In this document: positions 1 to 43,974 of the stretch, one piece after another
Numbering within the stretch: position 1 is the first letter of the stretch
How the letters are laid out: each line of letters opens with the position of its first letter
DNA from: a virus
Direction: 5' to 3' (one strand)
IMG/VR virus record: IMGVR_UViG_3300028045_000982
Span: 1-43,974 of that record
Length of the DNA: 43,974 nucleotides
Made by a program: the position numbers and the translations under genes
Notes under the pieces: model-generated
Database searches by the model: none
What the model was told of the DNA's origin: nothing
The model's input: only the letters and a program-made list of their open reading frames with translations

Positions 1-129
1 TCGTGCTCCTACTAACATTTCAAACATTGTGGTAATACCAATTGCCCAAGGCAAGATTGTTAGTGCAAACGGCACTGCAAACATTAGGAACAGTATTGTG
101 TAGTCTAGAATGTATTTAAAAATATTCAT
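1..129 (-). CDS. Small membrane protein, 3' end cut by window edge
   Basis: This is the first 43 residues of a protein that runs off the left edge. It begins MNIFKYILDYTILFLMFAV and is strongly hydrophobic, with one long transmembrane segment over residues 8-38 or two short ones. An AAGGA ribosome binding site lies 7 nt before the ATG. It is the last visible gene of the IF-3/bS21/ClpS operon, 9 nt after the clpS stop. I do not recognise the family. It could be a holin-like or inner-membrane effector, but nothing in the visible part decides this. Confidence 0.55.
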   Translation of the reverse strand, partial: MNIFKYILDYTILFLMFAVPFALTILPWAIGITTMFEMLVGAR

Positions 130-138
130 TGTGTTTCC

Positions 139-438
139 TTAAGATTTTTCAATTTCTACTTGTAGTGGCATACCTTGACTACGAGCTGACGTTAGTGTAT
201 CAGTACACTTTTGTTCAGCAATTTCGATGTAGTATGTGCCAGCTACTGCTTTACCTTGCTCGTGTACTTGCATAGTAATAGCTTGTGCAGATTCGGCAGT
301 GTGTCCATACAATTCCATTAGGATTGCAATAACAAATTCCATTGGAGTTTTGTCATCGTTATAAAACACTACATTCCATTTTCGTGGAGGCGCAATCGTT
401 GTTCTATCAACGGTTGCAATATCAGTTGAATTGCTCAT
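139..438 (-). CDS. clpS: ClpS-like N-degron adaptor of the Clp protease
   Basis: The 99-residue protein matches ClpS, the adaptor that delivers N-end-rule substrates to ClpAP in the cytoplasm. The substrate-binding residues are visible: the NDD motif at residues 27-29, the gatekeeper Met33 within TPMEFV, and His59 in VHEQGKAVAG, followed by the family signature YYIEIAEQK. Length is close to the usual 100-110 residues, with a normal disordered N-terminus (about residues 1-20) before the core. It is the third gene of an operon after IF-3 and bS21, 28 nt downstream of bS21. By inference, the phage may redirect host ClpAP toward N-degron substrates or protect proteins by competition; binding residues look intact, so a working adaptor is more likely than a decoy. 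Confidence 0.92.
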   Translation of the reverse strand: MSNSTDIATVDRTTIAPPRKWNVVFYNDDKTPMEFVIAILMELYGHTAESAQAITMQVHEQGKAVAGTYYIEIAEQKCTDTLTSARSQGMPLQVEIEKS

Positions 439-466
439 TTTAAACCTTGTTAGTTAGAGTTATAGT

Positions 467-694
467 TTAGTCGTTTTTGCGGCTTTGTTCTTTTAGCCAA
501 CGTTTGCGAGCTGCTTTTTTAGCGGCTGCCTTTTTTAGACTTGGTTTTGTAAAGTGCTGTCTTTCACGAAGTTCTCTGATAAGTCCATCGTTAGTTAACA
601 GTTTCTTTAAGCGTCGACTTGCTTTGACGACATCGCCGCCACGTACATCAACACTAAGTCCTTTGCCTGCTGGGCTCTTTGGGTGGTTAGACAT
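467..694 (-). CDS. rpsU: Ribosomal protein bS21 homologue
   Basis: The 75-residue, very basic protein matches bS21, the small-subunit protein near the anti-Shine-Dalgarno end of 16S rRNA, which acts in initiation. The core VRGGDVVKASRRLKKLL, then LRERQHFTKPSLKK and a Lys/Arg-rich helix, follows the bacterial pattern. An N-terminal extension of about 11 residues (MSNHPKSPAGK) is unlike E. coli S21. The start overlaps the IF-3 stop by 8 nt, and a GAGGAAAA ribosome binding site lies inside the end of the IF-3 gene, so translation is probably coupled. bS21 is a known phage-encoded ribosomal protein; swapping into host 30S subunits during infection is inference. The opposite-strand open frame here is a shadow. 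Confidence 0.93.
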   Translation of the reverse strand: MSNHPKSPAGKGLSVDVRGGDVVKASRRLKKLLTNDGLIRELRERQHFTKPSLKKAAAKKAARKRWLKEQSRKND

Positions 695-1229
695 TTTCTT
701 TTGTTTTCCTCAATACTGCAATTATGCGATTACCGTAAAGTGTAGGCTTGCTGTCAAACTCAACGTCAGATACTGTATCAACTATTCTGTTAATAATATC
801 AAAACCCATTTCTGTTCTACTGCGCTCACGTCCTTTAAACTGTACAAGAACTTTTACTAAGGCACCTTTTTCAATAAAGCGTGTAACGTGTTTGCACTTT
901 GTTTCAAAGTCGTGAATATCAATATTCGGACGAAACTGTACTTCCTTAACTTCAATCTTGGACTGTCGTTGGTTACGGGCCGCTTCTTTGGCCTTTTGTT
1001 TTTGTTCATACAGGAACTTGCCCATATCTACGATTCTGCAAACAGGCACATCTGCCTTGTCTGTAATCAATACTAAATCTAGGTTACTTTCAAACGCTTG
1101 ACGCTTAGCTACTGAAGTATCTAATACTCCTAGCTTGTTATTATGCTCATCAATCACACGGACTTTTGGTGCTCGTATATCGTGATTGGCAACAACAGAT
1201 GGTTGCTGACGCTGTGTATTTTTAGCCAA
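687..1229 (-). CDS. infC: Translation initiation factor IF-3
   Basis: The 180-residue product is a full-length IF-3. The N-domain (about residues 18-80) contains VRVIDEHNNKLGVLD and VCRIVDMGKFLYEQKQK; E. coli has Tyr where this has Met in DMGKF. A charged linker helix follows, and the C-domain (about 95-180) contains KEVQFRPNIDIHDFETK, VLVQFKGRER and a C-terminal IIAVLRKTK. IF-3 binds 30S subunits, prevents premature 50S joining and checks start codon and initiator tRNA. The start is non-AUG: TTG at 1227-1229, 11 nt after AGGAG; an in-frame ATC two codons upstream is nearer the Shine-Dalgarno. Bacterial infC typically also uses a rare start and is self-regulated through it. First gene of the operon driven by the promoter at 1267-1295. 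Confidence 0.95.
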   Translation of the reverse strand: MAKNTQRQQPSVVANHDIRAPKVRVIDEHNNKLGVLDTSVAKRQAFESNLDLVLITDKADVPVCRIVDMGKFLYEQKQKAKEAARNQRQSKIEVKEVQFRPNIDIHDFETKCKHVTRFIEKGALVKVLVQFKGRERSRTEMGFDIINRIVDTVSDVEFDSKPTLYGNRIIAVLRKTKENV

Positions 1230-1266
1230 GTTGATTGTCTCTCCTAGAGTTATAGCTTATATATTT

Positions 1267-1295
1267 ACTATACACGGCTGAGCTGTGTTTGTCAA
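1267..1295 (-). promoter_or_regulatory. Sigma-70-like promoter of the IF-3/bS21/ClpS operon
   Basis: Read on the minus strand: TTGACA (1290-1295), 17-bp spacer, TATAGT (1267-1272). The predicted start near 1260 leaves about 30 nt of leader with an AGGAG site. The -35 box overlaps the end of the upstream gene. Confidence 0.75.
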
Positions 1296-1732
1296 CCATT
1301 TAATGTTCCATCTACTAACATAGCATATTCTTCCCAACTTCCTAACAAGGGCTGGCGATAGCTATTGATGATTCTGCATAGTGCTTTGTTGCGATACTCC
1401 TCGGCTATCCAAGTAATGTCTAGCTGTTGGTTTGATGCCGCTACTGCTTGAAGTGCAACAAATACTTCTAGTTCGTTTGCAGTGTCAGCGTTAATTATAA
1501 TATGATCTACTGTGTTAACTACACTTCTTGCCCAAGCAATAGTTGATTCATTTAGATTGTTTGGATTGTAGTAATAGGTGATACTAGTGTCAGTGAATAC
1601 TTTATCCATTGTCACACATAGCTTTAAACGCACTTCATCTTCAGAGAAACCTAGTGCCAAGATACTTGGACCATTGTCGTTTAAGAATAAGCTAGGCGGC
1701 GTTACTTCGTAGATACTGTTGTTATTAATCAT
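1292..1732 (-). CDS. Unknown protein, 146 residues
   Basis: I do not recognise this protein. It is soluble and acidic, with no signal peptide or membrane segment. Visible stretches include SIYEVTPPSLFLNDNGPSIL near the start and LGSWEEYAMLVDGTLNG at the end. Two hydrophobic strand-like segments (SILALGF, VDHIIINAD) suggest a mixed alpha/beta fold. The start overlaps the end of the membrane-protein gene by 8 nt, so the two are probably translated together. The early promoter for the IF-3 operon begins inside its last codons, which separates the two units. Confidence 0.7.
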   Translation of the reverse strand: MINNNSIYEVTPPSLFLNDNGPSILALGFSEDEVRLKLCVTMDKVFTDTSITYYYNPNNLNESTIAWARSVVNTVDHIIINADTANELEVFVALQAVAASNQQLDITWIAEEYRNKALCRIINSYRQPLLGSWEEYAMLVDGTLNG

Positions 1733-3314
1733 TATTCTTTTTTGTTTTAAGGGTTATATTTTTGATGCTTTTACTTGACGGATCTGTTATTGCTACACGG
1801 TTAAGTGTACCTCCGTTAGAAACAGGAAGCAGTGGTTTCACTTTTGGTTCCGTTACTGCTTCCTTTTCAGATGCAAGTGCTTTATACACTTCGTCTAATG
1901 TTTCTGGATCTGCTTGACTAAGCATAGCTTGCAAAGCAGGGTCTTCATTTGTAATCTCTTCTGTTATAGTTGTTGCGTCTGAGACCAGTTCAGATTTTTC
2001 TTCTACAACTGGCTCTTCTTCTTGTTGCGGCTTTTCTTTTATAATATTAGTATGCGCTATTTCTGGTACAATGTCAACCTGCTTTTTGTCTTTGACTACA
2101 GTTTTCTTAGTATGACGTTCAATTGTCATAACGCCTGCAATAACAAGGATAATAGCAAGTGGATCAAACACTGCAACCAACAATAGTATTACCCAACGTA
2201 CTGCGGCTTCAAGTGTATTAGTGTCTGCTTGTTCACCATAAATTAAATCTGCTAGGTACTTAACAGGACCTACTTCTGCTTCTAACTTACGGTTTTCTTT
2301 TTCTAGTGCAAAGCGTTCTGTACGCAAAGTATCAATTTCGATTCTAGCAGTGTCTATTTTAGCATACTCGGCATCAACTGCAGATTGAATGTCCGCTGTT
2401 GTATCCACGCTTACACGTTCACGCAAGCGTTCAATAAGTGTTAGACTGTTTGCAATTTCATTCTCTGCATTGCCTCTTAGACGTGCAATTTCAGCTCTTG
2501 CAGTGCTGATAACAGCTTCATTGGGTTGTTGTGCTGTTTCTAGTACTCTTGCTATACGTGTTTGTAAGCTTGCTTTTTCTGCACGTAAATCACTTTCGTA
2601 ACTGGCAATAGCAGCACGAGTTTGAGGACCAATGCGTCCATCTACTTTGGCACCAACCAAAGCTTGTAATGATCGAGCATCGTTTAGTCTTTGCAAACGT
2701 TCAAGCTCATCAATTTTAGCACTAACACGATCCAAGTCAGCTTGTAAATCAAGTTCTTGTGTGTTATTGCCTTTTGATTGTTCTACAGTGATAATAGCAT
2801 TTTGTTCTGCAATAGCAGGTTCAATTCTAGTGTAAGCACTGTCAATGCGCTGTTGTTCTGCATCAATTTTATCTTGCAAGCCTGTGTCTGCATTATCAGC
2901 ACGAGATTGTATGTCGATAATTTGAGTTTCAGCTCTTAGGATTAAATCTTCGTAACGTTGTGTTTCTTCTTGAATAACTTCAATTTTAGCAACACTTTCT
3001 GTTGCAACACTTGTTTGTTCAATGTGAGCTCTACTTAGAAATCCAAAGATACCCATACTAGTAATGAACATTAGTATTACTGTTGCAAGTGTTAAATAGA
3101 ACTTCATTAACGCAGGTGTTGTATGCCAGTAGGCGTGTAGCCATACTGCCGTAGTAACTTTGGCTACTTCTAATGCACTACCCATAATGATAATAGGTAT
3201 TACTGCGGCAGCAAATATTGCTGTCAAACCAATTATACTATAATACGCCGCTACTACACTTATGCATAGAGCTACGAAGAGTGTCCAAATCCCAAAGAAT
3301 TTACCTGCGTTCAT
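1725..3314 (-). CDS. Four-segment membrane protein with long coiled coil and peptidoglycan-binding-like motif
   Basis: The 529-residue protein has three hydrophobic segments near the N-terminus (about 6-25, 27-48, 71-95). A long Glu/Gln/Arg-rich coiled coil follows (about 103-350), then a fourth hydrophobic segment (about 367-398) and an acidic, proline-containing cytoplasmic-type tail. Inside the coiled coil, around residues 213-243, is a stretch resembling a PG_binding_1 repeat (LQALVGAKVDGRIGPQTRAA). A strong ribosome binding site (AAGGAAC) precedes the ATG. It lies between the SNase-like gene and an unknown gene. Its architecture suggests an inner-membrane protein with a large domain on one side of the membrane. 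A virion-associated or lysis-related role is possible; I cannot decide. Confidence 0.75.
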   Translation of the reverse strand: MNAGKFFGIWTLFVALCISVVAAYYSIIGLTAIFAAAVIPIIIMGSALEVAKVTTAVWLHAYWHTTPALMKFYLTLATVILMFITSMGIFGFLSRAHIEQTSVATESVAKIEVIQEETQRYEDLILRAETQIIDIQSRADNADTGLQDKIDAEQQRIDSAYTRIEPAIAEQNAIITVEQSKGNNTQELDLQADLDRVSAKIDELERLQRLNDARSLQALVGAKVDGRIGPQTRAAIASYESDLRAEKASLQTRIARVLETAQQPNEAVISTARAEIARLRGNAENEIANSLTLIERLRERVSVDTTADIQSAVDAEYAKIDTARIEIDTLRTERFALEKENRKLEAEVGPVKYLADLIYGEQADTNTLEAAVRWVILLLVAVFDPLAIILVIAGVMTIERHTKKTVVKDKKQVDIVPEIAHTNIIKEKPQQEEEPVVEEKSELVSDATTITEEITNEDPALQAMLSQADPETLDEVYKALASEKEAVTEPKVKPLLPVSNGGTLNRVAITDPSSKSIKNITLKTKKNND

Positions 3315-3323
3315 TTTAGTTCC

Positions 3324-3671
3324 TTATTTAATGTCAAACTTAGTTGCTACACCTTGTGCAATCAATTGTTCGTTTATGCTAACTAACTTGTCAGCGTCTT
3401 TTACATATATTTGTCCCATTACACGTCCAAACTTGCTACGCTTGTTAAGAATTGTTTCTACAACAAATTCTTTTGGTAACAGTTCAATTAGTTTAGCCTT
3501 TGACTCAACGGCACGTATTTTGGCTTCGACATCAGGACTGTGTAAATTGTCCGTGTCTACTCCAAAGAGCTTTATTCGCTGTTTAATTACAACGTTAAAC
3601 CCTAAATCTATTTCTGCATCTACTGTGTTTCCATCTATTACAGATAACAGTTTAGCTGTGTAAGTATACAA
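3324..3671 (-). CDS. SNase-like (thermonuclease-fold) protein with altered active site
   Basis: The 115-residue protein follows the staphylococcal nuclease fold order: VIDGNTVDAEIDLGF, then RIKLFGVDTDN, a helix containing ESKAKLIELL, SKFGRVMGQIYV, and VSINEQLIAQGVAT. In active enzymes the motifs are DGDT and a DTPE-type loop carrying the catalytic Glu. Here these read DGNT and DTDN, so at least one metal ligand and the catalytic Glu appear replaced, while the Arg of GR remains. It is short for the family, with no signal peptide. The start codon is TTG at 3669-3671 after AAAGGA. A late promoter lies 44 nt upstream. Probably a structural or binding remnant rather than an efficient nuclease. Confidence 0.7.
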   Translation of the reverse strand: MYTYTAKLLSVIDGNTVDAEIDLGFNVVIKQRIKLFGVDTDNLHSPDVEAKIRAVESKAKLIELLPKEFVVETILNKRSKFGRVMGQIYVKDADKLVSINEQLIAQGVATKFDIK

Positions 3672-3714
3672 TGGTATGCATTCCTTTTAAATTGACTTAA
3701 CTTTATTACAGTAG

Positions 3715-3722
3715 TATTTATC
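3715..3722 (-). promoter_or_regulatory. T4-type late promoter (GATAAATA) for SNase-like gene
   Basis: GATAAATAC on the minus strand, 44 nt before the TTG start of the SNase-like gene; fits the NATAAATA series found across the window. Confidence 0.55.
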
Positions 3723-3777
3723 ACATTGATAAAATATGACCATATAATATTTTTTACTGGATAGTAAAATTTAACAG

Positions 3778-3802
3778 AAAAAGGCAGATCCGAAGACCTG
3801 CC
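3778..3802 (-). terminator. Rho-independent terminator with UUCG tetraloop
   Basis: On the minus strand an 8-bp stem (GGCAGGTC paired with GATCTGCC, one G-U pair) closed by a TTCG loop is followed by five T residues. It lies 28 nt after the stop of the cell-wall hydrolase, so it ends that transcript. Confidence 0.85.
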
Positions 3803-3829
3803 CAGTGCTGGAGAATATATTTGTGTGTA

Positions 3830-4405
3830 TTATTGTGTGTAGAAAATATGTCGATCAATTGTTCCTACACGGTCCATTGAGCTCTTCCAATGTGGACTAA
3901 CATACTTGGCGTGATACCACATAGCACCTTCAACAAGTCCTTGGTACTTGTTTGATGTGTATACTGCAACTGCTACGTCTACGCTGTCTTTCCAGTTTTT
4001 GCTGTTTGCAGGAACTGTGTCACTTTTGCCATCGCAGTACCAGCTAAACTGACACTTATAACGTTTCATTTGTCCGTTAGCGTGTTTGTGTCCTTGCTTA
4101 ACAACTTCACATACACTGTCAGGAAAGCGTTCACTTGAAGTTCTATTAACAGTTACACGAGCTACTGCGGCTTTGCCTGCTGTGCTTTCAATGCCTGCTT
4201 CAAAGAAAATGTTTTGTGCTAGACAAAATACTTGTGGGAATTGATCGATGTTTTCTGCTGTAATGTCAACAGTTTGAGCATTTGCTCTTTGTACTGCTTG
4301 TTCTATAATTGCAGCTTGGTCGTCCATTGACGGTGATGCTACTGCAAAACTAACTGCACCTACTACTGCCATATTCATTGCTACTGAAGCTATTGTTTTA
4401 AACAT
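3830..4405 (-). CDS. Secreted cell-wall hydrolase, SleB-like (Hydrolase_2), probable endolysin
   Basis: The 191-residue protein starts with a signal peptide or signal-anchor: a basic MFK, a hydrophobic core to about residue 24, and an AVAS cleavage-like site. The mature part carries the Hydrolase_2 (SleB/CwlJ) pattern: NIFFEAGIESTAGKAAVARV with the probable catalytic Glu, VNRTSSERFPDSVCEVV, CQFSWYCDGKSD, and a C-terminal MWYHAKYVSPHW. This family cleaves peptidoglycan. The export signal suggests holin-independent delivery to the periplasm or signal-arrest-release behaviour. It has its own sigma-70-like promoter at 4443-4471 and a strong terminator at 3778-3802, so it is a single-gene unit. 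Best candidate for the phage endolysin in this window. Confidence 0.85.
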   Translation of the reverse strand: MFKTIASVAMNMAVVGAVSFAVASPSMDDQAAIIEQAVQRANAQTVDITAENIDQFPQVFCLAQNIFFEAGIESTAGKAAVARVTVNRTSSERFPDSVCEVVKQGHKHANGQMKRYKCQFSWYCDGKSDTVPANSKNWKDSVDVAVAVYTSNKYQGLVEGAMWYHAKYVSPHWKSSMDRVGTIDRHIFYTQ

Positions 4406-4442
4406 TGTCTACCTGCTCTTTGATGTTCTAGTTAGTAAGTAT

Positions 4443-4471
4443 AATATAACTAATAACCAACCATTTGTCAA
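4443..4471 (-). promoter_or_regulatory. Sigma-70-like promoter for the cell-wall hydrolase
   Basis: Minus strand TTGACA (4466-4471), 17-bp spacer, TATATT (4443-4448). The predicted transcript start is about 30 nt before the ATG. It abuts the terminator of the DNA ligase unit. Confidence 0.75.
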
Positions 4472-4527
4472 GAAAAAAGTGCAAGAAAGAATCCTGCACC
4501 TTCAATGACTTATAAAATAGTTTGAAA
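4465..4527 (-). repeat. Terminator-promoter module, copy A (63 bp)
   Basis: This interval and 36564-36626 have equal length and share both ends: TTGTCAAGAAAAAA at the left and TTATAAAATAGTTTGAAA at the right (plus-strand reading). The middle differs in sequence but forms a hairpin in both, with compensatory stem changes. Copy A directly abuts the DNA ligase stop codon. Confidence 0.75.
4473..4502 (-). terminator. Rho-independent terminator after DNA ligase
   Basis: On the minus strand AAGGTGCA pairs with TGCACTTT (one G-U) around an 11-nt loop and is followed by further T residues. It lies 26 nt after the ligase stop, immediately before the next -35 box. Confidence 0.7.
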
Positions 4528-5637
4528 TTAATCTTCCCGTTTGCCTACGCCGTAGTCAATAACAACTGGAAAACGTGGAACACCATCTGGTGTAAGCTCA
4601 AAGAAACGACAAGTTGCCCAGTTTGGCTTTTGTGTGCTTTCTAACAACTCTTTCAATTGTGCTTGGTTACCACGTACACCACTGCCAAACTCACGTCCGT
4701 CTGCAAGTGCTAGTACAAAACGTTTTGCATAACCTGCCCACGCACCTTGTCCTTCAATTACTTCTACTACACGAAACTCTTCTGTAATGAACTCTTTGCG
4801 CTTTAGCAGGTTCTTACTGCGCTTACATTCATATGGTGCATCGTTGCGTACCATTTGTCCTTCGTATCCACGCTCCATATAGTCGCTGTACAGTGCGTCT
4901 AGTTCTTCTTGAAAGCTCGCATAGTCTGTTTGTACAATGTGTACTACATCGCTTGCTAGTGCGTTTGTAAGCACAATACGCTCCTTGAATAGCATATCAG
5001 GTTGGTTGCTGTTGTAGCAATCATAAACGTGAAATTGTACTAGCTCACGAGCTTCTTCAATCTCTGCTGGCTTGCATTTTACTTTGCGCACAAGGCTTGT
5101 AATCTTATTAAAGTCTGCTTTTAGTTCGTGATTGTAAAGTTCACCATCTAATACAATACCTGGGTTTGCTAGGATAAATGGTTCCACTGATTCCCAAATA
5201 TGTGGACAACTTGTAATAGCTTTGCCACTGCGTGTCCATAGTCCGTTAGCATCTGCAACACAACGAATACCATCTAGTTTAGGTTGACTGTAGCCTGATT
5301 CCTGTGGACGCTTGGTGTAATCGTGTGCTAGCATTGGCTTGAACTTTGTGTAGCTGTCAATTTTGTTAACATCTTCAAAGTATTCTTTTTCTACGTTAAT
5401 AGCCCAAAGTGCTTCTGCTTCGGCTTGTGCTTGTGACCGACTGTCTGTGGCATTAGCACGGCCAACGTTTTTAGCAACACTGATATTCCAGTTGCTGGTT
5501 ACTTTTTGTCCATCAACTAGTCCACTGATTGTACGAGTGCCTGCTTTGGCATCTGTGCTGTATTGTACTGTCCATTCACGGACTTTGCCTTTTGTATCAC
5601 GTTTATAAAGTGTTGGCAACGATACGATGTTTTTCAT
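4528..5637 (-). CDS. ATP-dependent DNA ligase
   Basis: The 369-residue protein has the covalent nucleotidyltransferase motifs. Motif I is QPKLDGIR with the adenylated Lys at residue 120. Further motifs are VLDGELYNH, FHVYDCYN, EGQMVR and LLKRKEF, followed by an OB-fold-like C-terminal region (EEFRVVEVIEG to GVRGNQAQLKELL). It seals nicks in duplex DNA in replication and repair, as T4 gene 30 does, but is shorter than T4 ligase. The N-terminal 90 residues before the ligase core (EWTVQYSTDAKAGTRTISG region) resemble a small WGR-like beta domain; that is only an impression. The start overlaps the stop of the upstream gene as TAATG, and a terminator follows. Confidence 0.88.
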   Translation of the reverse strand: MKNIVSLPTLYKRDTKGKVREWTVQYSTDAKAGTRTISGLVDGQKVTSNWNISVAKNVGRANATDSRSQAQAEAEALWAINVEKEYFEDVNKIDSYTKFKPMLAHDYTKRPQESGYSQPKLDGIRCVADANGLWTRSGKAITSCPHIWESVEPFILANPGIVLDGELYNHELKADFNKITSLVRKVKCKPAEIEEARELVQFHVYDCYNSNQPDMLFKERIVLTNALASDVVHIVQTDYASFQEELDALYSDYMERGYEGQMVRNDAPYECKRSKNLLKRKEFITEEFRVVEVIEGQGAWAGYAKRFVLALADGREFGSGVRGNQAQLKELLESTQKPNWATCRFFELTPDGVPRFPVVIDYGVGKRED

Positions 5638-6146
5638 TATTTTGATACCTTTACTAGTGTTCTGTAGTGCATACGCTGAATGTTGTATCCGCCTGCAATA
5701 ATTGTTTCAATGTCAATATGCTTTGTGCCAGCTTCTGTTTCAACAGTAAATAGTCCGTGGAAACCATCTGAACTACGTTCTACGTTGCTTGTTTTAACTT
5801 CTGTAATGTCTAGCTTTGTTAGTTTGTTAGCAATAGTTGCGTTACGCTTAGCAATCTTACTGTCTACGTGCTTGTTAGCTTTTTCAATGATACCTGCATC
5901 ATTGTGGTAACCAGGTGCAACAATTTCGTACATTCCTTTACCACCGGCAGTTGCCCAAAGTGTTTCGTACCATTCGTAATCACCTAATTCTGCTTTAAGC
6001 TCTTTGTTAGCCCAAAAATCAGCAACAGCAGCTTTGCGTTCAAAGAAGTAAGCAATTTCAGCTTCACGAAACTTAGCATCAAACTCTGCAAATGTAGTTT
6101 CAAGTGTTTTAGTAATTGCTTCAAATGTTTCAAATGTTGTTGTCAT
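5637..6146 (-). CDS. Unknown protein, 169 residues, cotranscribed with DNA ligase
   Basis: I do not recognise this protein. It is soluble and mostly helical, with a charged N-terminal half (TFAEFDAKFREAEIAYFFER) and a C-terminal beta-rich part (GLFTVETEAGTKHIDIETII, then YNIQRMHYRTLVKVSK). It shares one base with the ligase gene (TAATG), has its own promoter at 6176-6204, and so forms a two-gene unit with the ligase. A ligase partner or DNA-repair role is possible only by association. Confidence 0.7.
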   Translation of the reverse strand: MTTTFETFEAITKTLETTFAEFDAKFREAEIAYFFERKAAVADFWANKELKAELGDYEWYETLWATAGGKGMYEIVAPGYHNDAGIIEKANKHVDSKIAKRNATIANKLTKLDITEVKTSNVERSSDGFHGLFTVETEAGTKHIDIETIIAGGYNIQRMHYRTLVKVSK

Positions 6147-6175
6147 CTTGCTTCTTTCTTACTGTTTATACTAAT

Positions 6176-6204
6176 AATATACAGTAAGATGTCTTGGTTG
6201 TCAA
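6176..6204 (-). promoter_or_regulatory. Sigma-70-like promoter for the 169-residue protein and DNA ligase
   Basis: Minus strand TTGACA (6199-6204), 17-bp spacer, TATATT (6176-6181). The predicted transcript start is about 22 nt before the ATG. Confidence 0.75.
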
Positions 6205-6231
6205 CCACTAAATGCAAGTTTTTTTGATTAT

Positions 6232-6276
6232 TTTACGCTACACAGTAAAAAAGTAAAGCTTGCTGTGTAGCGTAAA
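6232..6276 (-). other. 14-bp inverted repeat after a small membrane-protein gene
   Basis: TTTACGCTACACAG at 6232-6245 is perfectly complementary to 6263-6276, with a 17-nt loop. It begins 4 nt after the stop of the 32-residue gene. No U-tract follows on either strand, so it is more likely an mRNA-stabilising or processing hairpin, or a weak terminator, than a standard terminator. Confidence 0.55.
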
Positions 6277-6280
6277 TTAG

Positions 6281-6379
6281 TTATACGATGTAACCAGATT
6301 GTAGAGCTGCAAATGCAGTTAAACCGATTAGAGTTACAACGAAGCCAAATCGTTGTAAATTAAGTAGTTTATTATCCAT
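6281..6379 (-). CDS. Small membrane protein, 32 residues
   Basis: A 32-residue open frame begins MDNKLLNLQRFGFVVTLIGL and continues TAFAALQSGYIV. It has one transmembrane segment of about 18 residues after a short basic start. A good ribosome binding site (AAGGAAG) sits 5 nt before the ATG, and a long stem-loop follows the stop. Nothing else fills the 262-nt space between its neighbours. Function unknown; small single-span phage proteins often act at the host inner membrane, but that is only a general expectation. Confidence 0.55.
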   Translation of the reverse strand: MDNKLLNLQRFGFVVTLIGLTAFAALQSGYIV

Positions 6380-6408
6380 AATATCTTCCTTTGTTAAGTG
6401 TTTCATTT

Positions 6409-7197
6409 CTAGCTAACTTCCCAGTGCCAGCATTTTAGATGAGCAGCGTCTCGACTGAGATTGTGACGTACTTGTAGCTTACCAAGTCGTACACGCAATC
6501 CGCCTTTGCCAGTCAAACGTTCAATTACCCAATGACGTGCTGGATTCTCTGCGTCCATATCTAAATATATGATACCAATTTTCTTGTTAACACACATAAG
6601 CGTTATTTTGCCTTTGGTGCAGTAATGAGTTATTAGTTCTAAGTTAAGTGCAGATTCTTCTGACAAGCGCAACGAATCGTTGTCGGGGGCAAACATACTA
6701 GGTGTTGCTTTTTTAGCATTCTGTTCGCTGTAAGCATCTGCTGTTGCGTACAAATAGTCTGTGTCCAAGTGTCCGTACTTGTGTTCTAGTTGTTCTAGTT
6801 GATATTGTACATACATCCATTTCCACAAACCAATATTGCTAAATCCCCGAGGGCCATTGCCGTTTTCGTCAACTGCTTCAGCCCTGCCAAAGCTTATGTG
6901 GTCTAAGAAGTCAACAGCATATACGGGTTCTTTGGAGTTGCCTGTAGAAGTCAACACTTCGCTTAGACGTTGCTGGTATTTTGTCCAGTGTTTGTCCACA
7001 CCAGTTATTTTGCCTGCAACAATTTGTTCATTGAACCAGTTAACCGCTTGTTCGGCGGTTCCTTCATCTACTTCATTTAGATGAGCAAATACCTTAATGG
7101 CACTTTTAAAGTCGAAGTTTTGTTCTACTTCTACTTCGTGATTACTCGGTTGACATTTAATGTCTTCAATCACATTCGGGGAATTGTAATCCAACAT
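6409..7197 (-). CDS. Unknown protein, 262 residues
   Basis: I do not recognise this protein. It is soluble and acidic to about residue 200, with a basic C-terminus (RLTGKGGLRVRLGKLQVRHN, then KCWHWEVS). A hydrophobic strand TLMCVNKKIGIIYLDMD lies near residue 205. The start overlaps the end of the 98-residue gene by 32 nt, so the two are translationally linked and share the promoter at 7509-7537. The basic Trp/His-containing C-terminus could bind nucleic acid, but no named motif is visible. Confidence 0.7.
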   Translation of the reverse strand: MLDYNSPNVIEDIKCQPSNHEVEVEQNFDFKSAIKVFAHLNEVDEGTAEQAVNWFNEQIVAGKITGVDKHWTKYQQRLSEVLTSTGNSKEPVYAVDFLDHISFGRAEAVDENGNGPRGFSNIGLWKWMYVQYQLEQLEHKYGHLDTDYLYATADAYSEQNAKKATPSMFAPDNDSLRLSEESALNLELITHYCTKGKITLMCVNKKIGIIYLDMDAENPARHWVIERLTGKGGLRVRLGKLQVRHNLSRDAAHLKCWHWEVS

Positions 7198-7462
7198 ATA
7201 TTTTTACCTTTTCTATGTGTGGGGTTTTCCACAGTTTCTTAACGATCGCTTGCGGAGCGTGAGTACCGTGTGTCCTAATACTTTCTTTGGCTAGTTGAAA
7301 CATTTGTCTTTTGTTCAACTTTTCGATGCCGTGTAATGGATTGGCGTACTCGCTCAGAGAAGGGTGACACATTGCATATACTGCAATTTCGTCTGTGTTT
7401 AGTGGGACTTCTATTTTGGCTAGGATACGCCTTTGTCCGTCCTCACATACTTTACTTCGCAT
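7166..7462 (-). CDS. Unknown protein, 98 residues
   Basis: I do not recognise this protein. It is small and basic (MRSKVCEDGQRRILAKIEVP, then HGIEKLNKRQMFQLAKESIR). The middle has a helix-rich stretch ending in TPHIEKVKIYVGLQF. It is the first gene after the promoter at 7509-7537 and overlaps the following 262-residue gene by 32 nt. Confidence 0.65.
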   Translation of the reverse strand: MRSKVCEDGQRRILAKIEVPLNTDEIAVYAMCHPSLSEYANPLHGIEKLNKRQMFQLAKESIRTHGTHAPQAIVKKLWKTPHIEKVKIYVGLQFPECD

Positions 7463-7508
7463 TGTTTTGTTCCGTCATAATTCGTTGCTTTTCATTTACT
7501 ATACGTTT

Positions 7509-7537
7509 ACTATATAGCAAGAAGCTTTACTTGTCAA
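7509..7537 (-). promoter_or_regulatory. Sigma-70-like promoter
   Basis: Minus strand TTGACA (7532-7537), 17-bp spacer, TATAGT (7509-7514). It drives the 98- and 262-residue genes and lies just after the PAAR gene stop. Confidence 0.75.
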
Positions 7538-7564
7538 CCAAGAAATGTTATTTTTTTGAAAAGA

Positions 7565-7864
7565 TTAATCTCCAGCGTATACGTTAGGGCTACCGCTGGT
7601 TATTGCGCCGCTGTCAATAGCATCGCCTATACGTGCTATTCGTAGATTGTTAACAAACACACTGCCGCTACCGCCTACAATCGGAACCACGTGATTAACA
7701 CAATTAGGTCCTTGATTGATAGTGTGCGGTACACTGTTATCTGTTTTTCTACTTACGCTGATGTTGTTAGCAAAGACATTACCACTGCCTTCTGCGATTG
7801 TACTTGTTCCTGTACATCCGTGACCTGTTGCAAAACTGTCTCCGATACGTGTGACTTTTGGCAT
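7565..7864 (-). CDS. PAAR-domain tail-spike tip protein
   Basis: The 99-residue protein has the PAAR repeat layout: MPKVTRIGDSFATGHGC at the start, repeated glycine- and asparagine-rich turns (GSGNVFANNISVSR, GSGSVFVNNLRIARIGD), and a final GSPNVYAGD. PAAR proteins form the sharp, metal-binding tip of the contractile tail spike, as gp5.4 does in T4. Histidines and a cysteine (HGC, CVNHV) could supply metal ligands. It is preceded by AGGAG and by a late promoter located inside the end of the GAPDH gene, so it is expressed as a late structural gene although embedded next to metabolic genes. Confidence 0.88.
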   Translation of the reverse strand: MPKVTRIGDSFATGHGCTGTSTIAEGSGNVFANNISVSRKTDNSVPHTINQGPNCVNHVVPIVGGSGSVFVNNLRIARIGDAIDSGAITSGSPNVYAGD

Positions 7865-7882
7865 TGACTTCTCCTAACTATG

Positions 7883-8836
7883 TTAGTATTTAGCCAATAC
7901 ACTCGCTGTATCTGCCATTCTACAACTAAAGCCCCATTCGTTATCATACCAAGCTAGTACACGTACAAGATTGCCGCCAATGACTTTTGTTTGGTCTGGT
8001 GCAAATATACTGCTTTCGCTTGTGTGATTAAAGTCAATGCTTACAAGTGGCTGTGGTTCATAACCTAGCACTGTTGGCATTTCAAGACTTGCTTGATGAA
8101 CAATAGTATTAATTTCTTCTTTGATTGTTTCACGCTGTGCTACAAATGTCATATCAACACAACTTACGTTTGGTGTTGGTACTCTAATAGCACTGCCGTC
8201 TAGTTTGCCACGCAATGCAGGTATTACATCGCCTATTGCACTTGCAGCACCTGTTGACGTAGGAATCATACTTACGCCGGCTGCACGGGCTCTGTACAAG
8301 TCCGTGTGTGCTTTGTCGTGTGTGAGCTGATCGCCTGTGTAAGCGTGTATTGTTGTTACAATGCCACTTTGTATTCCAACTGTGTTATGCAATACTCTTG
8401 CAAGTGGTGCTAAACAGTTTGTGGTACAACTGGCGTTACTAACAATGTTGTCGTTGGCAGTAATAGTATTGTGGTTAACACCATAAACTATTGTGCGTGA
8501 TACATTTTTTGCAGGTGCGCTGATAACAACTTTACGTGCGCCTTTTTGTAAATGTACTTTACAAGCTTCGCCATTGTTAAATGCGCCTGTGCATTCTAAT
8601 ACAACATCAATGCCTGTCCAATCTAGTTCAGCTAGGCTTCTAGTATGGCTCCATTCAGGATAGTACGGAGGTGCAAAGCGACCGTGAACACTATCAAACT
8701 TTAGCAAGTGTAGATTAGTGTCCAAGTCGCCTGTTGCATTAATTTTAACAAGTTGCATATCTGGTCTTGATTCCAAAATATGTCGAGCTGTTGCCCTGCC
8801 TATTCTTCCAAAGCCGTTTATTGCAACTTTAATCAT
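7883..8836 (-). CDS. gap: Glyceraldehyde-3-phosphate dehydrogenase (GAPDH)
   Basis: The 317-residue protein is a full GAPDH. It has a Rossmann motif NGFGRIGR (7-14), KFDSVHGRF, the catalytic loop SNASCTTNCLAP with Cys137, and base His164 in TIHAYT. The S-loop RARAAGVSMIPTSTGAA, RVPTPNVSCVDM and C-terminal WYDNEWGFSCRM follow. It would oxidise and phosphorylate glyceraldehyde-3-phosphate with NAD(P). Asn33-Ala34 replaces the usual ND(L) at the end of beta-2, so the acidic residue that binds the adenosine ribose is missing and cofactor choice may be relaxed. A hairpin after HGRF is about 15 residues shorter than usual. It sits in the NrdB/glutaredoxin operon and overlaps the next gene by TAATG. 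Erythrose-4-phosphate dehydrogenase is the main alternative; the S-loop favours GAPDH. Confidence 0.93.
   Translation of the reverse strand: MIKVAINGFGRIGRATARHILESRPDMQLVKINATGDLDTNLHLLKFDSVHGRFAPPYYPEWSHTRSLAELDWTGIDVVLECTGAFNNGEACKVHLQKGARKVVISAPAKNVSRTIVYGVNHNTITANDNIVSNASCTTNCLAPLARVLHNTVGIQSGIVTTIHAYTGDQLTHDKAHTDLYRARAAGVSMIPTSTGAASAIGDVIPALRGKLDGSAIRVPTPNVSCVDMTFVAQRETIKEEINTIVHQASLEMPTVLGYEPQPLVSIDFNHTSESSIFAPDQTKVIGGNLVRVLAWYDNEWGFSCRMADTASVLAKY
7886..7893 (-). promoter_or_regulatory. T4-type late promoter (CTAAATAC) for the PAAR gene
   Basis: CTAAATAC on the minus strand lies inside the last codons of GAPDH, 21 nt before the PAAR start codon. It fits a late structural gene following an early operon. 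Confidence 0.55.
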
Positions 8837-9156
8837 TATAGTACAAGACCCGATGCCGGTTTGATTGATGATGTTGCATTAGTGTATGCATCAGCAAATG
8901 GCTTGTATGTAACAACTGATGTTACAACTGTGTTCTTGTTGATTTCAATAACGTGGTTAGCATCAGCTTCGTCTAGTGGCGACATAGTAAACATAAATGG
9001 TGCAAGGGTTGGGCCATTCTGTGTCATTGCAGCCAAGCAAGGCTTGCTGATTTTAAATGTGTTGAAGTCTTCGCTTTCAAAGCGTCCGACAATTTCTTCG
9101 CCACTAATTAGCTTCAAGCTAACAATAGTGCCTGTGGTTTTTGGTTGAATAATCAT
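8836..9156 (-). CDS. Small beta-barrel-like protein, 106 residues, unknown
   Basis: The N-terminal 45 residues (GTIVSLKLISGEEIVGRFES, then FNTFKISKPC) have the strand-loop pattern of Sm/LSm-type or similar small barrels, in which a GEEIVGRF-like turn joins strands 1 and 2. The remainder is hydrophilic and unassigned. It overlaps glutaredoxin upstream by ATGA and GAPDH downstream by TAATG, so it is a tightly coupled member of the nucleotide-metabolism operon. The Sm-like reading comes from the strand pattern only; an RNA-binding role is inference. Confidence 0.6.
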   Translation of the reverse strand: MIIQPKTTGTIVSLKLISGEEIVGRFESEDFNTFKISKPCLAAMTQNGPTLAPFMFTMSPLDEADANHVIEINKNTVVTSVVTYKPFADAYTNATSSIKPASGLVL

Positions 9157-9410
9157 AGTGTAAATCCTGTTGCGTTAAATCCTGTTTCATCGATATAAGT
9201 TACTAGCTGGTCATACCCGCCAATGCTTTTCTGATTGATAATAATCTGTGGAACTGTTCGAGCGTTCGGTGCCGCTTCAAGCAGTTCTTCTCTTGTTACA
9301 TCTTCGCCTACTACACGCTCTACGTATGGTATTTTACGCATCTCCAATAGATGCTTTGCTTTTACGCAGTACGGGCAGTTTGGCTTAGAATATACTATTA
9401 CTGGTGACAT
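9153..9410 (-). CDS. Glutaredoxin
   Basis: The 85-residue protein has the thioredoxin fold of glutaredoxins: VIVYSKPNCPYCVKAKHLL with the CPYC active site at residues 12-15, the cis-proline TVPQIII, and GGYDQL for glutathione binding. It would reduce the NrdA active-site disulfide using glutathione, matching its place between nrdB and the 106-residue gene. It overlaps the following gene as ATGA. Length matches class I glutaredoxins such as GrxC and the T4 nrdC product. Confidence 0.93.
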   Translation of the reverse strand: MSPVIVYSKPNCPYCVKAKHLLEMRKIPYVERVVGEDVTREELLEAAPNARTVPQIIINQKSIGGYDQLVTYIDETGFNATGFTL

Positions 9411-9422
9411 AGTCTTGTATCC

Positions 9423-10562
9423 TTAAAGTGAGAAGCCTTTAAATGAGTTACTGTCGACGTCTTTCTTAACGCCTCCTACAACGTAACTTGTAATTTCTGT
9501 TTCTTGTGGTGCTACTTGTACATCTGCTCCACTAATCCATTTTTGTGTCCAAGGCAGTGGACTTGCTTGTGGAACTGTGTACGGACTTTCAAGACCAACT
9601 GTGCGCATACGCTTGTTGGCAATCCATTCAATAAATTCACTTAGCAATTGCTCGTTAAGGCCAATCATTGAGCCATCTTTGAACAAATAGTTAGCCCATT
9701 CTTTTTCTTGGTCTACTGCATCAACAAACATCTGAATACATTCAGCTTCTGTTTCTTTTGCAATTGTAATAAAGTCTGGGTCGTCTTGTGGAAGAATCTT
9801 AAGAAGCTTTTGTGTACTTGCTAGGTGCAAGTTTTCATCACGACAGATTAGTTTAATAATCTTAGCGTTACCTTCCATTTTCTTCAATTCTGCAAATGCC
9901 CACGAGCAAGCAAACGAGACATAAAAGCGTACACCTTCAAGAATGTTAACACTCATAAGTGTGCGATACAAATCTTTTTTGATTTCGTATTTGTCAACAA
10001 CAACTTTCTTGCCGTTAACTGTGTGCGTACCTTCGCCTAACAAGTTGTACCAGTTTGACATTTCAATAAGTCTATCATAGTAAACTGTAATATCATCTGC
10101 ACAATCTGTAATTTGGTTGATGTCCATCATTTCGTCAAAAATCAAACTTGGGTTAGCATACACGTTGCGGATAATATGTGTATAGCTACGACTGTGAATT
10201 GTTTCTGAGAATGTCCAAGTCATAATCCAAGACTCAAGTTCTGGAATACTCACAAGTGGACCAAATGCTTCTACTGGCGCACGACCTTGTACACTGTCTA
10301 GAAGAATCTGACGCTTTAGGTTTGACGTAAAGATATGACGTTCGTGTTCGTTAAGGTCTTTAAAGTCCTTTGCGTCTTTGATAACGTCTACTTCTTCTGG
10401 GCGCCAAAAGAAACCCAATTGCTTGTCTACTAGCTGGTCAAAGATGCGATACTTTAGCATATCATAACGCTGAATGCTTACGCCACCTGCTGGGTCAAGA
10501 AATGCAAGGCTGTCCAGGTGACTACCTTCTCTGTTCGTGTTGAATACGCTGTTGTTTGTCAT
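9423..10562 (-). CDS. nrdB: Ribonucleotide reductase class Ia, beta (radical) subunit
   Basis: The 379-residue protein is NrdB, which holds the di-iron centre and tyrosyl radical. It starts near FFWRPEEVD, has iron-ligand segments around KDLNEHERHI, WTFSETIHSRSYTHI and CRDENLHLAS, and a C-terminal tail (VDSNSFKGFSL) like those that dock into NrdA. It is transcribed from a promoter placed after nrdA, at 10606-10634, and so can be expressed separately from the large subunit. Glutaredoxin follows 12 nt downstream. Confidence 0.95.
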   Translation of the reverse strand: MTNNSVFNTNREGSHLDSLAFLDPAGGVSIQRYDMLKYRIFDQLVDKQLGFFWRPEEVDVIKDAKDFKDLNEHERHIFTSNLKRQILLDSVQGRAPVEAFGPLVSIPELESWIMTWTFSETIHSRSYTHIIRNVYANPSLIFDEMMDINQITDCADDITVYYDRLIEMSNWYNLLGEGTHTVNGKKVVVDKYEIKKDLYRTLMSVNILEGVRFYVSFACSWAFAELKKMEGNAKIIKLICRDENLHLASTQKLLKILPQDDPDFITIAKETEAECIQMFVDAVDQEKEWANYLFKDGSMIGLNEQLLSEFIEWIANKRMRTVGLESPYTVPQASPLPWTQKWISGADVQVAPQETEITSYVVGGVKKDVDSNSFKGFSL

Positions 10563-10600
10563 AGTTGCTCCGCTAGAGTGATATTGGTTGAAAGGTACTA

Positions 10601-10623
10601 CGCATAGTATACATAACTATGCG
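10601..10623. promoter_or_regulatory. 8-bp inverted repeat over the nrdB promoter, possible operator
   Basis: CGCATAGT (10601-10608) and ACTATGCG (10616-10623) are perfect inverted repeats around a 7-bp centre. They cover the -10 box and part of the spacer of the nrdB promoter. No U-tract follows, so it is a better operator candidate than terminator. It does not match the NrdR box pattern closely. Confidence 0.5.
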
Positions 10624-10634
10624 CAGTTTGTCAA
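10606..10634 (-). promoter_or_regulatory. Sigma-70-like promoter for nrdB-grx-gap operon
   Basis: Minus strand TTGACA (10629-10634), 17-bp spacer, TATACT (10606-10611). About 35 nt of leader precede the GGAGCAACT-ATG start of nrdB. Confidence 0.75.
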
Positions 10635-10656
10635 TGATTAAATTTGTGTTTGCTGA

Positions 10657-12960
10657 TTAAATTGTGCAGCTATCGCAATCTTCGTCGTCTACTGCACCAG
10701 CTTCAAGTTGTGCTTCAGTGCCATCGCTAACGTCAATTTCGCCTTGTCCGTCATATGTGTTATAGTAGTAAAGTTGCTTACCACCATACTTGTAGAAGAA
10801 CAACAAGTGTTGGATCATTTCACTCATCGGAATCTTTTCATCTTCGTAGAATGTTGGGTTGTATGTTGTGTTAACACTAATACCCTGATCAATGTACTTT
10901 TGCAATACTGCCATAATTTTCAAATAGCCCAGTGGAGACTTTTGATCCCAAAGTAAATCATACTTGTTTTTCAACTTGTGAATACCAGGAACAACTTGCT
11001 TTAGAACACCGTGCTTTGATTGTTTGATACTAACCAAGCTGCGTGGTGGTTCGATACCATTTGTGCTGTTTGAAATCTGTGCTGATGTTTCAGCTGGCAT
11101 AAGTGCCATTAGTGTACTGTTGCGAATGCCTGTTGCTTTTAGTTGCTCACGTAGTCCTGCCCAGTCCATACGCTCAACGTGTGGTACTAGTTCGTCTAAG
11201 TCTTTCTTGTATGTTTGGTTTGGTGTAATACCCAATCCATACTTTGTTTCGTTGATACCCGATGGTGCACCTTTTTCAACTGCTAGGTCTGCACTTGCTT
11301 TGATTAGATAGTAACTCCAAGCTTCTGCCCATTCGTCTACCAATGCTAGTCCATCTGCATCAATGTCTTGATAGTTAAAGTCATTCTTAGCCAACCAGTA
11401 TGCAAAGTTAATGATACCGACACCCAACGGACGTCTTTTCATTGTGCTTAGTTCTGCGGCTAGTACTGGATACTTTTGATAATCAAGTAGTGCATCCAAT
11501 CCACGTACTGCTAGGTTACAAACTTTTTCAAAGTCTGCTACTGTTTTAATAACACCCCAGTTGACAGCACTTAGTGTACATAGGCTGATTTCGCCTTCTT
11601 TATCAAATACGTGATTAAGTGGCTTAGTAGGCAAATTGATTTCACAACACAAGTTTGATTGTTTAACTGGTGCAACGTTTGCATCAAAGCTTCCGTGATC
11701 GTTTGCGTTGTCTACATTCATCAAATACACACGCCCTGTACTTTTACGTTCTTCCATATAGTTTGAGAAAAGTTCAATAGCTGGAATTGTCTTGTGTCTA
11801 ATAGTTTTATCTGCTTCTGCGGCTTCGTATAGTTCTCTAAACTTGTCTTGGTCTGCAAAAAATGCATCATACAGTCCTGGAACATCACTTGGTGAAAACA
11901 ATGTAATATCTCCGCCTGTGATCAAACGTTCGTACATAATTTTGTTAAACTGTACACCATAGTCCAAGTGACGGATACGATTGTCTTCTGTACCTTTGTT
12001 GTTCTTTAGTACAAGTAAGTCTTCAACTTCCAAGTGCCAAATTGGATAATACAATGTAGCTGCTCCGCCACGTACACCACCTTGGCTACAACTTTTAACT
12101 GCGCTTTGGAACATTTTGTAGAAAGGAATAACACCTGTGTGACTTGCATCGCCATTACGGATTGGACTACCAATAGCACGGATGCTACCTGCACCTACAC
12201 CAATACCTGCTTTTTGACTTACGTACTTAACAATAGCACTTGATGTTGCATTGATGCTGTCTAAGCTGTCGCCTGTTTCAATAAGCACACAACTTGAGAA
12301 CTGACGTTGTGGTGTACGTACACCTGCCATTACTGGTGTAGGCAAACTGATTTCAAACTTGCTGATTGCATCGTAGTAATCTGTAACATACTTGATACGT
12401 GTTTCAGCTGGGTACTCGCCAAACAGTGTAGCGGCAATAAGCATATACGCAACTTGTGGAGTTTCAAAAATTTCACCAGTAACACGATTTTGTGCTAGGT
12501 ACTTTCCACGCATTTGTTCCATACCAACATATGCAATAGTATTATCTCTGTCGTGATCAATATAGTTGTTAAGAGTTTCCCATTCGTCTGCGCTGTATGA
12601 AGTTAGTAGTTCACTGTCGTAATATCCACGAGCTACGTTCTTTTCAACAATCTCACGCAGAGGTAACGGAGTATAGCTGTCATAAACTTCTTTGCGCAGG
12701 TGATAGTTAATAAGTCTTCCTGCAACCCATTGGTAATTTGGTGTTTCTTCTGTGATAAGATCTGCAGCACTTTTAATAAGTGTTTCTTGAATGTTTGCAG
12801 ATTCTATGCCATCATAGAATTGAATGTGGCTTTTAATTTCCACTTCACTGGCACTTACGCCTTTGATATCTTCGCAAGCAAAGAAAACTACTTTGTGTAG
12901 TTTATCAATGTCCAATGCTTCTTTTGTTCCGTCACGTTTGACGACCATAATGTCACTCAT
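10657..12960 (-). CDS. nrdA: Ribonucleotide reductase class Ia, alpha (catalytic) subunit
   Basis: The 767-residue protein is NrdA, which reduces ribonucleoside diphosphates. An ATP-cone covers about residues 5-95 (VVKRDGTKEALDIDKLH), so dATP-type overall control is likely retained. Catalytic parts include QFSSCVLIETGDS, the CCEI cysteine pair region, STLMALMPAETSAQISNSTN, and the C-terminal swinging pair CDSC three residues from the end, which glutaredoxin would reduce. The start has a GAGGAAACTGAAG leader. It is separated from nrdB by 94 nt carrying a promoter and inverted repeat. Upstream is an unknown gene 30 nt away. Confidence 0.96.
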   Translation of the reverse strand: MSDIMVVKRDGTKEALDIDKLHKVVFFACEDIKGVSASEVEIKSHIQFYDGIESANIQETLIKSAADLITEETPNYQWVAGRLINYHLRKEVYDSYTPLPLREIVEKNVARGYYDSELLTSYSADEWETLNNYIDHDRDNTIAYVGMEQMRGKYLAQNRVTGEIFETPQVAYMLIAATLFGEYPAETRIKYVTDYYDAISKFEISLPTPVMAGVRTPQRQFSSCVLIETGDSLDSINATSSAIVKYVSQKAGIGVGAGSIRAIGSPIRNGDASHTGVIPFYKMFQSAVKSCSQGGVRGGAATLYYPIWHLEVEDLLVLKNNKGTEDNRIRHLDYGVQFNKIMYERLITGGDITLFSPSDVPGLYDAFFADQDKFRELYEAAEADKTIRHKTIPAIELFSNYMEERKSTGRVYLMNVDNANDHGSFDANVAPVKQSNLCCEINLPTKPLNHVFDKEGEISLCTLSAVNWGVIKTVADFEKVCNLAVRGLDALLDYQKYPVLAAELSTMKRRPLGVGIINFAYWLAKNDFNYQDIDADGLALVDEWAEAWSYYLIKASADLAVEKGAPSGINETKYGLGITPNQTYKKDLDELVPHVERMDWAGLREQLKATGIRNSTLMALMPAETSAQISNSTNGIEPPRSLVSIKQSKHGVLKQVVPGIHKLKNKYDLLWDQKSPLGYLKIMAVLQKYIDQGISVNTTYNPTFYEDEKIPMSEMIQHLLFFYKYGGKQLYYYNTYDGQGEIDVSDGTEAQLEAGAVDDEDCDSCTI

Positions 12961-12990
12961 TCTTCAGTTTCCTCTTCCTCGATGGGCTTT

Positions 12991-13473
12991 TTATTTGTGT
13001 TGTTTAATACTATCTACAATGTCACTAGTGTGCCACTGTTCTTCTATTTTAAGGTAAGGTTTAGCGTCTGACCAGTTCATAACTTTGCCAGTTTTTTTAC
13101 CCAATAATAGCTGATTGTTTATTAATGTTGTATTATATATATCATCGATCTCTTCATCGAAAACACGCATTATAATGTTGTTTAAGCTATTGTTGGTGTA
13201 ATATATTGTGTATGCTATCCCTAATGCGGCACTATATTTACATATGTTACCACTGTGAATTAATTCCCACGCATCAGGCCAATTGTGCGGTGATGTTGGG
13301 TCTAAACTTATGCTGTGTAGTGGAGCATTGCCCCACCAGTGTGCCGTTGCTGAACATAAAAGTTCAGCGTCAGCTTGTTTGTAATCTTTGCGGAATGTTC
13401 GCCACATAGCTAGTCTCTGTTCTGGACGACCTAGCCATATGTTTTGCGAATCGTTGTGAGTTAAGCTTTCCAA
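12991..13473 (-). CDS. Unknown protein, 160 residues
   Basis: I do not recognise this protein. It is soluble, with Trp-rich segments (QRLAMWRTFRKDYKQADAEL, HWWGNAPLHSISLD, NWPDAWELIHSGNIC) and a conserved-looking helical middle (YSAALGIAYTIYYTNNSL). The start overlaps the end of the repeat-containing fibre gene by 13 nt, so it is translated from the late fibre transcript. nrdA follows 30 nt downstream. Its position suggests a fibre-associated or chaperone-like protein as much as a nucleotide-metabolism one; no motif decides. Confidence 0.7.
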   Translation of the reverse strand: MESLTHNDSQNIWLGRPEQRLAMWRTFRKDYKQADAELLCSATAHWWGNAPLHSISLDPTSPHNWPDAWELIHSGNICKYSAALGIAYTIYYTNNSLNNIIMRVFDEEIDDIYNTTLINNQLLLGKKTGKVMNWSDAKPYLKIEEQWHTSDIVDSIKQHK

Positions 13474-16016
13474 ATCTCAAATGTATAGTTAAGGGTTACG
13501 TTTACGCTTTCGTTATTTTCGTATGTGATACTAAATGTATCACCAGTGATATCACCGTCAAAGGTAACGTCTACGCTGCTCGATGGAATGTTGTATTGGT
13601 CATCAATGCTGTACACATTAGCACTATCATCAACTAGTATGCGCATTTGTCCTGCTCTCATACCACCTGACGTAGCTGTTGTACCTGCTGTAATGCCCAA
13701 TGCAGTTAATGGCGTGCCATTGCCGTTTGCAAGTGTAATGCTACCACTACCGCCTTTGCGTATTACCAAATAACCACTGCCATTGTCTTCTGCTGTGATA
13801 CCTGGAACTGCCGCACCGTTAATGTCTGCAATTACATCTGCTAGAGTACCAGTACCTTGATCTAGTACAATAGTTGTGCTATCAATAACCATAGTATCTG
13901 CTAGTGTAACAGTTGGTCCTGATACTGTACCTGTTTGTTGTACTGTTTGACTTGTTGTGCCTGCTGTTAGACCCAAGTCTGTTAGTGTTGTTGCATCTGC
14001 ACCTAGTACGATATCAACACTAGTACCTGTTAGTAGTAGCTCGTTGCCACCTGTTAGTGTTGCCGCTATGTCTGTGATTGACTTAGCTGTAATGTCTGTA
14101 ATAACATCTGCTAGTAGTGGACCTGTTGTAAATGGTACTTGTACACCATTGATTGTCATACTACCCGGAGCAGATACAGTTGGAGCAGTTACACTACCAA
14201 CAATGTTGTTAGCTGGCGGAGTTACACTTGGACTAAATCCTAGTGTTGCCAATGTTGTGTTTGAACCTTCTGCTAGTGTTAGATCAACGTTTGTTGCTGT
14301 AATAGCCAAGAAGTTAGCTGACGGTGCAGCAGTAATTCCTGTTATGCCTGCGTTGTCAATGTTACTTGCCATATCAACTAGTGTTGTACCTGTGAAGTTA
14401 ACTGTTGTACCATTGATAACAATGTTTGCAACTGTTACTGTTGGATTGCTTACTGTACCACTGATTGGTGAACTTGCAGCAATGTTAGTGCCTGGTGAAA
14501 TACCAATAGAGTTATTTGCGTTACCTTCGTCTAGTCCAATTGTAAGATCAACTGTGTGATCAAGTACTAGTTGGTTAGCGCCATTAACACTGCCAGTTAC
14601 GCCTGTAATACCTGCAGCTGTTACATCGCTAGCCATAGTAGCTACGTCTGTTCCTGTAAATGCTACAATGATACCATTAAGTGTAATAGCACTTGGAGTA
14701 ATAACTGGTGAATCAACTGTGCCTACTACTGTAACTGTTGCGTCACTTGTGCCTGTTGATATACCTAAGTCAGTTAGTGCGCTACCAAAGCCATCAACTG
14801 CAATAGCGTTTGAACCTGTTATTGATAGCTGTGTGCCAACGTCTGCAAATGTTACGTCTGCAATACCAGCGGCAGTTAAGTCTGCAACTACGTCTGTTAG
14901 TGTTGTACCTGTTGTAAAGAATACTTCAACACCATTGACTAACAATCCGTGTCTACCATATGGAGTAGGTGTTGTTATTGTACCTGTTACTGTAGCTGTT
15001 CCGCCGCCGTGTGCAATAGTACCTGGTGTTAAACCAAAGTCTGTCATTGATGTTCCATCGCCAGTTAGTACAATGTCAGTTGATGGTGCTGTTGCTGTTA
15101 AACGCAATGCGCCACCATCGTTGTCTGCTACTACGCTAGAACTTGCATCATTGATAGATACAATTGCTTCTGCTAGTGAGTTACCATTGATGATAATACG
15201 TGTGCCATCAATTGTAAGTGTGTGTGCTGCATTAACTGTTGCGTTTGCTACTGTGCCTGTTTGAGTTGCAATGCCGTTGTATGTGCCAGGAGTAAATCCT
15301 AATGTTGTTGCTCCACTAGTAAGTCCGATAACCAAATCGTCGCCGCTCATTGTAAGACGAATAGCTGTGCCATCAAGGTCTGCGGTAATGCCAGTAATAC
15401 CTGCGCCGTTGATGTCGCTAATCATAGTAGTTAGATTGCTTGTAGATGTAAAGCTAACTGTTGTGCCGTTAATTTCTAGTGTGTCACCAACGTTTACTGT
15501 TGGGTTTTGTATTGTGCCAGTTACAACTGCTGTGTACTCTTTCTTTAGAGTGTAGTTCATAAACACTGCATTGTATGTTGTTTTATCAAAGCGGAACGCT
15601 GTTGCTGTTCCTGCCGCCGAGCTTGCTGTAAGTGTTTCTTCACCTGGAACAACAAAGTCTGTTTTTAGTTTAACTTCACTGTTAAAGCGAGTTGTTACAA
15701 CTGCTCCGTTAGCTGGTGCTGTTGCAAAAGTAATACTAATACCACTTACTGTAACACCTGGTGTTTCTACTCCATCCAAATAAACTTTTGGATTAATATA
15801 GCTAACTGGTGCTTCCAAGTCTGCTGGGTATAAGCTTGTACTTGGCATTGTGAAAACTGTGTTGCTTCCATCTCCTGAACCAATTGTAAGTGATTCATTA
15901 CCAATGAACAAACGTTGCTCATCTGTTGCATAGCCGAACTCTCCGGCGTCAAGTAACGGAAGGTCAGCAATGCTACCTCGTCTAACTTGTATTTTACTAA
16001 TTCTTGTATCTGGCAT
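13461..16016 (-). CDS. Large repeat-containing virion fibre-like protein, 851 residues
   Basis: The N-terminal 45 residues (ISKIQVRRGSIADLPLLDAG, then EFGYATDEQRLFIG) match the short domain at the front of many phage tail-fibre and adhesin proteins. Residues about 50-160 form another beta-rich module. Residues about 166-780 contain seven tandem repeats of about 88 residues, each opening GTVxxPTV, then NGTTVxFT, an LxDVxxDIxxAGI helix, and LGxTPGT. A 65-residue C-terminal domain (RILVDDSANVYSIDDQYNIP to FEIWKA) closes it. The repeat resembles the flagellin hook IN motif and immunoglobulin-like fibre modules. No export signal. Expressed from a late promoter at 16047-16054 with AAAGGA before the ATG. 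Almost certainly virion-associated; exact part unknown. Confidence 0.8.
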   Translation of the reverse strand: MPDTRISKIQVRRGSIADLPLLDAGEFGYATDEQRLFIGNESLTIGSGDGSNTVFTMPSTSLYPADLEAPVSYINPKVYLDGVETPGVTVSGISITFATAPANGAVVTTRFNSEVKLKTDFVVPGEETLTASSAAGTATAFRFDKTTYNAVFMNYTLKKEYTAVVTGTIQNPTVNVGDTLEINGTTVSFTSTSNLTTMISDINGAGITGITADLDGTAIRLTMSGDDLVIGLTSGATTLGFTPGTYNGIATQTGTVANATVNAAHTLTIDGTRIIINGNSLAEAIVSINDASSSVVADNDGGALRLTATAPSTDIVLTGDGTSMTDFGLTPGTIAHGGGTATVTGTITTPTPYGRHGLLVNGVEVFFTTGTTLTDVVADLTAAGIADVTFADVGTQLSITGSNAIAVDGFGSALTDLGISTGTSDATVTVVGTVDSPVITPSAITLNGIIVAFTGTDVATMASDVTAAGITGVTGSVNGANQLVLDHTVDLTIGLDEGNANNSIGISPGTNIAASSPISGTVSNPTVTVANIVINGTTVNFTGTTLVDMASNIDNAGITGITAAPSANFLAITATNVDLTLAEGSNTTLATLGFSPSVTPPANNIVGSVTAPTVSAPGSMTINGVQVPFTTGPLLADVITDITAKSITDIAATLTGGNELLLTGTSVDIVLGADATTLTDLGLTAGTTSQTVQQTGTVSGPTVTLADTMVIDSTTIVLDQGTGTLADVIADINGAAVPGITAEDNGSGYLVIRKGGSGSITLANGNGTPLTALGITAGTTATSGGMRAGQMRILVDDSANVYSIDDQYNIPSSSVDVTFDGDITGDTFSITYENNESVNVTLNYTFEIWKA
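13677..15521 (-). repeat. Seven tandem protein-level repeats (about 264 bp each) in the fibre gene
   Basis: Units of about 88 codons begin at GTIQNPTV, GTVANATV, GTITTPTP, GTVDSPVI, GTVSNPTV, GSVTAPTV and GTVSGPTV. They are diverged at DNA level, so they are old duplications or under diversification. A related eighth unit lies in the neighbouring gene at 16806-17423. Confidence 0.85.
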
Positions 16017-16046
16017 GATAGGTTATCCTTTGTATCTTCTATACAC

Positions 16047-16054
16047 TATTTATG
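16047..16054 (-). promoter_or_regulatory. T4-type late promoter (CATAAATA) for the fibre gene
   Basis: CATAAATAG on the minus strand, 30 nt before the ATG of the 851-residue fibre-like protein. Confidence 0.6.
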
Positions 16055-16084
16055 CCGGTGATCAATGACATTTTGTGTTTGGCA

Positions 16085-16762
16085 TTAGAGATTGTAAAAC
16101 TTTTCTAAACGCTTGCCCCAGGCGTCTGTCCAATAGTTGTATTCGTCGGCTGTTACTTCAAATAGTTGCCAACCTAAATCTCTGCTACACATAAAGATAG
16201 CAATGTTTTCAATTTTTGTGTCGTATAGTGCGTTGTGTGCGCCTCCGTAGGCTGCACCTTGCATAAAGTAATCTTCAATCCACTCACGCTTCTTAGGCTT
16301 GTTGGTTTGCTTAAAGTCCATAATAGTCGGCTTGCCTTTCCACACACCAAGCAAGTCAGTTGTGCCTGCATACAGTCCAGGATAGTACAAGTTTACTTCT
16401 GTACCCCAAACTTCATCCAAGTGTGGTTCAATATTGTCTTTGATTACTTGTGCCATAGCTTTAGCTTGACGATGTACAATATTGTTGCCTGGTTCGTACT
16501 CTGTGTTCAACACCCAATGTTCTAAGATGTTGTGCATAATTGTACCAACGTTGCTGGCTTCTGTAACTACACGCTGAGCTTCTTGTTCGCCGATGCGCTG
16601 TTTCCACTTGTTCAAGCCTGCCATCTTTTCGGCACTTTGTGTTTTACTTAAAATAGTGGTAACGCTGGGCAAAGGGCCGCTCTCAGTTGCGTATAGGCGT
16701 TTGCCGTCAACTTGTTTACGTTTAATTTCGGTATACGGGTATGGTGATTTTACTGTTAGCAT
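16085..16762 (-). CDS. PD-(D/E)XK nuclease (RecB/Cas4/exonuclease-like)
   Basis: The 225-residue protein has the PD-(D/E)XK layout. A helix with GTIMHNILEHWV precedes the core, where GTTDLLGVWKG supplies the first Asp and TIMDFKQTNKPKK supplies the D-x-K; QGAAYGGAHNAL forms the following helix. It probably acts on DNA ends, like RecB-family exonucleases common in marine T4-like phages. The predicted promoter -10 box ends 6 nt before the ATG, and there is no Shine-Dalgarno, so the mRNA is probably leaderless. A 13-bp inverted repeat spans the promoter and start codon. It is an early gene lying between two late virion genes. Confidence 0.82.
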   Translation of the reverse strand: MLTVKSPYPYTEIKRKQVDGKRLYATESGPLPSVTTILSKTQSAEKMAGLNKWKQRIGEQEAQRVVTEASNVGTIMHNILEHWVLNTEYEPGNNIVHRQAKAMAQVIKDNIEPHLDEVWGTEVNLYYPGLYAGTTDLLGVWKGKPTIMDFKQTNKPKKREWIEDYFMQGAAYGGAHNALYDTKIENIAIFMCSRDLGWQLFEVTADEYNYWTDAWGKRLEKFYNL

Positions 16763-16790
16763 AAACTTAGTATAGCATTATGCTAACAGT
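16752..16790. promoter_or_regulatory. 13-bp perfect inverted repeat across nuclease promoter and start codon
   Basis: ACTGTTAGCATAA (16752-16764) and TTATGCTAACAGT (16778-16790) flank a 13-bp centre holding the -10 box. The left arm includes the start codon. This could be a repressor operator, or, on a read-through mRNA, a hairpin hiding the start. Confidence 0.6.
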
Positions 16791-16797
16791 TTGTCTA
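16769..16797 (-). promoter_or_regulatory. Sigma-70-like promoter giving a leaderless nuclease mRNA
   Basis: Minus strand TAGACA (16792-16797), 17-bp spacer, TATACT (16769-16774), then AAGTTT and ATG. The predicted start is at or within 1-2 nt of the ATG. Confidence 0.7.
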
Positions 16798-16805
16798 GTG
16801 AAAAG

Positions 16806-17423
16806 TTACCAATAAAGCTTCCATTTTGGTGTTTTATTTGTTAGGCCATTTGTTAACAGTTGGATATTATATCCTAAGTTAGAAAAATGAGTTGTAACTT
16901 GTTCTATTTCGTCTGTTTTAGCTCTGTCAGTGCGTGTACCAACATTTGTTTGATGATACTCAACGCTAAGAGGATTTGGAATTTCAATTGTTTGTGCTAG
17001 AAAACCAAAACGTGCATTAGCTGTTCCTGCGCCAACTTCTAGGCACCAAGCTGTTGCTAGTGCTGTATATTCAATTGCCAAACGTGAACTACTGTCTTTG
17101 GTTGCACAAACACCAGGTATTGCTGCATCGTTGATATCTGCTATTGCACTGTTTAAGTTTACACCAGTTGTACCAAGTGTAACTGTACTACCTGCTAAAA
17201 TAAGTGTTTCGCCTGCTACAAATGTTGGGTTTGAAACTGTTCCAACTAATGTAATCGCTGGTGTCGAATCAGTCATTATAGTGCCATCGTCGACTTCGAT
17301 TTCATAAAGTCCACTGTCTGCCGCTACTATAACTGCACGAGCAATTGCTGATACTTCATCGTGTATTGTTACATTCGCACGAGATAAGCTTCGTGCGTCG
17401 TGACTGTTTAGTTTTCTTGTCAT
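16806..17423 (-). CDS. Virion-type protein with one fibre repeat, 205 residues
   Basis: Residues about 57-145 (LVGTVSNPTFVAGETLILAG, then VNLNSAIADINDAAIPGVCA) are a recognisable single copy of the repeat that occurs seven times in the 851-residue fibre-like protein. The flanking regions differ: an N-terminal helix (NSHDARSLSRANVTIHDEVS) and a C-terminal part ending in PKWKLYW. It overlaps the 111-residue gene as ATGA and belongs to the late transcript running from 18.5 kb. It probably assembles with the fibre protein; that is inference from the shared module. Confidence 0.7.
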   Translation of the reverse strand: MTRKLNSHDARSLSRANVTIHDEVSAIARAVIVAADSGLYEIEVDDGTIMTDSTPAITLVGTVSNPTFVAGETLILAGSTVTLGTTGVNLNSAIADINDAAIPGVCATKDSSSRLAIEYTALATAWCLEVGAGTANARFGFLAQTIEIPNPLSVEYHQTNVGTRTDRAKTDEIEQVTTHFSNLGYNIQLLTNGLTNKTPKWKLYW

Positions 17424-17755
17424 TTGATATCCTTACTTACTTGCTTGGCTGCTAGTTTGTCAACCGCAGTATCATCTATCTCTTGTTCTTCGTCATCTAG
17501 TTCGCCACCACTAGTGTCTACATCAGTAACAAGATCAATCTTGTTATAGCTTGCATTACTTACAACTGGCAAAGATTTTACAATGTCAAAAAGACTCTTA
17601 GTGTCAATTGTGTATCCTAACTCTCGGAGATCATTCTTGAGTTGGTCCATATCAACACTTTGAATACCTTCAGCTGAAATAGCCACGAGCAACGCAACAA
17701 TGTCGTCTCGCATTTCGATAGAATAGTTTTCTGTGACTACTTCAAATAATTTCAT
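17420..17755 (-). CDS. Unknown acidic late protein, 111 residues
   Basis: I do not recognise this protein. It begins MKLFEVVTENYSIEMRDD, a short amphipathic N-terminus with a V-T-E site resembling the removable capsid-targeting peptides of T4 internal proteins. The middle is helical (VDMDQLKNDLRELGYTIDTK) and the C-terminus is acidic (GGELDDEEQEIDDT). It is coupled to its downstream neighbour by ATGA and lies 4 nt after the 250-residue gene. A capsid-internal or assembly role is possible. Confidence 0.65.
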   Translation of the reverse strand: MKLFEVVTENYSIEMRDDIVALLVAISAEGIQSVDMDQLKNDLRELGYTIDTKSLFDIVKSLPVVSNASYNKIDLVTDVDTSGGELDDEEQEIDDTAVDKLAAKQVSKDIK

Positions 17756-17759
17756 TGTA

Positions 17760-18512
17760 TTAACCTTTAATTTTTGCTAGTAGTGCATCAAGGTCCTTAC
17801 GTGACACTTGACCATCTGTTGACATTTCTTTTAGCTCTAGTAGTGCGTTATCAAAGTCTGCGCTTTCAGCTTTTAGTTCACGACCAGTTGGATTTTCTTC
17901 TCCACTTGCTGCATCGTCACCGCCAAAGATATCTTCTGCGTCAACTGGTGCTTCTGCTTCATCTTCACTTGAGTCTAAGTCAATAAGGTCGTCAGCTGGT
18001 GCATCCATTGATGCATCCATATCAGTTGCAATCTCGCCGCCTTGTGCAATAGTAGTTGCATTAACAAGACCTTCTTTGGCACCTTTTAAATCTTCGCCTA
18101 GTTTAACTAGTAGCTCATTTACTGTTACTTCAAAAGCCTGTGCTTGTTCTGTACCAATTTCGCCTGCCATTGCTTCAACGATAGCTGGTAAATCTTGTAC
18201 GTGTAGTTTAGCAACATCTTCTGCCATCTTTTGTACTTTGTCTGCAATTTCGTCTGCAGCCATAATAACTTTTGCAGCTTCAACTTCTTCGTCACTTACG
18301 TTTTCAACGATTAGTTCCAAGCTCTTAGCAACCAATGCTAGTTTAGCACGTTCTGCTTCGTTTTTTGTTTCGTCTAGTTTAGTGCGTGTTGTTGCTAGCA
18401 TAGCTTCAGCACGGTCTGCGTTTACTGTTAGTTCAAAGCCAAAGCCTTCACGCAAATACTTCTGTATTTGGTTAAGCTGTGTTTCTTTGTTGTTAAAATC
18501 TCTAATGTTCAT
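17760..18512 (-). CDS. Acidic helical late protein, 250 residues, possible scaffold or core protein
   Basis: The protein is almost entirely helical and charged (TRTKLDETKNEAERAKLALV, VSDEEVEAAKVIMAADEIAD). An Asp-rich linker follows (about residues 165-205, IDLDSSEDEAEAPVDAEDIF), then a short C-terminal helix. It has no membrane segment or enzymatic motif. A TATAAATAC late promoter lies 23 nt upstream and a GGAGATC site precedes the ATG, so strong late expression is expected. Composition is like phage prohead-core or scaffold proteins, but I cannot identify a T4 counterpart. Confidence 0.65.
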   Translation of the reverse strand: MNIRDFNNKETQLNQIQKYLREGFGFELTVNADRAEAMLATTRTKLDETKNEAERAKLALVAKSLELIVENVSDEEVEAAKVIMAADEIADKVQKMAEDVAKLHVQDLPAIVEAMAGEIGTEQAQAFEVTVNELLVKLGEDLKGAKEGLVNATTIAQGGEIATDMDASMDAPADDLIDLDSSEDEAEAPVDAEDIFGGDDAASGEENPTGRELKAESADFDNALLELKEMSTDGQVSRKDLDALLAKIKG

Positions 18513-18534
18513 AACTGATCTCCATTTGTTATAT

Positions 18535-18543
18535 GTATTTATA
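18535..18543 (-). promoter_or_regulatory. T4-type late promoter (TATAAATAC)
   Basis: Perfect T4 late consensus on the minus strand, 23 nt before the ATG of the 250-residue late protein; it overlaps the stop of the upstream gene. Confidence 0.75.
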
Positions 18544-19168
18544 GCGTTTTCAATATTTTTGACTTAGCGATGCGCATCTTTTCATTTGCACTGTCATACT
18601 TTGCTTGATAAATGTCTTCTTTAGACTCTGTTAGTTTATCTGATGCAAGTCTGCGCTTGTAGTCATATGATTCTAATAGGGCACCTGTGTACTGTGAATC
18701 AGCTTCAATAATACGTGAAATGACGTGTGTGCCTTTGTTTAGCATTAGGCGCTTAACAACACTCATAGCTGTTTCAAACAACCCTAAGTCTGTGTGCAAG
18801 TTTGTGCCTGTAGCTTTTTCTTGTATAGTGTAAAAGTTTTTGATAATTCTTCCCACTGTTTGTTTTTCTACAATGATTTCATAATCAGCAATACTAACAC
18901 CTGTTGCATTACGCTCGGTGCCCATTGCCATTTTCAAATCAATGTTCTGTTCGCTTGCTTCGTTTAGTGCTACTGTATTTGATTCAGTTGCTGATTCAAG
19001 CTTGCTTAGAATATCTGCCATAGCTCGTGCATTTGGATCACCAATTGACTTAACACGTTCGTCTGTGCTAGGGTGAGCGGCTGCTGCGGCAGTTTGTTCT
19101 TCTGTTTTCTTTGATAGGTTAGCTAGAATAGCTTCCATTGCTTTAGTGTCGTTGTATGATGCTGACAT
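18539..19168 (-). CDS. Unknown helical late protein, 209 residues
   Basis: I do not recognise this protein. The N-terminal 90 residues are low-complexity and helical (ANLSKKTEEQTAAAAAHPST, SKLESATESNTVALNEASEQ). Residues about 95-205 form a denser helical domain (EKQTVGRIIKNFYTIQEK, FETAMSVVKRLMLNKGTHVI). It ends in a basic tail (KMRIAKSKILKTL). It overlaps the next gene by one base. Position in the late cluster suggests a virion or head-assembly protein. Confidence 0.65.
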   Translation of the reverse strand: MSASYNDTKAMEAILANLSKKTEEQTAAAAAHPSTDERVKSIGDPNARAMADILSKLESATESNTVALNEASEQNIDLKMAMGTERNATGVSIADYEIIVEKQTVGRIIKNFYTIQEKATGTNLHTDLGLFETAMSVVKRLMLNKGTHVISRIIEADSQYTGALLESYDYKRRLASDKLTESKEDIYQAKYDSANEKMRIAKSKILKTL

Positions 19169-19401
19169 TAGTTTTCACCTCTGTTTATGTTTCTGATAAA
19201 GTATTGCCTATCAGCCTTTTCATCATATTCACGTTCTAATACGCCTTTGCGCAAAAGTCCAAGTGCTAGTACAAGCTCACGCTCGTCCAACTGATCTGCA
19301 TATACATAGTTATCTTCTTTAAGATCCCACGCTTCTAGCAAGTCGCCTTCAAGCACACTTACAAATGTTTCAATGCCTCCTGCTACCATAACTTTACGCA
19401 T
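19168..19401 (-). CDS. Unknown small late protein, 77 residues
   Basis: I do not recognise this protein. I chose the ATG at 19401 (MRKVMVAGGIETFVSVLEGD), which overlaps the end of the 77-residue upstream gene by 8 nt; a GTG 9 codons earlier is also possible. The body is acidic then charged (YVYADQLDERELVLALGLLR, then YDEKADRQYFIRNINRG). No motif. It is one of a chain of short overlapping late genes. Confidence 0.55.
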   Translation of the reverse strand: MRKVMVAGGIETFVSVLEGDLLEAWDLKEDNYVYADQLDERELVLALGLLRKGVLEREYDEKADRQYFIRNINRGEN

Positions 19402-19627
19402 TGCCTGAATCCAATTCAATGTGCGCACTAAGAATATCGTTTAGTGCATCTAAGTCTTCGTTTTCAAGTGCAGTATCAATTGCTAGGATATCGCTCAGTC
19501 CTAGATTGTTTACTAGTACACGAACTTCTTCGTCACTGAGTTCAAGTCCAAGTTGATCAGTAACCATAGCTTTGATAGCTGTTGCCATATTGTTGTCGTA
19601 GTCTTTGAGTCCTTCAAGTAATTTCAT
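19394..19627 (-). CDS. Unknown small acidic late protein, 77 residues
   Basis: I do not recognise this protein. It begins MKLLEGLKDYDNNMATAIKA and continues as an acidic helical bundle (LGLELSDEEVRVLVNNLGLS, then AIDTALENEDLDALNDILSA). It overlaps the basic 92-residue gene upstream by 4 nt (ATGA) and its smaller neighbour downstream. The opposite charges of this protein and its neighbour would allow a complex, but that is speculation. Confidence 0.6.
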   Translation of the reverse strand: MKLLEGLKDYDNNMATAIKAMVTDQLGLELSDEEVRVLVNNLGLSDILAIDTALENEDLDALNDILSAHIELDSGNA

Positions 19628-19902
19628 TTGTTTAACCTTTGTACAATTTTGCTTGCTGCGTTATACTTTTTAGTACGCTTTGCTTTACGTGCCATTCTAG
19701 CACCCATTTTAGCTTTGGTACGTTTTAGCACAAAACGCTTTTTTAAATCTACCGGAGCGTTACACTGTGTAGGGCTAGATACAACACGGCCTTTGCGTTT
19801 GCCTACTGAACATCTATACTTACGTGCAACCTTTTTGCCTTTGCGAGCCCAAACTAGTTTAGCTTCTGTAACTGCTTGTTCTGATAATTGTCCTAGCTTC
19901 AT
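19624..19902 (-). CDS. Very basic small protein, 92 residues, likely nucleic-acid binding
   Basis: More than a quarter of the residues are Lys or Arg (ARKGKKVARKYRCSVGKRKG, RTKAKMGARMARKAKRTKK). Two cysteines (CSV, QCN) could form a metal or disulfide site. It begins MKLGQLSEQAV, where L-S-E matches the T4 prohead-protease cleavage pattern, so it may be packaged in the head with DNA. It overlaps both neighbours by 4 nt. No known family recognised; a DNA-binding internal head protein is the best guess. Confidence 0.65.
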   Translation of the reverse strand: MKLGQLSEQAVTEAKLVWARKGKKVARKYRCSVGKRKGRVVSSPTQCNAPVDLKKRFVLKRTKAKMGARMARKAKRTKKYNAASKIVQRLNK

Positions 19903-20666
19903 TTGTTTTCTCCGCCTTGTGGGTAACGTATCATTGTTTCTCTAAAGCGAAAGTCTTTGTTGCGACCTTTGTTTGGTACAAAACCAAAACGCTTATAGAA
20001 CTTGATCAGTCTGTTTTTGTTCCCACCAAACGCACTGTCTGGGGTTAGTGCGATAATAGCACCTTCTCTATCCATTCTGTCAACAATGTCTTGCATTGCT
20101 TTTGTACCTTGCCCGGCATTACGCTCGTCACCTGATACTTCAATCTTAGATAACACATAACCTTTTTCAGCATCGCCGTGTAATGATACTTCAACTTCTT
20201 CTGTTACAGAAACATTTGGATTGAACAGTTTGAAGTGATCATTTTGTTCACGTCCATCATCTGTACTTGTTACGTCTAGTTTCCAACCAAGTTGGCTTGC
20301 CATTTGTCTTGCAAAGCGTGCATAAAGTTTTGCTCTACTAGCACCAACATCATCACTTTTATCTGCACTAAATGAAATTAGTTTTGTCTTAGACAAGTCT
20401 ACTTTTGTTATCCAATCTTTTAGTACTGCTACCACAGTAGCGAAGATTCTAAATTCATCACCAGCGCCGCTTTTGCCCATTCTGCCACCGACTGCAAAGT
20501 CAATAGTCCAACTGCTGTCAGCTTCTTCCCATTCGGCCATTACTAACATCAACCCAGCTGGTGTATCTGCTTTAGCTACCCAGTGATCATCTAGTTGTTT
20601 ATCCCACCTGTAAGCATACGGATTGTCCATTGATTCAGTTAGTGGTATAATGTCTGCTATGTGCAT
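19899..20666 (-). CDS. GNAT-like acetyltransferase domain protein
   Basis: The C-terminal 100 residues carry the GNAT pattern. A strand (YVLSKIEVSGDERN) is followed by the acetyl-CoA loop NAGQGTKAMQDIVDRMDREG, then IIALTPDSAFGG and the late helix-strand LIKFYKRFGFVPN. The N-terminal 150 residues are a separate alpha/beta domain (SSWTIDFAVGGRM, VVAVLKDWITKVDLSK). The protein begins MHIADIIPLTES, in which L-T-E fits the T4 prohead-protease site, so it may travel in the capsid. A late promoter (GATAAATA) lies 25 nt upstream with AAGGAG. It could acetylate a host or virion protein; substrate unknown. Confidence 0.7.
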   Translation of the reverse strand: MHIADIIPLTESMDNPYAYRWDKQLDDHWVAKADTPAGLMLVMAEWEEADSSWTIDFAVGGRMGKSGAGDEFRIFATVVAVLKDWITKVDLSKTKLISFSADKSDDVGASRAKLYARFARQMASQLGWKLDVTSTDDGREQNDHFKLFNPNVSVTEEVEVSLHGDAEKGYVLSKIEVSGDERNAGQGTKAMQDIVDRMDREGAIIALTPDSAFGGNKNRLIKFYKRFGFVPNKGRNKDFRFRETMIRYPQGGENK

Positions 20667-20690
20667 TGTCGGCTCCTTGTCGTATACTAC

Positions 20691-20698
20691 TATTTATC
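20691..20698 (-). promoter_or_regulatory. T4-type late promoter (GATAAATA)
   Basis: GATAAATAGTAG on the minus strand, 24 nt before the ATG of the GNAT-like gene and just after the terminator of the previous unit. Confidence 0.6.
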
Positions 20699-20714
20699 AT
20701 CGAAGTTTTGAATT

Positions 20715-20741
20715 AAAAAAAAGACAGTGTTGCCACTGTCT
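20715..20741 (-). terminator. Rho-independent terminator with GCAA tetraloop
   Basis: On the minus strand AGACAGTG and CACTGTCT form a perfect 8-bp stem around GCAA, followed by eight T residues. A second 6-bp hairpin (20753-20772) lies between it and the stop of the coiled-coil membrane gene. Confidence 0.88.
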
Positions 20742-20774
20742 AGTTTTGTGATGTACTGTTCTTGTGCAGTACTA

Positions 20775-21017
20775 TTATTTCATTAGTAGTACAACAATTA
20801 CACTAAGGATACCTGCTACTACAGTTGCAATGCCACCGAACAAAATTGTTCTGTTGCTGTTGTGTGCTTCTCTGTTATCTTCGCGGATCTGATTTACTTG
20901 TGCTTCAATGTTGTCTAGTCTGTCACCAATGCGTGTGACTTCTGTTTGTAATGCTTTATAACGCTCTTGACACAAATCAACGTGTGCCGCAAGGTTTGTT
21001 CTTTCTAGTTCGCTCAT
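20775..21017 (-). CDS. Coiled-coil protein with C-terminal membrane anchor, possible holin or lysis accessory
   Basis: The 80-residue protein has a heptad-rich N-terminus (TEVTRIGDRLDNIEAQVNQI) and a single C-terminal transmembrane segment (ILFGGIATVVAGILSVIVVL) ending in one Lys. This is the layout of XhlA/haemolysin-type phage lysis accessory proteins and some holins. I chose the ATG at 21017, 9 nt after AAGGAG; a TTG two codons upstream is too close to that site. A late promoter-like CTAAATAC lies upstream at 21071-21078 and a strong terminator follows, so it is a discrete late unit. Confidence 0.65.
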   Translation of the reverse strand: MSELERTNLAAHVDLCQERYKALQTEVTRIGDRLDNIEAQVNQIREDNREAHNSNRTILFGGIATVVAGILSVIVVLLMK

Positions 21018-21070
21018 TCTCAATTGCTCCTTCGTCGTTGCGTTCAGCTAGTGAGTTTTTTATTCTATAT

Positions 21071-21078
21071 GTATTTAG
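21071..21078 (-). promoter_or_regulatory. T4-type late promoter (CTAAATAC)
   Basis: CTAAATACATA on the minus strand, about 54 nt before the coiled-coil membrane gene; it overlaps the stop of the 122-residue gene. Confidence 0.45.
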
Positions 21079-21443
21079 TTCAAAATACTAAAATATGTGT
21101 TGATACGATCGCTTGTGTCAAACACAGGAACTGGTACTTCAACAGTTTCTTTGAGGTTTATTACCACTGGTGTATAATGCAAATCAGCTTGTAGCAATCT
21201 GATATCTATTTTATGTTCTAGTTCTATTTCAACTGCCCAACAAGTATAAGGTGCTTCGTATGGAAACCTATTGCTTTTTGTCCAAGTCTTATTCCACGTA
21301 CTGCGTACAAATGGTTGTGAACGCATATCAATAGTTCGCAACAATGTATTAAGATTTTGCTCTTGGTGGTAAGGTAGTTTTTTTGATGGTTGTGTAACTT
21401 TACTATGTGTTACATCAATAAGAGTATATACTCGTAGTAGCAT
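21075..21443 (-). CDS. Unknown late protein, 122 residues
   Basis: I do not recognise this protein. It begins MLLRVYTLIDVTHSKVTQPS and has a basic, Trp- and Tyr-rich middle (STWNKTWTKSNRFPYEAPYT). A beta-rich end follows (WAVEIELEHKIDIRLLQADL, VINLKETVEVPVPVFDTSD). The layout suits a small virion or tail-assembly protein. Its start follows directly on the stop of the 244-residue gene, so it is translated from the same late message. Confidence 0.6.
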   Translation of the reverse strand: MLLRVYTLIDVTHSKVTQPSKKLPYHQEQNLNTLLRTIDMRSQPFVRSTWNKTWTKSNRFPYEAPYTCWAVEIELEHKIDIRLLQADLHYTPVVINLKETVEVPVPVFDTSDRINTYFSILN

Positions 21444-22178
21444 TTAGACAATTCCTTTGCCGAAACGCCTCCCTGCATAAGCGCCTGCAGCAAATCCTGC
21501 TGCCGCGGCGCCAACTTTAGCCATTGTTGAACTTTTCTTATTCTCTGCATTGCCAGCGTCATCAATTTTATAGCCTTTGTTTTTAGCCAGTTGGCCTAAC
21601 ATACTATAAAGTTCACTGCGTCTTGCATTTGCACGATAAAACTGTAGCATACGAGTTATTGCTAAACTCTTTTGCGAGTCGCTTAGCTTTTTCCAATCCA
21701 TAACCAATCTACGCACACTGCGATAGTTGCTGTTGCTAATAAGTAGGTTACGCTCTAGTATTTGGAAGAATCCACGCACTTGTGCATCGGTTGTTTTATT
21801 GCTTGAAGTATTACGCAAGTAAGCTTTCATTTGTTGATCTGGAAATCTAATACGGTCTAATAGAACTTTGTCTTTAGGACCACCTGCGATTATTTTACTG
21901 TCTTTGGTTAGAAGAACGTGACAAGTGTGATACAAATCTGTACCAGCTTGACTGTAACGGTTAAAGTTGCCATACACTATTGTTTTAGTAGCGTAACGCA
22001 TTGCTGCGGGGGCGTATTCAAATTCATTATATAGCACCCAAAGGGCTAGTGTATCCATAAAACAATGGTCTGCAATCATACGTGCATCACTAGCACTAAG
22101 TGCTTGACGTGTACGATACTGACTGCTTTCATTAAGGTCTTTGACAAACGAAAACTTTTCTTCATTACTTTCGCTCAT
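21444..22178 (-). CDS. Unknown late protein with glycine-zipper C-terminus, 244 residues
   Basis: I do not recognise this protein. I chose the ATG at 22178 because an AAGGTGG site lies 9 nt upstream. An earlier in-frame ATG (22229) sits directly after the late promoter with no binding site, adding 17 residues. The body is helical and basic (RSVRRLVMDWKKLSDSQKSL, RMLQFYRANARRSELYSML). The C-terminus is a small glycine/alanine-rich membrane-active stretch (KVGAAAAGFAAGAYAGRRFG). It could be an internal virion protein that meets the host membrane; this is inference. Confidence 0.6.
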   Translation of the reverse strand: MSESNEEKFSFVKDLNESSQYRTRQALSASDARMIADHCFMDTLALWVLYNEFEYAPAAMRYATKTIVYGNFNRYSQAGTDLYHTCHVLLTKDSKIIAGGPKDKVLLDRIRFPDQQMKAYLRNTSSNKTTDAQVRGFFQILERNLLISNSNYRSVRRLVMDWKKLSDSQKSLAITRMLQFYRANARRSELYSMLGQLAKNKGYKIDDAGNAENKKSSTMAKVGAAAAGFAAGAYAGRRFGKGIV

Positions 22179-22234
22179 AGTGTGTCCACCTTCTAGTTCT
22201 GACCATTGCTTTGCTGTATACTTTTTCATACTAA

Positions 22235-22242
22235 TATTTATC
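22235..22242 (-). promoter_or_regulatory. T4-type late promoter (GATAAATA)
   Basis: GATAAATATTAGT on the minus strand, directly before an in-frame ATG at 22229 and 57 nt before the preferred start at 22178. Same layout as the promoter of the plus-strand radical SAM gene. Confidence 0.55.
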
Positions 22243-22438
22243 GCTTTGTAATCTTAGCGTGTATGCTTTTAATTGTATCGCCTGCATATGTTTCAAAAAA
22301 CCTTGGAGCAATTGAATGTATCAACAATGCTAACACTGCTAGTTGCAATTGTCCTGCTGTTTTGATAGCAAACAAGAGATGTTCCTTGCGTGTCATCTTA
22401 GCTTTTTTTAAATGAAGTTTGCATTCTTTGCTAAACAT
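22238..22438 (-). CDS. Small membrane-associated protein, 66 residues (DUF6356-like)
   Basis: I chose the ATG at 22438 (MFSKECKLHLKKAKMTRKEH), one base after the stop of the large fusion gene, because GGGAAGAG precedes it; an upstream frame extension would overlap that gene. A hydrophobic helix (FAIKTAGQLQLAVLALLIHS) is followed by IAPRFFETYAGDTIKSIHAK. The order HLK-x-A, hydrophobic helix, H-x-x-x-P-x-x-F-x-T, D-x-I-x-x-x-H resembles the small family I remember as DUF6356, found in bacteria and phages. Function unknown; probably inner-membrane associated. Confidence 0.65.
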   Translation of the reverse strand: MFSKECKLHLKKAKMTRKEHLLFAIKTAGQLQLAVLALLIHSIAPRFFETYAGDTIKSIHAKITKR

Positions 22439-22439
22439 A

Positions 22440-24485
22440 TTATCTTTCTCTTCCCATATTTGCAGCACTAAAGCCACTGCGGTTAACTAATTTACTATCA
22501 CCTTGTCCAATTACATAGCCTTCTCCGCCACGCTGTCCGTCAGTGTATGCTTCTACGTCTGCTTCGCCTGCGTCCAATTGTGCAATGATATCATTCTTAA
22601 CTGACATAATACCAGTTACAATTTTGAACAGTGCTTTCATACCATCTATATTATCTTCAACGTGTGCTAGCATACGCTCTTTCATTGGTGCTGAAAGTTT
22701 AGCTGTGTCTAACCAACCTGCATAGTCAGTGTCTAGGCTATCAAGCTTACGTGCTTTTGTCATATTGTTTACATATGAGTAAAGTGCATTTTTAAAACCA
22801 CTTAGTTTGTTTGCTTTCAAGTAGCTGTCATCTAACAGTGTATCAATCTTAGTTGCATTGCTTTTAGCAAATGCTTCGAGCTTGTTTAGGTTTTCAGCTT
22901 CTACTTTAGGAGCTTGTGTTACTGTTACTGGTGGCATAATAAGCAAGTCGCCAGCGTTTAGTTTGCTTACGTCAACTTTGCTTTTGTTACCTTCGAAGTC
23001 CATATGTGCGTGTAGTACAACGCCTGCGTTGCTTGAAGCAATTTGCTTACCAATGTCACTGTCTGGCTTAACACGATACGTAACAATGTTTGGTGTAAAC
23101 TCATATGCACCTTCTACGATACCTGGTGTTGAAAAGTATAGCAAGTCTCCTAGTACATAGCCTTCAAAGCTTTCTGGAGTTGCTGATTCAAATATGCCGT
23201 ATACTGTTTTCATTTTTTCAATGAATGGTCCGTAGCCGTCTGGGTTCTTAGCATAGCCAGGACGATTCTTTAGCATAGTTTCTAATTCGTCTGCACTCTT
23301 TGCTCTACCGTTGTATCCTTTAGCACCAAAGCCACTTTTGTCAGTTAGAATAAAGTTACCTTCTTCGTCACGTCCAAATATAACTGCTGGCGAGCCGTCC
23401 CACTTAACTGTGATACTTGATGGATCATTTTCCAAGCCGTGTAGTGTGCTGATTGCTTTGCTGATACCTGCACTGCCGTTCCAGATAGCTAAATCTTCAA
23501 CGTGTTGAATACGTGCATCTTCTGTTAGGCCCAAGTTGTAAAGTGTGTGAACATCACTTTTCTTACGTGCTGTTTCAGTTAGTTCACTTGGAACACCTTT
23601 GGCAACAATGCTAGGGTTTTTAGCAAACTGATCAAATATTTGTTTTGCTACGTCTGCTGGGTAGTTTTTCTTTACTGCCGCATACAATGTTTCAAAGCTG
23701 TACAAATCTTCCGCACTGTCTAGCTTGAGAATTTTTGCCCAGTCTTGTGGGTTCTTGTATGGACCTTTAACAACTGTGTTGCTGTTTGCTTTTGTATATC
23801 CACTGCCGTCTTTTTTAGCAACTGGTTTGCGTACAACACGTACCATACCATCTGATGGTGAGTACATCCAACGTTCTAGTTCCATTGGTCTTCCATCTTC
23901 TGTTGTTTCGTCGCTTTTGCGTGATGGTAATGCAGCCGCAATACTTGCAATCATAATGTTACGATGAACACCTTTGTATTTGCTGCTTCTTCCATCTTGG
24001 CTCATTTCTTTTGATGCAGGACTGAAGTAATAGTTTTTCATAAAGTCTACATCACCTGGCATAAAGTCAATTTGTACTTTGCCTGTGCGTGTTAGTCCTG
24101 GTGCTGTTTTAGATTCGTCGTAGCCAACAATGTCAACTACTGTCATAAACACACTAGACTTTTTAATGTCTTGTATAAGTGAACTTGTGCTTAGCTTTTT
24201 AGCAAACGCTTCTAGTTCTTCTTTGTCAAGTTGTACTGCAATATCAATATCACCTGAGAACTCTTTTTTACCAACACTGCCAAGTGCGTTTGACAATAAC
24301 GGAACACCCAACTCTTTTTCAAGTTGTGCTAGTGTAGGTTCAATTTCGCTGTGGTGAATACTACCAACGCCTGGCATTGCTCCGCCTTCGTTGATGTGAA
24401 ATGATGCTTGTACTATTCTTGAAGTACGGGGGCCTCTTGTAGCTTTACGCTTACTGCCTGTTGATAGGATATCAGAAATCTTCAT
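22440..24485 (-). CDS. Polymerase-beta-type nucleotidyltransferase fused to KxDG ligase-like domain
   Basis: The 681-residue protein joins two catalytic-looking domains. Domain 1 (about residues 45-190) has the polymerase-beta superfamily signature: GS at 69-70, D79-I-D81, and a third Asp at 140 in VQIDFMPG. Domain 2 (about 325-681) has ligase-type motifs. Motif I is VKWDGSPAVIFG with Lys361, a motif III-like stretch is GYVLGDLLYFS, motif IV is EGYVIG (655-659), and motif V is KLVNR around Lys665. A C-terminal helical region separates III and IV. Together they could add nucleotides to an RNA or DNA end and seal it. The N-terminus (MKISDILSTGS; H-I-N-E near residue 33) resembles a capsid-targeting peptide. 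Cyanophage relatives of domain 2 are known to me only as uncharacterised proteins. Late transcription unit. Confidence 0.75.
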   Translation of the reverse strand: MKISDILSTGSKRKATRGPRTSRIVQASFHINEGGAMPGVGSIHHSEIEPTLAQLEKELGVPLLSNALGSVGKKEFSGDIDIAVQLDKEELEAFAKKLSTSSLIQDIKKSSVFMTVVDIVGYDESKTAPGLTRTGKVQIDFMPGDVDFMKNYYFSPASKEMSQDGRSSKYKGVHRNIMIASIAAALPSRKSDETTEDGRPMELERWMYSPSDGMVRVVRKPVAKKDGSGYTKANSNTVVKGPYKNPQDWAKILKLDSAEDLYSFETLYAAVKKNYPADVAKQIFDQFAKNPSIVAKGVPSELTETARKKSDVHTLYNLGLTEDARIQHVEDLAIWNGSAGISKAISTLHGLENDPSSITVKWDGSPAVIFGRDEEGNFILTDKSGFGAKGYNGRAKSADELETMLKNRPGYAKNPDGYGPFIEKMKTVYGIFESATPESFEGYVLGDLLYFSTPGIVEGAYEFTPNIVTYRVKPDSDIGKQIASSNAGVVLHAHMDFEGNKSKVDVSKLNAGDLLIMPPVTVTQAPKVEAENLNKLEAFAKSNATKIDTLLDDSYLKANKLSGFKNALYSYVNNMTKARKLDSLDTDYAGWLDTAKLSAPMKERMLAHVEDNIDGMKALFKIVTGIMSVKNDIIAQLDAGEADVEAYTDGQRGGEGYVIGQGDSKLVNRSGFSAANMGRER

Positions 24486-24506
24486 TGCTGTGTTCCTTTG
24501 TTTGTA

Positions 24507-24752
24507 TTACTTGTCATTGGCTTTCTTGATCCCTCTGTCAAACTTTTTAATATCTTTAGCTCGTATGCTGTTGATTAACCGTTTGATAAGATCATTTGCA
24601 GTTTCTTCGTCGTAAGTCTCGTTTATCATATCTATTAGGTTAATTGCACTGGCAACAACATTACTAGCGTTATTTTCAATCAGATACTTGCGATCGCGGG
24701 TTGCGGCGATGCTATTAATTTCTTCAAGTATGGATCTAGTACGTTTTTTCAT
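24507..24752 (-). CDS. Unknown small protein, 81 residues
   Basis: I do not recognise this protein. It is helical and basic at both ends (MKKRTRSILEEINSIAATRD; KRLINSIRAKDIKKFDRGIK) with a hydrophobic middle (NVVASAINLIDMI). It is preceded by AAAGG and by a late promoter (CATAAATA) 21 nt upstream. It heads the late unit containing the nucleotidyltransferase-ligase fusion, 21 nt further on. Confidence 0.65.
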   Translation of the reverse strand: MKKRTRSILEEINSIAATRDRKYLIENNASNVVASAINLIDMINETYDEETANDLIKRLINSIRAKDIKKFDRGIKKANDK

Positions 24753-24773
24753 ATTATTGCCTTTTGTTATAGA

Positions 24774-24781
24774 TATTTATG
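24774..24781 (-). promoter_or_regulatory. T4-type late promoter (CATAAATA)
   Basis: CATAAATATC on the minus strand, 21 nt before the ATG of the 81-residue gene; it lies back to back with a plus-strand late-like element. Confidence 0.6.
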
Positions 24782-24788
24782 CCATTTG

Positions 24789-24796
24789 CATAAGTA
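24789..24796 (+). promoter_or_regulatory. Late-promoter-like element (CATAAGTA), plus strand
   Basis: CATAAGTAGTAGT resembles the GATAAGTAATAGT before the plus gene at 28694 and the TATAAATACTAGT before the plus gene at 38381. One base differs from the NATAAATA core. Confidence 0.4.
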
Positions 24797-24814
24797 GTAG
24801 TGAAGGAAGACAAT

Positions 24815-25117
24815 ATGCAAGATACAGATAATATAAAGCACATCATTGATAGACTCCGTGTAGTACAAGAAAACGAATTAGACATGGATAACTCACAATT
24901 GGCAAAACTAACTTTACTAGCCAAAGACGGCTTAGTAGACGAAGAAGATGTACGTGTTGTGAGAACGGCTATGATCGCTATGAACGCAGGACGTCTACCA
25001 ACACTACCACAACGTACAGTACTAATGAAAATGTTAGGAACGCTAGTTGATATGATAACAGCCAATCCAAGTATGTTTTCAAGATTACGTACAGAACTAA
25101 GAAAAGACGACGAGTAA
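24815..25117 (+). CDS. Unknown plus-strand protein, 100 residues
   Basis: I do not recognise this protein. I chose ATG at 24815 because GAAGGAAG lies 5 nt upstream; a GTG five codons earlier lies inside that site. It is an acidic, helical protein (NMDNSQL-like start, then LTLLAKDGLVDEEDVRVVRT and LPTLPQRTVLMKMLGTLVDM). It is one of only three plus-strand genes in the window and ends 1 nt before the stop of the helicase gene on the other strand. No enzymatic motif. Confidence 0.65.
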   Translation: MQDTDNIKHIIDRLRVVQENELDMDNSQLAKLTLLAKDGLVDEEDVRVVRTAMIAMNAGRLPTLPQRTVLMKMLGTLVDMITANPSMFSRLRTELRKDDE

Positions 25118-25118
25118 C

Positions 25119-26501
25119 TTACTCCATTCGTTTTAACAAACCACGCAGTTTGTCGCTATGATCCGCAACTGCGGCTACATTTGCAGTAGGCTTTCCGCCT
25201 TCTGATTCTGTTCTGCGCTTGAGCTTATCCATCATTGCGCTGGTTGTCTCAGTAGTATCTTCGTCTTGGTCATCCGGATCAAGATCAAAAATTCTCAAAC
25301 TTTCCATACTGTAGCCTAAGTCTAGCTTAGTTCCTACACCACTACTCGAACGTGTTTTCATAAATTGTATTTGTATTCTTCCACGCTCACGCATTGCTCT
25401 ACTGCTAAAGATACCAATCAAGTTATCTGCAGTATTAATCTTACTAATACCACCTGCAATGTGACTGTGATCAAAATCAACTTCGTCAACACTACCACGG
25501 TTTAACTGTGACGCTGTTACAAACAAGATGTTTAGTTCTGTTGCTAGGTTCCGCAATTCTTCTGAAACAAACTTGTCTTTGATAAACTGATCACTTGGAT
25601 TAACTTTTACTGTAACTGGCATCATCAAGTCCAAGTAGTCTACTAACAATGCATCAACTTTAATGCCTTTGTTGATTTGTACTTCTTTGATATATGCTTT
25701 GATATCGTTAACAGTACTACCGTTGGGCATCTGAATAATATCCAAACGTCCTGATGTTTTACTTGTCATCTTAACTTTGAGTTCAACGTCACTTGCTTTG
25801 CGCAATACATCACGAGTACTCATATCTGTAAGCATCGCATCTAGTCGCATAGCACACAATTCTTCACTAAGCTCTAAACTAATGTATACAACGTTCTTTC
25901 CTTGCTGACTCCAAGTCAGTGCCATATTTTGCATAAACAAAGATTTACCTGAACCTGAACCACCTGCAAATATGTTTAGCTCGCCTGGGTTAAATCCACC
26001 ATACAAAATACTGTCCATAGTTTTCCAACCAGTACTGTTTTGTCCTCTGTTGTCTTTGATGCTCTGAATACGTCCTGCTGGATCGTCCCAATAGTTTGTT
26101 CCTAGTTCTCTAGTCAGTCCAATTGCAACTGCATCCTTAACTAGTTTTTCAACTGTGCCGTATTCGCCACGTTCTAATCTTTCTGCACCTTCAAGGATTG
26201 CTCCTTCGATGGCTTTGTATCTACAAAACTTTTCAAACTCGTCACGAAACCATTGCTGATGCCCATCAGTGTTGTCTCGGAGATCTTGTAAGTCTACTTC
26301 GCCCTTTACTGCCATTTGTTCAATGGTTGGCATATCACCATATTTTTCTACGTGCTCTTGCATAAATGTAACCGCAGTCTGTAGTTTTCGATCAAAGTAG
26401 ACTGGTTGTAGTATAGCGTTACATTGCACAAAGAGTTCTTTGTCTGCTTGTAAAAACTCTAGATAAAGTTTTTGCAAGTCATAAGTGTATTCTTCTGACA
26501 T
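25119..26501 (-). CDS. 41: Replicative DNA helicase, DnaB family (T4 gp41-like)
   Basis: The 460-residue protein has an N-terminal helical domain (to about residue 130) and a RecA-like helicase core. Walker A is GGSGSGKS (180-187), the Walker B region is VDALLVDYLDLM, and VTASQLNRGS and GRIQIQFMKTRSSSG mark later DnaB motifs. It would unwind DNA 5' to 3' as a hexamer ahead of the phage polymerase. The upstream genes are the 86-residue protein and the DnaG-type primase, so helicase and primase are near neighbours, as expected for a primosome. Its own promoter lies at 26532-26560, with CAGGA before the ATG. Confidence 0.93.
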   Translation of the reverse strand: MSEEYTYDLQKLYLEFLQADKELFVQCNAILQPVYFDRKLQTAVTFMQEHVEKYGDMPTIEQMAVKGEVDLQDLRDNTDGHQQWFRDEFEKFCRYKAIEGAILEGAERLERGEYGTVEKLVKDAVAIGLTRELGTNYWDDPAGRIQSIKDNRGQNSTGWKTMDSILYGGFNPGELNIFAGGSGSGKSLFMQNMALTWSQQGKNVVYISLELSEELCAMRLDAMLTDMSTRDVLRKASDVELKVKMTSKTSGRLDIIQMPNGSTVNDIKAYIKEVQINKGIKVDALLVDYLDLMMPVTVKVNPSDQFIKDKFVSEELRNLATELNILFVTASQLNRGSVDEVDFDHSHIAGGISKINTADNLIGIFSSRAMRERGRIQIQFMKTRSSSGVGTKLDLGYSMESLRIFDLDPDDQDEDTTETTSAMMDKLKRRTESEGGKPTANVAAVADHSDKLRGLLKRME

Positions 26502-26531
26502 ATGTGTTTATTCCTGAACCTATTAATAATT

Positions 26532-26560
26532 AGTATATAACAATTTTGCCTATTTGTCAA
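26532..26560 (-). promoter_or_regulatory. Sigma-70-like promoter for the helicase
   Basis: Minus strand TTGACA (26555-26560), 17-bp spacer, TATACT (26532-26537). The predicted transcript start is about 24 nt before the ATG. Confidence 0.75.
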
Positions 26561-26817
26561 TACCGTATTTTGGGAGTACCGTATTCTGGGAGTTGCCCTA
26601 TTAGTTTAGCTTCTACGTATTCATCATCTGAAATTGTAAATGCTTGTTTTATAATCATTTTTGTGCTTGGAGGGTAACAAAACCTATTCTTCTCTATAGC
26701 ATCGCCTATCCAGTAGTGTCGTAACCAAACTGTTGTTTCGTCATCTAATCTAACTGGTTTCCAAGCAAATTGTTGTGACCATTGTATTTGTTTGTCACCT
26801 GAGCTGAAGTAGTACAT
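26557..26817 (-). CDS. Unknown protein between primase and helicase, 86 residues
   Basis: I do not recognise this protein. The start is the ATG at 26817, overlapping the primase stop as TAATG. It is rich in aromatic residues (MYYFSSGDKQIQWSQQFAWK, TTVWLRHYWIGDAIEKNRF). The last codons contain a 16-bp tandem duplication that rewrites the C-terminus (LPEYGTPKIRY). Its fixed place between primase and helicase makes a small primosome factor possible. Confidence 0.6.
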   Translation of the reverse strand: MYYFSSGDKQIQWSQQFAWKPVRLDDETTVWLRHYWIGDAIEKNRFCYPPSTKMIIKQAFTISDDEYVEAKLIGQLPEYGTPKIRY

Positions 26818-27833
26818 TACTTGCAATACTTTCTGCTGAGTAGTCTTGCCTTTGTTGTGCTAGTTACAATATTGTCAAGAGTGTTCTTAACTGTAAACAG
26901 TCTTCCATATTTTAACATAGCTTCGTTGGCGTCTTTGCAATCTTCTGCCCAATCCGGATATGCTACATTCCAGCCATTTTCTAAGGCAGCGTTTACCAAT
27001 GCGCTACCTGCATTATCAAAGTCTGGTAATACCACTACACGCTTGCGTAAAGCGTCAATAGTGCGCACTTGCTGTTCGCTTAGTGCTGTTCCGTTTAATG
27101 CTACACCGCCTGTTACAATAGCGTCATACGGCCCTTCTGTAACAATTACAGTTTGATTGTTCTTTTGAGCATCCAAGTTAAACACAAAGTTCTGCGGTTT
27201 GCTAAGCATATACTTTGGTGTTTCGTTGTTGCGCTCGGGTTTTGTCCAACGTGAAATATATCCTACAACATTACCTTGGTGCCTAAACGGAAGAATAATT
27301 CTGCTTCTGTGTTTCAAGGATGCAGTGTAGTACCAATCATTGTGATACAACAATCCTCTATCAGCAATGTGTTCAACACTTTGTATAAAGCTGTCAGGAT
27401 TGCGAAGTGCATCAATATCCACTTCTTGTATAGGTACTGCTCCATCGGGCAACGCTACACTAGGCCAGTTGTTGCGATGAATCTCTGGCTTCTTAGCTTC
27501 TATGAATATTTGATCTGCTGTTCTGTCTTGCATCAAACGCATTGTAAGTCGTTGTACATCAGCCTTTTCAAATCCAAGTCCACGTATTAGTAAACTTTTA
27601 AATTTTCCGCTAAGCTGTGTTTGCCCTACACGATAACTTGCTTTGAATCCGCAGTTAAAGCAATTATAAGTTGCTCCCTCGTCGTCAAAGTGAAATCCGC
27701 CACGTCGGCGCTTGTCAGCACGAATTTGTCCATTGTGAATACACATAGGGCAATTTCCGCTGGTCCATCCTGTGCTGTTGGATTTCCAACCAGGTGGCAT
27801 ACTGTTTTGAACATAGTCTATGATAAAGTGCAT
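26817..27833 (-). CDS. 61: DNA primase, DnaG/gp61-like
   Basis: The 338-residue protein has an N-terminal zinc ribbon (Cys28-X2-Cys31 and Cys58-X2-Cys61). A basic linker follows, then a TOPRIM core with VIVTEGPYDAIVTGG (acidic Glu) and VVLPDFDNAG (DxD-type motif). It makes RNA primers for the lagging strand with the nearby helicase. The promoter at 27840-27868 ends 6 nt before the ATG and no Shine-Dalgarno is present, so a leaderless mRNA is predicted. Its length equals T4 gp61. Confidence 0.92.
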   Translation of the reverse strand: MHFIIDYVQNSMPPGWKSNSTGWTSGNCPMCIHNGQIRADKRRRGGFHFDDEGATYNCFNCGFKASYRVGQTQLSGKFKSLLIRGLGFEKADVQRLTMRLMQDRTADQIFIEAKKPEIHRNNWPSVALPDGAVPIQEVDIDALRNPDSFIQSVEHIADRGLLYHNDWYYTASLKHRSRIILPFRHQGNVVGYISRWTKPERNNETPKYMLSKPQNFVFNLDAQKNNQTVIVTEGPYDAIVTGGVALNGTALSEQQVRTIDALRKRVVVLPDFDNAGSALVNAALENGWNVAYPDWAEDCKDANEAMLKYGRLFTVKNTLDNIVTSTTKARLLSRKYCK

Positions 27834-27839
27834 ATACTT

Positions 27840-27868
27840 AGTTTAATGTCTATATTGGATTTTGTCAA
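27840..27868 (-). promoter_or_regulatory. Sigma-70-like promoter giving a leaderless primase mRNA
   Basis: Minus strand TTGACA (27863-27868), 17-bp spacer, TAAACT (27840-27845), then AAGTAT and ATG. It is embedded in the last codons of the upstream virion-type gene. Confidence 0.65.
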
Positions 27869-28643
27869 CCGTTCCTTGACTGATATCTGTAATAAATCTT
27901 ACCCAAAGCAAATTGCCTTCGAAGATATAACTGTCAATGCCTGTAAAGTCTGTTAACTCTAATTGCGCAACGCCAGCGATTGGATCTAATATGATATCAA
28001 AGAAATCACGCTCTGTTGGTGATTCTGCTAAGCTACCCTGAACTCTAACTGTTCCGGTTGCTCCTGTGCCGTGTATGGCAACTGTGTGTAACCCCCATAC
28101 AGTTGTATCTGCACCGCCTGGTACCTTAGATGTTACTGCTTCGTTTGGATTGGTTACATTGTCTGTGCTTGTAAAAGCATCAGTGCCTTCAAACTCTTGG
28201 CTTGCGGCAGTCTGCGGAATAACATTGTCAAGGATTTCAAGTGTGTATTCTGCACGATAGTTTTGATCAACAAACAGCGCACGAGTTGAACCTGTGCTGT
28301 CTTGATAAGTTAGTACCATTTGATACAAACCTGCGTCAATTTCGCTGATGTTGCTTGCAGTTATAGATGTTGCAGCCATACCAATGGTTGCGTCAACGAC
28401 TTCAAGTGTTTTAGTAAGTACAATTTCCGAACCATCAACTTTTGCAATGCTAGCTGTAATAGTAACATCGTGTAGTTGCATTGGTGCTCTATCATCTTTG
28501 ATGTAGAATACAATACGTGTATCAACGCCTTTAATAGCTTTGAAACGTCTAAAGTTAGTTGGTTGGTGGCGTGTTGTACCTGCGTTACGGTTTACTACCA
28601 TATCGCCACGCTGTGAATAGTTATAGCTTGTGCCTGCTGTCAT
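27843..28643 (-). CDS. Virion-type beta-rich protein, 266 residues
   Basis: I cannot name the exact virion part. Residues about 35-150 form an immunoglobulin-like module (RIVFYIKDDRAPMQLHDVTI, SEIDAGLYQMVLTYQDSTGS) like those of phage baseplate or decoration proteins. The C-terminal half is a second beta domain (TVRVQGSLAESPTERDFFDI, SYIFEGNLLWVRFITDISQG). It has no export signal. A late promoter (CATAAATA) lies 25 nt upstream with AAGGAAAAG. Its last codons contain the primase promoter. Confidence 0.7.
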   Translation of the reverse strand: MTAGTSYNYSQRGDMVVNRNAGTTRHQPTNFRRFKAIKGVDTRIVFYIKDDRAPMQLHDVTITASIAKVDGSEIVLTKTLEVVDATIGMAATSITASNISEIDAGLYQMVLTYQDSTGSTRALFVDQNYRAEYTLEILDNVIPQTAASQEFEGTDAFTSTDNVTNPNEAVTSKVPGGADTTVWGLHTVAIHGTGATGTVRVQGSLAESPTERDFFDIILDPIAGVAQLELTDFTGIDSYIFEGNLLWVRFITDISQGTVDKIQYRH

Positions 28644-28668
28644 TTTCTTTTCCTTAAAACTGCACTAC

Positions 28669-28676
28669 TATTTATG
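28669..28676 (-). promoter_or_regulatory. T4-type late promoter (CATAAATA)
   Basis: CATAAATAGTAGT on the minus strand, 25 nt before the ATG of the 266-residue virion-type protein. Confidence 0.6.
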
Positions 28677-28677
28677 A

Positions 28678-28685
28678 GATAAGTA
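28678..28685 (+). promoter_or_regulatory. Late-promoter-like element (GATAAGTA), plus strand
   Basis: GATAAGTAATAGT on the plus strand, 8 nt before the ATG at 28694. It would give a leader of only 2-3 nt. Confidence 0.4.
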
Positions 28686-28693
28686 ATAGTACA

Positions 28694-29065
28694 ATGACAA
28701 ATGATTATAAAAACTTTTTGGAAGACTTTCCATTTTTAACACTTGCACGTTGCGGAAGCAACGAGTATGTTGGCATTATACAAAATAGCGATGCCGGTAT
28801 TACAAGTATGTATGTGTATGAGATGATCCGTGACCAAGAAATGCGTAAAGTGTTTCTTGAACTTGGTGATAAATGGTGGTGGGAAACAAATAGGCAGATA
28901 CCAATCAATATCATTATGGGGCAACGATTTAAACCATTCAAAGAATGTTTAGTTAGTTTCACTCCTAAGGACTTTGAAATACTTCACGGTCCCGTAGTAT
29001 GTCTACGTGATATTATGACAAAGCGTGTTAAACGCAAGAACATTCAGCTTATAAGAAAACCATAA
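28694..29065 (+). CDS. Unknown plus-strand protein, 123 residues
   Basis: I do not recognise this protein. It is compact and alpha/beta (PFLTLARCGSNEYVGIIQNS, MYVYEMIRDQEMRKVFLELG, WWWETNRQIPINIIMGQRFK) with a basic C-terminus (TKRVKRKNIQLIRKP). There is no Shine-Dalgarno before the ATG; a late-like element sits just upstream, so the message may be nearly leaderless. It ends 3 nt before the stop of the DnaE-like gene on the opposite strand. Confidence 0.7.
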   Translation: MTNDYKNFLEDFPFLTLARCGSNEYVGIIQNSDAGITSMYVYEMIRDQEMRKVFLELGDKWWWETNRQIPINIIMGQRFKPFKECLVSFTPKDFEILHGPVVCLRDIMTKRVKRKNIQLIRKP

Positions 29066-29068
29066 CTT

Positions 29069-29647
29069 CTATAGTGCTTGTTCTATTAACAAGTTCATAT
29101 GTGCTACTACGGCTAACGCATAGGATATTGCGTGAGCTTTTTTAAAGTAGTACGTGCCGTCTTCTGGCCTGATCCATACTTCCTTTAAAATAGTATCCCA
29201 AGGTTTGTCTGCTAAGTGACGTTTTGCTGGACGAATAACTGCCAACAGTGCAGCTAGCTTTTCTAAACTGTCTGGCTTTAGTGTTTTACACAGTTCGTGA
29301 TGTCCGCTTACGTGAAACAACAAATCACAAAACTCTTGTTCTTCTAACAATGCCCATACTGGTTCTTGCTTGCATAGTGCGTCCAAGTGATTGTCATCTC
29401 TAACGTCTTTGTATATGTTAACATTAAGTACATCAATCTTAAAGTAACCCAAGTCTTCTGCTGACTTGTATTCAACTGTACTCCAACCCGTAAATGGATC
29501 AGTTGGTATCTTATGAAAATACACACCTGTGTTGTGTTTGCTTATCTTGCCATCCCTGTCCATACTAGCAGGAACACCGCCAAGTATTGTTAGCAGTTTG
29601 TCACGATCAAACGTGTCGATGTCAATATCTGTATTTGCTATCTTCAT
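29069..29647 (-). CDS. Compact DnaE-like (family C polymerase) protein, 192 residues
   Basis: Short stretches line up in order with DNA polymerase III alpha. NTDIDIDTFDRDKLLTIL resembles the catalytic PDIDIDF...RDEVI motif. GYFKIDVLNVNIY resembles the GLxKxDfLGL motif, SLEKLAALLAVIRPAKR resembles the sLxxLvALyRPGP motif, and YYFKKAHAISYALAVVAH resembles the F-x-KSHAxxYAxxxY motif. Family C enzymes exceed 1,000 residues, so this keeps only fragments of the palm and fingers, with no PHP, thumb or OB domain. The second palm acidic pair seems reduced. It overlaps the zinc-finger gene by 4 nt. It may bind primer-template, inhibit host PolIII or act as a specialised enzyme; all are inference. Confidence 0.65.
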   Translation of the reverse strand: MKIANTDIDIDTFDRDKLLTILGGVPASMDRDGKISKHNTGVYFHKIPTDPFTGWSTVEYKSAEDLGYFKIDVLNVNIYKDVRDDNHLDALCKQEPVWALLEEQEFCDLLFHVSGHHELCKTLKPDSLEKLAALLAVIRPAKRHLADKPWDTILKEVWIRPEDGTYYFKKAHAISYALAVVAHMNLLIEQAL

Positions 29648-30312
29648 TGTAGTACCGTATTAATAAACGCTACATCATTTGGATATAGCTTTAGTTTTCT
29701 TCGCCAAAATACAATGTCAATTGTATTAGCAATGCCTGTGATGTATTCGCCGGGCATTTCATCTAAAACTGCTTGTGCTTTATCACTGCCAAACAATATC
29801 CAAGGACTGATGTTTCCTACACGTATATCGTTGTATATAATGTGTACACCAGCTTTGTCAAAGTATTCACTGAAGTGAGCATTGTGTGTGCTAGCCCACT
29901 CTTCTGCTAGCTTTACAAAGCGTTCTAGCGCCCTGTCTACTGTTTCTTTTTTACTGTAGTCAGCTAGATATTTGTCATACGTACTGTCCTTTGTCCAACT
30001 CCAATCTTTGACTTGATTGTCTACTAGCCAACGCAAGTATGCTTCTGGATTGGTTGCACGTATTTCTAATACATAAGTTCCCCATCTAACAAACATTGTG
30101 TAATATTTGCTTTTGCTAAACTCAGCATATGTTTTTTCTTTTTTATGACCCATAGCCAAGCGATACCATTGATTAAATGCAGTGTATCCGATTACTACGT
30201 TTTTGTCATTCTTTTGCAATGCACGCCTCTTGGGTTCACAGGTATGTGCGAACATACTGCTTTCACGCTTGAACGTTTTTCCGCAGTATTCGCACTTGTT
30301 GCTATTGCTCAT
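29644..30312 (-). CDS. Protein with N-terminal C2H2-type zinc finger, 222 residues
   Basis: Residues 7-25 (CEYCGKTFKRESSMFAHTC) form a C-X2-C...H-X-C zinc finger, followed by a basic stretch (EPKRRALQK). The rest is a helical domain (AFNQWYRLAMGHKKEKTYAE, RALERFVKLAEEWASTHNAH) and a C-terminal part ending in DIVFWRRKLKLYPNDVAF. This type is seen in marine T4-like phages without a known role. It overlaps the gp62-like gene by 4 nt and the DnaE-like gene by 4 nt, so the three proteins are translated together, which fits a replication-linked DNA-binding role. Confidence 0.75.
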   Translation of the reverse strand: MSNSNKCEYCGKTFKRESSMFAHTCEPKRRALQKNDKNVVIGYTAFNQWYRLAMGHKKEKTYAEFSKSKYYTMFVRWGTYVLEIRATNPEAYLRWLVDNQVKDWSWTKDSTYDKYLADYSKKETVDRALERFVKLAEEWASTHNAHFSEYFDKAGVHIIYNDIRVGNISPWILFGSDKAQAVLDEMPGEYITGIANTIDIVFWRRKLKLYPNDVAFINTVLQ

Positions 30313-30812
30313 TTTTTCTTCTTTTTAGTCGCTGGTTTCTTTTTGAAAATGTCTTTGATTTCTTTGTCGCTCATACCGCTGTCTTCCATCATTTGTACAA
30401 AGTCAGCTTCTGTGTTATTGTTAACCACAAGTGCAAGCTCATCGTCATTCCAGTCTGGGTACACTTCCAACAACCACTTTTCAAGTTTGGTTGTTTTGTT
30501 TTTATTACCTTTGCCCGGAGCAATCCAAGGATGATACATACTCTTGCCAATGCCTACAGTTTGCATTAATCTAAACTGTAGTTCAGGATGATGTCGTAGT
30601 GCGTTGCTGTGTACGTTAACAAGTTCGTTTGTCATAATCAAGTAGTGTTCATCAATATCAGATACACGACTTTCAACTGCACTACAATAACGTGACATAA
30701 CCCAAAGGCTACTGAGTACCTTTTTGCGGTCTTCTTCGCTTAGTCCATCTAGCCACTTGTGATTACGAGTGTCAATGGCGTGCATTTCATTTTTAACTGT
30801 TGCTTGTGTCAT
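30309..30812 (-). CDS. 62: Probable clamp-loader small subunit (gp62-like)
   Basis: The 167-residue protein resembles the short gp62 proteins of marine T4-like phages in layout. A helical N-terminus (SSLWVMSRYCSAVESRVSDI, EHYLIMTNELVNVHSNAL) is followed by HHPELQFRLMQTVGIGKSMY and HPWIAPGKG, then LEKWLLEVYPDWNDDELALV and a C-terminal helix plus a Lys-rich tail. gp62 works with gp44 to load the sliding clamp; no gp44 is in this window. The promoter at 30819-30847 ends 6 nt before the ATG with no Shine-Dalgarno, so the mRNA is predicted leaderless. The assignment is by layout and could be wrong. Confidence 0.5.
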   Translation of the reverse strand: MTQATVKNEMHAIDTRNHKWLDGLSEEDRKKVLSSLWVMSRYCSAVESRVSDIDEHYLIMTNELVNVHSNALRHHPELQFRLMQTVGIGKSMYHPWIAPGKGNKNKTTKLEKWLLEVYPDWNDDELALVVNNNTEADFVQMMEDSGMSDKEIKDIFKKKPATKKKKK

Positions 30813-30818
30813 ACTATT

Positions 30819-30847
30819 ATTATACTACCAAAGATGACGTACGTCAA
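30819..30847 (-). promoter_or_regulatory. Sigma-70-like promoter giving a leaderless gp62-like mRNA
   Basis: Minus strand TTGACG (30842-30847), 17-bp spacer, TATAAT (30819-30824), then AATAGT and ATG. The -10 box is a perfect consensus match; the promoter overlaps the stop region of the 166-residue gene. Confidence 0.72.
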
Positions 30848-31325
30848 GTAAATCAGGAATCTTATTTGTGTCTTTGACAATATAAACACAATCACTTTCC
30901 GGTTTGTCTGTTAGTGGTACACATAGAATGTGTCCGTACTTTAGTTTAGGGAAGAACCATTTGACTTCACTGAATACGTTTGTAATTTCAAGTTCCTGGA
31001 AGCTTGGCAAGAAGCCGCTAATAGGATTGAATACAAATGTGTGGAAGCCTCTGTCGTTTAAACTTGTTACTGGAACTACTTCTGGATCACCTACCATTGG
31101 ATCACAAATAATAATGCTCCAGTCAAGTGGTACTTTAAGTTCGTGGTTGCCAATTTTAATAACTGCTGCTGGCGCATTAAACTCTTCTAAAAATACTAGT
31201 GGTACAAAATAATAGTCTGCATTGTGCTTGTCACTGTAGTCAAGTACACAATACCGAACGTCTTCAATTTCTTCGGGTACGAAATCTAAATCATATGTTT
31301 GGTTTTCATTTGTTAGAATTCTCAT
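30825..31325 (-). CDS. Unknown protein, 166 residues, coupled to UvsW
   Basis: I do not recognise this protein. It is beta-rich and acidic (MRILTNENQTYDLDFVPEEI, ADYYFVPLVFLEEF, KVPLDWSIIICDPMVGD, YGHILCVPLTDKPESDCVYI). No signal peptide or catalytic motif is apparent. It overlaps uvsW by 4 nt, so it is translated after UvsW. Its last codons hold the promoter for the gp62-like gene. Confidence 0.7.
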   Translation of the reverse strand: MRILTNENQTYDLDFVPEEIEDVRYCVLDYSDKHNADYYFVPLVFLEEFNAPAAVIKIGNHELKVPLDWSIIICDPMVGDPEVVPVTSLNDRGFHTFVFNPISGFLPSFQELEITNVFSEVKWFFPKLKYGHILCVPLTDKPESDCVYIVKDTNKIPDLLDVRHLW

Positions 31326-32779
31326 CGGTAGTTTACTTTCTTAATTGTATATGGATAGTTTGCTTCTTTATAAAACTTCTTCCTTGCTGTTAAATGCTTC
31401 TTGGAAAATTTAGCCGAGCTAGTAATATCCCAAATGTTTACGCTGTCTTTGTCTTTGGCTTTACGAATACCACGTCCAATACTTTGAATAACTCTAACAA
31501 AGCTTTTGCCGGGTTCAATCATAACCAAGTTAAAAATACGTGGAATGTTAATACCAACTGCGGCAACACCATATGTTGCTACAATGATTTTACCATCTGC
31601 ACTACTTACTGCATCATATTCTTCTTTGCGTTCTGTGCTTTTCATAGCACCACGAATAAACACTGTATCTTCTGGCAATCGTTCTAGCAAGCCTTCGCCT
31701 GCTTTGATTCTATCTACTAGGATAAGTGTGTTACCGTCTTTGGCCAAGTCACTTACTAGATTTGCCATATAGTCCAAACGCTTGCTGTCTGTTGTTAGGA
31801 ATGTAAGCTCGCTTGCATAGTTGTCATACATTGCTGTTTCTTGCAACTGCATAACGTTAACGTGACAGTTAGCTAGTACGCCCCTGTCTTGTAGTACCTT
31901 AGCACTAAGCTGATTAACAACTGTACCTAAGCTTGTGTTCAATGTCATTATTTCGTGATCGGCTTTTGGAATAGTACCAGTTAGTCCCCAACGAATAGGA
32001 ATGTGTTTGAAAGCACCTGTTAATAGCTTTTTAAGTACATCGCCCTTTGCTTGATGCACTTCGTCTACGATAACGCATATTACATCTTCTGCAAAGTCTT
32101 CCAAGCTCATATCGCTCTTGCCGTTTTTGAAGTTCTTTTCGATTACGTTTAAACTTTGCCAAGTACAAATAGTGTGTGTCTTACCAAAGTCTTTTCTGTC
32201 ACCAAAATAAACACCAACGTCCAATCCAAGGTTCACATAGTCTGCTTCTGTTTGTAGCACCAAGTCTTTGTTTGGCACAATAACAATACTGCGTCCGTAT
32301 GCTTCAACAATGTTTGATAGTCCAGCAGTGATAAGTGTCTTACCTGCTCCAGTGCTGATTTCTTGCAAGCACTGTGGGTTCTGACAGAACTGGTTGATAA
32401 TCTCAACTTGATAGTCACGTAGTACCACAGGCTCACCTTCGATAGGGTGCCCAGCTGGCCAAAGCTTTTCGCTGAAATGTGTTTCTGAAATTTCAGGAAA
32501 CTTAAACGTGCCGTAGTCGTTGCGTCTATCATCAATTTCGATTTCGTATCCTGCGTCCATAACAATTGGAAGAATACGCTCTAAGAGATTAATGTATGTT
32601 GCTCCGCCTACACTAAAGAAGTTAACTTTACCGTCCCAACGTCCTAGTTTAAATGCAGGTACGTGGAATGCATAGGGTAGCATAAACGAAAATTCGTTTT
32701 GGAGTTTACGACGAACATTTAAATCGAGTCCTTCGACTTTACAATTAACTTCGTCTTTGAGTATAATATTAGCTTTCAT
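31322..32779 (-). CDS. uvsW: RNA-DNA/DNA helicase UvsW
   Basis: The 485-residue protein is a superfamily 2 helicase with Q-motif region VVLRDYQVEIINQF, Walker A STGAGKT, DEVH box in CVIVDEVHQAKGD, motif III LTGTI, and motif VI QSIGRGIRK. The N-terminal domain (MKANIILKDEVNCKVEGLDL, GRWDGKVNFF) matches the UvsW front domain and supports the start at 32779. UvsW remodels branched DNA and R-loops and shifts replication to recombination-dependent mode. A longer frame with a TTG start is possible but would begin inside the -10 box. The -10 box (TATACT) lies 6 nt before the ATG, so a leaderless mRNA is predicted. Confidence 0.93.
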   Translation of the reverse strand: MKANIILKDEVNCKVEGLDLNVRRKLQNEFSFMLPYAFHVPAFKLGRWDGKVNFFSVGGATYINLLERILPIVMDAGYEIEIDDRRNDYGTFKFPEISETHFSEKLWPAGHPIEGEPVVLRDYQVEIINQFCQNPQCLQEISTGAGKTLITAGLSNIVEAYGRSIVIVPNKDLVLQTEADYVNLGLDVGVYFGDRKDFGKTHTICTWQSLNVIEKNFKNGKSDMSLEDFAEDVICVIVDEVHQAKGDVLKKLLTGAFKHIPIRWGLTGTIPKADHEIMTLNTSLGTVVNQLSAKVLQDRGVLANCHVNVMQLQETAMYDNYASELTFLTTDSKRLDYMANLVSDLAKDGNTLILVDRIKAGEGLLERLPEDTVFIRGAMKSTERKEEYDAVSSADGKIIVATYGVAAVGINIPRIFNLVMIEPGKSFVRVIQSIGRGIRKAKDKDSVNIWDITSSAKFSKKHLTARKKFYKEANYPYTIKKVNYR

Positions 32780-32785
32780 ATTATT

Positions 32786-32814
32786 AGTATACAACACTTT
32801 CTATTTGATGTCAA
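32786..32814 (-). promoter_or_regulatory. Sigma-70-like promoter giving a leaderless uvsW mRNA
   Basis: Minus strand TTGACA (32809-32814), 17-bp spacer, TATACT (32786-32791), then AATAAT and ATG. It immediately follows the terminator hairpin of the AAA ATPase gene. Confidence 0.75.
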
Positions 32815-32816
32815 GT

Positions 32817-32842
32817 GAAAGGGGAACCGAAGTTCCCCTTTC
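32817..32842 (-). terminator. 11-bp stem-loop with UUCG loop between AAA ATPase and uvsW
   Basis: GAAAGGGGAAC and GTTCCCCTTTC form a perfect 11-bp stem around TTCG (minus strand). The T residues lie in the 3' arm and no long U-tract follows, so termination strength is uncertain; the symmetric A/T ends allow action in both directions. Confidence 0.7.
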
Positions 32843-32907
32843 TTGTATTGATTGGGTCCTGTAGAGAGACAAAAACAGAGGAGACTACCAATCAAATTCT
32901 ATTATAA

Positions 32908-33903
32908 TTATGCTCGACGCATACAAGTACTTTCTGCGTATAGCTTCCACTTTGCTGGATTCATTTTGCGCAAGTCTGCAACCTTAGTTACCATACGCAA
33001 TGATAGTTCACGCAAACGGTGCTGGTTAGTTTCAATGAAGTTTAGTACTTCATCTTCGCCTGCTTGGTCGAAACCATATTCGTTAAGCATACCATCTGCT
33101 GTGATTTGCTTACAACGCAAGAACTTTTCACGCATTGTATCCATAGTCAAATCCAAGTAGTGACAACGTGACAGGATAGCATTAAGATGGTCTTTGAGTT
33201 TGCCACGTGTGTTTTCGAACTTTAGGTTAGTAATAAAGATAACACTTCCACGGAATTCAAATGTATCCGGAATACCTTCACGGCGCAATAATGCGCTATC
33301 TGCTAGCCAGCTTAGTTTACGCTTCTTGCTTGAGTCTAGTGCAGCTTTAAGCAAGTTAAGGCTTGTTTCATCATACAATACTGTATCACAATCATCTAGT
33401 ACAAGTACACTGCCTGCGTCTGCATATTCATACAATGTTTTGTACAAACCAATTGCACTTGACGCACCTTTTACTACGCCATATTTTTCTGCGCTGTTCT
33501 GAATCTTACTAGCAACTTTTGCTTCATCAAGCACTTGCTCAACTCCAAAGCTTTTGCCTACTCCTGGAGGGCCTGTTACTACTAGTCCACGTACTACGCC
33601 GTCTACGCTAGCTTCTGCCATATCTGTTAGGATATCAAAACGCTCACGTAAACGTTCTATTACTTGCTCATCTGTTTCTGTTGGTTCAACAGTCTCTGAT
33701 GGCTTTTCATCTGTGTTACGTACCATTTCAGCTGATTCAACTGTGATACGAATGTTACGTGCAGGAAGGTTAGCGTGTCCTTCTGCGTTAACTGTTACGA
33801 ACATACCTTTTTTGCCTGACTTAGGTGCTTTAACTAATTCAAATGTTTGATTAGCAATAGCAATATCTCGGTACTGGCCTTTTGTGATTGTTACCGTTGT
33901 CAT
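32908..33903 (-). CDS. AAA-type ATPase, 331 residues
   Basis: An N-terminal beta-rich part (about 1-75, VTITKGQYRDIAIANQTFEL) precedes a AAA core. The core has Walker A GPPGVGKS (111-118), Walker B VLVLDDCD (about 166-173), a sensor-1-like FITNLKFEN, and arginine-rich segments SLRMVTKVADLRK. Similar unassigned ATPases occur in marine T4-like phages; it is not clearly gp44. It has its own promoter (33939-33967) with AGAGG before the ATG and a stem-loop after its stop, so it is a single-gene unit. Likely a DNA- or protein-remodelling enzyme; role unknown. Confidence 0.82.
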   Translation of the reverse strand: MTTVTITKGQYRDIAIANQTFELVKAPKSGKKGMFVTVNAEGHANLPARNIRITVESAEMVRNTDEKPSETVEPTETDEQVIERLRERFDILTDMAEASVDGVVRGLVVTGPPGVGKSFGVEQVLDEAKVASKIQNSAEKYGVVKGASSAIGLYKTLYEYADAGSVLVLDDCDTVLYDETSLNLLKAALDSSKKRKLSWLADSALLRREGIPDTFEFRGSVIFITNLKFENTRGKLKDHLNAILSRCHYLDLTMDTMREKFLRCKQITADGMLNEYGFDQAGEDEVLNFIETNQHRLRELSLRMVTKVADLRKMNPAKWKLYAESTCMRRA

Positions 33904-33938
33904 CTCTATAACCTCTATGTTTGTTTTGTCTACAATTT

Positions 33939-33967
33939 ACTATACGACAAGTTCTTTCAGATGTCAA
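33939..33967 (-). promoter_or_regulatory. Sigma-70-like promoter for the AAA ATPase
   Basis: Minus strand TTGACA (33962-33967), 17-bp spacer, TATAGT (33939-33944). About 30 nt of leader. Confidence 0.75.
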
Positions 33968-34007
33968 CCTTTGATACCATATTTTTTCAGATTATTTGGT
34001 ACCTTTT

Positions 34008-34799
34008 TTAATCTTCTACAGTTATTGCCTGTCTGCACACAATATTGTACTTTTCAACTGCATTGATAACTTCCATAGGATCAGTTATTAATGTACCAAT
34101 TGGCATATACGCATTGTACTTGAGACTGTGACTGTCAGGGTCGTGTCCTAGCTCAATTAGCTGTTCTTTGTTATCATCTAAGAACTTTTGGAATATCGGA
34201 TGGTGATGATAGTTTGGAGCGTCTGTTTGTCCTAATACAAACTGTGCAGTGAAAACAGGTGCTGTCTTCCATTGTATTGGTCCACGAGCCAAATGTTCTA
34301 CAGTGTCTTGATTCTGTGCATACTCGATGGTTTCTGTGTGGTCATAGTCCAGATGTCCGATGGCATCCCACTTGTTGAGATATAGCTCGCCAAACTGTGG
34401 CTTGCCACGTAGACTGGATTTCATATCAGCTTCGCTTACGTCATTGACTTCAAAGCTTTTAAAAGGAATCAAATGCTTGTAGTGCATTTTGAATTCAAAA
34501 CTTTTCATATCGGGTGCCATAACAGTTGGCCATTCGCTCCAGCTTACCATATTCAAATGTGGAATTTGCACAGTGTGTTCCCAGGCATTCATTACGCCCT
34601 TGGTAACTTCGTTGTCTAATAATTCCCAACGTACTGTGAACTTTTCCAAATCCGGATCCATTGATCGCACATTGTAGCGCAATTCAGTTACACTGTCTTC
34701 TTCTAGTCGCTTGGCTATGTATTCGTCTTGTGATGTATCGTGATACAATCCCTCGTACGTTTTATCAGTTAGTCCAATTTCAAAATATATTCTACTCAC
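34008..34799 (-). CDS. Unknown protein, 263 residues
   Basis: I do not recognise this protein. It starts with GTG at 34799, overlapping the stop of the OB-fold protein as GTGA. It is acidic and mixed alpha/beta (MSRIYFEIGLTDKTYEGLYH, EWPTVMAPDMKSFEFKMHYK). A histidine-rich stretch near residue 195 (APNYHHHPIFQKFLDDNKE) could bind metal. The C-terminus (YMPIGTLITDPMEVINAVEK) is conserved-looking. It could be a partner of the upstream OB-fold protein. Confidence 0.68.
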   Translation of the reverse strand: MSRIYFEIGLTDKTYEGLYHDTSQDEYIAKRLEEDSVTELRYNVRSMDPDLEKFTVRWELLDNEVTKGVMNAWEHTVQIPHLNMVSWSEWPTVMAPDMKSFEFKMHYKHLIPFKSFEVNDVSEADMKSSLRGKPQFGELYLNKWDAIGHLDYDHTETIEYAQNQDTVEHLARGPIQWKTAPVFTAQFVLGQTDAPNYHHHPIFQKFLDDNKEQLIELGHDPDSHSLKYNAYMPIGTLITDPMEVINAVEKYNIVCRQAITVED

Positions 34800-35464
34800 G
34801 ATATCTTAACCCTGTTGACTACTGTTTCTTTACAACCGCTAAACTTACTTGTTTGTTGGTCCTTGACAGTAGCTATAATCTTAATATGCTTGCCTTCAAT
34901 TAGGCTAGCAATGTCTGGATCTTTGTTCCAGAAAAATGTAACAATATTTTCATCCTTTGTTACTGATGTAACCAAATGAATATTGTACTTGCTCAAGTAT
35001 TTAACATCAACTACTCGTACAGTAAACGAGCTACGCTTTTTAACATCGCCAACGAATTCGCTTTTACCACGCATATCGTCGTAGAAGTCCTCTAGTTTAT
35101 CTCGTTTGGCTTGAATGCGTCGACTGTTGGGAATACTTGCTAAAATACTTATGCCAAATGCATCTGTTTCTGTTTGTGCAATAACTTTGCCTACAGTTTC
35201 TTCAAAGCTGTTTGCTTGTCCTAGCATTTTCTTTTCAACGACTACATCGCTGAAGAATTCAATCATATCGTTTGCTTGTGCAATATCCTCATCTGAAGGC
35301 AGTACGCCCTTTTCCAGATAGTGCTTTACAACTGTTTTATTATCTTCTACACGCACTTCGTTGTCGTGGTCCCAGTATCCGTGTCCGCTTTTGATAAAGC
35401 CTTGTACACGGTCTACTGTAATAGAAAGAGCTAAAACTGTTTTAACATCAAACGTAGCGGACAT
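34796..35464 (-). CDS. Protein with C-terminal OB-fold-like domain, 222 residues
   Basis: I chose the ATG at 35464 (MSATFDVKTVLALSITVDRV), one base after the stop of the zinc-ribbon gene; the longer open frame upstream is the wrong frame of that gene. The N-terminal 140 residues are helical (VVKHYLEKGVLPSDEDIAQA, RRIQAKRDKLEDFYDDMRG). The last 75 residues (FTVRVVDVKYLSKYNIHLVT, IKIIATVKDQQTSKFSGCKE) follow the OB-like pattern seen at the ends of many phage nucleic-acid proteins, including the final GxKxTVxxRxKI signature. A single-strand DNA or RNA binding role is likely but unproven. Confidence 0.65.
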   Translation of the reverse strand: MSATFDVKTVLALSITVDRVQGFIKSGHGYWDHDNEVRVEDNKTVVKHYLEKGVLPSDEDIAQANDMIEFFSDVVVEKKMLGQANSFEETVGKVIAQTETDAFGISILASIPNSRRIQAKRDKLEDFYDDMRGKSEFVGDVKKRSSFTVRVVDVKYLSKYNIHLVTSVTKDENIVTFFWNKDPDIASLIEGKHIKIIATVKDQQTSKFSGCKETVVNRVKIS

Positions 35465-35465
35465 A

Positions 35466-35633
35466 TTAGTTTCCAACCGTAAACTGTGAAATTTGTGTTT
35501 GTACATATGTGAAGCCTTGACATTTAGTGCATAGGCACACATCATCTTCAAATTGGTCAATATAGTATTCAACTGTTGATTCTGTGTTTTCTGTTCCGCA
35601 GTTATCGCAAATGTGTAGTTCTGTGTTTTCCAT
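35466..35633 (-). CDS. Small zinc-ribbon-like protein, 55 residues
   Basis: A short gene, absent from longer-frame predictions, encodes MENTELHICDNCGTENTEST, then a linker and VCLCTKCQGF. Cysteines are arranged C-X2-C and C-X-C-X2-C, typical of a small zinc ribbon. AGAGGA lies 7 nt before the ATG, the promoter at 35669-35697 is correctly placed, and the stop is one base before the ATG of the OB-fold gene. Probably a nucleic-acid- or protein-binding small regulator. Confidence 0.65.
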   Translation of the reverse strand: MENTELHICDNCGTENTESTVEYYIDQFEDDVCLCTKCQGFTYVQTQISQFTVGN

Positions 35634-35668
35634 CTTCGTTTCCTCTTTGTGTTTCGGCTTATACTTAC

Positions 35669-35697
35669 AATATAGCGGTTCTTGCCACAGAAGTCAA
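35669..35697 (-). promoter_or_regulatory. Sigma-70-like promoter for the zinc-ribbon/OB-fold operon
   Basis: Minus strand TTGACT (35692-35697), 17-bp spacer, TATATT (35669-35674). About 29 nt of leader before AGAGGA-ATG. Confidence 0.72.
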
Positions 35698-35747
35698 CCT
35701 TTTGTAACAAGATAGTTTTGTTTGTTTTCAATGACTTGCAAAATAAT

Positions 35748-35918
35748 TTATTCTGTAGGTACAACAGTATGACGCATATAGACGTGATCAACGTGTTGCC
35801 AAGCAACAGATTTCCAGAACACTATTGCATCGGACTTTGAACTAAATTCTTTTAGTAGTACGCTGTTGTTACTGACTCTTGTATCAGTTTCACGCACTTG
35901 CCACTTGCTTGTTTTCAT
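35748..35918 (-). CDS. Unknown small protein, 56 residues
   Basis: I do not recognise this protein. The start is the ATG at 35918, overlapping the zincin stop as ATGA, with AAGGTGG 7-8 nt upstream; the longer GTG reading is too close to that site. Sequence MKTSKWQVRETDTRVSNNSV then SKSDAIVFWKSVAWQHVDHV suggests a small alpha/beta protein. A diverged copy of the terminator-promoter module follows its stop. Confidence 0.6.
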   Translation of the reverse strand: MKTSKWQVRETDTRVSNNSVLLKEFSSKSDAIVFWKSVAWQHVDHVYMRHTVVPTE

Positions 35919-36355
35919 ATGGTTATCCACCTTTCTTTAAGTAAATCGTTTTCTACTGCCCAACGATGAAACAATCCTACTTCGCGACCATATGCCTCAA
36001 TTTCCCAAGGTAAGTCCCAGTAGTCAGTTTTATCAGTTGATACTTTCTTTCCACGCCAAGTTGGTACTCGCGAAGCCATTCTTAGTTCACCTTTGTTAAC
36101 TTGCTTAACGTGAACCATTTCGTGTGCAACTGTTTTTAGCATCTGTGCTAATGGCAACGTGTGACTAACTTCGATCTCGTGTACTTTCTTATCAATGCTA
36201 AGGCAATATCCTTCGGCATTGTGAAGTGTTTTAATTGTAATATCAATGTCAAGCGTAGTCGTACGTGGCATAAGCTTTTTGATTACATAGTTAACTATGC
36301 TTTCAATAAGTTCACGCTGTCGGGGGCGTCCGCCTTTTACAGTGATATGGTTCAT
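35915..36355 (-). CDS. Zincin metalloprotease-like protein (SprT-like)
   Basis: The 146-residue protein carries the zinc-protease motif HEMVH (78-82) in LKTVAHEMVHVKQ, and a downstream acidic ligand candidate in LPWEIEAYGREVGL. The fold order (helix, strands, HExxH helix, then a basic segment) is that of SprT-like minimal proteases, some of which act on DNA-protein crosslinks. A basic N-terminus (GGRPRQRE) would suit DNA or nucleoprotein contact. It overlaps the 47-residue gene by one base and the 56-residue gene by ATGA. Substrate unknown. Confidence 0.72.
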   Translation of the reverse strand: MNHITVKGGRPRQRELIESIVNYVIKKLMPRTTTLDIDITIKTLHNAEGYCLSIDKKVHEIEVSHTLPLAQMLKTVAHEMVHVKQVNKGELRMASRVPTWRGKKVSTDKTDYWDLPWEIEAYGREVGLFHRWAVENDLLKERWITI

Positions 36356-36498
36356 TATCGCATCAATCCTGAACGCACAACTGGATGCCCAGCAGTTGAT
36401 AGTTCGCTGTGCAATGCACGGCTTTGTTCTTTGGTTAACCCAATATATTTGAGTTTTTCGCCTGTGTGAATATCAAGTGTTGCTTCTACGTACCACAT
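36355..36498 (-). CDS. Small protein, 47 residues
   Basis: A short gene encodes MWYVEATLDIHTGEKLKYIG, continuing LTKEQSRALHSELSTAGHPV. AAGGA lies 9 nt before the ATG, the promoter at 36542-36570 is 40 nt upstream, and the stop shares a base with the zincin start. It is therefore the first gene of that operon. No motif recognised. Confidence 0.6.
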   Translation of the reverse strand: MWYVEATLDIHTGEKLKYIGLTKEQSRALHSELSTAGHPVVRSGLMR

Positions 36499-36541
36499 TA
36501 CTGTTTTTCCTTATTAACATTTGTGTTTAACTTATATATAC

Positions 36542-36570
36542 GTTATAGCATCTGTTCAAAGGATTGTCAA
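36542..36570 (-). promoter_or_regulatory. Sigma-70-like promoter for the zincin operon
   Basis: Minus strand TTGACA (36565-36570), 17-bp spacer, TATAAC (36542-36547). About 37 nt of leader. Confidence 0.72.
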
Positions 36571-36626
36571 GAAAAAACACTAGAAAAAAATCTAGTGTTT
36601 TCAAAGGGTTATAAAATAGTTTGAAA
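36564..36626 (-). repeat. Terminator-promoter module, copy B (63 bp)
   Basis: Second copy of the module at 4465-4527, with identical length and identical ends. The stem differs in sequence (CACTAG/CTAGTG here, GTGCA-type in copy A) but keeps its pairing. It separates the macro-domain gene from the zincin operon. Confidence 0.75.
36572..36601 (-). terminator. Rho-independent terminator after the macro-domain gene
   Basis: AAAACACTAG and CTAGTGTTTT pair around an A/T loop and are followed by further T residues on the minus strand; A/T symmetry would also let it work on the plus strand. The next -35 box starts 2 nt later. Confidence 0.75.
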
Positions 36627-36634
36627 AAAGTTTG

Positions 36635-37180
36635 TTAAATGTTACCTTGTACTTCATCTAAGAAGTCAAAATAACCTTCGCCCATAGCTTCCAAGCACTT
36701 ACGAGGGTCACCACCGCCAACGCCTGCACCTAGTAAAACACTGCCTACACGTTTGATGCCAGCTTGTTGAGCAGCTTTCATAAAGTTGTATGTGCCTTTG
36801 TGTACAATGTCAAGACTTGGTGTTTTGGTTTGCATTTTACCAAAGCTATCATTTCTACCAATAACTGTTGGAACAATAATAATCCACGGAATAGTTCCGC
36901 CAACTTTGATTGCTCTTGCTTGTCCTACAACCATTGGCTTGTCTTGTATGCTCTTTTGTACAATTTGTTGTAGTGGAATCTTTTGATACTTTTCAAAGTA
37001 TGTGCGAATCTTCAAGTCGTAACCACCTGACATTTCGCCAATTGTATTAGCAGGGCTAACAATAGCATCAAGGTTAACCGACATAGGATCGCCTCGTACC
37101 CATTCGTCTCCTATGCCCATTTGTTCTGCTAGTTCGATGATATGTGTTTTTGTATCACCTAAAATTAAGTCTGGTACCAT
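36635..37180 (-). CDS. Macro-domain protein (ADP-ribose binding)
   Basis: The 181-residue protein has macro-domain landmarks: DAIVSPANTIGEMSGGYD (the AxxNAN-GGG-like loop, here SPANT...SGGYD), VVGQARAIKV, a strand IPWIIIVPTV, a helix GTYNFMKAAQQAGIKRV, and VLLGAGVGGGDPRKCLEAM. Such domains bind or hydrolyse ADP-ribose or its protein adducts. The catalytic Asn/GGG details are partly altered, so activity is unsure. It overlaps the metallophosphoesterase upstream by 16 nt and shares its promoter. It could reverse ADP-ribosylation or process NAD-derived metabolites or signals; this is inference. Confidence 0.82.
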   Translation of the reverse strand: MVPDLILGDTKTHIIELAEQMGIGDEWVRGDPMSVNLDAIVSPANTIGEMSGGYDLKIRTYFEKYQKIPLQQIVQKSIQDKPMVVGQARAIKVGGTIPWIIIVPTVIGRNDSFGKMQTKTPSLDIVHKGTYNFMKAAQQAGIKRVGSVLLGAGVGGGDPRKCLEAMGEGYFDFLDEVQGNI

Positions 37181-37731
37181 AGTGCTTCCTTTATGAATAT
37201 ATCTAGATTAACTGGAGCAAAATCTGTTTGTTCCACACTTACACATCTATAGTTTTCGCCTGCAACTGGGTTTTGGTGAATGTGTCCGTGTACGTTTAAT
37301 CTTTGTCGTGGTTGGTGTTCTAAAAATCTCTTACCCGGGTGTCCACGATTTAATGCAAAAGCTTCTTGGGGCGTATGACTTAACAGTACATTGTCGTTGT
37401 ATAAGTCTACCCAGAAATCAATGTGTGTCCAATCAAGTGTGCTTTGGAATCGTATGTCATCGTGGTTACCAACTATTAGGCGCTTCTTGCCATTTAGTCT
37501 AGGGTGTATGTTGTCTCTATAGTGTTCTTGTTCGGGAATGTGACAAACGTCACCCAAGTGATAAACTACATCGTCGGGTGCAATAGTACTGTTCCATTTG
37601 TCAATGAGAAATTCGTCGTGTTCGTGGGTATTGGCAAAGCCAGGGCGAATATACTTGCCAGTGTAGCTATCAATAAATTTAAGTACACTCTCCTGTGTAA
37701 AGTGAGTGTCGCTTATAACCCAAACGTTCAT
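37165..37731 (-). CDS. Calcineurin-like metallophosphoesterase
   Basis: The 188-residue protein carries all motifs of the family: ISDTHF (Asp8, His10), VVYHLGDV, IVGNHD, LLSHTP and NVHGHIH. These form a two-metal centre that hydrolyses phosphomono- or diesters. The size matches small phage phosphoesterases. The following gene encodes a macro-domain protein, overlapping by 16 nt, so a joint pathway on nucleotide or ADP-ribose phosphates is suggested. Substrate unknown; the promoter is at 37757-37785. Confidence 0.9.
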   Translation of the reverse strand: MNVWVISDTHFTQESVLKFIDSYTGKYIRPGFANTHEHDEFLIDKWNSTIAPDDVVYHLGDVCHIPEQEHYRDNIHPRLNGKKRLIVGNHDDIRFQSTLDWTHIDFWVDLYNDNVLLSHTPQEAFALNRGHPGKRFLEHQPRQRLNVHGHIHQNPVAGENYRCVSVEQTDFAPVNLDIFIKEALWYQT

Positions 37732-37752
37732 TGTCTCTTTTCCTCTTATACT

Positions 37753-37760
37753 TATTTATA
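37753..37760 (-). promoter_or_regulatory. T4-type late promoter (TATAAATA) overlapping an early promoter
   Basis: TATAAATAAG on the minus strand, overlapping the -10 box of the early promoter at 37757-37785. The phosphoesterase and macro-domain genes may therefore be made both early and late. Confidence 0.5.
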
Positions 37761-37785
37761 TAACTGAGGTTTGTTCTTTTGTCAA
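37757..37785 (-). promoter_or_regulatory. Sigma-70-like promoter for the phosphoesterase/macro-domain operon
   Basis: Minus strand TTGACA (37780-37785), 17-bp spacer, TATATA (37757-37762). About 19 nt of leader with AGAGGA. Confidence 0.7.
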
Positions 37786-37792
37786 GAGGTTT

Positions 37793-38305
37793 TTAAAGTT
37801 TACAGACTCTTTTGCCTAGCCACGGACAAGGGCCATTGACTGTTTGGAATACTACATCTCTGTCAATTATTGAGAATGCTTTGTCAAAATCATTGCTGGT
37901 ATTAATAACACTATCGTATTCGGGTGTTAGCTTTTCAATTGCGTTATCTAACATTTTACTATCTACACCAATTGTGGTTCCTTGCAATAGTACAACTACA
38001 TCAACTTTCTGTTTTATTTCTTTTTCAATTTCTGTCACAGCGTGTTTGATTACTTCGTGGTGACTTGAATTCCTACTTGACAAGTGACTAGGACGCAATA
38101 TTAATTCGTACTCGTATAGTTCGCTGAGTTCCATAATCTTACTATCATCTGTGCTACAGTATATACAGTCAATGTGTTCACTGCCGTGGGCGGCAATTAT
38201 ACTGTGCGCAAACGCAGGATGTCCTTGCACCTCTGACAGGGTTTTGTTAGGTAAGGGCAAACATTCAGCTTTAGCAGTTTGTATTGCTACTATTGTTTTT
38301 GACAA
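37793..38305 (-). CDS. CMP-sugar synthetase-like (NeuA-type) nucleotidyltransferase, short
   Basis: The 170-residue protein follows the cytidylyltransferase order: IVAIQTAKAECLPLPNKTLS, then HPAFAHSIIAAHGSEHIDCI, CSTDDSKIMELSE, LILRPSHLSS, and VVLLQGTTIGVDSKMLDNA. These align with the NeuA/KdsB pattern of CMP-sialic or related acid synthetases. The usual RxxSKR signature is weak and the protein is about 60 residues shorter than typical, so it may be a degenerate or specialised form. Start is TTG with GGAG upstream. A late promoter-like CTAAATAA precedes it. It is divergent from the radical SAM gene. Confidence 0.7.
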   Translation of the reverse strand: MSKTIVAIQTAKAECLPLPNKTLSEVQGHPAFAHSIIAAHGSEHIDCIYCSTDDSKIMELSELYEYELILRPSHLSSRNSSHHEVIKHAVTEIEKEIKQKVDVVVLLQGTTIGVDSKMLDNAIEKLTPEYDSVINTSNDFDKAFSIIDRDVVFQTVNGPCPWLGKRVCKL

Positions 38306-38334
38306 AATAGTCTCCGTGTTAAAATGTGTACGTG

Positions 38335-38342
38335 TTATTTAG
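38335..38342 (-). promoter_or_regulatory. T4-type late promoter (CTAAATAA)
   Basis: CTAAATAACACG on the minus strand, 29 nt before the TTG start of the NeuA-like gene, facing away from the plus-strand late promoter at 38368. Confidence 0.5.
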
Positions 38343-38367
38343 TATCAAAACTACATATTTAATTCTT

Positions 38368-38375
38368 TATAAATA
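38368..38375 (+). promoter_or_regulatory. T4-type late promoter (TATAAATA), plus strand
   Basis: Perfect TATAAATAC core on the plus strand, 5 nt before the ATG at 38381. The transcript would start at or beside the ATG, giving a leaderless late mRNA. Confidence 0.7.
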
Positions 38376-38380
38376 CTAGT

Positions 38381-39529
38381 ATGGAAAATAAACCAAAGTG
38401 CTATGCTCCTTACCTAGGAGTGTTTTATCGCACAAACAATAACAGAATCTCACCTTGTTGTCAATATCTTGAACATTCAGACCCTAATGAATATGATTGG
38501 CAGAAAGTTGCCAACGATGTAGAACTAGGCGAAGAAAGTAAAAACTGTGTAACTTGTTACGACAGAGAAAAGTATGGCAAAACCAGTTTGCGTCATAGCT
38601 TTGACAAATACAAAGAAAGCTTTGCTCCCGATTGGAAGTCAGGCTTTAAACCTGTGTATGCTGATGTTCGCACCAGTAACTTTTGTAACTTGCAATGTAA
38701 TATGTGTTCGCCATTGGATAGCAGTAAGATCGAAAGCTTTGTTAAACTCAATCCACAAATGGAAAAGTACTTCAAGGAAGTAGGCAAAGACTTTAAGAAC
38801 CAAGCTGTAAATGTTCCTGTTGCAAACTTAGAAGATTTAAAAGTACTCAAGGTTGCAGGTGGCGAACCTACTATTGATCCTATGTGCAAGAAGTTCTTAG
38901 ACCAAGTATGCTACGAACATATTACAAGTGATATGGACTTATGGGTTACAACAAATGCAACTAAGATGATTCCATTCTTGCAAACATACAAACCAAAGTT
39001 TCGCAAGTTGTGTGTAACACTTAGCTTGGATGCAACAGGCGATATACTTGAGTTTATACGCTATCCTGCTCGCTGGAAAGACATTGAATCAAACATAAAC
39101 GATGCTATCGAGCAAGAGTTGTGTGACGATATGAATGTAAACATTGTAGTACAACCTTACAATTTACTTACATTAAAACAATGGCTTCCGTGGTTTTCAG
39201 AGTTTAGAAAACGTGTACCACGCACTAAGATTGTTTTCCTTGAATGTACTACGCCTAAGCATTTTAGCTTACGTGCAATGCCAAACGTGGCTAAGGACGC
39301 TGTACGTGCGTCTGTACAGGAGCTGCGCACTAGTTTAGATAATATGGACGACAAGCTTGATGAACTAGACAAAATGCTGGATAAATCAGAGTACAAAAGA
39401 GAATATCACCAGATACTTTTAGAGTATACTGATGATATTGCTGTTACCCGTGGTATGGGTAGTGTTTACGATAAGTTTCCAGAATTCAATGTGTTAAAGG
39501 TTGATATCCTCAAGTCCAGCGGCACGTAG
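38381..39529 (+). CDS. Radical SAM enzyme with N-terminal accessory cysteines (twitch-type)
   Basis: The 382-residue protein has the radical SAM cluster motif C-X3-C-X2-C (FCNLQCNMC, about residue 103) and a GGEPT motif for SAM binding (KVAGGEPTID). An N-terminal set of cysteines (SPCCQYLEHS; NCVTCYDREKYG) may hold an auxiliary cluster, as in twitch-domain proteins found in marine myoviruses. C-terminal helices (SLDNMDDKLDELDKMLDKSE) are coiled-coil-like. It would modify a peptide, sugar or nucleotide by radical chemistry; substrate unknown. It is plus-strand, late, probably leaderless, divergent from the NeuA-like gene. Its 3' end overlaps the end of uvsY on the other strand by 36 nt. Confidence 0.88.
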   Translation: MENKPKCYAPYLGVFYRTNNNRISPCCQYLEHSDPNEYDWQKVANDVELGEESKNCVTCYDREKYGKTSLRHSFDKYKESFAPDWKSGFKPVYADVRTSNFCNLQCNMCSPLDSSKIESFVKLNPQMEKYFKEVGKDFKNQAVNVPVANLEDLKVLKVAGGEPTIDPMCKKFLDQVCYEHITSDMDLWVTTNATKMIPFLQTYKPKFRKLCVTLSLDATGDILEFIRYPARWKDIESNINDAIEQELCDDMNVNIVVQPYNLLTLKQWLPWFSEFRKRVPRTKIVFLECTTPKHFSLRAMPNVAKDAVRASVQELRTSLDNMDDKLDELDKMLDKSEYKREYHQILLEYTDDIAVTRGMGSVYDKFPEFNVLKVDILKSSGT

Positions 39530-39952
39530 TTTCACAATATTATTAATCTGAAACTGCTTTGCATCCAGTGCTTTGATAACACCCATCATCTTATTCCTTA
39601 CAAGTGCAAACTCATTTATTAGATGTTGTAAGTCAATTACTTCGTCTACTCCATCTACATACTTGTCTGCGTCTCTGCTACTTAGAGCACGATTATAATG
39701 CTCTAAGAATTTCTTATAGTGTTCGGTGCGCTTCTTACGCATTTCAATGTTGAGATATTCTAGGATAGCTTCGATCTCTTGAAGCTGGTTGAATCGATGT
39801 GCTACTATGCCTGGCATCTCTCGACTGTGCTTTTCAAGAATACCTTTAAGACTAGTATCTTGTTTGCCATTTTCGATTTCTGCTTCAAAGTATGTTATAC
39901 AGTCAACAATTTTACTCAAATCATCACGTACTGTATTAAACCATCGACTCAT
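39494..39952 (-). CDS. uvsY: Recombination mediator UvsY
   Basis: The 152-residue protein is helical and ends as T4 UvsY does: a helix (EFALVRNKMMGVIKALDAKQ) followed by FQINNIVKLRAAG. The middle (YLNIEMRKKRTEHYKKFLEH, SSRDADKYVDG) matches the UvsY body in order. UvsY loads UvsX onto gp32-coated single-stranded DNA. Its neighbours are UvsX and gp32 (one small gene between), which supports the call. Its 3' end overlaps the convergent radical SAM gene. Confidence 0.82.
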   Translation of the reverse strand: MSRWFNTVRDDLSKIVDCITYFEAEIENGKQDTSLKGILEKHSREMPGIVAHRFNQLQEIEAILEYLNIEMRKKRTEHYKKFLEHYNRALSSRDADKYVDGVDEVIDLQHLINEFALVRNKMMGVIKALDAKQFQINNIVKLRAAGLEDINL

Positions 39953-40201
39953 TTATTCATCCCAGTCATTGTTGTAATCATCTACATCTTCGCAGAGATC
40001 TAGTTCAGTTGCTAAGTCATTAAGTGCTTTATCAAGCACACCACAAGTACCAAATAAGTCACTTATACTTGTTTCGATGTCAATCAACGTTGAATCAGAT
40101 AGTGTTGCAACAAATTGCTCGGCGGCGTCTTTGCGTTCCTTTGCAGGAATATATTCACGCAATGCTGACCAGAAATTAAGTACTTCAGATGCGTCAGACA
40201 T
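39953..40201 (-). CDS. Unknown acidic protein between UvsX and UvsY, 82 residues
   Basis: I do not recognise this protein. It is acidic and helical (SEVLNFWSALREYIPAKERK, then FVATLSDSTLIDIETSISDL) with a very acidic tail (DLCEDVDDYNNDWDE). It shares one base with uvsX (TAATG) and abuts uvsY, so it is expressed in fixed ratio with both. An accessory factor of the UvsX/UvsY recombination complex is a reasonable hypothesis. Confidence 0.68.
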   Translation of the reverse strand: MSDASEVLNFWSALREYIPAKERKDAAEQFVATLSDSTLIDIETSISDLFGTCGVLDKALNDLATELDLCEDVDDYNNDWDE

Positions 40202-41298
40202 TACTCTTCTCCACCTGCATCCATTGGCATCTCAACATCGCCCATTTCAGCAATGACTTCTGGACCTTGGTGATCCCATTCCATCATAACTGTATCTAGA
40301 CAATCATCTTCGTTCTTTGCCCACGCTTTGCGGAACTTGAGTACAACTTCGCCAGTTACTGGGCTAGTGTACTCTAAACGATTACCAACTTTCTTTAGTG
40401 CGCCTTTAGCGTCAAAGAAGTCTACCAATCCACTGTAAGGACTCATACCTGTTTCATATGGAATTTCAATCTGTACACTTTCAAACGGCTTGCTGTAACG
40501 TGTTTTCATTACTTTACAAGCGGCTCTAATACCGTGTACTTGTGATGTTTTATTTCCATCTGCGTCAAGTTTTAGTTTTAGCTTCTTCATTGCAACAACA
40601 ATACTTGATGCATAAATCATACCTTGACCACCTGAAATCTTATCATCAGGGTCAAACATATCTTGTGAAGCGTATGTGTGGTTAGTTGCTACTAGACCAA
40701 TGTTGTAGTTACCAAACATATTAACACAGTTTGTTACCAATGATTTCAGTGCTTTGGCCTTACGCCCCATATCACCTTTCATATCACCTGCATCGAACTG
40801 ATTTAGTTCTGTTGGCGACATCATCATACCCAACGAGTCAATTACAAACAATACCTTAGGACGATCTTCGTCTGGTGTGTCCGAATAGCTGTCTTTGTAG
40901 TCTTTCATAAATGTCGAGATTGTTTTAGCAACATCGTCAATCATAGCCATATTAAGCTTTAGAAGTTTATCTTCTGCTGTGTCTACATCTAATGCGTGTA
41001 GCCATTTTTCATCTAGTGCGTTTTCAGAATCGATAAGAACAACAAAGATACCTTGATCTTGTGCGTTTTTAACAATGTTACCAGAAGCAATAAATGATTT
41101 ACCTGCGCCTGATTCGCCTGCTAGAACAGTAACTTTACCTAACGGAATACCGCCTTGGAAGTTGTCACTGATAAGTTTGTTTAGTGTATAGTTGCCCGTT
41201 GAAATCCAAGTGTCTGGATCACGGAAGCCGGTGCTTAGTCCGGGTACGCTTTTCGTAATAGTTTTACGAAACTTCGTAACGTCAAATGGTTTTGCCAT
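40201..41298 (-). CDS. uvsX: RecA-like recombinase UvsX
   Basis: The 365-residue protein has a RecA core: Walker A GESGAGKS (61-68), VVLIDSENALDEKWL, and Walker B LFVIDSLGMM. VATNHTYASQDMFDPD and the L2-type loop GGQGMIYASSIVV follow. The acidic C-terminal tail (AEMGDVEMPMDAGGEE) is like the regulatory tail of RecA-type recombinases. UvsX forms filaments on single-stranded DNA for strand exchange. GGAGAAATGAC precedes the ATG. Transcription probably comes from the gp32 promoter through the GC-rich hairpin at 41338-41361. Confidence 0.95.
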   Translation of the reverse strand: MAKPFDVTKFRKTITKSVPGLSTGFRDPDTWISTGNYTLNKLISDNFQGGIPLGKVTVLAGESGAGKSFIASGNIVKNAQDQGIFVVLIDSENALDEKWLHALDVDTAEDKLLKLNMAMIDDVAKTISTFMKDYKDSYSDTPDEDRPKVLFVIDSLGMMMSPTELNQFDAGDMKGDMGRKAKALKSLVTNCVNMFGNYNIGLVATNHTYASQDMFDPDDKISGGQGMIYASSIVVAMKKLKLKLDADGNKTSQVHGIRAACKVMKTRYSKPFESVQIEIPYETGMSPYSGLVDFFDAKGALKKVGNRLEYTSPVTGEVVLKFRKAWAKNEDDCLDTVMMEWDHQGPEVIAEMGDVEMPMDAGGEE

Positions 41299-41337
41299 AT
41301 GTCATTTCTCCATAAATTTATTTGTAAGAGTAGTCTA

Positions 41338-41361
41338 GGTTGCGCCTATCGCGGCGCAACC
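41338..41361 (-). other. GC-rich 9-bp hairpin between gene 32 and uvsX
   Basis: GGTTGCGCC and GGCGCAACC pair perfectly around a 6-nt loop, 13 nt after the gp32 stop. No U-tract follows on the minus strand. It may be an attenuator, a 3'-protecting stem or a processing site separating gp32 from uvsX expression. Confidence 0.65.
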
Positions 41362-41373
41362 CTTATTAGCTTA

Positions 41374-42360
41374 TTAGCCTTCTTTTCTTGCTCGGATTGC
41401 TGCTAGAATATCTTGAGCTGATGCTTTTGATTCTTCTGCAGGTGCCGCTGGTGCAGGAGCAGGTGCTGTCGCTGGTGCAGGAGCAGGTGCTGCCGCTGGA
41501 GTCGGAGCCGGAGCAGGTGATGCCGCTTGTGAAGGTGCTGTAGCTTGTGCGCCTGTTGGGGCGTCTACACCCCAAGGACGGTAATACTGTCCCCAACGTG
41601 CTGGGTCATATGCTTGACCGTCTACACTTGCTTCAAACATTTCAAAGATTGCGTTAAGTGCATCTGCGTCTGGACGCTTAGGCATATACTCGTCTAAGTT
41701 GAACAAGCCGTTTGCTTCGATAGCTGAACGCTCATTGTCGCTCAAGCCACGCTCACGTCGAGCCCAGTTTGAAGTTGTATAGTCAGCGTACTGACCTTTT
41801 TGAGTTTTGACTAGTTTAAAGTCTGTACCTTGCTCATAATCAGTTGGAATCTCTGGGAAGTCTGGGTCCATAAGAGCCGCTTTGATAATGTTAAAGATAG
41901 ATGTGTTAATGATGAATCTGCGAATTGGATTCTCTGGGTTGCTGTCTGCCATTGGATTGTCTGTTACAAAACCTTGGAACAAATAGCTACGCTTTTTCCA
42001 ATATTTACGTGCAGTATCTTCCAACGAAGGGTCTTTAAACCAAGGACGGATTTCTGCGTGTACTGGGCAAGACTCGCCCCACATTTCAACACAAGGAACT
42101 GTTACAGTTGTTTGCTTGTGTTCGTCTACACCAATGATTCCGTTGAATGGGATACGAATCATCTGGCGTTCTTTCCAGAAGTAAGTGTTTGTTTCGTCTG
42201 CGTCTGGGAGGAATCGTAATGTGGCTGTTTCGCCTTCATTAATGTTCCAAAACGGGTATACTGCGTTATCTCCGCCACCGTTTTGATTGTTGTTTTTGTT
42301 ACCTTGTGCTTTGCTCTCTTGCTCGAGTAGTTTCGCACGAATTTCTGCTAGTGATGCCAT
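41374..42360 (-). CDS. 32: Single-stranded DNA-binding protein gp32
   Basis: The 328-residue protein has an N-terminal basic, self-association-type segment (SLAEIRAKLLEQESKA). The OB-fold core (about 30-260) has aromatic and basic DNA-binding stretches (VYPFWNINEGETATLRFLPD, FWKERQMIRIPFNG, KYWKKRSYLFQGFV) and a Cys/His cluster (PCVEMWGESCPVHAEIRPW) like the T4 zinc subdomain. A Pro/Ala-rich linker (about residues 278-312, PAPAP repeats) leads to an acidic-basic end. It coats DNA in replication, recombination and repair. The leader carries three 10-nt repeats and a hairpin, see 42372-42428, suggesting autoregulation. Confidence 0.93.
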   Translation of the reverse strand: MASLAEIRAKLLEQESKAQGNKNNNQNGGGDNAVYPFWNINEGETATLRFLPDADETNTYFWKERQMIRIPFNGIIGVDEHKQTTVTVPCVEMWGESCPVHAEIRPWFKDPSLEDTARKYWKKRSYLFQGFVTDNPMADSNPENPIRRFIINTSIFNIIKAALMDPDFPEIPTDYEQGTDFKLVKTQKGQYADYTTSNWARRERGLSDNERSAIEANGLFNLDEYMPKRPDADALNAIFEMFEASVDGQAYDPARWGQYYRPWGVDAPTGAQATAPSQAASPAPAPTPAAAPAPAPATAPAPAPAAPAEESKASAQDILAAIRARKEG

Positions 42361-42371
42361 AGTTGTTTTCC

Positions 42372-42401
42372 TTTATTAGCCTATGTTAGCCTTTATTAGC
42401 C
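42372..42401 (-). promoter_or_regulatory. Triple 10-nt repeat before the gp32 ribosome binding site, candidate autoregulatory operator
   Basis: On the minus strand the leader reads GGCTAATAAA, GGCTAACATA and GGCTAATAAA in direct succession, running straight into AAAGGAAAAC before the ATG. Related GGCTAATAA-type repeats also surround the gp32 stop codon (41363-41378). Confidence 0.7.
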
Positions 42402-42406
42402 AAAAT

Positions 42407-42428
42407 GTAAACACACGTCGTTGTTTAC
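42407..42428 (-). promoter_or_regulatory. Hairpin at the predicted 5' end of gp32 mRNA
   Basis: GTAAACA and TGTTTAC pair (7 bp) around an 8-nt loop. The predicted transcript start (near 42428) is the first base of the stem, so the mRNA would begin with this hairpin, ahead of the three repeats. Confidence 0.6.
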
Positions 42429-42434
42429 AATTAA

Positions 42435-42463
42435 TAATAACACACTTTGTACGGTAGTGTCAA
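42435..42463 (-). promoter_or_regulatory. Sigma-70-like promoter for gp32
   Basis: Minus strand TTGACA (42458-42463), 17-bp spacer, TTATTA (42435-42440). The -10 is weaker than in the other members; about 68 nt of leader. Confidence 0.6.
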
Positions 42464-42489
42464 CCTCTCTTTTGAACTAAATTATAAAA

Positions 42490-43803
42490 TTATAGTCTAA
42501 AGATATGCGCTTCAGAAAAAACTGAAAGTGCATTTTCAATATCCTGAGTAGCTTCACAAACTGCTTCAGACTGTACTGACTCAGTTACATTTGCTTTCTT
42601 AAACACGTACTGTACTGCTTTGATAGCAACAGTTTGTTCTTTTGCGCTTAGCTCGTGGATGTCATCGCTTAGTTGTCCTAGCATATTAGCTAGTTCGTCG
42701 TCTGCAATGTAAGATGCCAAGTATCCAGCAGTTATGCTTGCTTCTGCTGTTGGGCTAGAAAAATTCATATTTGCTGGATAACTTGGATCTGTTGTATCTA
42801 AAGCTTTACGAAGTGTAATGCTTTGTGATGATGTGACTTTGTTTATTAGATTGTGTAGAGCTTCTGTTCTACGTTTTTTTGCTGAGTTTTCGTTAACTAG
42901 TTGGGCAACGTGCGGTAGTGCATCGGCGACTGTTTCGTCAAAAAGTCTTACAGTAAACTGATCACGCAAGTCACTTACAAGATTGTCGTCAATCTCATTT
43001 GCTTCATTTGCATAGTTTTCTGTGTAAGCTTTATAGCCTTTAGTGCCACTTAGTTGTTTAAAAGTCTTACGGATTGCTTTCATACGTTCTTTCACGCTGT
43101 CATAGACTTCAGCGGTGTCTTCACTTACGAGTGAATGCTGTTTTGCATACTTGCTAAATTTGTACAAGTTTGCTTGCTCAGATACAAGTGCATTAATGTG
43201 TTCAGCAATCTCGTCTACTAGGTTGCCTCCCTGCTTAACGTGCTGTAATGTTGCTCGTGCTGCACTTAGATTTGTATGTGGTAATAGTGTACGCTCGTTA
43301 TCAGCTTCAACGTAGATAGCTTTGATGTTACGTGAACGTGAGCCACGTTTTTCTTCATCAACTGCTACACGGTGCTTGATAACAAGACGTGCATTTTCTA
43401 ATGCTTGGTAACTGCTTTTTTTGGTACCATATGCTTTGCTAATGCTTTCGCTTACGTTAGCTGATGCTTTAGCTTGGTACGCAAAGTCTTTTGGTTCTAG
43501 GTGTTTGCCGAATGTACGCAATGTGTATTCTGCCAATGACTTGTTAGCAACAGTGCGTAGTGTATCAAGCATATCACGGATATCTTTAACTTCAATACCT
43601 TTGCCAATATTAACTTTAACTTCAAAAGGACTTTCTTCATCTTCAATAGTAATCATTGTGTTGATGTCTTTGATGTAAAAACGACGAGCGTTTTCTGGAT
43701 CAACTTCGCTAGCTCCTGCTGTTGTGAACAACTGAACTGTATGTCCAAAGCTTTTTGTTACTTTGAATATGTCGTTTGCTAGTGCTGATGCAGTTACTGC
43801 CAT
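42490..43803 (-). CDS. Unknown large late protein, 437 residues
   Basis: I do not recognise this protein. It is soluble and mostly helical, with charged segments (ITIEDEESPFEVKVNIGKGI, VIKHRVAVDEEKRGSRSRNI, YDSVKERMKAIRKTFKQLSG) and an alanine-rich C-terminal third. No enzymatic or membrane motif is seen. A late promoter (GATAAATA) lies 27 nt upstream with AAAAGGAAC before the ATG. It is probably a virion or packaged protein, placed beside gene 32 and another partial acidic gene. Confidence 0.65.
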   Translation of the reverse strand: MAVTASALANDIFKVTKSFGHTVQLFTTAGASEVDPENARRFYIKDINTMITIEDEESPFEVKVNIGKGIEVKDIRDMLDTLRTVANKSLAEYTLRTFGKHLEPKDFAYQAKASANVSESISKAYGTKKSSYQALENARLVIKHRVAVDEEKRGSRSRNIKAIYVEADNERTLLPHTNLSAARATLQHVKQGGNLVDEIAEHINALVSEQANLYKFSKYAKQHSLVSEDTAEVYDSVKERMKAIRKTFKQLSGTKGYKAYTENYANEANEIDDNLVSDLRDQFTVRLFDETVADALPHVAQLVNENSAKKRRTEALHNLINKVTSSQSITLRKALDTTDPSYPANMNFSSPTAEASITAGYLASYIADDELANMLGQLSDDIHELSAKEQTVAIKAVQYVFKKANVTESVQSEAVCEATQDIENALSVFSEAHIFRL

Positions 43804-43829
43804 TGTAGTTCCTTTTCAATTGTTATAGT

Positions 43830-43837
43830 TATTTATC
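43830..43837 (-). promoter_or_regulatory. T4-type late promoter (GATAAATA)
   Basis: GATAAATAACTA on the minus strand, 27 nt before the ATG of the 437-residue gene. Confidence 0.6.
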
Positions 43838-43846
43838 TATATTGTG

Positions 43847-43974
43847 TCATAGAAAGCCCATTGGCATTGGTGAAAAATCATCATCATCGTCGTCAAATGC
43901 GTCACGCAGTTCTTCAAATGTTTGATCATCGTATTGGCTAACAATCTGTGTCATACGTACTACTAGCATAGTTG
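43847..43974 (-). CDS. C-terminal end of an acidic protein, cut by window edge
   Basis: The frame is open from the right edge to a TGA at 43847-43849 and encodes 42 residues ending YDDQTFEELRDAF, six Asp, then FSPMPMGFL. The run of six aspartates suggests a small acidic head-core or assembly protein, but too little is present to name it. It lies upstream of the 437-residue late gene. Confidence 0.5.
   Translation of the reverse strand, partial: TMLVVRMTQIVSQYDDQTFEELRDAFDDDDDDFSPMPMGFL

Follow-up and report, generated by a model that had tools for sequence, protein, structure and literature searches.

A T4-type phage gene with the features of a packaged precursor for a Pol-beta-type nucleotidyltransferase and a DUF6267 ligase-like enzyme

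In a stretch of viral DNA taken from IMG/VR record IMGVR_UViG_3300028045_000982 (positions 1 to 43,974; the whole 43,974 nucleotides are called the window here), an uninterrupted open reading frame on the minus strand (22440-24485) encodes a 681-aa protein made up of a leader, a Pol-beta-type nucleotidyltransferase (NTase) and a DUF6267 ligase-like domain. Our chief new point is that this product, judged from its sequence, has the look of a packaged polyprotein and not of the single add-then-seal enzyme that had been predicted for it originally. We tentatively propose that the precursor is packaged, loses its leader and is cut once more inside, and that the two resulting enzymes would be ejected and would repair RNA (tRNA) early in infection; taken as a whole, we hold this reading at slightly less than an even chance. 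The domains, the conservation of their motifs, the gene neighbourhood and the pattern of leader and cut sites were computed.

The reading frame starts with an ATG preceded by a ribosome-binding-like AAGGAA, and a full-length relative (L002) shares 93% identity with the 681-aa product. Viral contigs yielded 381 relatives, whereas 84,980 genomes of bacteria and archaea gave a single weak one, located on a 3.9-kb MAG contig. This marks the family as essentially viral, and a cellular origin of the gene was discarded. The window is a piece of a T4-type marine phage genome, with genes for UvsX-like, gp32-like and UvsW-like proteins, a DnaB-type helicase, a primase, a ribonucleotide reductase and an OB-type ATP DNA ligase (4528-5637); no tRNA genes were found in it. 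Sequence searches of the PDB with the protein itself and with alignments A3, A4 and A7 gave nothing relevant, the leading entries, such as adiponectin or ribosomal protein eS8, being compositional matches, and weak Pfam/NCBIfam matches to KorB, DUF1949, DUF2683 and NqrA were set aside as chance. Elsewhere in the window, minus-strand genes specify a phage-encoded ClpS-type Clp protease adaptor (139-438; PF02617, 3.9e-26), a glyceraldehyde-3-phosphate dehydrogenase (7883-8836; PF02800, 1.1e-53), a Macro domain protein (36635-37180; PF01661, 5.2e-6) and a 192-aa protein that matches a DNA polymerase PHROG at 1.1e-63 (29069-29647), which hints at a DNA polymerase that is split or divergent. A radical SAM protein (38381-39529; PF04055, 3.7e-7) is encoded by the only substantial plus-strand gene seen. 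Macro domain proteins are of a type suggested to handle ADP-ribose signals when phage and host are in conflict.

The first half of the protein, predicted to form a mature NTase of residues 34-322 with a palm-like part and a C-terminal region (23520..24386, minus strand), carries the GS, DID and third-aspartate motifs on which the original prediction was built: LGSVGKK (69-73) with G69-S70, SGDIDIA with D79 and D81, and VQIDF with D140. The residues of these motifs are invariant in alignments A1 and A3, save that in A3 S70 and K73 are only nearly so; across the 38 diverse NTase relatives that make up A3, the invariant positions are G69, G72, D79, D81, Q138, D140, Y170 and G172. Standalone relatives of this half occur in Flavobacterium phage immuto and in the jumbo phages PA5oct, Atu_ph07 and Phosso (25-33% identity to the jumbo-phage proteins), with weaker matches in Lak phages. 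AlphaFold modelled the NTase half with a mean pLDDT of 84.7, rising above 90 over the greater part of residues 41-300, and Foldseek matched the model to DNA polymerases beta, lambda and mu in the PDB (best E=7.2e-5, probability 1.00), at TM-scores of only about 0.34. Considering that the probability is 1.00 but the TM-score about 0.34, we take the palm to be firm and the C-terminal part to differ from Pol X. An hhalign comparison with bacterial PolX (5e-4) was likewise confined to the palm, where it covered GS, GDID and the third Asp. As far as profiles and models can tell, then, this half belongs to the Pol-beta superfamily, with family X palms as its nearest matches, and the predicted fold stands. 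It has GS, DxD, the third Asp and the palm fold in common with DNA polymerase X (Pol beta, lambda, mu and bacterial PolX), from which it differs in being without the 8-kDa domain and in not reaching the Pfam palm and thumb models: the palm model PF14792 was matched by 2 of the 38 members, at best with 0.13, and the thumb model PF14791 was not listed.

The RlaP tRNA-repair family (PF10127), the obvious home for the originally predicted repair function, did not take in the NTase: hhalign gave E=0.57 at a probability of 0.1, hmmscan gave no match, and the catalytic-loop sequence of RlaP is unlike that found here. We know of no packaged RlaP protein. The concept is nevertheless the same, as RlaP proteins are RNA-ligase-associated Pol-beta NTases of tRNA repair (PMC7824862), acting beside an RNA ligase.

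The second half (residues 323-681; 22443..23519, minus strand), which is the predicted mature DUF6267 ligase-like enzyme, matches Pfam DUF6267 (PF19782) at E=8.4e-34 (118 bits against a cut-off of 27, profile positions 4-372 of 376) and phrog_455 at 1e-23, both of them families without an assigned function; a literature search on DUF6267 found no papers. Most DUF6267 members come without an NTase, and many adjoin or are fused to a cytidylyltransferase. The KWDG, EGYV and KLVNR motifs that had been read as those of a ligase are all present, as motif I in TVKWDG (KWDG 361-364), motif IV in GEGYV (EGYV 655-658) and motif V (665-669), together with HxED (328-331), GD (446-447) and PNxxxY (465-470). 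In all 96 DUF6267 relatives, K361, D363, G364, G446, D447, Y470, H492, N573, K630, E655, G656, V658, K665 and F672 are invariant, K361 (codon 23403..23405, minus strand) being the predicted site of covalent nucleotidylation. EGYV is present twice: the C-terminal copy (655) is the conserved motif-IV-like element, and the copy near 439 is not conserved, the invariant pair beside it being G446-D447. The motif-III acid is Asp447 and not a Glu. Given the DUF6267 match, the 25-33% identity to jumbo-phage NTases and the 381 viral relatives, the motifs of both halves lie far beyond chance.

The DUF6267 half was modelled with a pLDDT of 92.4, and its Foldseek matches in the PDB were weak (best 0.039, to a tRNA ligase), with Trl1-type tRNA ligase and RNA ligase adenylyltransferase domains first. 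Among predicted viral structures, DUF6267 relatives came first, several of them fused to cytidylyltransferase domains, followed by PA5oct EST35_0228 (1.6e-3) and a protein of Atu_ph07 that is named RNA ligase (0.038). Proteins of Phosso, Atu_ph07 and PA5oct belong to a phage KxDG protein family of 14 members (alignment A7), and their genes lie beside, or two genes before, that of the NTase. With hhalign, DUF6267 aligned to A7 at 6e-9 (probability 96) and A7 to genuine phage Rnl1 (T4 RNA ligase 1) at 4e-5 (probability 70), where E-values from Foldseek and from profiles of small private alignments are those of single comparisons. The A7 profile did not match DNA-ligase, PolX or RlaP controls, and the comparison of DUF6267 with bacterial ATP DNA ligases aligned at most the 8-residue motif I. 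By eye, motif I is preceded by HxED and the motif-III acid is followed by PNx[IV]xY in the alignments of both DUF6267 and A7, which also share EGxV...K, F standing at +7 and N at +11. Direct BLAST of the window protein against the Phosso ligase-like protein found nothing, and the connection needs profiles. Pfam RNA_ligase was matched by 6 of the 14 A7 members (best 0.0011, below cut-off), and the Rnl1-type profile PF09511 by one of the 96 DUF6267 members at 0.011, also below cut-off, which makes the link to Rnl1 an indirect one via A7. An RNA-ligase profile built from clostridial PF09414 matches contained DNA ligases and gave weak results, and was rejected.

Based on the chain from DUF6267 over A7 to Rnl1, in which the last link is moderate, the profile evidence supports reading DUF6267 as an RNA-ligase-like adenylyltransferase, set in no named RNA ligase family. 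The original assignment of a KxDG ligase-like domain is thereby tied to RNA-ligase-like proteins. With T4 RNA ligase 1-like and fungal tRNA ligase adenylyltransferase domains (PF09511, PF09414) it shares KxDG as motif I, EGxV as motif IV and the motif V Lys; unlike them it has Asp at motif III, the PNxxxY signature, a long helical insert between motifs IIIa and IV, K(x3)R in place of KxK at motif V, and Pfam scores below cut-off. By a rough estimate, the enzyme classes of the two halves are very probably as assigned here.

The case for packaging begins at the N terminus. Residues 1-33 (MKISDIL...FHINE; 24387..24485, minus strand) form a predicted cleavable capsid-targeting leader that ends in a gp21-type site, INE/GG (the slash marks the presumed cut), and AlphaFold predicts residues 1-30 to be disordered, at a pLDDT of about 30. 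The border of leader and NTase reads [ILVF]xE/[GS]G in 38 of 38 A3 rows, although the leaders vary in length and sequence. Standalone NTases of the other lineage begin at the equivalent MGG or MSG; because of these starts, cutting of the leader or removal of methionine would lead to the same N terminus. A second predicted prohead-protease site, LTE/D (residues 320-322; 23520..23528, minus strand), marks the domain border in the linker comparison; its P1' residue is Asp and not the usual A, G or S, and another candidate inner site, LTE/T, lies upstream of it at 302-304. In standalone DUF6267 proteins, a short leader (MKINEILMEKA or MRFNEF...LTEGARIQH, for instance) likewise has [hydrophobic]xE ahead of the domain. 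This pattern is found in 16 of 16 unique linkers of fused proteins (shuffled mean 5.7), in 34 of 34 separate DUF6267 proteins with an NTase neighbour (shuffled 18.4) and in 35 of 46 remaining DUF6267 proteins (shuffled 15.0), and the strict form [ILVF]xE[AGSDK] in 15 of 16, 29 of 34 and 26 of 52, respectively, versus 10% of 695 control N termini; coming from related, non-independent sequences, these counts gauge consistency and not probability.

The protease that such sites call to mind, an S77 prohead protease, was found in six records (five reference phages and, from the same lineage, contig G003), and not in the 44-kb window, itself a genome fragment; the major capsid proteins of related phages show LSE/S, LSE/A, LME/N or LVE/N near the expected place (by eye). 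In PA5oct, the orthologue of the NTase (EST35_0231) bears a structural-protein annotation from ESI-MS/MS, and the ligase-like EST35_0228 of the same phage carries an annotation without virion detection. T4-GC190, a cytidylyltransferase partner of DUF6267, was found in S-SM1 virions (PMC3037559). We liken the leader to those of the T4 internal head proteins (IPI-III, Alt), whose propeptides of 10-19 residues, with processing residues 8 and 10, target them to the head and are removed by a gp21-type cut next to Glu10, the contents being ejected later (PMC9026906). The internal proteins named there are neither ligases nor NTases, and in our case one precursor would give two enzymes. In rough terms, packaging of the protein, put forward in the original prediction along with delivery with the genome, is probable and in keeping with the leader and site pattern, the S77 protease and the structural annotation of EST35_0231; its cutting into two enzymes is moderately probable.

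Leader-like starts were also seen in other minus-strand genes of the window. That of a GNAT-family acetyltransferase (19899-20666; Pfam 4e-4), possibly a packaged enzyme, reads MHIADIIPLTE/SM and is similar to MKISDIL, and small genes at 17420-17755 and 19624-19902 start with MKLFEVVTE and MKLGQLSEQAVTE, suggesting a run of putative packaged proteins around 17-25 kb of the window.

Directly upstream of the reading frame lies an 81-aa gene (24507..24752, minus strand; PHROG 11854, virion structural protein, 3.3e-17), whose place beside the NTase/ligase pair is conserved. In 78 IMG/VR and reference loci carrying all three, the small gene comes first, then the NTase, then DUF6267, the last two adjacent or fused, and 13 of 15 loci of the other lineage have the small gene, an A7-type ligase and the NTase, with ligase and NTase mostly touching. 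In other words, two lineages have the NTase next to a ligase-like protein or fused to it, and the ligase families differ between them. In Kyanoviridae, a HIGH-type cytidylyltransferase follows, or is fused to, DUF6267 in 60 loci; none of the loci combined it with the NTase within the fetched flanks, an exclusion that describes these loci and is not a census, as the query sets were drawn separately. Since an NTase or a cytidylyltransferase adjoins or is fused to it across loci, some nucleotidyltransferase recurs as the partner of the ligase-like protein. Some of the cytidylyltransferases are fused to a zeta-toxin/AAA_33-type kinase, and such kinases stand beside or are fused with the cytidylyltransferase near DUF6267 in L008 (6745-7404), L170, L164, L107, L108 and L112, a domain pair that resembles NadR. 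Genes adjoining DUF6267 or an A7-type ligase in L008 (3950-5008), L009 (3926-5011) and L003 (3647-4666) also share a possible PD-(D/E)XK-like stretch (TD...SLK), noticed by eye and without a Pfam match.

A T4-late-promoter-like ATAAATA (24774..24780, minus strand) precedes the small gene. Motifs of this type lie upstream of the small gene in 24 of 50 loci, before the NTase in 0 of 60, before DUF6267 in 0 of 41 and before 89 of 643 control ORFs, and exact TATAAATA and CTAAATA were not above chance frequency in the window. The placement of the motif before the operon fits late expression, as the original prediction had it.

We infer cleavage, ejection, catalytic activity and substrate as follows. 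The N-terminal leader would bring the precursor into the prohead, where a gp21-type prohead protease would cut after E33, taking off the leader, and after E322, between the domains. Inside the head this would leave two mature enzymes: a Pol-beta-type NTase that begins with Gly-Gly, and a DUF6267 ligase, the latter an RNA-ligase-like adenylyltransferase that would form a covalent K361-AMP. Ejected with the DNA, both would act early in infection, chiefly on tRNAs that host defence nucleases have cut, with the NTase putting back lost nucleotides and the ligase resealing. Roughly put, RNA repair is a role that we favour, unproven as it is, at less than even chances. The reasons are the RNA-ligase-like character of the ligase half, the phage's own DNA ligase, and the finding that related contigs, which are fragments, showed no other RNA ligase above cut-off. 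Against it speak the position of the NTase, nearer to DNA Pol X than to the tRNA-repair NTases known so far, and the fact that Kyanoviridae put a HIGH-type cytidylyltransferase, usually a small-molecule enzyme, in the place of the NTase. The Pfam scores below cut-off, the deviations at motifs III and V, the Asp at P1' of the inner site, the annotation of EST35_0228 and the window's lack of tRNA genes also count against the overall proposal. The fullest form of the proposal is doubtful, namely a nucleic-acid repair kit of two enzymes that comes from one precursor cut by the prohead protease, is injected ready-made, includes a new RNA ligase clade in DUF6267 and reverses tRNA cleavage from the first minutes.

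Because the NTase is nearest to Pol X, the main rival is that the packaged pair mends the incoming phage DNA by filling its gaps and sealing its breaks, as ASFV PolX with its ligase and NHEJ polymerase-ligase pairs fill and seal DNA. Family X DNA polymerases are indeed the best structural and profile matches of the NTase, the locus lies among replication genes such as those of a DnaB-like helicase and a primase, and packaging would suit the mending of injected DNA; we still regard this as unlikely, given a ligase half that is RNA-ligase-like, has no OB domain after motif V and aligns with bacterial ATP DNA ligase profiles over motif I at most, in a phage that already encodes a DNA ligase. The exchange of the NTase for a cytidylyltransferase in Kyanoviridae, sometimes with a P-loop kinase domain in a NadR-like architecture, makes a small-molecule or protein substrate possible: the nucleotidyltransferases, once injected, might help to take over the host or counter its defences by nucleotidylating its proteins or small molecules (NAD-related nucleotides, for example), much as T4 ejects the host-modifying enzyme Alt (PMC9026906). 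A Pol-beta palm paired with an RNA-ligase-like domain is more typical of enzymes of nucleic-acid ends, however, and ligase motifs I, III-like, IV and V are all present, so that we consider such a target quite unlikely.

The original idea of one intact bifunctional enzyme, uncut between its domains, draws on the single ORF and on the fused domains of at least 16 distinct relatives. It appears improbable to us, as every fused form keeps a prohead-protease-type site in its linker, and separate genes are common, each with its own leader and site, their products starting at, or having leaders that end at, the would-be cut sites.

The proposed packaged pair of RNA repair enzymes provides a testable function for DUF6267, a family found widely among marine cyanophages, pelagiphages and related T4-type viruses. 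If it is true, phages would bring ready-made RNA repair enzymes in the virion that are active before any phage gene is expressed, so that repair would precede the stop of translation by tRNA-cutting defences, and the gene would be an example of a phage head protease yielding two enzymes from one precursor.
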